Assembly (NCBI RefSeq): GCF_030651595.1
Contig: NZ_JAUSCH010000134.1
Coordinates: 1 to 35,113, forward strand
Direction of reading: 5' to 3'
From: Candidatus Oleimmundimicrobium sp.
Lineage (GTDB): Bacteria > Actinomycetota > Aquicultoria > UBA3085 > Oleimmundimicrobiaceae
Length of the DNA stretch: 35,113 bases
Part shown: positions 1 through 35,113 of the stretch, one piece after another
Numbering within the stretch: the stretch's first letter is position 1
Layout of the letters: each line of letters starts with the position of its first letter
The notes under the pieces: generated by a model
Told to the model about the DNA's origin: nothing
Seen by the model: only the letters and a program-made list of their open reading frames with translations
Databases searched by the model: none
Made by a program: the position numbers and the translations under genes

Positions 1-118
1 CATTTATATTTTATAGTAAGATGAAATCATACGAAAAGGAATATAGGTTGATAAATATATAGAAAAATTATTAGGGTAAAAGCTTTTGTTATGGCAGAAA
101 AAAATGAAAGAGAGAAAA

Positions 119-994
119 ATGAGCCGTTCAAACAGAATAAAAACTCCGACAATAAAAGACAATAGTGTTATTAAGGAAACTTTAAAAACCATTGATTTAG
201 GAACAAGAGGAATATATTCTAAAAATAATAAACTAAATGATTTGACTGGAAGAGAATGGAAATTCGCAACAAAGTCGGTTATCAATAAAGTTTATCCACT
301 AAACTTGCAACATAAACTTCGCAAACAACATGGTGGGCAGAAACCTCCAGAGCTTTGCACAGAACTTGTAAAAATTTTTACGAAAGAAAAAGCAGTTGTT
401 CTTGATCCACTAGCTGGTGTTGGTGGCACTTTGCTTGGTGCAGCGCTTTGCAATAGGAAAGCCATGGGTATAGAAATTAATCCAAAGTGGCTAGAAATTT
501 ATAAGCAAGTTTGCAAGTTAGAGAATATAAAAGAACAAAAAACTATCGCGGGTGATTGCAAAGTTGAATTAGAAAAGTTTTCTGATAATTCTTTTGACTT
601 TGTTTTAACAGATGTTCCCTATTGGCATATGGATAGATTAGAAAAAACAAGAAGTAAACGGATAAAATCGTCCAATTTGTCTCACTTTAATGGTTCTACT
701 GTGCAAACGAAAAACGAGTGGCTTGCCGAAATGAAAACGATATTCCATAAATGTCAAAGAGTCCTCAAAGATAGGAAATATTTGGCTATCTTTATTGGTG
801 ATATGTATCGGGAAAATGAGTACCATATATTGAGTGCGGAATTAGCAAATACGATCAAAAATCCTAACTTAATATTAAAGGCAAACCTTATTTGGTATGA
901 TGTAAGTAAATCACTCCATGTTTATGGATATCCTAGCGCTTTTATACCTTCTATGATTCACCAAAATATTTTAATTTTCAGAAAAGAAACGTAA
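119..994 (+). CDS. DNA methyltransferase of a four-gene R-M locus (M1)
   Basis: Probable S-adenosylmethionine-dependent DNA amino-methyltransferase (N6-adenine or N4-cytosine). Counting from the ATG at 119 (291 aa), a KPPEL-type lead is near residue 76, the SAM-binding motif DPLAGVGGT near 96-104, an acidic IEINP near 118-122, and the catalytic motif TDVPYW near 164-169, a variant of (D/S)PPYW. Motif I precedes the catalytic motif, with a probable target-recognition part after it. The start is uncertain: in-frame TTG 86 and ATG 104 are alternatives, and only a weak AGAGAG lies before ATG 119. The next gene starts 3 nt after the stop, so this is the first gene of a compact operon with two nuclease candidates and a second methylase. 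It presumably protects one strand of an asymmetric target, which is inference. Base composition is AT-rich compared with the genes after 7 kb. Confidence 0.85.
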   Translation: MSRSNRIKTPTIKDNSVIKETLKTIDLGTRGIYSKNNKLNDLTGREWKFATKSVINKVYPLNLQHKLRKQHGGQKPPELCTELVKIFTKEKAVVLDPLAGVGGTLLGAALCNRKAMGIEINPKWLEIYKQVCKLENIKEQKTIAGDCKVELEKFSDNSFDFVLTDVPYWHMDRLEKTRSKRIKSSNLSHFNGSTVQTKNEWLAEMKTIFHKCQRVLKDRKYLAIFIGDMYRENEYHILSAELANTIKNPNLILKANLIWYDVSKSLHVYGYPSAFIPSMIHQNILIFRKET

Positions 995-996
995 AG

Positions 997-2490
997 ATGC
1001 AATGCAATGATAAAGTTAACGATGGGAAAAATTTGTCTATAATAAAAATTGGCGAAGACCTTTATGGCAAACAAAAGAAAATCAGAGTTCTTACTTTGGA
1101 AGAACTTGAAGGCATTTGCAAAAAAGCAGAGCATGTTAATCTGGTTTCCTTTTCAGATAATGTTTTAGAAAGTGTGCATGTTTTTGATTTAATGATTCAA
1201 TTTAGCAAATTTCTAAAACTGGTGGGAGTTGTATATGAACCGATAAGTCAACCAATTTATTGTTTTATAACCCCAGATAACAAATACATAAACATAAAAA
1301 TATGCGGGCAATACTCCGCATGGAATATACCAGAAAGCGTTGCGAAAATTATTCAATTTGCAGATATTCCTGATATAGTTATTTGCGAATTCGATAAAAA
1401 TTTTTCTCCTGTTGTTGTTATAGAAACAACCGGCACTGCAAATGTTGGAAATTCACAATGGCAACGTGAAGGCAGAAAACTCGGCGCAGTAGTTTCAAAT
1501 ACACCGATTCTTTACCAGACTTTTTATTCAGGAACTGATAGATCGCAGAAAGTAAACGAAGGGCAACCCAGAGAACCAACATCGTTACAGGTAATAAATC
1601 ATATTATTTACTCCATTAGATATAAGTGCCCTTCTTTTGTAATATATTTTAACAATTCGGAAGTTGATGTTAGACTTGGATTTAATCATTCTCCAACCGA
1701 AGGAAGAAGTCTAATAGGCAATTATCTTTCTTTGATACTCTTAAATAGCGCTTTCGGTACTCATAAAGAAGATAAAGTTAAATTTGAAAGAAGTATTTTG
1801 AAGCATATGATGGCCTACTTAAATGATTCAGTTGTCAAATATGGCAGGTCTTGTTTAAGGATTGACAATGATTTAACTGTTTTGACTGAAAAACAGCGTT
1901 CTTTACTTTTAGGTAAAGATTTATCCTTGGAAGATTTTGTTATTAAGCGTGTATATGATAAATCAGCGAAAATCGAATCTAACTGTGATATTTTAAGTTG
2001 GGATTTTAAAAATTTTGTTAGTTGGGTTCCCGGCAACATCGAAGATAAACCGTTGATTAAGAATCTCATAAATCAGAAGATAAAACTACTTTCTTATAAA
2101 AAAGGTATTTCAAAAATTGGTGTATGCTTGGATACCGCAAAGCTAAAACAAATTATAGAATCAAAATACAATCCAAATAAGATTACACTTGCATCGCTGG
2201 ACACCTCATTACCTACATTAATATTCCCAGGTAGGATTTGGAAAGGAAAAAAGAAAATAGAATCAGGAGATCCAGAATCTGGCGAGTTGTATGCTTTCAA
2301 AGAATTGTTTACTTTAGATTTAGATGGAAGAAAAACGATGAACTTATTGCTGTATATCTTTGTTGAGCCCCCACGCGAATTTCAATATAAAGAGTTTATT
2401 GCAAAAAATACTAAATTAACAAGATCATTTAAACACAATGCCGACCTAATAATAGTTAATGATGAGGTACAGGAATCCCATGACAATTAA
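997..2490 (+). CDS. Probable restriction endonuclease subunit (R1), divergent PD-(D/E)XK-like
   Basis: A 497-aa protein with no family I can name with certainty. Residues 120-180 look like a nuclease core: a hydrophobic strand with PDIVI (Asp126), then a strand ending in VVVIETTG (Glu143), then a helix starting QWQREGR (154-160). This is the usual spacing of a PD-(D/E)XK fold, but the third residue is Thr rather than Lys, so the active site is either non-canonical or inactive. The remaining 300 residues have no motif I recognise and could hold DNA recognition. It lies between methylase M1 (3-nt gap) and a second nuclease-like gene whose start overlaps its 3' end. That position is the main reason to call it a restriction enzyme. 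It could instead be a recognition or accessory subunit. Confidence 0.6.
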   Translation: MQCNDKVNDGKNLSIIKIGEDLYGKQKKIRVLTLEELEGICKKAEHVNLVSFSDNVLESVHVFDLMIQFSKFLKLVGVVYEPISQPIYCFITPDNKYINIKICGQYSAWNIPESVAKIIQFADIPDIVICEFDKNFSPVVVIETTGTANVGNSQWQREGRKLGAVVSNTPILYQTFYSGTDRSQKVNEGQPREPTSLQVINHIIYSIRYKCPSFVIYFNNSEVDVRLGFNHSPTEGRSLIGNYLSLILLNSAFGTHKEDKVKFERSILKHMMAYLNDSVVKYGRSCLRIDNDLTVLTEKQRSLLLGKDLSLEDFVIKRVYDKSAKIESNCDILSWDFKNFVSWVPGNIEDKPLIKNLINQKIKLLSYKKGISKIGVCLDTAKLKQIIESKYNPNKITLASLDTSLPTLIFPGRIWKGKKKIESGDPESGELYAFKELFTLDLDGRKTMNLLLYIFVEPPREFQYKEFIAKNTKLTRSFKHNADLIIVNDEVQESHDN

Positions 2491-3121
2491 AGACTTAATT
2501 AAATTCAATGCTAAGAAATACGGCGAAGAAGCTTCCTTGATGTCTGTAGATTTTTCCTTAACAAGCATTTATGACCAATGGTTTAGGGCATATATCAGCC
2601 CGCCGGGAGGGGCATGGCAAGAACTGTTTATTGAACATAACAATAAAACCCATAAATTTTATATTGGGAAAGAAGTTAAACGTGTTGACTTAATTTTGCA
2701 AAAAAGCAGTATGCATAGGGTTTTGTTTTTTATAGGAGAGGCAAAGGATGATTATAAAAAGATTTTATCAAATAGAGACAAAATAAAGAAATGCATGTTG
2801 GATATTTCAAAATTTATAATCGATGTAGAGATTGAGGGCAAAAAACCTTTCAGGAACGGTAAATTTAAGCCAATTTTTGTTTTTATCGCAGGATTAGACG
2901 CGAAAAGTTTTGGTAAATTTGCCGGAAGAGTTCTATCAAAAGAAAATGAGCTTATTAAGGAAACTATAAATGATTTAGAGCCATCTGATTCCAATCGTTT
3001 GGTGATTATATCCTATATTGACGAAACAAAAACCAAGTTTATTTTGAATTTTTCTAATAAGTTTGACTCAAATTTAAAGGCGTATTTTGAGTCGATATTT
3101 TTAAATTTTCATAAAACTTGA
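2480..3121 (+). CDS. PD-(D/E)XK nuclease, probable restriction endonuclease subunit (R2)
   Basis: A 213-aa protein with a clear PD-(D/E)XK signature: RVDLIL (Asp70), then FFIGEAKDD with Glu87-x-Lys89 after about 15 residues. This is the metal-binding core of many type II restriction enzymes. I place the start at ATG 2480 because AGGA lies 5 nt upstream. In-frame ATGs at 2459 and 2462 would lengthen the overlap with the previous gene. With ATG 2480 the overlap is 11 nt, which suggests translational coupling and possibly a fixed subunit ratio. Two different nuclease candidates between two methylases resembles heterodimeric enzymes such as BbvCI or Bpu10I, which cut asymmetric sites. This link is by gene order, not by sequence match. 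Confidence 0.65.
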   Translation: MTIKDLIKFNAKKYGEEASLMSVDFSLTSIYDQWFRAYISPPGGAWQELFIEHNNKTHKFYIGKEVKRVDLILQKSSMHRVLFFIGEAKDDYKKILSNRDKIKKCMLDISKFIIDVEIEGKKPFRNGKFKPIFVFIAGLDAKSFGKFAGRVLSKENELIKETINDLEPSDSNRLVIISYIDETKTKFILNFSNKFDSNLKAYFESIFLNFHKT

Positions 3122-3135
3122 GAGGATAATATAAA

Positions 3136-4254
3136 ATGAAGTATATAGGAAATAAGTTTAGACTATTGCCTTTTATCGATAAGGCAATTACTCAAGGAAA
3201 GTTGCCTACGAAAGGAACTTTTTGTGATATTTTTAGTGGCACAACTAACGTTGCACAATTTTATAAGAAAAAAGGGTATAAGCTGATTACCTGTGATATC
3301 ATGTATTATTCTTATGTATTTCAACACGCCTACATAAAAAATAATTCCTATCCTTCTTTTTCTACATTATTACAACGTGAAGAAAATATTATAAAAGCTA
3401 GAAAGCAAATTCAATCTTCCACGCTTTTTAACGATGATGCAAATAAAGATAATTTGAAAGCCGTATTGCATTACTTAAATAATCTACCGGGGGAAGAAAG
3501 CTTTATCTATTTGAATTACGCACCGGGTGGTAGCCGCCATAGCGAATACCAAAGACAATATTTTAGAGATGAAAATGCAAAAAGAGTGGATGCTATTAGA
3601 AATCGCATTCAGCTATGGAAAGACAACAATTGGTTAACGGAAAATGAGTTTTTTGTTCTCTTGGCTCCTTTAATTGACGCAGCTGATTTTGTTGCAAATA
3701 TATCGGGAACATATGGTGCGTTTTTAAAAATTTGGAGGTCAATGGCATTAAAACATTTAACGCTTTTAACACCTAAGTTAACAGAAAGCGATTTAAAACA
3801 TGAAATTTATCTGGGGGATGCTAATAAATTAATAAGAAATATTAAATGCGACATTCTATATTTAGATCCCCCATATAACAGTCGTCAATATGCACCAAAT
3901 TTTCATATTCTTGAAACAATCGCTAGATGGGATAACCCTAAGATCTATGGCAAAACAGGGCTTCGTCCTTATGATGGACAAAAATCAGATTATAACGTAA
4001 AAGGAAAGTGCGAGAAAAAATTTGCAGACCTTGTAAAGAACGCAGATTGCAAATATATTTTATTAAGTTATAACAACGAAGGAATAATAAAAGATAAAAC
4101 TATCAAGGATGTGCTATCAGAAAAAGGAGATTTAAAAATATTTACACAGCCTTATCGTCGTTTTAGGACAGATTCTGAAAGTGAAAATAGGCATTATAAA
4201 GTTGCAAATGATATAGTAACTGAAAATTTATACTTAGTGAAAGTTAAAAATTAG
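3136..4254 (+). CDS. D12-class N6-adenine DNA methyltransferase (M2)
   Basis: A 372-aa adenine methyltransferase. The N-terminus KYIGNKFRLL and the SAM-binding stretch DIFSGTTNVAQFYKKKGY (about 31-48) are typical of the D12 (alpha-order) class. The catalytic DPPYNSRQY lies near residues 244-252. The region between them is the expected place for target recognition. A late conserved stretch LLSYNNEG is also present. Translation starts at ATG 3136, 14 nt after the R2 stop, with GAGGA upstream. It uses a different methylase architecture from M1, as expected when the two strands of an asymmetric site are modified by separate enzymes. Last gene of the R-M operon; no convincing intrinsic terminator follows. 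Confidence 0.88.
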   Translation: MKYIGNKFRLLPFIDKAITQGKLPTKGTFCDIFSGTTNVAQFYKKKGYKLITCDIMYYSYVFQHAYIKNNSYPSFSTLLQREENIIKARKQIQSSTLFNDDANKDNLKAVLHYLNNLPGEESFIYLNYAPGGSRHSEYQRQYFRDENAKRVDAIRNRIQLWKDNNWLTENEFFVLLAPLIDAADFVANISGTYGAFLKIWRSMALKHLTLLTPKLTESDLKHEIYLGDANKLIRNIKCDILYLDPPYNSRQYAPNFHILETIARWDNPKIYGKTGLRPYDGQKSDYNVKGKCEKKFADLVKNADCKYILLSYNNEGIIKDKTIKDVLSEKGDLKIFTQPYRRFRTDSESENRHYKVANDIVTENLYLVKVKN

Positions 4255-4518
4255 CCTCCTTATCTTCCACCCATCCTTATGCAACTCTTATAAATTTTTA
4301 CCATCCTTTTTTATCCCATTTTTTGATTTTGAGATAAATTTTCTTGCTCTCTTATCATAACAATAAGAGAATGAGGTCAGCTATAAAAAAACTGCCCCTG
4401 AAATCACACAATTTTGGGAAATTCTTGAAGGGGAAACTTGTCTTAACTCGAAGTTTAATTGTATATTATGGAATGCTATATATTAATAAGTTAGAAGCCA
4501 CAAGGATGGAAACAGAGC

Positions 4519-5307
4519 ATGAGAAAAATACCTTGGGGGCCAATTAGATCTTCGCTTACTAATAATTTTTCCTTTGGGGGCATCAAAGAAATTGTCGGTT
4601 ACGCTGATATTGATATGGCCCAGTTATCGCATTTGGAACAAAAATCTCAAGGCGGGGCGTCGAAATCACAATTGCTCAGCGCTATTGATAAGCAAATCGG
4701 CTTAATGGACAAAGAGCAAGCGGGAAAGGTTGCATCAATCTGCTGCGAAGAGATGTTGCTCCGAAACCCAGATCTTTCCAGTGAGTTGGAGCGTGTACTG
4801 TCTAGAGTGGATTGGAAATTCTCTGGCACTAACCTTTTGCCTATCGAAGTATTTGACATATCAGAGTTAAAGGAAATACCAGAAAGCGCACATGCTGATA
4901 TCGAGAAAGCTGCCAGAAGGTTACGGGATGGAGATCTGAGCGGCTCATTATCTGCATCTTGTGGCGCCTTAGATTCTGTAGTCTGTGCTATATATCAAGA
5001 ATTTAGCTTAGGAGACCCCAACAAGGCTTCATTCCAGGAAAGAATAAATAGGTCAATTGATGCAATTGGTGCCAAGGAACGCTTGGCAGAAGAACTCCGG
5101 GGTATTTATTGGAGTGAGTCTGATATTAAGCTACTAGCTAATAACTTGGGTGGATCATTGAACCAAGCGGCATTTGTTATGCAAAAGCTCAGATCGACTA
5201 TGGGTGATGTGCATGGTACAAAGTCAGTCGTTGCTGCCTTGATATATGATTCTCTAAAGTGGTCGTTGTTGATTCTCAGGATATTGGTAACTCGCAGCAG
5301 CTTCTAA
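4519..5307 (+). CDS. Abi_C-domain (abortive infection-type) protein
   Basis: A 262-aa soluble protein. The C-terminal half (about 130-255) resembles the abortive-infection C-terminal domain (Abi_C): a helical stretch DGDLSGSLSASCGALDSVV, later GGSLNQAAFVMQKLRSTMGD ending in an HG dipeptide. These are helix-rich, HEPN-like modules found in phage-defence proteins. The N-terminal half is not recognisable. The gene sits 264 nt after the R-M operon in a stretch without a convincing gene or terminator, and 55 nt before a PIN-domain gene, so the two may act together. The stop codon lies inside TTCTAACAAG, which resembles the start of an integron attC site. Codon use is a little less AT-rich than in the R-M genes. 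Start ATG 4519 was chosen because it opens the only long frame. Confidence 0.6.
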   Translation: MRKIPWGPIRSSLTNNFSFGGIKEIVGYADIDMAQLSHLEQKSQGGASKSQLLSAIDKQIGLMDKEQAGKVASICCEEMLLRNPDLSSELERVLSRVDWKFSGTNLLPIEVFDISELKEIPESAHADIEKAARRLRDGDLSGSLSASCGALDSVVCAIYQEFSLGDPNKASFQERINRSIDAIGAKERLAEELRGIYWSESDIKLLANNLGGSLNQAAFVMQKLRSTMGDVHGTKSVVAALIYDSLKWSLLILRILVTRSSF

Positions 5308-5362
5308 CAAGTGGCTCACAGGAAAATTTTATTTACAACCAAACTGGTATTGGAGAGAATGA

Positions 5363-6394
5363 ATGTATTATTTAATTATTGATACATGCGTATGGATTGA
5401 TTTATGTAAACAATTTACTGAGGTTGGAAGTAAGATTTCTGATTTGGTTGACCAAGAAAAAGTAAGACTCATTCTACTGCAAATTATCATTGATGAATGG
5501 AATAGAAATAAGGAGTCCAAAGTTATAACTCCAAAACAATCAGACATTCGCACAAAAATTAAGCATGCTAGAGAAATATCTCACTATCTTAATCAAAGTG
5601 AGGCCGAAGTATTTAAGAGAATTTTAGATGAGTTTCAGGAGCGAAAAGAAGAAACTGAGAGTTTGATTTTACAGGACATTGAAGCTGTAGAAAAGCTTTT
5701 CAACCATCCGTCAACAATTAAGCCGCCAATAACAGAAAATGCAAAATCTAAAGCCATAGAGTTTGCCTTAGCTAAAAAAGCTCCATTTCAGAATAAGAAT
5801 AGTATGGCGGACGCTTTAATTTTGTTCAGTTCTGTTGATTATGTTAAAGAAGAAGGCTTGACTAATTGCTTATTTGTATCAAGCAATACGAAAGATTTTA
5901 GCGCATCTGACAAAACCAAAATTCATGAAGATTTACAAGATATATTTGATGAGTTTGGGATCAGTTATTTTATAAACATTGGCCAAGCCATCAATGAAAT
6001 AGAAACCAACCTTATCAGTGATGAACGTATAAGAGAAATTGAAGAGGTTCTTCAACGTGAAGCAGTGCAAAGGGTACTCGAAAATTACCAACAAACTGTG
6101 GAAAGCATAAGGTCAATGGGCGGACTCGCGACGATAAGGGAAGCAATGGCAAACCAACAGATGATGAGCCGTATTAATGAGAGTGTTAGAGCGACGGATG
6201 AGATTAACAAAAGCATAAGGTCAATGGGCGGACTCGCAGCTATTCAAAAAACACTGGCGAATCAAATGCAAGAAATGGTAAAAATTAGACGGTTAATAGA
6301 TAATATCTCAGTTAGGAATCAAGATGTTAAGTCAGGCGAAGAATTTCAAAGTCAGTCAGATGATAAAGATGAAGATGACGATAGTGAGGAATGA
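5363..6394 (+). CDS. PIN-domain protein (DUF4935-like) with C-terminal repeats and acidic tail
   Basis: A 343-aa protein. The N-terminal 200 residues look like a PIN ribonuclease domain: IIDTCVWID (Asp7), IIDEWNRN (Glu45), SMADALILF (Asp150) and VSSNTKDF (Asp178), matching the acidic metal-binding quartet. This length and pattern fit the DUF4935 group. The C-terminal 130 residues are helical and hold two copies of a 36-residue unit containing SIRSMGGLA; a 28-nt DNA segment in them is identical (6102-6129 and 6210-6237). The tail is very acidic (DKDEDDDSEE). GGAGAG lies just before ATG 5363. It follows the Abi_C gene by 55 nt and is followed after 44 nt by an attC-like palindrome. Probable RNA-cleaving defence or toxin effector (inference). 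Confidence 0.68.
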   Translation: MYYLIIDTCVWIDLCKQFTEVGSKISDLVDQEKVRLILLQIIIDEWNRNKESKVITPKQSDIRTKIKHAREISHYLNQSEAEVFKRILDEFQERKEETESLILQDIEAVEKLFNHPSTIKPPITENAKSKAIEFALAKKAPFQNKNSMADALILFSSVDYVKEEGLTNCLFVSSNTKDFSASDKTKIHEDLQDIFDEFGISYFINIGQAINEIETNLISDERIREIEEVLQREAVQRVLENYQQTVESIRSMGGLATIREAMANQQMMSRINESVRATDEINKSIRSMGGLAAIQKTLANQMQEMVKIRRLIDNISVRNQDVKSGEEFQSQSDDKDEDDDSEE

Positions 6395-6437
6395 GTAATT
6401 CTTTGAAAAGATAGATTTTGGTACCAACCAAGAGTCA

Positions 6438-6627
6438 TATAACAAACCCGTTCAAGCCGAGCGCCCAAGCACGGTTTTATTGTTGCAGGTGCTTAATTGA
6501 GACTGGTTCTGTCAGTCAAGCTGGTCTAAAATCAAGGTGTCTTTGCCGGTGGGGTGGTGTTTTGTGTAGTGCCTCACCTTTTGTTGTAAGACTTTACGTG
6601 CGCCAGCTTAACGGGGGGCGTCAGGCC
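6438..6627 (+). mobile_element. Integron attC-like recombination site (degenerate)
   Basis: The left end TATAACAAACCCGTTCAAGC and the right end GCTTAACGGG...GCGTCAGGC are imperfect inverted repeats. CCCGTT-C-AAGC on the left pairs with GCTTAACGGG on the right, leaving one extra C unpaired, like the extrahelical base in attC L boxes. The left end resembles the aadA-type site start (TAACAATTCGTTCAAGC) and Vibrio repeats (ATAACAAAC). The right core is GTCAGGC where GTTAGGC is expected, so one core base is off. At 190 nt it is longer than most attC sites. No integrase or second site is visible in the window. It starts 44 nt after the PIN gene, as in a gene cassette. Confidence 0.5.
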
Positions 6628-6997
6628 ACCTCAAGCAACATATCCAACACTTTCTCGGCTACCGGATTTTTGGAAATGTGCTCGCTTTAAAGTTCGAAGA
6701 TAGCCCAGTAGCCCCCCGCCCACTGGTGATGGCGGGCGTTAAGGGTAACATTATACTAACAAAATTTCTAAGTAAGGATTTTCTTCAGTCTCCCCGGAGC
6801 TTCTTTTTTTTATGCTCGAATTCTGCTACTATATTTTAGCGCGTTTGAACTTTGAAAATCGGAATCCGATGGTAACAAAAAAGTACCATTTTGAACCAAC
6901 ATAGTCATTTTTAAAACATTTGCTCGGGTTGCTAATTTTAGTTTTTGCACTTAAAGGGGATAGCTGGTTTATCGGGGTTTAACTGAGGAAATTCAAG
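6628..6997. other. Non-coding stretch after the attC-like site
   Basis: No gene is supportable here. Visible items are a hairpin CCCGCC-10 nt-GGCGGG at 6715-6736, followed directly by GCGTTA (a second attC-like right end in appearance), a short palindrome ATCGGAATCCGAT near 6858, and AT-rich filler. On the minus strand about 20 codons (roughly 6689-6624) read as plausible protein but are closed by stops on both sides. Confidence 0.5.
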
Positions 6998-7047
6998 ACG
7001 CCCTTGCAAGGCGGAGGTCGTCGGTTCGATCCCGATATCCTCCACCA
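6998..7047 (+). tRNA. Partial tRNA-Ala(TGC): 3' half only, probable island attachment site
   Basis: From 6998 the sequence gives an anticodon arm (CGCC, loop CTTGCAA with anticodon TGC, GGCG), a variable loop, a perfect T arm (GTCGG TTCGATC CCGAT), the acceptor strand ATCCTCC and an encoded ACCA. The 5' half is wrong. GGGGATAGCT at 6956 resembles a tRNA-Ala start, but the stretch up to the anticodon arm is about 17 nt too long and does not fold into a D arm. A preserved 3' half on the plus strand at the right edge of a defence cluster is what tyrosine-integrase islands leave behind. Confidence 0.6.
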
Positions 7048-7138
7048 TTCGACTTACTTTGTTCGCTCATGGTAAGGCCATCTATTATCCTTCGAGCTAT
7101 GCTTGGCAAGACATATAATTGTATTTCAGGCGAAGAAT

Positions 7139-7180
7139 GCCCTTTCGTAACTCGCAAGAGAGAAGGAGGGCTTATTTTTT
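7139..7180 (+). terminator. Possible intrinsic terminator after the tRNA-Ala fragment
   Basis: GCCCT (7139-7143) pairs with AGGGC (7167-7171), the inner TTC pairs with GAA across a GG bulge, and TTATTTTTT follows. The stem is short and imperfect. Confidence 0.35.
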
Positions 7181-7229
7181 GCATTTCTTTTTGGTAGGGA
7201 AAATTACTAAAGGAGCAAAGTCACAATTT

Positions 7230-9074
7230 TTAAATTTCTTTCCTTTTCCGCGCGGTCCCAACAAGAATCCTTACAAATGAGCCTTTTTCAATCTTTGTGT
7301 TTGCCATTGGATTTTGGTCTAAGACATAGCCTACATCGCCTTCAGATATTGGCTCGGAGTATTCTATATCTGCCTCAAGGCCCAAGTTATTTAACGTGGA
7401 TATTGCCCCTGCCTCGGTCATGTTTATTAAATTGGGCACAGTCACAAACTCTTTTCCTTTGCTCACGGTAATTGTTACCGTTGAGTCGGTTTTAACCTCG
7501 GCGCCGGCCTTGGGTGTTTGACTTATAACATTGCCCTCACTAACGGTGTCGCTATATGCTTCGATTTTTTCCACTGTGAGGCCAAGTTGTTTTAAGAGGG
7601 TCGTTGCTTCTTCCGCGTCTCTTCCTATGACATCGGGCACTTTAACTAAGCTGTCACCCTTGCTTACGACCAAATCAATGATAGTCCCTTTTTGTGCTTC
7701 GGTATCGGCCTCGGGTGTTTGGCTGATGATTGCCCCTGCGGGGACCTCGTCGTCGTCTGCTTCGGTAATTTCGCCAATTTCAAAACCAGCCCGAACGAGT
7801 TCAGCTATTGCGCTGTCGCGACTCATCCCAATGACATCCGGAACAATAATCAACTCTTCGCCCTTGCTCACGATAACCTTAACTAAGCTTCCTTCTTTTA
7901 TTTTTACTCCAGCTTCCGGATCTTGACTAATTACCAGTCCCTTTTCCACTTTTGAGCTAAAAATTTCTTCTTTTTCAATTTCAAGGCCCTTTTTCTCAAG
8001 GAGTTCGGTTGCTTCCAATAGAGTTTTTCCTTCTAAATTTGGGACCACAACCATTGAAGAGGTTGAGAACAAGCCGCGAGAAAAAAAGTATCCTGTTGTG
8101 GCCAGTAAAATAAATACCAGCACAAGAGCAGCCCAGGGAAGCCATTGAATTTCTTTCCCTTTTTTGGACAGAGATTTTTGTTTTGTGCTGATGGCTTTTT
8201 GGGGGGGGATTACCTCGGTCTCTCCTTTTTCAACCGACGGAGAAGCTATTTTAACGGGCATACCTTTTAACACGCGCTGTAAATCTTGCCCCATTTTCTC
8301 GGCTGAACGGTATCGATTAACTGGGTCTTTTTCGAGTGCTTTTAAGATAATGGCTTCAAGTGAATCAGGAATTTTATCATTTAACACGGTAGGAGGAATT
8401 GGTTTTTCTTTAACCTGCTTCATTGCCACCGCCAGCGAATTTTCGCCTTTAAATGGCAAGGTTCCGGTGAGCGTTTCATAAAGAACGACACCGAGGGAAT
8501 AGATATCAGTTGCTTCCCCAATCTCAATTCCTTGGGCTTGTTCGGGAGAAACATATTCGGCTGTTCCTAAAACCGAGCCTGTTTGGGTCATTCCGGCGGC
8601 ACCGGCACGAGCTATTCCAAAGTCGGCTACTTTCGCCTGACCCCTCGGGGTAATTATTATGTTTTGTGATTTTATATCACGGTGAATTACATTGTTTTGG
8701 TGAGCAAATTCCAAGGCGGAACAAACTTGATTTGCAATCTCGATGGCTTCATCTACCGGCAGGGGAGCCTGTGCTTCAATGAGTTGTTTTAAATTCCATC
8801 CCTCCAGATATTCCATGACAATGAAGTAGATGTGATCTTCCTGTCCCCAATCATAAATGTTCACGATATTTGGATGATTTAAGTTTGCCGCTGCCTGAGC
8901 TTCTTTTTTGAAGCGAGCGACGAAATCTTTTTCCTGCGCAAACTGAGGATGCATTATTTTTACGGCAACGGTGCGGTCAAGAACCGTATCTCGGGCGCTA
9001 TATATATCAGCCATCCCGCCTCGGCCAATCTTTTTAATTATCTTGTATCTACCGCTAAAAACTTTACCTATCAT
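7230..9074 (-). CDS. pknB: PASTA-domain serine/threonine protein kinase PknB
   Basis: A 614-aa membrane kinase that senses cell-wall fragments and phosphorylates growth and division proteins. The kinase domain (about 10-270) has the glycine loop GRGGMADIY, the catalytic Lys in VAVK (near 39), HRDIKSQN (near 132), DFG (near 152), an activation loop with TQT, and SPEQ. A basic linker leads to one membrane helix (about 305-327, WAALVLVFILLATTGYFF). Outside follow four PASTA repeats, each starting with VP(N/D) and ending in a VSKG-like strand. Length and layout match actinobacterial PknB and firmicute PrkC/StkP. It is the last gene of the cluster, 111 nt after pbpA, with a terminator-like hairpin between them, so it may also have its own promoter. 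Activity should be opposed by the PP2C phosphatase at 11891-12718. Confidence 0.95.
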   Translation of the reverse strand: MIGKVFSGRYKIIKKIGRGGMADIYSARDTVLDRTVAVKIMHPQFAQEKDFVARFKKEAQAAANLNHPNIVNIYDWGQEDHIYFIVMEYLEGWNLKQLIEAQAPLPVDEAIEIANQVCSALEFAHQNNVIHRDIKSQNIIITPRGQAKVADFGIARAGAAGMTQTGSVLGTAEYVSPEQAQGIEIGEATDIYSLGVVLYETLTGTLPFKGENSLAVAMKQVKEKPIPPTVLNDKIPDSLEAIILKALEKDPVNRYRSAEKMGQDLQRVLKGMPVKIASPSVEKGETEVIPPQKAISTKQKSLSKKGKEIQWLPWAALVLVFILLATTGYFFSRGLFSTSSMVVVPNLEGKTLLEATELLEKKGLEIEKEEIFSSKVEKGLVISQDPEAGVKIKEGSLVKVIVSKGEELIIVPDVIGMSRDSAIAELVRAGFEIGEITEADDDEVPAGAIISQTPEADTEAQKGTIIDLVVSKGDSLVKVPDVIGRDAEEATTLLKQLGLTVEKIEAYSDTVSEGNVISQTPKAGAEVKTDSTVTITVSKGKEFVTVPNLINMTEAGAISTLNNLGLEADIEYSEPISEGDVGYVLDQNPMANTKIEKGSFVRILVGTARKRKEI

Positions 9075-9137
9075 TTGTACTTTTTAAACCTACTTTTTTT
9101 AAGTATCTTATTTAAGTATCTTATTTTATCAAAAACC

Positions 9138-9168
9138 AGAAAAATACAAAAGAAAGATTCAATCTTTC
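9138..9168 (-). terminator. Possible attenuator/terminator between pbpA and pknB
   Basis: On the minus strand a palindrome of GAAAGATT and AATCTTTC (9152-9168) is followed by TTTTGTATTTTT. The stem is AT-rich, so termination would be partial. A 13-nt tandem duplication (AAGTATCTTATTT, 9101-9126) lies between it and pknB. Confidence 0.35.
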
Positions 9169-9185
9169 AATAATAACAATGGTTT

Positions 9186-10589
9186 TTACTTAATTTCCCT
9201 CAAGGCCTTCTGAATTATTTTTTTGGCTATTGGAGCAGTCACCTTACCTCCGTATCCACTATTTTCAATGATAACAACCACAACGACTTGGGGGTTTTCG
9301 GCCGGGGCGAAGCCGATGAACCAGGCATGAGGAGCATCGTTTGCAACTTCGGCGGTTCCTGTTTTGCCGGCTACTTTTACATTGGGGATTTGAGCTGCTT
9401 TGCCGGTTCCATCTTCAACTACTTTAATCATCATATCGGTTATTTCTATCGCGCTTGCCTCGCTAATTGGCTTTAGCCATTTTTTGCTCTCAAATTTTCT
9501 TATTAAAATGTCATTGTGGTCGCGGATTTCCTTGATTAAACAAGGCTTCATAATGGTGCCCTTGTTTGCAATTGAGGCTCCTGCCAATGCCATTTGAAGG
9601 GGGGTGGCCAGCACATTCGCTTGTCCGACACTACTCCAAGCAAGAGCTACTTCATCCATTTTATTTGGAGAAGGAATAGTGCTCGTGTTTACGGATAAAT
9701 CAAAGGGGATTTTATGATTAAAGCCAAAATTTTCGGCATATTCAACCAACTGTTTAGCGCCGAGCTCTAATCCTATTTGAGCAAAGACGGTATTAACTGA
9801 GAGCGCGAAGGCCTCGTTTAGAGGAATCTCGCCAAAATCTTTCTTATCATAGTTTGAAATAGTATTTCCGGAAATTTTAATTTCTCCCGGGCCTTTATAA
9901 ATTGAGGCGGGAGAGGATATGCCGGAATCTACCGCAGCCGATGCGGTAATAATTTTAAAGGAAGAACCCGGTGGATATAGTCCCTGAGCTCCGCGATTAA
10001 TAAGGGGAGCAGAGGAGTCTTTTATAAGGTTTGTCCAATTTTCATTAATGTTATTAGGGTCGAAGGTAGGGTTTGTCGCCATGGCCAGTATGGCACCGGT
10101 TTTTGGGTTCAGAACAACAATTGCTCCTCTCTTGTCGGCCAATAATTCGAAAGCTTCTTTTTGAAGCGGGAAATTTATTGTCAGAGTGACATCGTTTCCA
10201 GGCACTTTGTCGCCGGTTATTTTTTTGATGTAATCTTCAGCGGAGACCATTGTTCGCCTTCCGAGAAGGTAATCGTTGTATGTGAGTTCGATGCCGGCTC
10301 GGCCGTAAGTGATATCGTTAAATCCAACTAAAGCAGATGTGATTTTTTCTTGAGGATAAATTCTAACGTAAGTATTATTAACAACGGTGTTATCTGCAAG
10401 GAGTTCACCATCTGAGCTAAATATTTTTCCGCGTTCAATGGAAGCATCTTTGGCAAGAGAGCGCTTGTTCTCCGGGTGCGACACAATTTTATGTGCGGCA
10501 AAAACTTGAAGATAGGTCAGATTAATAATTAACACCACAAACACTATTGAAAAAAAAATTCCGAGAGTGTATAAACGTTTATTCATCAT
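9186..10589 (-). CDS. pbpA: Penicillin-binding protein PbpA (class B-like transpeptidase)
   Basis: A 467-aa peptidoglycan transpeptidase anchored by one N-terminal helix (about 7-30) with the enzyme domain outside the membrane. Active-site motifs are all present: S209-SF-K212 in PPGSSFK, SVN near 265, and KTGT in AGKTGTAEV near 408. A dimerisation region (RGKIFSSDGELLA, near 53-65) precedes the catalytic domain. The size fits actinobacterial PbpA, shorter than FtsI. Its start overlaps the end of the rodA/ftsW gene by 11 nt, so the polymerase and transpeptidase pair are translationally coupled, as expected for a SEDS-bPBP complex. ATG at 10589 or 10586 are both possible. Confidence 0.93.
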   Translation of the reverse strand: MMNKRLYTLGIFFSIVFVVLIINLTYLQVFAAHKIVSHPENKRSLAKDASIERGKIFSSDGELLADNTVVNNTYVRIYPQEKITSALVGFNDITYGRAGIELTYNDYLLGRRTMVSAEDYIKKITGDKVPGNDVTLTINFPLQKEAFELLADKRGAIVVLNPKTGAILAMATNPTFDPNNINENWTNLIKDSSAPLINRGAQGLYPPGSSFKIITASAAVDSGISSPASIYKGPGEIKISGNTISNYDKKDFGEIPLNEAFALSVNTVFAQIGLELGAKQLVEYAENFGFNHKIPFDLSVNTSTIPSPNKMDEVALAWSSVGQANVLATPLQMALAGASIANKGTIMKPCLIKEIRDHNDILIRKFESKKWLKPISEASAIEITDMMIKVVEDGTGKAAQIPNVKVAGKTGTAEVANDAPHAWFIGFAPAENPQVVVVVIIENSGYGGKVTAPIAKKIIQKALREIK

Positions 10590-11883
10590 TAATCACACCC
10601 TCAAGTAATTCATTGTTTTCGGATGAGGTTTCAGCTGATATGCTGAGCAGGAAACCGAGAAGTATAAAATTGGAGAGCATGGAACTCCCGCCGTAACTCA
10701 TAAAAGGAAGAGTGATACCCGTTAGGGGGATTAGTCTTGTTACGCCAGCCATGATTACCCACGATTGTATGGCAAATATTGATGTTAATCCTACGGCGAG
10801 TAGCTTTCCAAATATATCCTCTGTTTGCAAACCAACTTTTAATCCCCTATAGGCAATTAGCAGATATACCACAGAAACGGCAACGCCACCCAAAAAACCT
10901 AACTCTTCGCATATCGCGGAAAAAATAAAGTCAGTATGAACGGCAGGGATGTGAAGAGGGAAACCTTGTCCAAGTCCTGACCCGGAAATGCCGCCACTCG
11001 CTATCGCAAAGAGTGATTGGGCTATTTGATATCCTTTACCGTTTGCATCAAGCCAGGGATTTAACCAGATATCAATGCGGGTTTGGACATGAGGAAAAAA
11101 TCCGTAACAGGCAGTGGCACCCACAACAAACAAAGCTCCTCCGGCGATTATATATGCCACCCTTCCTGTGGCCACATAAAGAATGGCAAGAAAAGTTCCA
11201 AAAAAAAGGAGTGAGGAACCGAGGTCTTTTTCAAAAATCAATATAATCAGAGATACGGCCCACATAACCAAGAGGGGCCCAAAGTGTTTAAGGTCGGGGA
11301 CACCTATTTTTCCAACTCGCCGAGTTACTGTTGAAAGGAGCTCCGATTTCTCTTTTAAATAGGCGGCTAAAAAAATGATTATCAATATTTTAGCGACTTC
11401 CGCGGGTTGAAATGAGAGAGAGCCAATCCTTAACCAAAGTTTTGCTCCGTGTATTTCTCTTCCCAAAAAAGCGGGGAGGAGAAGGAGGACAACTCCAGTT
11501 AGCGCGCAAACATATTTGTAGTTTTTAATAAGGCGGTAATTTTTACCTCCAAAAAATATTAAAACAAGCATTGTGGCCAGAATACTCAGGCCAACCCAAA
11601 GCAATTGCAGCCAAACAAGGTCGGGCTTGAGGCGGTATATCATAATTGTGCCCAGAGAAACTAAGAAAAAAGCAGACGGCAAAAAGAAGTAATCCGCGTT
11701 TGGTAAAAAAAAGCGGCAAGATAGGTGAGCAGCTAAAAAAAGAAGAAACAGTATCCCGATGAAAAAAACAGCTCCCATAGATATGCCACCAAAATTTGAC
11801 AGATCTACTAAAATTACTCCAATTAACACACAGAGGAAGACTAGCAGAAAAAGTATGGTTTCTCTGTTTCTTTTGTTCAGCAT
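10579..11883 (-). CDS. rodA: SEDS glycosyltransferase, RodA/FtsW family
   Basis: A 434-aa polytopic membrane protein of the SEDS family, which polymerises lipid II into glycan strands with a partner PBP. Many hydrophobic helices are visible, plus family marks GREIHGAKLWLRIG followed by QPAEVAK, ICEELGFLGG in the second half, and a C-terminal PFMSYGGSS. It overlaps pbpA by 11 nt and lies 7 nt after the phosphatase gene. In actinobacteria this locus is named rodA, although the family is hard to split from FtsW by sequence alone. The role in elongation rather than division is therefore inferred from gene order. Confidence 0.92.
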   Translation of the reverse strand: MLNKRNRETILFLLVFLCVLIGVILVDLSNFGGISMGAVFFIGILFLLFLAAHLSCRFFLPNADYFFLPSAFFLVSLGTIMIYRLKPDLVWLQLLWVGLSILATMLVLIFFGGKNYRLIKNYKYVCALTGVVLLLLPAFLGREIHGAKLWLRIGSLSFQPAEVAKILIIIFLAAYLKEKSELLSTVTRRVGKIGVPDLKHFGPLLVMWAVSLIILIFEKDLGSSLLFFGTFLAILYVATGRVAYIIAGGALFVVGATACYGFFPHVQTRIDIWLNPWLDANGKGYQIAQSLFAIASGGISGSGLGQGFPLHIPAVHTDFIFSAICEELGFLGGVAVSVVYLLIAYRGLKVGLQTEDIFGKLLAVGLTSIFAIQSWVIMAGVTRLIPLTGITLPFMSYGGSSMLSNFILLGFLLSISAETSSENNELLEGVINDE

Positions 11884-11890
11884 GGTTCAC

Positions 11891-12718
11891 CTACTTTCTA
11901 AGAATAGTGTAGAAAAAAACTAAGACAAGAACCACGAAAAACGCGCCAAGTAAAAAAGGAACCTTTTTTAAGCTCTTTTGCTCTTTTACAGAAGAAGAAT
12001 TTGGGGGGGTAAAATCATCTTTATCAAATTCGGCCAAAACTACCGTAATGTTATCAAAACCACCTTTTTTATTTGCTTCTTCAATTAAAAGGTCACATAA
12101 GTTCTGGGGCTCGAGGTTTTGAATAAGAATCTTTTGTATTTCCGCGTCAGTTAGCATTGAGGTCAACCCGTCAGTTGCAAGGAGTATTTTATCGCCGGGT
12201 TTTATGGTTAAAGTAGAAACATCTGGTTGGACTATTGTTTTATCTCCCAAAGCTCGTGTTATCACATTTCTTAAGGGATGAAAACGGGCTTCTTTAGTCG
12301 TTAGTCTTCCTTCTTTTATCATTTGGGCAACTAAGGAGTGGTCTTCAGTTGACTGCATTAATTCAAGATTTCTTAAGAGATAAATTCTGCTGTCTCCAAT
12401 ATGTCCAATGTAAGCTTTGTCGTTTTTTGGGACAAACACGGTAAGTGTGGTCCCCATTCCGCGTTTTTTGGGACTAGATAGACTTTCTAAATAAACGGCC
12501 TTGTTTGCTTTTTTAATACTTGAGAAAAGATTTTTTTTCAGTTCTTTTTCTAAAAAAATGTTTTTGGCTAGTGTTTTCAAGGCAAGCGAGCTTGCTATCT
12601 CGCCCGCGTTGTGTCCACCCATCCCATCGGCCACGGCAAATATGGTGCCATTAGCGATATAGGCATCCTCATTTATTTCTCTTATTTTGCCTATGTCTGT
12701 GCGTGTCCCGTACTTCAT
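11891..12718 (-). CDS. pstP: PP2C-family serine/threonine phosphatase with C-terminal membrane anchor
   Basis: A 275-aa metal-dependent phosphatase that removes phosphates placed by the two kinases of the cluster. PP2C motifs are clear: REINEDA near 13-19, VADGMGGHNAGE near 33-44, GDSRIYLLR near 127, ATDGLTSM near 182 and GGFDNITVV near 219. Residues about 250-273 form one membrane helix (VPFLLGAFFVVLVLVFFYTIL), so the enzyme domain faces the cytoplasm. Mycobacterial PstP has an extracellular domain after the helix; here the protein ends right after it. It lies 2 nt after fhaB and 7 nt before rodA, consistent with one transcript. Confidence 0.93.
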   Translation of the reverse strand: MKYGTRTDIGKIREINEDAYIANGTIFAVADGMGGHNAGEIASSLALKTLAKNIFLEKELKKNLFSSIKKANKAVYLESLSSPKKRGMGTTLTVFVPKNDKAYIGHIGDSRIYLLRNLELMQSTEDHSLVAQMIKEGRLTTKEARFHPLRNVITRALGDKTIVQPDVSTLTIKPGDKILLATDGLTSMLTDAEIQKILIQNLEPQNLCDLLIEEANKKGGFDNITVVLAEFDKDDFTPPNSSSVKEQKSLKKVPFLLGAFFVVLVLVFFYTILRK

Positions 12719-12720
12719 AG

Positions 12721-13158
12721 TTACTCCACATATTTAAAAGTTGTCTGGCCCACTTTTATCTTGTCGCCAAGTTTGAGTTTTTGTGGTTTATTGATTCTTT
12801 CTCCGTTTAAAAAAGTACCATTTGCGCTTCTCAAATCCTGGAGCAGTATTTTTCCGTTACGCTTACAAATCAAGCAATGTTGTTTTGAAATAAAAATATC
12901 TTTAAGAAAGATGTCATTTTCAGGAGTTCTTCCTATGGTAAGTTCTTGGGCAACAGGGAAAGTTCTGCCCACTTTTTCCGTTGTGCTTTCTAAAACCACA
13001 AGACGAGGGTTCTTGATTATTTTTGAACTTTTTGAGACGGGTTTTCCGACCACTTCTTCCCTCAGGTCTTTAGCAATCATTCTAATTAAGACGTATAAAA
13101 AAAGGTATATCAAAATTAAAAAAATAGTTTTAAGGCCAAATTGAACTGCACTAAACAT
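12721..13158 (-). CDS. fhaB: FhaB-like protein: membrane helix plus FHA phosphothreonine-binding domain
   Basis: A 145-aa protein. One N-terminal membrane helix (about 8-27) is followed by a linker and an FHA domain (about 60-145), with the strands LTIGRTPENDIFL, ISKQHCLI, LQDLRSANGTFLNGERI. The Arg, Ser-x-x-His and Asn-Gly residues that bind phosphothreonine are conserved. It likely docks phosphorylated kinase or partner proteins at the growing cell wall, as FhaB/FipA does. Its start overlaps the end of fhaA by 8 nt. Confidence 0.88.
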   Translation of the reverse strand: MFSAVQFGLKTIFLILIYLFLYVLIRMIAKDLREEVVGKPVSKSSKIIKNPRLVVLESTTEKVGRTFPVAQELTIGRTPENDIFLKDIFISKQHCLICKRNGKILLQDLRSANGTFLNGERINKPQKLKLGDKIKVGQTTFKYVE

Positions 13159-13876
13159 AACTTCTCCTAAAAAATTTAATTGAAGTTGCTCCCATTATTA
13201 TCACATCTCTGTCGGCAAGTTTAGCTTCTGTAATTTTTTCTCCGTTTAAAAGTGTGCCGTTTGTGCTGCCCAAGTCCTTCAAGACGAAATTATTTTCTAT
13301 TGCTCTAATTTCAGCATGAACACGAGAAATACTAGCATCTTTTATTGGAACATCGTTGCTTTCAAGTCGGCCGATGGTTGTAATTTCTTTGGTGAGAGGG
13401 AAGATGTAATCTTCATCTCGCTCTGAAATGATTAAGGAGGCTCCCTTCGGAACTAAATTGCCTTGTTTCTTTTCTTCGGAGGGAAAGATATCTTTATCGG
13501 ATGCGGCGTCTTCAATCATGGAACTTTTTACTTCAATTTCTCCAAGAGAAAGAGAGTCTTTTGCCTCGATTTTAATTTGAGGAATACCGGTGAGGGCAAA
13601 GCCCTCTTTTTTTGCATTAGCTTCTACGAACTCGGAAAGCTCTTTTATTAAAACGCTTTCGAAAGATGTAAGTAGCTTTTTATCTTCAGAGCTTACATAG
13701 ACGACAAAGGAGTTTGGTGCGTATATTTTGGAAACGCTTATGGTTTTATGTTCGCTCATTTCTCGCGCTATCTTTTTGGCAATTTCAATGGGTTGGATTT
13801 GGGACTTAAATTGTTTTATGAAGAAACCCTCGACCAATTCCCCTAATTTTTTTTCGAACTCTTTTAAGAGACTCAA
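13151..13876 (-). CDS. fhaA: FhaA-like protein: DUF3662 plus FHA domain
   Basis: A 241-aa cytoplasmic protein. Residues 1-115 form the DUF3662 (FhaA N-terminal) domain: LKEFEKKLGELVEGFF, then PIEIAKKIAREM and a VYVSSEDKKLL strand. After an acidic linker comes an FHA domain (about 147-237) with ITTIGRLESNDVPI, ISRVHAEIR and DLGSTNGTLLNGEKI, retaining the phosphothreonine-binding Arg, Ser, His and Asn. Homologues bind phosphorylated MviN/MurJ and control peptidoglycan synthesis. It overlaps the kinase gene upstream by 4 nt and fhaB downstream by 8 nt. Confidence 0.92.
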   Translation of the reverse strand: MSLLKEFEKKLGELVEGFFIKQFKSQIQPIEIAKKIAREMSEHKTISVSKIYAPNSFVVYVSSEDKKLLTSFESVLIKELSEFVEANAKKEGFALTGIPQIKIEAKDSLSLGEIEVKSSMIEDAASDKDIFPSEEKKQGNLVPKGASLIISERDEDYIFPLTKEITTIGRLESNDVPIKDASISRVHAEIRAIENNFVLKDLGSTNGTLLNGEKITEAKLADRDVIIMGATSIKFFRRSYV

Positions 13877-15663
13877 ATTTTCACCTCATCGTCTTCAAAG
13901 GCAACCTTGCTTTTCTGTTTCATCCTGACTTGTTTATAAGGAATGAGCATCAGCAACAATATAAGTATTATAACGGAAAAAGAGAAAGCTTGAAGAGCTT
14001 CCTCAAGAGCGAGAGAGGGCTGGTCTCCCAGTGAGGGTAACCATACATATCCTGCCAAGAGGAGCATAAGGCCAAGCGAAAACCCCAAAGCGTTTCCTGC
14101 CAGGCGTCTGTTTCGAACCAACCAGCCGACCACAAATCCGCATAGTGCCCAAGTAATTATCTGAAACAAAAGCACGGGTTGGTGAACAAATGCTTCGAGA
14201 ACATTAAGAAGTGCTATGAATGGGTTGGTAACTCCTTTTAAATTTTTGGCTAAATAAAAAGAGTTTGAGACATTAAATAATCGAATAACCGAATGACCCG
14301 AGAAAATATCATAAAGCTCCAGACTCAAACATCCAGCCCCGCTTGTTATGCTTGCTGCCGGGGCGGCTAAAAAAAGGCCCGCGAGGAAAGGGAAAAGGAG
14401 AGCTAAATTTATTTTTGCTAAGATAGGTACGGTAATTGGGATTATCGCTGCCAAAGGATTTCGCCAACCAAAAACGACTATATAAATGATTGAAAATGTA
14501 GCAAAAAGAATTGCGAGGGCTGGAGAAAAACTGAAGATTGCCGGAGTAATTATTATTGGCAAAAGAGCCAACCCTCCTGAGGGGGAAAATAAAGCAATTA
14601 AAAATATAATCAAAGGAAGAAAAAGCGCAAAACCTGAAGGATAGAAAGCCAATCCGTTAAGAGCAAACCAGCACGTAAGAGCCATAAGAGAAGCCCCAAA
14701 AATTTTTGAAATGGATTCTTGCTTAGTTTCCCAGATATCCCAAATACTTGCTCTTAAACTTTCTAAAAATTCTTCATTTTCAAATTCATCTTCAAAGTAA
14801 TCAGGGTTATTCGCGATTTTCAAATAAAGTGGTTTTAAAATTTTTTCTAAACTGACTCCGGGACGCTTATATTTTTCAATTTTGTAGCGCGTTTGAGTTA
14901 TTGTCCTATACCTGTCATCAGGATTTTTTGCTAAAGCAGTCGCGATTACATGATCAAGCTTCTTAGGGATTAAGGGGTTTAACTCGTTTGGCGATGGTGG
15001 GTTGAGGTTCATGATTTTAAATATGGTGGCTGCCGGTGTTTCAGCTTCAAATGGATTTTCCCCGGTAAGCATCTCATAAAACACTACTCCCAGAGCAAAA
15101 ATGTCGGTTGCCTCATCAAGATAATCACCAGAAACTTGTTCGGGCGACATGTATCCAATTGTTCCTATGGCAGATCCTTCCGAAGTGAGCGTGGAAGTTC
15201 CTTTTAGCCGGGCAATACCAAAATCCATAACTTTTACCCTGCCGTCGCGAAGCAGCATGATATTTTCGGGTTTAATGTCTCTGTGAATAATGTCGTTTGA
15301 ATGAGCACACTCTAAAGCGAGGCATATTTGAGAAGCTATGGCAATGCTTTGGTCAAGGGAAAGAGGGGCTTCCCATTTCAATATTTTGGAGAGAGTCACG
15401 CCGCTTATGTACTCCATAATTAAATAATAATTCTCTTCGTCCTCGTCAAACTCGTGCAATGTAACAATGTTAGGATGGTTTAACAGAGCGGCTGTTTGAG
15501 CTTCTCTCATTGTCCTCGGAGCACTTTGAGTATCGATGGGGATTACTTTAATTGCGACAACTCGTTCCATCCGCGTATCGAATGCTTTGTATACTTTCGC
15601 AAAACCCCCACTGCCAATCTCTTCTAAAACTTGAAATCGTTCCAGTAAAAACTCTTCAGCCAA
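13873..15663 (-). CDS. Serine/threonine protein kinase with polytopic C-terminal membrane domain
   Basis: Kinase domain (about 8-270): GSGGFAKVY loop, catalytic Lys in VAIK, HRDIKPEN, DFGIAR, SPEQ. An acidic stretch (EDEFENEEF) follows, then from about residue 325 six to eight hydrophobic helices containing Pro- and Gly-rich turns, ending in a short basic-acidic tail. No PASTA repeats are present. In actinobacteria the second kinase of this cluster is PknA, next to pknB; here the second kinase heads the operon and has a multi-pass membrane part of unknown role. I place the start at TTG 15663 because GGAG lies 6 nt before it; the frame also has a TTG at 15675. First gene of the seven-gene cluster. 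Confidence 0.9.
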   Translation of the reverse strand: MAEEFLLERFQVLEEIGSGGFAKVYKAFDTRMERVVAIKVIPIDTQSAPRTMREAQTAALLNHPNIVTLHEFDEDEENYYLIMEYISGVTLSKILKWEAPLSLDQSIAIASQICLALECAHSNDIIHRDIKPENIMLLRDGRVKVMDFGIARLKGTSTLTSEGSAIGTIGYMSPEQVSGDYLDEATDIFALGVVFYEMLTGENPFEAETPAATIFKIMNLNPPSPNELNPLIPKKLDHVIATALAKNPDDRYRTITQTRYKIEKYKRPGVSLEKILKPLYLKIANNPDYFEDEFENEEFLESLRASIWDIWETKQESISKIFGASLMALTCWFALNGLAFYPSGFALFLPLIIFLIALFSPSGGLALLPIIITPAIFSFSPALAILFATFSIIYIVVFGWRNPLAAIIPITVPILAKINLALLFPFLAGLFLAAPAASITSGAGCLSLELYDIFSGHSVIRLFNVSNSFYLAKNLKGVTNPFIALLNVLEAFVHQPVLLFQIITWALCGFVVGWLVRNRRLAGNALGFSLGLMLLLAGYVWLPSLGDQPSLALEEALQAFSFSVIILILLLMLIPYKQVRMKQKSKVAFEDDEVKI

Positions 15664-15730
15664 GATTTTCTCCAATCAAGGTAATTTTTAGTTTATTTTA
15701 CTAGCTTCGGCTCAATTTAACTACCGTAGT

Positions 15731-15757
15731 TTGATTTAACAAGAAAAATGATATAAT
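15731..15757 (+). promoter_or_regulatory. Probable promoter of tRNA-Leu
   Basis: TATAAT at 15752-15757, with TTGATT at 15731-15736 (15-nt spacer; TTTGAT at 16 nt is the alternative). It lies about 45 nt before the tRNA. Confidence 0.45.
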
Positions 15758-15800
15758 TTAAATGGTTTTTTGCTTGGTTTTTTGCTGAGTGGATTAATCG

Positions 15801-15887
15801 GCCGGGGTGGTGAAACTGGCAAACACGCTAGGTTCAGGGCTTAGTGCTCGAAAGGGCTTGCGGGTTCGAATCCCGCCTCCGGCACCA
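15801..15887 (+). tRNA. tRNA-Leu(CAG)
   Basis: The acceptor stem GCCGGGG pairs with CTCCGGC and CCA is encoded. The anticodon stem CTAGG/CTTAG holds loop TTCAGGG with anticodon CAG. A long variable arm (TGCTCGAAAGGGCTTG) and a T arm CGGG-TTCGAAT-CCCG complete a class II tRNA. The encoded 3' CCA is at 15885-15887. Confidence 0.96.
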
Positions 15888-15959
15888 TAAAAACAGTTAT
15901 TCCCTAAAAATTTTGCGGAGGAGCTAATTACGGATACAAAATATTCCCCAAGCGGCAAA

Positions 15960-16964
15960 GTGAAATATTTAAGAAGGCCATCCCGCAAAAAGCAATTTAT
16001 TAAATTTCTGGTGCCATTTTTGTTTGTTCTGGGACTGCTCTATTTTTTAGGTCAACTTGGCGAGAGCAAGCCCTCAGAATTTACAGAATACGCAATTCAG
16101 GTAAATAAAATGATTCGTGCCTCAAACGAAACGGCTGAGGGCTTTAACGAACTAAAAATACAAGCACCCACTATTTCTCGAGCTGAGCTGAAGGCCAGAT
16201 TAATTCAATATACGAAGGACTGTGCCGATGTGCAAGAAGACTGTGCTTCATTGATGGTGCCTGAAGAATTGAGAAAAATACATCCTTATTTGCAGCTTTG
16301 TTTTGAAATGCGGGGGAAAGGGATGGAAGATTATCAACCGGCTATATTTAACGCTCTTAAAGATGAAGATTTAGAAGTTGCTACATCCCAAGTGTCTAAA
16401 GCATTGAGATATCTATCATTGAGCGATGACGCATACGTTCTCTTTAAAGAGAACGCGGAGGAGTTTTTTAGAGAGAAGGGAGTCGATGCTTCTCTGTTGG
16501 AACTGACATCTTTCGATGCTGAGCTGGCTTTTGATAAATCGGGTGTCTTGTCTTTTTTACAAGAACTTAAAGGGATTGAGGCCTTAGAAATAATTCACGG
16601 CGTTGCCATAGTGGAGCTTTCAACTAATCCGAAACAAACGAGTTATGATGAAAGTTCAAAAACGGCGATTTTGCCTGAAGTTGAAGAATTTGTTGTGGTG
16701 GTAACAGTTGAAAATCAAGGGAATCAAATTGAGAACAATCTTCTGGTTGAAGCCATCCTTAAATCAGAAATTGAGCTTGAAGGGCAGCTTAAAAGCGTTA
16801 AAATTAACTCCCTTGCACCTGGGGCACGAAAAACCATAACAATACGGGGGCTGAAGCCCACCGGAAGCGGTGTTATTAATCTCTTTACGGTAACCGTTGG
16901 CCCCTTGGTTGGGGAAAAACTTATAACAAACAATACCAGGGAGTACAAGTTTGTACTTAAGTAG
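15960..16964 (+). CDS. Membrane-anchored protein of unknown function with C-terminal Ig-like (CARDB-like) domain
   Basis: A 334-aa protein I do not recognise. A basic N-terminus (RRPSRKKQFIKF) leads into one membrane helix (about 13-31, FLVPFLFVLGLLYFLGQLG), so the rest is outside the cell. The middle (about 35-190) is helical with two Cys near 86 and 91. Residues about 235-334 look like a CARDB-type beta-sandwich: VVVTVENQGNQIENN, APGARKTITIRGLKPTG, and a closing VTVGP...ITNNTREY strand pair. GTG 15960 has no ribosome site at a useful distance. GGAGGAG at 15917-15923 is well placed for an in-frame ATT at 15927, which would add 11 residues. The 3' end overlaps larC, on the other strand, by 8 nt. 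Confidence 0.75.
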   Translation: MKYLRRPSRKKQFIKFLVPFLFVLGLLYFLGQLGESKPSEFTEYAIQVNKMIRASNETAEGFNELKIQAPTISRAELKARLIQYTKDCADVQEDCASLMVPEELRKIHPYLQLCFEMRGKGMEDYQPAIFNALKDEDLEVATSQVSKALRYLSLSDDAYVLFKENAEEFFREKGVDASLLELTSFDAELAFDKSGVLSFLQELKGIEALEIIHGVAIVELSTNPKQTSYDESSKTAILPEVEEFVVVVTVENQGNQIENNLLVEAILKSEIELEGQLKSVKINSLAPGARKTITIRGLKPTGSGVINLFTVTVGPLVGEKLITNNTREYKFVLK

Positions 16965-18144
16965 GGTTTTTTAATACTTTTTCTGCAACTTTTTTAATCT
17001 CATCGTAGACTTCTTTAACGGCTACGCCTTTTTCTTTTGCAAGGAGGGCGCAGTCATCGTACTCGGGTGAGACGCTGACTATCTCGTTTTTAAATTTTCC
17101 CACCTTGACTTTAGCTTCACCAAATTTTGTTTTTACGATGACTATTTCACGCAAGGCTTTTCTACGCACTTTTTTTGAAATTCGCACCCCCAAAGTGTTT
17201 GTCTCTTTAAAGATTATATCCATGATAGCCTCTTCTTTTTGAATGGGGGCGAGTGCTGAAATAGTCGTTCCCGGCCGGTTTTTTTTCATATATACGGGAG
17301 TTGTCCATACATCAAGAGCCCCCGCGTTAAAGAGTTTTTCCATTATATATCCATAAAATTCGGGATTCATGTCGTCGATATTAGTATCTACGACAATCAC
17401 TTCATCTTCCTCAACCTCTTTATGGGTAGAAATCATTTCGCCGATGATAACCCTTAACACGTTTGGTCTTTTTAAATCCCTTGTTCCGGCTCCATAACCT
17501 GTTGAGATAATCCTTAAGGGTGGAATTTCTCCAAAATGCTCTGTGTAAGTTTTGATGATAGACGCACCGGTAGGCGTAGTGAGCTCCGTGTTTTCTCCAC
17601 CGAAATAGATGGGAACATCTTTTAAGATTTCAAGCGTTGCGGGAGAGGGAATTGGCATAATGCCATGATTGGTTTTAGTGAGTCCTGTTCCGGTGGCAAC
17701 GGGGGAGGCGAAGACCTTTTCGATTTTTAAATAGTTTAATCCGATAGCAGTTCCAACAATATCAATTATTGAATCGGTGGCGCCTACTTCATGAAAGTGG
17801 ACATTGTTGAGCTTCTTTTTGTGTATTTTTGCTTCTGCTTGAGCAAGGGTGAGGAAAACCTTTTTACCATTCTCTTTGATGGTCATATCCAATTTGCTAT
17901 CGTCAATTAAATTTTTTACGTTACTCCAATAACGGATGATACCTTTTTCTTCAGCTTGGACATAGACTTTGGTCGCGGCGATTCCTGCCTTTTCAACTTT
18001 TTTTGCCGTTATTGAATAATTTTTCAATGGAAGTTTTTTTAGCTCGTTCTCGAGCACTTCAAAAGGCAGCCCGGCATCTAAAAGCGCGCCCAGAGTCATG
18101 TCTCCGCTTATTCCGGAAAAACAATCAAAGTAAGCTACCTTCAT
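16957..18144 (-). CDS. larC: Nickel insertion protein LarC (pyridinium bis-thiocarboxylic acid mononucleotide nickel insertase)
   Basis: A 395-aa CTP-dependent nickel insertase that makes the nickel-pincer nucleotide cofactor in its last step. Family marks: N-terminal AYFDCFSGISGDMTLGALLD, NVHFHEVGATDSIIDIVG near 118-135, TTPTGASI near 190, and VVDTNIDDMNPEFYGY near 247-262. Both LarC1 and LarC2 regions are in one open frame; no frameshift is needed, unlike the programmed frameshift known in Lactobacillus. It is the last gene of the larE-larB-DUF5677-larC run, 34 nt after the DUF5677 gene. larA (the racemase) is not in the window, so another cofactor user must be elsewhere. Confidence 0.95.
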   Translation of the reverse strand: MKVAYFDCFSGISGDMTLGALLDAGLPFEVLENELKKLPLKNYSITAKKVEKAGIAATKVYVQAEEKGIIRYWSNVKNLIDDSKLDMTIKENGKKVFLTLAQAEAKIHKKKLNNVHFHEVGATDSIIDIVGTAIGLNYLKIEKVFASPVATGTGLTKTNHGIMPIPSPATLEILKDVPIYFGGENTELTTPTGASIIKTYTEHFGEIPPLRIISTGYGAGTRDLKRPNVLRVIIGEMISTHKEVEEDEVIVVDTNIDDMNPEFYGYIMEKLFNAGALDVWTTPVYMKKNRPGTTISALAPIQKEEAIMDIIFKETNTLGVRISKKVRRKALREIVIVKTKFGEAKVKVGKFKNEIVSVSPEYDDCALLAKEKGVAVKEVYDEIKKVAEKVLKNPT

Positions 18145-18178
18145 CTAATCATTCCTTTTATCGGTTGGCGAGCCAGAT

Positions 18179-19015
18179 TTAATGCCCAAAATCTTTTATG
18201 AATTTATTCTTAAGATTTTGGATTTTTTGCTCTTCCCCGAGTTCGTGAATTTCGTTAAATTTTGCAATAATTTTTAGAAAAATATGAAAACTCAAAGCGA
18301 GCCAAGTTGCAATGTGTCCCTTGCTTGGTTGAGCGCGCAGAGTTAGTTTGCCCTTAACAGGCACAATAAAATCGTCCGAATTGATTGGGTTTGGATGGGC
18401 CGCGTTGGATAAGAGCCAATATGCTTTGTCATAAAGAAATAAAAATTCATTTTTACGAGAGGATTCATCACCTACAAGCGCTTTATCAATTTCTTTAGCC
18501 ATCTCCCGGCGATTTTTAGGTGACCATTTTCTGTACTTCTGAAAACTCTTTAAAGTTCTTTCATCAATTTTTTGGTAATTGTTTAAAATCTCTTCTTTTA
18601 TCTCAAGAGGGACCAGTACGTCCTGGTGTCCATCGTTCTCCAGCTTTTTCAATGCTTCCCTGTACATAAAAGAGGCAAAGTCTAAAAATCTTTTGCTTCT
18701 ATCTTGGGGGTCAAGGGACATCCAATATAAATCGATAAGGTTTTCTAAGAGGCTTCTTAAAAGAGTACCGGCATCTTCACCAAAACCTTTAATGGACAGC
18801 GTTCTTGTGGCCCAATAAGTTTTTCGGCTTTTGGCAAAGAAAAGTATGGTTATTCTCTCAAACGCGGAAGTGGGCTCGAACTCTTTCTCGGACCACTCAT
18901 CTGCCAGTTTTAGCAGGTTATCGGTGTGGTCAAAAAGTTTTTTATGTTCTTTATACAAGCTTTTTTCGAAATCTTTTAGTGTTTTATTCGAAAAATTTTC
19001 TTGGTTGTTGCCCAT
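18179..19015 (-). CDS. DUF5677-family protein inside the lar operon
   Basis: A 278-aa, mostly helical soluble protein that matches DUF5677 in pattern: GTLLRSLLENLIDLYWM near 90-106 and a C-terminal SNAAHPNPI near 202, both typical of this family, which is related to HEPN-like helical folds. No enzyme activity is established. ATG 19015 follows the larB stop codon directly (TAAATG), so it is translationally coupled to larB. That makes a cofactor-related role or chance insertion equally possible; the sequence does not decide. Confidence 0.7.
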   Translation of the reverse strand: MGNNQENFSNKTLKDFEKSLYKEHKKLFDHTDNLLKLADEWSEKEFEPTSAFERITILFFAKSRKTYWATRTLSIKGFGEDAGTLLRSLLENLIDLYWMSLDPQDRSKRFLDFASFMYREALKKLENDGHQDVLVPLEIKEEILNNYQKIDERTLKSFQKYRKWSPKNRREMAKEIDKALVGDESSRKNEFLFLYDKAYWLLSNAAHPNPINSDDFIVPVKGKLTLRAQPSKGHIATWLALSFHIFLKIIAKFNEIHELGEEQKIQNLKNKFIKDFGH

Positions 19016-19762
19016 TTATTCTCCCAATTGATTTATCAATGTGGCGATGTGTCCTGCTCCAAATCCATTATCTATATTTACGACAGCTACGCCCGGAGCG
19101 CAAGAGTTCATCATTGTAAGAAGAGCGGCAAGCCCTCCGAAACTTGCTCCATACCCTATGTTTGTGGGAACGGCAATAACCGGACACGAAACAAGTCCTC
19201 CCACCACGCTTGGGAGAGCTCCTTCCATGCCGGCCACGGCGATGATTACGCGAGCAGCTCTCAATTTTTCACTGTAGGCAAGAAGGCGATGGATTCCCGC
19301 TACGCCTACGTCATATAAGCGTTCTACCTTGCTTCCCATCATCTCGGCAGTTATGGCGGCTTCTTCGGCTACCCTTATATCTGATGTACCCGCGGTGATT
19401 ACGAGAATTTGTCCAATTTGGGGAGCTTTCTTCTCTTCAATTACTACTATTTTTGCCTCGGGATAATATCTAGCTTTGGGGGCTACCTTTTCTATCGTCT
19501 TAAATATTTGTTCATTGGCTTTTGTGGCAAGGATATTAACCTTGCTTTTTTTGAGAGATTTTACGATTTTACTTATCTCGTTCGGAGTTTTTCCGCTACA
19601 GAAAATTACTTCCGGAAACCCTGTTCTTAAGGGACGATGGTGGTCAACTTTGGCAAAACCAAGATCTTCAAATGGGAGATTTCGTAAATTTTCCATAGCC
19701 TCATCGACACCAACCTCGCCTTTTTTCACTTTCTCTATTAAGTCTTTAATCCCTGAATCCAT
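19016..19762 (-). CDS. larB: LarB, pyridinium-3,5-biscarboxylic acid mononucleotide synthase
   Basis: A 248-aa enzyme of the PurE-like family that carboxylates and hydrolyses nicotinic acid adenine dinucleotide, the first step of nickel-pincer cofactor synthesis. Visible marks: FAKVDHHRPLRTGFPEVIFC near 35-54, then the AIR-carboxylase-like fold with ITAGTSDIRVAEEAA near 122, GVAGIHRLL near 153, IAVAGMEGALPSVVGGL near 173 and a C-terminal NIDNGFGAGH. Length is normal. It lies 11 nt after larE and abuts the DUF5677 gene. Confidence 0.95.
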   Translation of the reverse strand: MDSGIKDLIEKVKKGEVGVDEAMENLRNLPFEDLGFAKVDHHRPLRTGFPEVIFCSGKTPNEISKIVKSLKKSKVNILATKANEQIFKTIEKVAPKARYYPEAKIVVIEEKKAPQIGQILVITAGTSDIRVAEEAAITAEMMGSKVERLYDVGVAGIHRLLAYSEKLRAARVIIAVAGMEGALPSVVGGLVSCPVIAVPTNIGYGASFGGLAALLTMMNSCAPGVAVVNIDNGFGAGHIATLINQLGE

Positions 19763-19773
19763 TAGCTATCTCC

Positions 19774-20580
19774 TTAAGGCGACTTATTCGTGCTCTTCTG
19801 ATTATATCCTTTTAAATCGAGGGATGTATAAATGAAGCCAATCTTATGAAGCTTTTCCCAAACCAAATTGCGTATTTTGGGCTCGAGAAGAAGCGGAATA
19901 TCTTCTACATTTGTTTCGATGCGGGCTGTGTGTTCTCCGTGAATCCTCACCCTTACGGTTTTTAACCCAAGCTTTTTTAAAAAATCCTCGGCCTCATCTA
20001 TTTTTTGGAGTTTGCCGGCAGTTATTATCTCATTCTGGAACACGCGTGTTGCTAAGCAGGTTTCGGAAGGCTTATCCCAATCCGGCCAATCAGATTCTTT
20101 TAAAAGTTTTCTAATTTCCTTTTTTCCAAAACCAACTTCGACAAGGGGCGATATTATCCCAAGCTCTTTAGCCACCAGTCTTCCGGGTCGAAATTCATTT
20201 TCGTCATCTGCGTTTGTTCCGTCAAGCAAACAATAAAAACCTTCTTTTTTGGCGGCCTCTTTTAGTTTTTTGTAGAGATTTTGTTTGCAAAAATAGCATC
20301 TCTTCTCTGTGTTTTTTAGAAAGTTCTCGTTTTTTAGTTCATCTGTTTCGAGGGTAAGGTGCTTCACCTTGAGGAATTCTGCAATTTCTTTCGCTCTTTT
20401 TAAGTTTTCCTTGGGGATTACGTCTAAACACCCCGTTATGGCTAACACATTTTTTCCGAGGGCCTCTTTGGCAGTTTTGAGAACGAACAGGCTGTCAACG
20501 CCTCCCGAAAAAGCGACGGCCACGCCGCTTGTTGATGAGATTATTTTGTAAAGTTTCTTGTATTTTAATCTGTAGGACAT
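19774..20580 (-). CDS. larE: LarE, sulfur transferase for nickel-pincer cofactor synthesis (three-cysteine type)
   Basis: A 268-aa PP-loop ATPase that adenylates the biscarboxylate precursor and converts it to thiocarboxylates. The PP-loop SGGVDS is at 25-30. Cys175 in PSETCLATR corresponds to the sacrificial Cys176 of Lactobacillus LarE. There is also a C95-YF-C98 pair (RCYFCKQ). Three conserved cysteines are the pattern reported for [4Fe-4S] cluster LarE such as that of Thermotoga maritima, which would work catalytically. I chose ATG 20580 because GGGAG lies 7 nt upstream; the frame extends to 20637 without such a site. First gene of the lar operon. Confidence 0.93.
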   Translation of the reverse strand: MSYRLKYKKLYKIISSTSGVAVAFSGGVDSLFVLKTAKEALGKNVLAITGCLDVIPKENLKRAKEIAEFLKVKHLTLETDELKNENFLKNTEKRCYFCKQNLYKKLKEAAKKEGFYCLLDGTNADDENEFRPGRLVAKELGIISPLVEVGFGKKEIRKLLKESDWPDWDKPSETCLATRVFQNEIITAGKLQKIDEAEDFLKKLGLKTVRVRIHGEHTARIETNVEDIPLLLEPKIRNLVWEKLHKIGFIYTSLDLKGYNQKSTNKSP

Positions 20581-20607
20581 TGTAACGCTCCCGGGAAATT
20601 TCTTAGA

Positions 20608-20637
20608 ATAATAATAACAGGCTAAAAGAGAATGCAA
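20608..20637 (-). promoter_or_regulatory. Possible promoter of the lar operon
   Basis: On the minus strand TTGCAT (20637-20632), an 18-nt spacer and TATTAT (20613-20608), about 30 nt before the larE start. A divergent -10, TATAAT at 20655-20660, faces the DUF4446 gene. Confidence 0.35.
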
Positions 20638-20686
20638 AAGACATGTCTATTGTGTATAATTTTACAAAAGTTAAGAGGAGGTTGTT

Positions 20687-21194
20687 TTGTTGGCCATTAT
20701 TCAGAATCCGGTCATTTTAGGTACCATTATATTTGTTCTAATTGGTTGGTTAATCTTTCTATCAACCCAGCTTTTGATGATTCGTCGAAGGTACCGAGCG
20801 ATAAACGAGGCCGCGAAGAAAGGTGATCTCGCGAGTTTGATTAATCAATGTGTAAAAGATATTGATGAAGTTGAAACTCAGCTTAAAGAAGCCAAATTAC
20901 ATCAAGAACAAATTTGGAGTCAGCTTCAAGGGGCTATTCAGAGGGTGGGGATTGTAAGGTTTGATGCCTTTGGTGACATGGGGGGAAAACTTAGTTTTGC
21001 GGCAGCTTTTTTGAATGAAAATGGAAACGGGATTGTTGTCAGTACAATCAATGGTCGTCAAGAAAGTAGATGTTACGCAAAGCCGGTGGAAGAAGAAAGT
21101 TCGCCTTACGCTCTTTCTCAAGAGGAGAAGGAAGCAATTGCAAGGGCAATGACCAAGAGCAAGTCTAAACCTGGCAGAAGATTAGGGGGAGACT

Positions 21195-21208
<14 letters not shown>
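20687..21208 (+). CDS. DUF4446-family membrane-anchored protein
   Basis: A 173-aa protein with one N-terminal membrane helix (about 8-28, VILGTIIFVLIGWLIFLSTQLL), a coiled-coil-like helix (about 50-85), and the DUF4446 core VGIVRFDAFGDMGGKLSFA followed by GIVVSTINGR and YAKPV near 125. Function unknown. Translation starts at TTG (20687 or 20690) after AGGAGG at 20676-20681. TATAAT at 20655 is a probable -10. The 3' end overlaps pheA by 14 nt, so DUF4446, pheA and serS form one operon. Confidence 0.85.
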
Positions 21209-23319
<2,111 letters not shown>

Positions 23320-23321
23320 CG

Positions 23322-23370
23322 ACAGCTCTCAGTCACCAGCAAACCAATCAACAAGCCAACTACCAAACCC
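23322..23370. repeat. Degenerate 7-8-nt-period tract after serS
   Basis: It begins 3 nt after the serS stop and reads as AGCTCTC, AGTCACC, AGCAAACC, then AGCCAAC, TACCAAA. The word order drifts but the spacing stays near 7. Confidence 0.45.
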
Positions 23371-23420
23371 AATTAGATTGAAATAGAAAATTAACTCAAG
23401 CGTATAATTTTCTATGTGGC

Positions 23421-23444
23421 AACCGGTGTGCTTATCGGTTTTTT
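23421..23444 (+). terminator. Intrinsic terminator after the serS operon
   Basis: AACCG (23421-23425) pairs with CGGTT (23436-23440) over a 10-nt loop and runs into six T residues. It is the only terminator-like structure between serS and the helicase gene. Confidence 0.5.
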
Positions 23445-23520
23445 AGCAGGCAAAATGAAGGAGAGAAAAATCAAACAAACGTCATAGTACAAAGAAAGTC
23501 TGGATGGAAAGGTTTGTTAA

Positions 23521-25074
23521 ATGATTGAATTAAACTCTCTTTTTAAGCAAGCGCTTAAACTGATGGAAGAAACCGATAAGAATATTTTCATCACCGGTCG
23601 AGCGGGAACCGGAAAATCGACGCTGCTTGATTATTTTCGGTCAACTACCAAAAAAAACATTGTGGTTTTAGCGCCAACGGGCGTAGCGGCCGTGAATGTT
23701 TCCGGCCAGACCGTTCACTCATTTTTCGGCTTCAAACCGGGTGTGACGGTTGAGCAAGTTAGAAAAAAAGCAAAAAAGAAAACGTCTGTGGTTTACAAAA
23801 AGCTTGATGCAATTGTAATTGACGAGGTCTCCATGGTGAGAGCCGATCTTTTGGATTGCGTCGACCAGTTTCTAAGAATCAATGGCAAGATTTCAGGAGT
23901 GCCTTTTGGAGGCATCCAAATGATTTTTATTGGAGATCTTTATCAAATTCCGCCCGTCGTGATTGGGCATGAGCGGGAGACTTTTAGAAGTTACTACAAA
24001 AGTGAGCATTTTTTTGATGCGAAAGTTTTTAATGGCGTAGATGTTAAGTATTTGGAGCTTGAGAAGATTTATCGTCAAACAGACAAAAAATTCATAGAAC
24101 TCTTAAATAAAATTCGCAACAAGACTGTTAACGATAAAGATGTTGAGATGATTAACAAACGATATTTTGAAGATGAGAACAATTTACCGGGTGACGCTAT
24201 TTGTTTGACTACAACTAACGCGATGGCTGACGAGCAAAACAAAGCAAAGTTGACTCGGGTTCGTGGCAAACAGCATGTTTTTGAGGCTGAGATTAAGGGG
24301 AGGTTTGACGAAAAGCATTTTCCGGCCGAGAAAATACTTAAACTTAAAAAGAAAGCTCAAGTAATGCTTCTCAATAATGACTCGGCGGGTCGTTGGGTCA
24401 ATGGAACAATTGCTACTGTTAATGAGCTAAAGGACGATTATCTATCGGTTAAGCTTCCGGATGGAAGTATTGAGGAGTTAGCTCCATTTAAATGGAGCAT
24501 TTATAATTTTTTCTGGAACAAGGAAGCACAAGCTGTGGACGCGGAAACCATTGGCACATTTAAACAATATCCCGTTAAGCTTGCTTGGGCGATAACCATC
24601 CATAAAAGCCAAGGAAAAACGTTTGATGATGTGGTAATTGATATTGGGAGAGGCACATTTACGCCCGGGCAGTTGTATGTGGCTTTTTCTCGCTGTCGAA
24701 GTTTTGATGGCATTTTCTTGAAAAAAAAGATTAAGAAATCAAATATTTGGACGGATTGGCGAGTGGTAAAATTTGTTACCGAATATCAATATGGTCTTTC
24801 GGAAAAACGAATGTCTATTGATGAAAAAATAGGGTTAATTAAGAAAGCTATCGATGACGATTCTTTTTTAGAAATTACCTACTTGAGAGCTAAGGGCGAA
24901 AAATCGAAAAGAGCAATTAAACCGGAAAGTGTTGGCGAAATGGAATATAAGGAAAAAAGCTTCATTGGGGTTTGGGCATATTGTTTAAAGCGGAAGGACC
25001 ATCGAAGTTTTCGAGTTGATAGGATTTTAGAGATGAAAGAAATAAATCTCAACGAAGCGCCCCTTGGCGAGTGA
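23521..25074 (+). CDS. Pif1-family DNA helicase with C-terminal WYL domain
   Basis: A 517-aa superfamily 1B 5'-3' helicase. Helicase motifs in order: Walker A GRAGTGKST near 26, LAPTGVAAVNVSGQTVHSFF (Ia) near 49-68, DEVSMV (Walker B) near 101, GDLYQIPP near 139, and the C-terminal ITIHKSQGKTFDDVVID near 358 followed by QLYVAFSRCRS. Residues about 440-510 form a WYL-type domain (EITYLRAKGEKSKRAIKPES, then SFRVDRILEM). A WYL domain fused to Pif1 is known from Thermotoga elfii, where it binds single-stranded DNA. AAAGG precedes ATG 23521. The gene stands alone, with ctaB converging from the other side. Confidence 0.92.
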   Translation: MIELNSLFKQALKLMEETDKNIFITGRAGTGKSTLLDYFRSTTKKNIVVLAPTGVAAVNVSGQTVHSFFGFKPGVTVEQVRKKAKKKTSVVYKKLDAIVIDEVSMVRADLLDCVDQFLRINGKISGVPFGGIQMIFIGDLYQIPPVVIGHERETFRSYYKSEHFFDAKVFNGVDVKYLELEKIYRQTDKKFIELLNKIRNKTVNDKDVEMINKRYFEDENNLPGDAICLTTTNAMADEQNKAKLTRVRGKQHVFEAEIKGRFDEKHFPAEKILKLKKKAQVMLLNNDSAGRWVNGTIATVNELKDDYLSVKLPDGSIEELAPFKWSIYNFFWNKEAQAVDAETIGTFKQYPVKLAWAITIHKSQGKTFDDVVIDIGRGTFTPGQLYVAFSRCRSFDGIFLKKKIKKSNIWTDWRVVKFVTEYQYGLSEKRMSIDEKIGLIKKAIDDDSFLEITYLRAKGEKSKRAIKPESVGEMEYKEKSFIGVWAYCLKRKDHRSFRVDRILEMKEINLNEAPLGE

Positions 25075-25105
25075 GCGTCTATATGAAAAGTTGATGGATA
25101 AAGTT

Positions 25106-25960
25106 CTAAATCCAACAATCCAAAATCATTGCTAGAAATATTAGAAAGAGATAAGGGCTTGAAAACTTAAACAGTTGCCAACTCATTTTCTTTTCGGGGG
25201 TAAAGATAAGACGGATACTCATTATGGCGATAATTATTCCTGCGGCAATTGATGAAATTAAATAAATTCTTCCAAAGCTTGTTATTAAAAAAAGCGAAAA
25301 AGTTACCAATGCCAGAGCAAAAAGCGCAATCCACCTTATCGTAGTTTCATGGCTTGTTACTACCGGAAGCATCGGCACCTTCACTTTCTCGTAATCGTCA
25401 GAGAAATAAATAGCTAAACTCCAGATATGAATGGGTGTCCAAAAGATTATCAGTAAAGCCATCATAACCGGAATAAATTCAACCTTGCCAGCGATTGCGC
25501 TCCAAGCAACAAGCACAGGCATACCTCCGGCCGGGGCACCAAGGACTATGTTTAAGGGACTTTTACGTTTGGTTATGGCGTTATAGACTAAGGCGGAATC
25601 ACCTACACCCAAAAGCATGAAGAGGGCGGCCAGAGGATGAAGAAAATAGACCAATACGGTGCCAATAAAAATTAAAATCAAACTGTATATTAGTGCCTTT
25701 TTGGGCTCAATTCTTCCGCTTGGGATGGGGCGGTGTTCAGTTCGGGACATTTGGGCGTCAATATCTCTATCGATGTAGCAAGTGAGCGCATTGGTTCCAC
25801 CTGTCCCCAAAATAAGGGCGAGAGTTATTATGGCAAGAACACATGGCTCTGTTGTTGAATAAATTTTGACGGCAACAAGTGCCGCGGCCAGGGCGGTAAA
25901 TACCAAAAGCAATACCGAACGTGGTTTAGTTACTTCAATATAATCTTTAACTTTTGCCAT
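25106..25960 (-). CDS. ctaB: Protoheme IX farnesyltransferase (heme O synthase)
   Basis: A 284-aa UbiA-family membrane enzyme that adds farnesyl to heme b to make heme O for heme-copper oxidases. The first Asp-rich site is NALTCYIDRDIDAQMSRT near 58-75, and the second region reads FSDDYEKVKVPMLPVV near 182-197. About eight or nine hydrophobic helices are visible. AGGAG lies 8 nt before the ATG at 25960. No oxidase subunit genes are near, so the enzyme is encoded apart from its pathway partners. Confidence 0.94.
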   Translation of the reverse strand: MAKVKDYIEVTKPRSVLLLVFTALAAALVAVKIYSTTEPCVLAIITLALILGTGGTNALTCYIDRDIDAQMSRTEHRPIPSGRIEPKKALIYSLILIFIGTVLVYFLHPLAALFMLLGVGDSALVYNAITKRKSPLNIVLGAPAGGMPVLVAWSAIAGKVEFIPVMMALLIIFWTPIHIWSLAIYFSDDYEKVKVPMLPVVTSHETTIRWIALFALALVTFSLFLITSFGRIYLISSIAAGIIIAIMSIRLIFTPEKKMSWQLFKFSSPYLFLIFLAMILDCWI

Positions 25961-26122
25961 TTCTCACTCCTAAATTAACTCCTCGCTTATTTTCAACTAC
26001 AAATTTTAAGGCGTCAAGGGTTAAAGGAGTGTGGCAGATTGAGCTGCGGATTGGGCTATGATAAACTTACTTTGGCGTTTATTGTATTTTTATTTGCGAA
26101 ATGACAATAGAATTGTAAAATC

Positions 26123-26143
26123 AGTTAGTGGTTGACGGTTGAT
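26123..26143. repeat. 7-nt-period degenerate tract
   Basis: Three consecutive heptads: AGTTAGT, GGTTGAC, GGTTGAT. Each differs from the next at a few positions while the 7-nt spacing is exact. Confidence 0.6.
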
Positions 26144-26177
26144 AAAAAGGTATGAATCGTTTATCTTTGGATTTTTA

Positions 26178-26219
26178 AACTACTGACTAATAGTTAAGGG
26201 TAATGGGTAACGGATTGAA
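26178..26219. repeat. 7-nt-period degenerate tract
   Basis: Six heptads in phase: AACTACT, GACTAAT, AGTTAAG, GGTAATG, GGTAACG, GATTGAA. Confidence 0.6.
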
Positions 26220-26294
26220 GATCTGATGTACAGGTTAAGGACCTATCGGACAGTAGGATAGAAAAATTCGGGAATCGGCGGTCGGAGATTTTAA

Positions 26295-26339
26295 AGTTTT
26301 AATATTTACAATTTTCATTTTACAATTTGATAGATTTCT
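26295..26339 (+). repeat. Solitary right end of the tRNA-Ser-associated element
   Basis: The stretch up to ATAGATTTCT matches the right end of element B (28483-28518) and most of the right ends of A and C: TTTACAATTTTCATTTTACA. It abuts the tRNA-Ser 5' fragment at 26340, as if an earlier element lay to the left. Confidence 0.6.
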
Positions 26340-26351
26340 GGAGGGGTGGCT
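26340..26351 (+). repeat. tRNA-Ser 5' fragment, left border of element A
   Basis: GGAGGGGTGGCT, identical to the first 12 nt of tRNA-Ser(TGA) at 26894, and preceded by the same ATTTCT. The two copies frame element A as a direct repeat. Confidence 0.75.
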
Positions 26352-26893
26352 TAACAACATTCTACAAATGTTGAATTGGAAATTGAAGATTGGAAACTTA
26401 AAATTTGAGGTTATAAAAAGCTTTTAAATTTGCATTTATAATGTAGCGAAGCGACAAGAAGATTGAAGATTGGAAAATTTAAAATGGAAGAAAAAGCAAA
26501 TGAACTTTCAGAACGATTGCTAGACTATGGTGTTGAAATTGTAAAACTTACCATGAAATTGAGAAAGACTTCGGCAGGAAGGCAAATCGCGAATCAACTA
26601 TTACGTTGTGGCACATCTGTTGGAGCCAATTATGAAGAGGCATGTGGTGCTCAAAGCAGGGCTGATTTCATACATAAGCTTCAAATTGTTTTGAAAGAAA
26701 TTCGTGAATCACTATATTGGTTAAGGTTGATTAAGAAATCGGCAATTTTAAAGGAGCAAAATTTAATTCAAATCGTTGAGGAAACAAAGCAATTAAGCAA
26801 TATTATCGCAAAGTCGATTATTACAGCTAAGAAAAGGAAATAAATTTACAATTTAATATTTACAATTTTCATTTTACAATTTTGTAAATTTCT
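26352..26893 (+). mobile_element. tRNA-Ser-associated four-helix-bundle element, copy A
   Basis: 542 nt between a tRNA-Ser 5' fragment and the complete tRNA-Ser(TGA). It starts with a hairpin (CAACATT, 5-nt loop, AATGTTG, 26355-26373) and a left arm GAATTGGAAATTGAAGATTG. It carries one gene (26463-26843) and ends with an AT-rich right arm (TTTACAATTTTCATTTTACA) that is an imperfect inverted repeat of the left arm. Compared with copy B it has about 65 extra nt between hairpin and gene. No transposase or recombinase is encoded. Confidence 0.6.
26463..26843 (+). CDS. Four-helix-bundle protein (S23 / 23S rRNA intervening-sequence protein family), copy A
   Basis: A 126-aa basic, all-helical protein of the S23/IVP four-helix-bundle family, known from intervening sequences in bacterial 23S rRNA and distantly related to the Avd accessory protein of diversity-generating retroelements. 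Family marks: ELSERLLDYGVEIVKL, then GRQIANQLLRCGTSVGANYE and the helix ADFIHKLQIVLKEIRESLYW. The first 115 nt are identical to copy B and the protein differs at 6 of 126 positions. The start is either TTG 26463 or ATG 26484; the seven codons between them are the same in both copies. It is the only gene of element A and lies 50 nt before tRNA-Ser(TGA). A role in RNA binding is likely but not established. Confidence 0.85.
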   Translation: MKIGKFKMEEKANELSERLLDYGVEIVKLTMKLRKTSAGRQIANQLLRCGTSVGANYEEACGAQSRADFIHKLQIVLKEIRESLYWLRLIKKSAILKEQNLIQIVEETKQLSNIIAKSIITAKKRK

Positions 26894-26983
26894 GGAGGGG
26901 TGGCTGAGCGGCCGAAAGCGGCGGTCTTGAAAACCGTTAGTGGGGTGACTCACTCGGGGGTTCAAATCCCTCCCCCTCCGCCA
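26894..26983 (+). tRNA. tRNA-Ser(TGA)
   Basis: Acceptor GGAGGGG/CCCCTCC with G73 and encoded CCA; anticodon arm CGGTC-TTGAAAA-CCG with anticodon TGA; long variable arm (TAGTGGGGTGACTCACTCG); T arm GGGG-TTCAAAT-CCC. It directly follows element A. A short inverted repeat (TTTTT...AAAAA, 26984-27000) follows the CCA. Confidence 0.96.
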
Positions 26984-27076
26984 TTTTTACGAAGCAAAAA
27001 TGCCCTGAGCGAACAAAGAGAGTCGAAGGGCAAACCTGTAAGTTAGTAGCGAGAAAAGTAGTTTTTAAAGATTTGC

Positions 27077-27111
27077 AACTATGAGCTGTAGACTATAAAC
27101 TATTAACTGAT
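27077..27111. repeat. 7-nt-period degenerate tract before tRNA-Ser(GCT)
   Basis: Five heptads in exact phase: AACTATG, AGCTGTA, GACTATA, AACTATT, AACTGAT. It ends 4 nt before the tRNA. Confidence 0.65.
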
Positions 27112-27115
27112 TTTT

Positions 27116-27209
27116 GGAGAGGTCGCATAGTTGGTCTAGTGCGGCCGCCTGCTAAGCGGCTTGGGGGTTATAAGCTCCCTCGAGGGTTCGAATCCCTCCC
27201 TCTCCGCCA
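27116..27209 (+). tRNA. tRNA-Ser(GCT)
   Basis: Acceptor GGAGAGG/CCTCTCC, anticodon arm GCCGC-CTGCTAA-GCGGC with anticodon GCT, long variable arm, T arm AGGG-TTCGAAT-CCCT, encoded CCA. It has no four-helix-bundle element before it. Confidence 0.96.
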
Positions 27210-27350
27210 CTCGCTTCGCTTGCTTGTGGCAAGCCACTAAAAGTAAGGAGAAGTGGTCTGTTTGCATCGAGTTTTGTCGAAGGGCAAAGTTATTAGTCGA
27301 TAGTGGGAAGTGATAATTTTTAGAGAATAAAGGAGTTTTAGGTTTAAAAT

Positions 27351-27381
27351 TACTAACTCCCAACTAATAGATTCCTGACTA
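27351..27381. repeat. 7-nt-period degenerate tract before tRNA-Arg
   Basis: TACTAAC, TCCCAAC, TAATAGA, TTCCTGA, CTA: loose heptads ending 3 nt before the tRNA. A shorter related run lies at 27300-27313 (ATAGTGG, GAAGTGA). Confidence 0.45.
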
Positions 27382-27384
27382 AAT

Positions 27385-27461
27385 GCGCCTGTAGCTCAAT
27401 TGGACAGAGTGTTGGACTACGGATCCAAAGGTTGCAGGTTCGACTCCTGCCAGGCGCACCA
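27385..27461 (+). tRNA. tRNA-Arg(ACG)
   Basis: Acceptor GCGCCTG/CAGGCGC, D arm GCTCAATTGGACAGAGT, anticodon arm TTGGA-CTACGGA-TCCAA with anticodon ACG, T arm GCAGG-TTCGACT-CCTGC, encoded CCA. A34 must be converted to inosine by TadA, whose gene starts 133 nt downstream. Confidence 0.96.
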
Positions 27462-27480
27462 ATAAATTTGCAAAGCAAAT

Positions 27481-27508
27481 AGTCGGTAGTTAGTAGTGAG
27501 GAGTCGGG
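27481..27508. repeat. 7-nt-period degenerate tract after tRNA-Arg
   Basis: Four heptads in exact phase: AGTCGGT, AGTTAGT, AGTGAGG, AGTCGGG. It directly follows a hairpin ATTTGC-AAA-GCAAAT (27466-27480) behind the tRNA. Confidence 0.65.
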
Positions 27509-27594
27509 AGCAAAAAAACAGATTTATCGAATGCGGAAGCGTTAGGGAAATTCGCGAGTTTTTTAGTGTTGGCAAAATTTAATTAGGTAAAAAT

Positions 27595-28041
27595 ATGACA
27601 GATGAAGAATATATGAAAATAGCCATAGAGGAAGCGGAAAAAGCAGCTTCCGAAGATGAGGTGCCAGTAGGCGCCATTGTTGTTTTTGGGGAAGATATTA
27701 TTGCGAAAGCGCGCAATAAGTGTGAGAGATGGCAAGACCCTACGGCTCACGCTGAGATTTTAGCCATTCAGCAAGCGGCAAATCATTTAGGAAGCTGGCG
27801 GCTTTCGGGTTGCAAGCTCTTTGTTACCAAGGAACCTTGCCCAATGTGCGCGGGAGCCATTTTTCAGGCGCGCGTGGACAAGCTAATTTATGGAGCACCT
27901 GATATAAAAACCGGCGCCGCAGGCACTCTTTACAACATCACAAATGACGCGCGACTAAACCATCAAACTACTGTGACCTCTGGAGTTTGCGAAGAAGAGT
28001 GCCGCAAGCTCTTGCAAGACTTTTTTAAGAAAAGACGTTAA
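27595..28041 (+). CDS. tadA: tRNA-specific adenosine deaminase TadA
   Basis: A 148-aa zinc-dependent deaminase that makes inosine at the wobble position of tRNA-Arg(ACG). The zinc site HAEI (His near 53, with the proton-shuttle Glu) and PCPMCAGAI (near 82-90) are intact, as are VPVGAIVV near 21 and FFKKR at the C-terminus. Length is normal. AGG lies upstream of ATG 27595. The substrate tRNA gene is the closest upstream gene on the same strand. Ten nt after the stop comes the tRNA-Ser fragment of element B. Confidence 0.95.
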   Translation: MTDEEYMKIAIEEAEKAASEDEVPVGAIVVFGEDIIAKARNKCERWQDPTAHAEILAIQQAANHLGSWRLSGCKLFVTKEPCPMCAGAIFQARVDKLIYGAPDIKTGAAGTLYNITNDARLNHQTTVTSGVCEEECRKLLQDFFKKRR

Positions 28042-28051
28042 AATAACTCTT

Positions 28052-28063
28052 GGAGAGGTCGCT
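28052..28063 (+). repeat. tRNA-Ser 5' fragment, left border of element B
   Basis: GGAGAGGTCGCT; the first 11 nt are identical to the start of tRNA-Ser(CGA) at 28519. It lies 10 nt after the tadA stop codon. Confidence 0.7.
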
Positions 28064-28518
28064 GAACGACATTCTGCGAATGTCGAATTGAAAACTGAAG
28101 GTTGAAGATTGGAAAATTTAAAGTGGAAGAAAAAGCAAATGAACTTTCAGAACGATTGCTAGACTATGGTGTTGAAATTGTAAAACTTACCATGAAATTG
28201 AGAAAGACTTCGGCAGGAAGGCAAATCGCAAATCAGTTGTTGCGTTGCGGTACCTCCGTTGGAGCTAATTATGAAGAGGCAGGTGGCGCTCAAAGTAGGG
28301 CTGATTTTATACATAAGCTTCAAATTGTTTTGAAGGAAATTCGTGAATCACTATATTGGTTAAGGTTGATTCAAAAATCGGCAATTTTAAAGGAGCAAAA
28401 TTTAACTCAAATCATCGAGGAAACAAAGCAACTAAGCAATATTATCGCAAAGTCAATTATTACAGCCAAGAAAAAGAAATAAATTTACAATTTTCATTTT
28501 ACAATTTGATAGATTTCT
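28064..28518 (+). mobile_element. tRNA-Ser-associated four-helix-bundle element, copy B
   Basis: 455 nt between a tRNA-Ser fragment and the complete tRNA-Ser(CGA). Left hairpin CGACATTC-TGC-GAATGTCG (28067-28085) is perfect over 8 bp. A short left arm with GAAGATTGGAAAATTTAAA follows, then the gene (28102-28482), then the right arm TTTACAATTTTCATTTTACA and GATAGATTTCT, identical to the solitary right end at 26339. Confidence 0.6.
28102..28482 (+). CDS. Four-helix-bundle protein (S23/IVP family), copy B
   Basis: A 126-aa paralogue of the protein at 26463-26843. The replacements are Met8Val, one Cys to Gly in the GANYEEA(C/G)GAQ segment, Lys to Gln, Ile to Thr, Val to Ile and Arg to Lys. After an identical first 115 nt, the genes differ at about 17 synonymous sites against about six amino-acid changes, which suggests purifying selection on the protein plus recent homogenisation of the 5' part. 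The second in-frame start is GTG here and ATG in copy A, which slightly favours the shared TTG at 28102. It lies 36 nt before tRNA-Ser(CGA). Confidence 0.85.
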   Translation: MKIGKFKVEEKANELSERLLDYGVEIVKLTMKLRKTSAGRQIANQLLRCGTSVGANYEEAGGAQSRADFIHKLQIVLKEIRESLYWLRLIQKSAILKEQNLTQIIEETKQLSNIIAKSIITAKKKK

Positions 28519-28612
28519 GGAGAGGTCGCATAGTCTGGCCGAGTGCGGCGGTCTCGAAAACCGTTTCCCGCCTTACGGTGGGACGAGGGTTCGAATCCCT
28601 CCCTCTCCGCCA
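28519..28612 (+). tRNA. tRNA-Ser(CGA)
   Basis: Acceptor GGAGAGG/CCTCTCC, anticodon arm CGGTC-TCGAAAA-CCG with anticodon CGA, long variable arm (TTTCCCGCCTTACGGTGGGA), T arm AGGG-TTCGAAT-CCCT, encoded CCA. It directly follows element B. Confidence 0.96.
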
Positions 28613-28636
28613 ATTGGAAAATGTCTTTGTTGGCTC

Positions 28637-28725
28637 GCCCTCTTCGAGGGCTCGCCAGCCGATTTTAAGCGCGAATTGGAATTTTTTATCTTTGCCCTGC
28701 TTTTGCAGGGCTGGCCAAAAGCAGG
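28637..28725 (+). promoter_or_regulatory. Hairpin cluster upstream of the membrane-protein gene, with mutually exclusive stems
   Basis: GCCCTC-TTC-GAGGGC at 28637-28651 is a perfect hairpin. Further on, GCCCTGC-TTTT-GCAGGGC (28694-28711) competes with a 10-bp pairing of CCTGCTTTTG (28696-28705) with CAAAAGCAGG (28716-28725). No T-run follows, so this may be either a regulatory leader or repeat debris. Confidence 0.35.
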
Positions 28726-28763
28726 CTTCCCGGATTTGCATTTTTAATTTTTAAGGAGGAAAT

Positions 28764-29813
28764 ATGAAAAAAATAGCTTTAATAGCAATTTCTATTTCGG
28801 TTTTGATAGTTATAATTGATTTTGTTACTCTTTGTAATCAAAGCCTTGCAGTTGCACCGTTTTGGCGCTGTGCCGGACAATTTATTGGTTTGGGCTGTTT
28901 GATCGTTTTTGGTTTATGTCTTCTTTACTTATTTATTTCTTGGTTCATTAACCCGTTTAGAGTATCGAAAATACGGTCGGAAATAGAAACCGGACAACGC
29001 CTTGCTTCAGTGACCGAAACCATTATCCGCAGATCATTTGGTTTTATCCTCTTGATTGCCACGATCCCTTTTCTCCTAAATATTATCACCTTGCCGACAA
29101 TAATCATCTTTTTAACTTTTGCGATTTATTGTTTGAAAAGCCGGCAATACCGTTTGGGCTGGGAAATTTTCTGGGTTGTGCTGGCTTTATTGATTTATTT
29201 TGTGCCCATAACACCAATTGGCTGGGGAGTTTACGCCAATCTTAAAGTAACGCGCCTGTCTCCCCTGTTAGATCTCGGCATTTATCTTTTTGGCCCCGCG
29301 CCCCTTATTTTTTGTACCCTGGCTTTGTTTTTACTGAGCAGTGATTTGACCAGCCGGTTCAAAAAAATCAGCCTGACTGCCTGGCGCAACATCTTGCCAA
29401 TAATTCTGTTCTTGCTGGCCGCTGCTTATTTTGGGCTTTCACCCTTTATTTCAAAAATAGTGGTTGAACCGGGGTACGGCAGTTTTAATCGGTCTGGCAA
29501 CTATGGCAACATTGAAATGCCGCCTTCGCCTGAATTAAAATTTGACCGACAACAAAATCTTTGGATTTATAATTTTCAGATGAAAAATAATCTGCAGGAC
29601 GAGGCGGAAATAGAAAAAATCTTTGGTGACAAGTCGGAAATTCCTTTGTCTATTGGCGAAAATATTAAAATTGAAGGCGCGGTTTTTGCCAATGGTAAAA
29701 TACTGATTGGGTCGGGGCAAAGAACCGTTATCACTATTCTTTCTCTAAAACCCTTTGGCATCATTACTTTCCAAGGGAAAAATACGAGTGTTGCTTATGA
29801 TTTTTGGAAGTAA
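28764..29813 (+). CDS. Polytopic membrane protein of unknown function
   Basis: A 349-aa protein I do not recognise. About seven hydrophobic helices fill residues 1-235, starting IALIAISISVLIVIIDFVTL near 4-23 and ending ILPIILFLLAAAYFGLSPF near 212-230. The last 110 residues are soluble, with a GENIKIEGAVFANGKILIGS beta-type stretch near 300 and a closing KPFGIITFQGKN. AAGGAGG is well placed before ATG 28764. It stands alone between tRNA-Ser(CGA) and an AT-rich repeat region, and is less AT-rich than its surroundings, which may mean it was acquired. Confidence 0.7.
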   Translation: MKKIALIAISISVLIVIIDFVTLCNQSLAVAPFWRCAGQFIGLGCLIVFGLCLLYLFISWFINPFRVSKIRSEIETGQRLASVTETIIRRSFGFILLIATIPFLLNIITLPTIIIFLTFAIYCLKSRQYRLGWEIFWVVLALLIYFVPITPIGWGVYANLKVTRLSPLLDLGIYLFGPAPLIFCTLALFLLSSDLTSRFKKISLTAWRNILPIILFLLAAAYFGLSPFISKIVVEPGYGSFNRSGNYGNIEMPPSPELKFDRQQNLWIYNFQMKNNLQDEAEIEKIFGDKSEIPLSIGENIKIEGAVFANGKILIGSGQRTVITILSLKPFGIITFQGKNTSVAYDFWK

Positions 29814-29891
29814 TTTATAAAAAATACTAAATCACCTTATTAAAGATTGGATAAAAAACTTAAAATCGTCCAATCTGAAAGGGTCGCTTCT

Positions 29892-29961
29892 CCGCCAGAG
29901 CAGTACAAATTTTGGGCGAAATCAGTTCGAATTTTTTCGAACGCACACCGCCATTCGACTT
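29892..29961. repeat. Dispersed intergenic repeat, copy 1
   Basis: About 57 of 71 positions match the copy at 32258-32328. Shared words include GGGCGAAATC, GTTCG and GCCATTCGACTT. An 8-bp inverted repeat (AGATTGGA/TCCAATCT, 29844-29876) lies just before it. Confidence 0.55.
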
Positions 29962-30110
29962 GCTTCGCTTTAGAGCAGAGTCGCTCACCCTTCGACCTTG
30001 AGCTCAGAGTCGAGAGGTGGCAAGCCACATAAGATGAAGTGCCAATCACGTGGTAAGATATAACTAAGAGTTGACAGATAGGCCTAAAATCTTTTATTTT
30101 TTAGTTTCTT

Positions 30111-30131
30111 AAACTATAAACTAACAACTAT
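30111..30131. repeat. 7-nt-period degenerate tract before element C
   Basis: AAACTAT, AAACTAA, CAACTAT in exact phase, ending 3 nt before the tRNA-Ser fragment at 30135. Confidence 0.6.
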
Positions 30132-30134
30132 TCC

Positions 30135-30146
30135 GGAGAGGTCGCT
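30135..30146 (+). repeat. tRNA-Ser 5' fragment, left border of element C
   Basis: GGAGAGGTCGCT, the same as at element B, with one mismatch in 11 nt to the start of tRNA-Ser(GGA) at 30263. Confidence 0.65.
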
Positions 30147-30262
30147 GAGCGACATTCTGCGAATGTCGAATTGGAAATTGACGTGCCTGCCGGCAGGCAG
30201 GAAGATTGCAGATTGGAAAATTTAATATTTACAATTTTCATTTTACAATTTTGTAAATTTTT
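30147..30262 (+). mobile_element. Gene-less derivative of the tRNA-Ser-associated element, copy C
   Basis: 116 nt with the same left hairpin as B (CGACATTC-TGC-GAATGTCG, 30150-30168), the left arm up to GATTGGAAAATTTA and then directly the right arm ATATTTACAATTTTC. The four-helix-bundle gene is absent exactly between the two arms. A palindrome CCTGCCGGCAGG (30186-30197), typical of short dispersed repeats, sits in the left arm. tRNA-Ser(GGA) follows at once. Confidence 0.6.
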
Positions 30263-30357
30263 GGAGGGGTCGCATAGTTCGGCCTAGTGCGCGCGACTGG
30301 AAATCGCGTTGGCGGTTTATAGCCGTCACGAGGGTTCAAATCCCTCCCCCTCCGCCA
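30263..30357 (+). tRNA. tRNA-Ser(GGA)
   Basis: Acceptor GGAGGGG/CCCCTCC, anticodon arm CGCGA-CTGGAAA-TCGCG with anticodon GGA, long variable arm, T arm AGGG-TTCAAAT-CCCT, encoded CCA. A perfect hairpin TTTTTGC-TAA-GCAAAAA (30358-30374) follows directly. Confidence 0.96.
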
Positions 30358-30481
30358 TTTTTGCTAAGCAAAAATGCCCTAATTCTTCTTAGTCCTGCGT
30401 CAGCAAATTTTTCCCTAAATCTAATTTTTTGTCTTTGTTCCGCGAAACTGAAGGCCAGAAGCGGGTTTTTCTGAATTTTTA

Positions 30482-30589
30482 TTGATTAACAAAGGTCGAA
30501 AGTGGTATAAAGTTAATGAGCCAAGTGTTCAAATTGTGGCGAAAATCGCCAAGGCGTTGGGTGTTTCAATTGAAGAATCAATTAAATAA
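30482..30589 (+). pseudogene. Remnant of an XRE-type helix-turn-helix gene
   Basis: About 35 codons read as the C-terminal half of a Cro/C1-type HTH domain: KWYKVNEPSVQIVAKIAKAL then GVSIEESIK and a stop. The usual pattern is a Trp-x-x-Gly/Pro loop followed by KIAKALGVS. The first two helices are missing and a stop lies just upstream in frame, so this is a truncated relic unless TTG 30482 starts a mini-protein. It ends 17 nt before the next gene. Confidence 0.45.
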
Positions 30590-30606
30590 AATAAGTAAGG
30601 CCAATT

Positions 30607-32187
30607 ATGAATAAACTAACTAATAAACTAACTATTTTTATAATTATTTTAATATTAGTTATTATTGGTGGCATTGGCGCCTATTTTGTTTTTCAAAAAC
30701 CCTCCTCTCTTCAGTCCCCAATACCACCAAAGCAATCGCTACAACAAAGCGTTACATCATCGTTATTCGGAACGATGGTTGCTTACGGTATAAACGATGC
30801 GGCAATGAGCACGCCTGGTATACTTGATGCCATCAGTCAAAAAGGTTGGACTGAATTCAGAAAAGATGATTTGGCATATCAGAATTTTCTAAGCAACTTA
30901 AAAAAACTTATTCAAGACCACACAAAACTCATGAAAGCGACGGGTTTTTCTCTTGACCGAGAAATTGTCGGTTATTTCACATGGAATATAATTGAGCCCC
31001 AAAAAGGACAATTTGATTGGGAATTGACTGATCTTTACGTCCAAGCGGCTTCAAATGCTGGCGTTAAAATTTCCGCCGTTATCCAACCTTTTGCCGGTTG
31101 GGACCAAAAAAATACTCGGCTGGAAAAAGAAGCGTTAGATTTTGCTTATTACGACTATAAAGCCAGCCCACCCAAAGATATTGCTGAATATCAAAACTTT
31201 TTAACGAAAATGGTTGAGCGTTATAAAGATAAGGTTGCCGTTTGGGAAATCGGTAATGAGCCTGAAAATCCGGGCGATGGTTATCAAAATAATCCAGAGG
31301 GGTATTTTGATTTGGTTAAAATTACATCGGAAACGATAAAGAAAGCAGATCCAAAAGCCAAAGTAACTAATGGCGGCGCTATGCCTATTGTTGGTATGCG
31401 TGAGTCGGATTCGTTTAAAGCTTATTGGACGAAATTTTTTGCTCTTGGTGGCGGCCAATACCTTGATTATTTTAATGTTCACTACAATATTGAACGAAGC
31501 CCAGATGTTAAGTTGGATCCGGACATCTTTGAGAAAAACCTAATGGCGTTTAATAATCTAATGGATAAGAATGGTGGTAGGAAACCTCTATACATAACTG
31601 AATTCGGCATTTATTCGGGCTCGCCATCTTCTCAACCATTTGGTCAACCCGCTCAAGGGCAGCCGCCTATCGGCGGAAGTACGCCGAGTGAAAATCAGGA
31701 ACAGCCTTCCGGGCAACCTATTCAAGGACAAGCCATTGGTCAAAATATCCAGCCAAACAAAGAACAGGCCCTGCGCAATTTAAGTGAAAACGACCAAGCC
31801 ACCTTGTATTTTAAATATTCCATTCTTGCTTTCGCCAATGGCGCTGATTTGGTCTTTATTGATTTGATTGGTCCGGACAATAATATGGTCGGTTCTTCAA
31901 TGGCATTTAATACCGACGATCAACCGCGGCTTTTTCTCACTGCTTTAAAAATGATTGATAGTAAGATTAGCGGTTTTTCTAAAGTAGAAAAAATTGCCGG
32001 TGGTCAATATAAATTTACTGTCGGTAGTAAAACTATCTATGTTTTATGGTCAGGAACATTGCCAAATGAAATTTCGGGTCAAGTAAGAGTGGCAGATATG
32101 AAGGGGCAAGAATGGCTTATGGATGCGGCAGGGATAAAATTAAACGCCGACCAGCCGGTTTTTATTGAGTTACAGGATAGTAATTAA
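30607..32187 (+). CDS. Membrane-anchored clan GH-A glycoside hydrolase-like protein
   Basis: A 526-aa protein. One N-terminal hydrophobic helix (about 8-29) acts as a signal anchor. Residues about 55-470 look like a TIM-barrel of clan GH-A (GH5/GH39-like): YFTWNIIEPQKGQFDWE near 120, AVIQPFAGWD near 157, VAVWEIGNEPENPG with Glu218 as probable acid/base, HYNIE near 295, and YITEFGIYSG with Glu332 as probable nucleophile. A low-complexity Gln/Pro/Gly/Ser stretch of about 50 residues (about 338-388) interrupts the barrel just after the nucleophile. A short beta domain ends the protein. The substrate is not predictable. Its own AAGG site precedes ATG 30607; no neighbouring sugar genes are present. 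Confidence 0.82.
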   Translation: MNKLTNKLTIFIIILILVIIGGIGAYFVFQKPSSLQSPIPPKQSLQQSVTSSLFGTMVAYGINDAAMSTPGILDAISQKGWTEFRKDDLAYQNFLSNLKKLIQDHTKLMKATGFSLDREIVGYFTWNIIEPQKGQFDWELTDLYVQAASNAGVKISAVIQPFAGWDQKNTRLEKEALDFAYYDYKASPPKDIAEYQNFLTKMVERYKDKVAVWEIGNEPENPGDGYQNNPEGYFDLVKITSETIKKADPKAKVTNGGAMPIVGMRESDSFKAYWTKFFALGGGQYLDYFNVHYNIERSPDVKLDPDIFEKNLMAFNNLMDKNGGRKPLYITEFGIYSGSPSSQPFGQPAQGQPPIGGSTPSENQEQPSGQPIQGQAIGQNIQPNKEQALRNLSENDQATLYFKYSILAFANGADLVFIDLIGPDNNMVGSSMAFNTDDQPRLFLTALKMIDSKISGFSKVEKIAGGQYKFTVGSKTIYVLWSGTLPNEISGQVRVADMKGQEWLMDAAGIKLNADQPVFIELQDSN

Positions 32188-32257
32188 AGGTTGAAATAGA
32201 TAGAAAAATTATCACAAAAGAATTTGCTACCAAAGAAAAACCTGAAATTGTCTAATT

Positions 32258-32328
32258 CCGCCCAGACACGTTACAAATTTGGGCGAAATCGGTTCGGATA
32301 TTTTCAAATACACACTGCCATTCGACTT
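32258..32328. repeat. Dispersed intergenic repeat, copy 2
   Basis: Counterpart of 29892-29961 in the same orientation. The pair brackets 2.3 kb containing element C, tRNA-Ser(GGA), the HTH relic and the glycoside hydrolase gene. It ends 21 nt before the SRP RNA promoter -10. Confidence 0.55.
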
Positions 32329-32349
32329 AATTATAAAAACAAAAGATGT

Positions 32350-32355
32350 TATAAT
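32350..32355 (+). promoter_or_regulatory. -10 box of the SRP RNA gene
   Basis: A perfect TATAAT ends 6 nt before the predicted RNA 5' end. No good -35 stands at 17 nt (TTAATT at 32327). Confidence 0.6.
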
Positions 32356-32361
32356 TTCTTT

Positions 32362-32629
32362 GACCGTGCTAAGTGGGGAGTTAGCGGTGCCTTGTACCCG
32401 CAATCCGCTATAGCGGGACTGAATTCCCTCCGGAGGCATTGGCTATAAGAATGAAATTTTGATAAGTGACGTTGAAGGTTGGGTCCTGTGCGACGGTAGC
32501 TTGTGAACCCCGTCAGGTCCGGAAGGAAGCAGCGGTAAGCAAGAACTACCGGGTGCCGCAGGTTCACCTAACTGGAGTTAACTGTCGAGATTTCACTTGT
32601 AGCTTAATGTCGAAGGCGGGTGCACGGTC
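32362..32629 (+). ncRNA. ffs: Signal recognition particle RNA, long (Alu-containing) type
   Basis: About 268 nt. The ends close as GACCGTGC (32362-32369) with GCACGGTC (32622-32629). The 5' part has the Alu-domain words AGCGGTGCC and CCCGCAATCCGCTATAGCGG known from Bacillus scRNA. The apical S domain with GTCAGGTCCGGAAGGAAGCA (from about 32512) binds Ffh, and GTGCCGCAGG closes the hairpin at about 32563. Long SRP RNA is common in Firmicutes and Thermotogae, while many Actinomycetota have only the 4.5S type. Confidence 0.93.
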
Positions 32630-32633
32630 ATCT

Positions 32634-32668
32634 AGCTCTCAGCTACCAGCCTCCAGCTGCCAGCGTGA
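32634..32668. repeat. 7-nt-period degenerate tract after the SRP RNA
   Basis: Five heptads in exact phase: AGCTCTC, AGCTACC, AGCCTCC, AGCTGCC, AGCGTGA. It begins 4 nt after the RNA 3' end. Confidence 0.65.
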
Positions 32669-32803
32669 ATTAAAAACTAAGAAATAAAAAATAAAAGCGA
32701 CATAGAAAAATTAAAAAATAAAAAGCTTTTAAACATTCTTAATTTTCGTGCTTACTGTGTCTACCTACTGGCAAGCAGGTCATTTTTCATTCTTCATTTC
32801 AAC

Positions 32804-32831
32804 TTTACCCTTACCCCTGTACCCATTATCC
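32804..32831. repeat. 7-nt-period degenerate tract
   Basis: TTTACCC, TTACCCC, TGTACCC, ATTATCC in phase. Read on the other strand it gives GGGTnnn units like those at 26178-26219. The rest of 32669-32882 holds no gene. Confidence 0.6.
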
Positions 32832-32882
32832 TTGTTTTACTATAAGCAATTTTTTTATCATGCCACCACGTTCTCGTTTCTC

Positions 32883-32911
32883 TTGACAGTACTTCTTTAA
32901 AGAAATATACT
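32883..32911 (+). promoter_or_regulatory. Promoter and probable MarR operator of the efflux operon
   Basis: TTGACA (32883-32888), a spacer of exactly 17 nt, and TATACT (32906-32911). Inside the spacer is a perfect 12-bp palindrome TTCTTTAAAGAA (32893-32904) with matching TA/TA two bases further out. A dimer bound there would block RNA polymerase, so autorepression by the marR product is likely (inference). Confidence 0.75.
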
Positions 32912-32952
32912 TTGGAATATAAAATATTTGCAATTCAAATAAATGAGGGAAA

Positions 32953-33417
32953 ATGGATAGAAAAAGAGCTGAAATTTATGCGAAAAAACTGGATACTTTT
33001 TTAACGAATATTTTTCACGGTTTCAGGGGAAAGGAAAAAATCTTGGCCACTGAGGCGGGATTAACCATGCCTCAGTTTTTTGTCATGATGATAGTTGATG
33101 CAAAGGGTAGCCGTAAGATGAGCGAGCTTGCGGAGCTGCTCTCTTTAAACTTCGGAACGGCAACGGGCATAGTCGACCGACTCGTTCGCGACGGCTATCT
33201 TAAACGCCAGCGGGATGAAAAAGACAGAAGAGTTGTCCGCGTTTATCTAACTGATAAAGGGAAGAGTGTCATTGTAAAGGTGCAGGAGAAACGGCGAGAA
33301 AGACTTGTGTCTTTGCTTGAAAAAATTAATGAGGAAGATTTTGAGGATTTATTTGCAATTTTTCAAAGAATATTACCTGCCATCATGGCTGGTTTAAGAG
33401 ATCACAGGGAGGATTAA
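32953..33417 (+). CDS. MarR-family transcriptional regulator
   Basis: A 154-aa winged helix-turn-helix regulator. The DNA-binding part (about 35-100) shows MPQFFVMMIVDAKGSRKMSE, then LAELLSLNFGTATGIVDRLV, and the wing YLKRQRDEKDRRVVRVYLTD near 81-100; flanking helices form the dimer. GAGGG stands before ATG 32953. It is the first gene of an operon with an efflux adaptor (1-nt gap) and an ABC ATPase, the usual layout for a drug- or stress-responsive repressor. The ligand is unknown. Confidence 0.93.
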   Translation: MDRKRAEIYAKKLDTFLTNIFHGFRGKEKILATEAGLTMPQFFVMMIVDAKGSRKMSELAELLSLNFGTATGIVDRLVRDGYLKRQRDEKDRRVVRVYLTDKGKSVIVKVQEKRRERLVSLLEKINEEDFEDLFAIFQRILPAIMAGLRDHRED

Positions 33418-33418
33418 G

Positions 33419-34480
33419 ATGAAGAAAAAGACTTGGGTGATTATTTCCGTTTTGATTGCTTTAATTTTAATTGCATTGGCCGGATTTTTCTTCTTTAGAA
33501 ATGGGGCGGCTGAAGTAAAGACGGCAAAAGCAACGAAAAGCACCATCTCCATTGTTGTTTCCGCATCGGGAGAGCTTGAAGCGAGAAATCAAGAAGAAGT
33601 GACGGCGGATGTAAGCGGCATAATTAAGGCACTTCCCCTTAAGGACGGTTCCAAAGTATAGAAGGATGATGTGATTCTCGAGTTGGATGAGGAGCAATTA
33701 AGCTTTGCGGAGAAGCAAGCTTATGCCGCCTACCTTTCTGCCGAAGCAAATTTGGAAAAACTGGATTCGATTCCACAAACCTCTGACGAGGAGTTAGATG
33801 CGGCCAAAGCTCAGGTTGAGCAAGCTGAGATGGCTTACGAGATTGCCAAAAAGAACCTTGCGAATGTGAAAATAATGGCTCCAATCGATGGAATTCTTAT
33901 CTATTCGACATCGACTTCGGGAATGGTGGGCCAAGGTGGGGGGTTTACCATCGGAAGCGCTGTTCAACAAGGACAAGTTCTTTTTACCATAGCGGATTTG
34001 AGCAAGATGAATTTTGTTGCAAATGTGGATGAAACCGATGTCGGAAGGATAAAAGTAGGGCAAGAGGCCGAGGTTGTAATTGACGCATATCCAAGTAAGC
34101 TCATCAAAGGAAAAGTTGTAAAGATTGGTTCCGTATCTTCGGTTACGACAACAGGGGCTACAGTTTTTCCCATTGAAATCGAGCTTGAGCAGTCATCTCT
34201 TGATTTAAAAATCGGTATGAACGGCAGCGCCGATGTCACAGAGACCACAAAGAACAATGTTGTCACGGTGCCGATAGAGGCGGTCTTGGAAAAGGAAGAT
34301 AAAGACGTTGTTTTTATCTTAAAGGATAACATCGTCGAGGAGCGGGAAGTCGAAGTCGGTCTTTCCGATGAAACGCGTGTTGAGATAAAAAGAGGTGCAA
34401 GAATCGGTGACCAGGTTATCATCTCGGAAATCGCTAAATTAAAAGACGGCGATAAGGTAAAGATGGGTGGAGATGAATAA
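33419..34480 (+). pseudogene. RND/MacB-type efflux adaptor (HlyD family) interrupted by an in-frame TAG
   Basis: The frame from ATG 33419 (GGGAGG upstream) encodes a membrane helix (about 5-26), then SGELEARNQEEVTADVSGII and LKDGSKV, where TAG at 33659-33661 stops it after 80 residues. The same frame goes on at once with KDDVILELDEEQ and runs to 34480: a short coiled-coil hairpin (about 95-140), the barrel/lipoyl return IMAPIDGILI near 151, and a membrane-proximal domain to GDKVKMGGDE. The expected family wording is GSKV-(K/E/Q)-KDDVILELD, so one codon was probably changed by a point mutation or a sequencing error. Without the stop the protein would be 353 aa, a normal adaptor. TAG is the normal stop of pheA and serS here, so genome-wide recoding is unlikely. 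Confidence 0.85.
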
Positions 34481-34517
34481 GCGCGGACTATTTGCAAGAT
34501 TTCGAAGGTAAAGGCAG

Positions 34518-35113
34518 TTGATTAATCTTATGTTGATAAAGACGAAGGATTTAAAGAAAATCTATAAGATAGAAGACATTGAGGTTCCCGCGCTTAGGGG
34601 TGTTTCATTTTCCATAAAAGCGGGCGAATCTGTATCCATAATGGGTCCGTCGGGCTCTGGAAAGTCCACACTCATGCATTTAATCGGCTGCCTCGATAAG
34701 CCAACCTCCGGGAATGTTAAAATTGAAGGTCAGGATACGATTAATTTAAACGAAAACGAGCTCGCCGTGCTTAGAAACAAGAAGATTGGCTTCGTGTTTC
34801 AGTCTTTCAATTTGCTTCCCAGGGCAACGGCGATAGCAAATGTTGAGCTTCCCATGGTTTATTCCGGTATCGGCTTAAAGGAGAGAACAAAGAAGGCCAA
34901 AGAAGTGTTGGAGGCGGTTGGGCTCGGTGACCGGCTTTACCATAGACCAACGCAGCTTTCTGGCGGGCAACAACAAAGGGTTGCAATTGCTCGCGCGTTG
35001 GTAAATGATCCCTCAATCATTTTAGCTGATGAGCCCACAGGAAATCTCGATTCAAAAGCCGGAGCTGAGGTAATGGCGATTTTGCAAAAATTACATGATG
35101 AAGGAAGAACGGT
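34518..35113 (+). CDS. ABC transporter ATPase, MacB/LolD type (cut by window end)
   Basis: At least 198 residues of an ABC ATPase that powers efflux or lipoprotein-type export with the adaptor upstream. Walker [10 protein letters not shown], the Q-loop [10 protein letters not shown], the signature [15 protein letters not shown], Walker [14 protein letters not shown], all typical of the MacB family. The stretch ends at the window edge shortly before the H-loop. The start is TTG 34518 (AAAGG just before) or ATG 34530. A MacB-type permease is expected next, beyond the window. Confidence 0.93.

Follow-up and report, generated by a model that had tools for sequence, protein, structure and literature searches.

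Insertions with an 11-nt duplication at the 5′ ends of three tRNA-Ser genes, and their probable origin in small mobile elements of the S23/IVP kind

Three occupied tRNA-Ser genes

What is it that lies, three times in one tRNA cluster, between a truncated copy of a tRNA-Ser start and an intact tRNA-Ser gene, and how did it come there? The window, i.e., the whole stretch of 35,113 nucleotides analysed, from Candidatus Oleimmundimicrobium sp. (contig NZ_JAUSCH010000134.1), had in a first-pass annotation been read as harbouring a relative of the intervening sequences (IVSs) of rRNA genes that inserts at tRNA-Ser 5′ ends, with a tRNA fragment, a hairpin and arms at each of three loci. ARAGORN and a pattern search recover the three loci as described, and the kinship has held up as well. 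At tRNA-Ser TGA, CGA and GGA, all features being on the forward strand, an 11-nt copy of the gene's own 5′ end is followed by TNRN, a hairpin and arms, and TNRN-CGACATTCTGCGAATGTCG with its hairpin is taken here to define the left end of the element.

The TGA copy begins with the left copy of the duplication, GGAGGGGTGGC (26340-26350), and a hairpin, CAACATTC-TAC-AAATGTTG (26355-26373), which differs from the other copies by one compensated pair. Then come a left arm of degenerate 7-nt repeats (AATTGGAAATTGAAGATTGGAAA..., 26374-26483), the first copy of an S23/IVP four-helix-bundle gene (119 aa, ATG start, 26484-26843) and a right arm, also of 7-nt repeats (26844-26893), which stops at base 1 of the intact tRNA-Ser(TGA) (26894-26983, ARAGORN), whose opening 11 nt form the duplication's right-hand copy. 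Directly 5′ of the duplicated tRNA start is the right end of an older copy, a heptad arm ending ...TTTACAATTTTCATTTTACAATTTGATAGATTTCT (26284-26339), so that a suspected stacking of elements proved right: at TGA a second copy follows on from the right end of an earlier one. At tRNA-Ser(CGA) (28519-28612, ARAGORN), also intact, the order is the duplication GGAGAGGTCGC (28052-28062), hairpin CGACATTC-TGC-GAATGTCG (28067-28085), left arm of 7-nt repeats (28086-28122; the RNA fold pairs it with the right arm), a second S23/IVP gene (119 aa, GTG start, 28123-28482), orthologous to the copy in relative G003, and a right arm (28483-28518) that again stops at tRNA base 1. These two copies carry the gene; by way of correction, the third (30135-30262) is gene-less and contains a GC-rich palindrome. 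Its duplication (left copy GGAGAGGTCGC, 30135-30145) is followed by the hairpin CGACATTC-TGC-GAATGTCG (30150-30168), a left arm broken by the palindrome GTGCCTGCCGGCAGGCAGG (30169-30222) and a right arm (30223-30262) stopping at base 1 of the intact tRNA-Ser(GGA) (30263-30357, ARAGORN). The paralogous site at tRNA-Ser(GCT) (27116-27209, ARAGORN), outside the element, is unoccupied.

All four right ends (26339, 26893, 28518 and 30262) are directly 5′ of GGAG. The pattern GGAGRGGTSGCWNAR has eight forward matches in the 1.63-Mb genome, seven of them within the cluster (four tRNAs and three fragments), and no reverse match; a reversed-pattern control gave 0-1, and chance does not account for the cluster. 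As had been remarked, there is no transposase gene inside the element.

Empty sites in relatives

Have these tRNA genes always been so arranged? The comparison of strains that the first-pass annotation called for yields orthologous sites in both states, occupied and empty. In the congener G001 the CGA site is empty (39/45 flank identity), and in G003, of another genus, it is occupied (44/45); the GGA site is empty in G001, G003 and G004 and occupied in the window genome alone; the TGA site is empty in G003 and G004, where the left copy at 26340-26350 is missing, while in G001 the older right end directly adjoins an intact tRNA-Ser(TGA). At all these empty sites (CGA in G001; GGA in G001, G003 and G004; TGA in G003 and G004) a single copy of the duplicated sequence is present, and the junctions are exact at three tRNA-Ser genes across four relatives. 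The copies entered three tRNA-Ser genes on separate occasions, each time immediately 5′ of base 1. The insertions are real and polarised, use one fixed position, are accompanied by an 11-nt duplication and leave an intact tRNA on their right. Excision from the CGA site in G001 was considered and dropped: since at the deaminase gene near that site G000 is closer to G003 (dS 0.38) than to G001 (0.69), a single gain is enough.

Exact junctions and a duplication can be read at tRNA-Ser sites only; at intergenic sites elsewhere in the family the heptad arms blur the boundaries. When five other repeat-bearing loci were queried with chimeric flanks for empty sites no duplication was readable, either because S23 is conserved in the relatives or because the boundaries are blurred. 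Two loci, L047 and L148, were rejected as further duplications, being integron cassettes by appearance.

The S23 protein, its arms and its wider distribution

Both ORFs match PF05635 / TIGR02436 (E 1e-18 to 4e-26) well above cut-off, with 67.6 and 66.5 bits against 33.8 and 91 and 88 bits against 24, and the assignment of both proteins to S23/IVP was therefore correct. AlphaFold predicts a four-helix bundle (pLDDT 95), for which Foldseek finds solved family members (2rld, E 3e-6; 2gsc, TM about 0.7) and also the fold of Avd (4dwl, 8ub7/8ube, TM about 0.65-0.76). Copies 1 and 2 differ with dN 0.018 and dS 0.305, and a dN/dS between copies of about 0.06-0.08 indicates, from codon comparison, that the protein is retained by strong purifying selection. 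Relatives in other phyla have 75-80% identity. Other S23 subfamilies, at leuD-leuB and at the site L001, look, within the family, vertically inherited and not recently mobile.

In bacteria and archaea alike, S23 genes lie between inverted arms built of degenerate 7-nt tandem repeats, whose ‘dialects’ differ from genome to genome. Such arms are present at 53/71 S23 loci; among gene windows the rate is 1.8%, among the remaining non-ORF windows 8.3%. The lag-7 values of the arms are 0.51 and 0.44 versus 0.23-0.36, and plasmid loci and class loci provide independent support. The window copies do show the 7-nt period, if weakly (score 0.13/0.09), and their periodic repeats lie in inverted orientation to either side of the S23 ORF. 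As AT-rich arms pair even after shuffling, duplex energy is a poor test; it was abandoned for own-locus versus cross-locus matching, in which arms match within their own locus better than between loci (p = 1e-10, 76 loci). Divergence between the proteins is correlated with that between their arms (Mantel r = 0.53, p = 0.001), for which host GC is no explanation; the correlation may stem from common descent of the unit instead of from recognition. In G004, one S23-free relative, 0.1% of windows are heptameric versus about 3%, the loci compared being unmatched. In Planktothrix an S23 gene has a flanking AATCCCC (GGGGATT-type) array. Heptad text is frequent between genes in the genomes compared with the window.

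Is the element, then, one that targets tRNA genes as such? That had been supposed, and it finds no support. Eleven copies of the left hairpin are known, spread over several phyla (within the phylum itself only 3 of 397 genomes have it), and just four of the 11 abut tRNA-Ser, all four in Oleimmundimicrobiaceae. Since in other phyla the same left hairpin and arms lie at non-tRNA sites, with no tRNA sequence in front, the element family is not dedicated to tRNA. No rRNA is present at any of 40 related loci; the left hairpin is absent from the viral contigs searched and element DNA from the plasmids searched. Gene-less copies exist.

How might it move, and what is it akin to?

What the 11-nt repeat is bears directly on this. 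The element could bring the start of tRNA-Ser with it as an attachment-site-like core, to be inserted by site-specific recombination into other tRNA-Ser cores and to give them a new 5′ end, much as the first-pass annotation proposed; the position, identical at all sites, would suit this, as would the GGA site, where the left copy GGAGAGGTCGC is of CGA type and differs from the right copy, GGAGGGGTCGC, by a single mismatch that leaves the idea a small opening. We think it unlikely, however, as the letters of the TGA left copy (GGAGGGGTGGC) are those specific to TGA, unrelated sequence precedes this left end elsewhere, and the element has no recombinase gene. With the letters of the duplication mostly following the target (at 5/6 diagnostic positions, the three copies of the window taken together) and no tRNA sequence in front of the non-tRNA left ends, a target-site duplication fits better than an element-borne replacement 5′ end. 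Also rather unlikely is target-primed reverse transcription, in which a reverse transcriptase acting in trans would copy element RNA (S23 mRNA plus stem) where a tRNA gene had been nicked, S23 playing an Avd-like part. S23 does have the Avd fold, but RVT_1 has no match in five family genomes (95-100% complete), which leaves an RNA route via a resident reverse transcriptase unsupported, and the element ends have neither poly-A nor another RNA signature. Duplications of variable length are typical of that process.

Might resident Y1 transposases (IS200/IS605 or RAYT) instead recognise the end hairpins and mobilise what would be non-autonomous elements? There is a hairpin at one element end, and Y1 genes are present in G000-G003 and missing from G004, which is also without S23 and all copies. 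To our knowledge, though, IS200/IS605 transposition makes no target duplication, nor is one expected for RAYT, as against the 11 nt at three sites here, and the sole G000 match is beside a TnpB-like gene (IS605 type) and has no ends in common with the element; we consider this route highly improbable. Hardly any weight can be given to there being no mobile element at all, tandem duplication of a tRNA-Ser array having left truncated 5′ ends with AT-rich intergenic text as filler. Heptad text between genes is indeed common and tRNA-Ser(GCT) is in the same cluster, yet the same tRNA genes have uninterrupted flanks in relatives, the empty sites contradict it, the tRNA paralogues separated long ago and have diverged strongly, and behind the fragment there is in every case one and the same hairpin, found also in distant phyla.

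The reading preferred, and in our judgement the probable one, is of small mobile elements of the S23/IVP (intervening-sequence) kind, with a left hairpin, inverted heptad arms and one S23 gene or none, inserted separately at the tRNA-Ser genes. An S23 oligomer would recognise the heptad arms, as RNA stem or as DNA, and act with a putative enzyme supplied in trans; the target would be cut with an 11-nt stagger, and gene-less copies would be moved in trans. Placed exactly where RNase P cleaves, the insertion would not disturb tRNA processing and so would let the element be tolerated in a stable-RNA gene, and RNase P cleavage at tRNA base 1 would provide the element RNA with a fixed 3′ end.

How does this compare with known systems? 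The IVSs in 23S rRNA of Leptospira and Coxiella share one S23-family ORF between complementary ends, a sporadic, horizontally moving distribution, heptamers 5′ of the ORF, and a place in a stable-RNA gene at a point compatible with its processing. RNase III, on which rRNA IVSs rely and which cuts them from the transcript with no rejoining of the ends, is likened to RNase P at tRNA-Ser. Complementary ends are seen here in the RNA fold of copy 2, which brings both element ends together at an energy no better than that of shuffles (z = -0.8). In contrast to rRNA IVSs, which lie in the 23S/16S rRNA gene, the window elements are at base 1 of tRNA-Ser and have an 11-nt target duplication, exact empty sites, several copies including a gene-less one, and a distinct left hairpin. 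In Coxiella (GACAGAT)n is upstream of an S23 ORF that is seemingly expendable (PMC4990558). With Avd of diversity-generating retroelements the four-helix fold is shared at low sequence identity (10-15%), but those have an adjacent reverse transcriptase. The eukaryotic retroelements Ty3 and Dictyostelium DGLT-A/TRE insert precisely just 5′ of tRNA genes, a safe site; the likeness is in working only, with no relation of protein or sequence and no reverse transcriptase here. Bacterial integrative elements that target tRNA genes use a tyrosine integrase and mostly the 3′ part of the tRNA; a direct repeat restores an intact tRNA in both cases, here at the 5′ end and without integrase.

The STRR repeats of cyanobacteria are heptamer repeats. 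TAACTGA repeats are reported from Beggiatoaceae, cyanobacteria and Bacteroidetes (PMC4679880) and GGGNATC repeats from Xanthomonas and Nostoc (PMC4692102), with no mobile element or protein named and ‘no mechanism is evident’. They share with the present arrays their degenerate 7-nt tandem form between genes, often in inverted pairs; unlike them, the arrays here are arms of S23 elements. The tRNA-Ser copies represent a variant form of IVS/S23 element, precise in its insertion, and a candidate source of the widespread heptamer repeats. More broadly, and only tentatively, as it could well prove wrong, S23/IVP genes may be the protein part of a mobile element family across bacteria and archaea with inverted heptamer arrays as arms, each protein recognising its own dialect. 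The heptamer repeats of cyanobacteria, Xanthomonas, Beggiatoaceae and many uncultivated lineages would be gene-less copies or remnants, and rRNA IVSs and tRNA-Ser insertions two safe sites.

The origin of IVSs and the role of S23 have been open for decades, and IVSs are usually regarded as single static relics. The tRNA-Ser insertions catch in the act an element family known mainly from inside rRNA genes: exact junctions, empty sites, one position reused in three paralogues, gene-less copies and a selected S23 make target choice, duplication and S23 dependence testable. The link of S23 to 7-nt repeats, for its part, gives one common account of heptamer repeats for which publications have so far named no mechanism.

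Insertion at one position in three tRNA-Ser genes

Of the four tRNA-Ser genes clustered in the window (TGA, CGA, GGA and GCT), the first three each have an element on their 5′ side and GCT has none. As described in the first-pass annotation, the order from left to right is an 11-nt copy of the tRNA start, TNRN, a hairpin, a left arm, an S23 gene (lacking at GGA) and finally the right arm, which stops immediately 5′ of tRNA base 1 in all three cases; the extra right end it reported is also present, at 26284-26339, adjoining the first 11-nt fragment (TGA). The hairpin is usually CGACATTC-TGC-GAATGTCG, and in the TGA copy CAACATTC-TAC-AAATGTTG, with one compensated pair. A 15-letter tRNA-start pattern has eight forward matches in the genome, seven of them inside the cluster, and none on the genome's reverse strand. 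The gene-less copy at GGA also holds a GC-rich palindrome, GTGCCTGCCGGCAGGCAGG (30183-30202), which is found again at other intergenic spots (L012, L039) and is another dispersed repeat.

Are there relatives in which these sites are empty? The same genes were compared in four members of the family, G001 to G004, in G002 only partially as a contig end falls inside the element, and genomes with and without an element were found at CGA, GGA and TGA alike. The CGA site is empty in G001, where the flank, ...AAAAGACGCTAAAATAGCCCTT|GGAGAGGTCGCATAG, is identical to the left flank of the window at 39/45 positions and to the right arm at 9/45; in the more distant G004 this tRNA also lacks an element and is preceded by an unrelated spacer. 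It is occupied in the genome holding the window (G000) and in G003 (UBA3085, Ca. Oleimmundimicrobium americanum), whose left flank agrees at 44/45. The GGA site is occupied in G000 only, being empty in G001, G003 and G004, and the TGA site is empty in G003 and G004. At TGA, G001 has an intact tRNA preceded by the older right end only, while in G000 and G002 that older right end is followed by a second element; the G001 state could alternatively reflect deletion between two right ends, which leaves the CGA and GGA cases unaffected. GCT, located in four genomes, lacks an element in each. The elements are therefore insertions at one identical position in three paralogous genes, on different branches. 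Since G000 is nearer to G003 (dS 0.38) than to G001 (dS 0.69) at the neighbouring deaminase gene, one gain in the ancestor of G000 and G003 suffices to explain the occupied CGA sites, and consistent with one gain their CGA S23 genes have a GTG start in common plus 14 shared sites.

The 11-nt repeat and the route of movement

Does the element bring its own tRNA start, as first proposed, or duplicate its target? The left copies are the same or almost the same as the start of their own tRNA-Ser. Starts differ among genes at letters 5 and 9, and there the TGA copy has G/G and the CGA copy A/C, in both cases the letters of the target, whereas the GGA copy has A/C and its target G/C, as a core borne by the element itself might leave it. 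With target letters matched at five of the six diagnostic positions in the three copies, and unrelated sequence in front of the left end at seven other places, a carried replacement end is not upheld, and the simplest account is an 11-nt target-site duplication plus one later change, with a core borne by the element as the less likely rival.

Insertion, its fixed position, the 11-nt duplication, gene-less copies and movement between phyla are established. As to mechanism, an S23 oligomer would recognise the arms and an enzyme supplied in trans would make a staggered cut, with insertion in tRNA-Ser perhaps tolerated because the right junction coincides with the RNase P site. The RNA route suggested earlier is not supported in the form that relies on a resident reverse transcriptase: RVT_1 has no match in the five family genomes. 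Y1 transposases, resident in four of the five, could be the mobilising enzymes, but their chemistry is not known to leave a target duplication, in conflict with the 11 nt seen, and the G000 Y1 gene looks part of an ordinary IS605-type element.

The S23 protein and its heptad arms

The S23 protein is under selection (dN 0.018-0.022, dS 0.25-0.31); its model matches 2rld and 2gsc, and Avd more weakly. In a relative of solved structure, four-helix bundles form a pentameric ring (PMC4990558). Apart from the start codon, the two window genes are identical over their opening 107 nt (26484-26590 and 28123-28229), a likely gene-conversion tract, and they differ at 24 sites in the remainder.

Each arm consists of degenerate 7-nt tandem repeats, and the two are inverted relative to each other. 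Over the S23 loci, self-match reaches 0.51 in the 5′ arm and 0.44 in the 3′ arm at lag 7 and peaks again at 14, the other lags tested giving 0.23-0.36; the heptad threshold is exceeded by 53/71 loci, as against 1.8% of S23-gene windows and 8.3% of other non-ORF windows. Arms from one locus match better than cross-locus pairs (p = 1e-10), and arm sequence tracks protein distance (Mantel r = 0.53, p = 0.001) and host GC hardly. Among 20 loci of the class, 75% and 60% of arms lie above the 95th percentile of controls, and ten plasmid loci agree, with for example (AATCGTA)n...(ACGATTT)n in Planktothrix, (AATTCAA)n...(TTTTGAA)n in Aulosira and (ACTTGCG)n in Nostoc. The Coxiella rRNA intervening sequence likewise has a heptamer repeat, (GACAGAT)n, ahead of the S23 start (PMC4990558). 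In the window copies the period is discernible yet eroded.

The pheS-pheT spacer has CAATTTN heptads in G000 (contig C12, 14.8 kb; L182) versus CAACTAN in relatives L171 and L172, as if the arrays had been replaced or converted. Three family genomes carry another S23 gene, flanked by heptad arms of its own, between leuD and leuB (G000 contig C35, 17075-18538, L181; relatives L168, L169); G004 lacks it. On cyanobacterial plasmids S23 genes lie between cas2 and cas1 or immediately 5′ of cas1 (L156 and L157, from Nostoc and Anabaena; L162). At L158 and L161 they lie between genes of helicase/DNA methylase or DUF1156/Swt1-HEPN operons that look like defence systems.

tRNA-Ser as a target within the family

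Protein relatives at 75-80% identity occur in Planctomycetota, Hydrogenedentes, Sumerlaeota and others, with 74% in Acidobacteriota and about 50-58% in Archaea. The 19-nt hairpin, followed by AATTG, precedes S23 genes at L047 (Sumerlaeota), L053 (Dehalococcoidia) and L049 (an unassigned bacterium). Another class member (G234) has it on the left side of four copies, at least three of which are short and gene-less; none of all these copies is at a tRNA. Within the phylum the hairpin is present in 3/397 genomes, G000, G003 and G234. The element had been viewed as a tRNA-targeting relative of the rRNA intervening sequences as such, to be sought near tRNA-Ser 5′ ends in related genomes; outside the family no related locus places the element next to the 5′ end of a tRNA, and therefore tRNA-Ser is a target used within this family, not the element's defining habit. 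Nor was rRNA seen in the 40 related loci examined outside it. L047 (~2945) and L148 (~1500, a class relative) have GTTAGGC directly 5′ of the hairpin and an attC-like GCCTAAC...GTTA behind the right arm, and these copies appear to be inside integron cassette arrays. In a Caldiserica genome (L075, 3330-3480) the end of an S23 element and the 3′ end of an opposite-strand tRNA-Leu are ~65 nt apart.

The known habitat of intervening sequences and S23 elements is rRNA, whereas those of the window are at tRNA-Ser. Heptamer repeats have been reported in several lineages without a mechanism (PMC4679880; PMC4692102), whereas here they are the arms of S23 elements. In a search of the open-access literature, no description turned up of S23 elements next to tRNA genes, of 11-nt target duplication by them, or of a general association of S23 genes with inverted heptamer arms; relative to the literature searched, all three are new.
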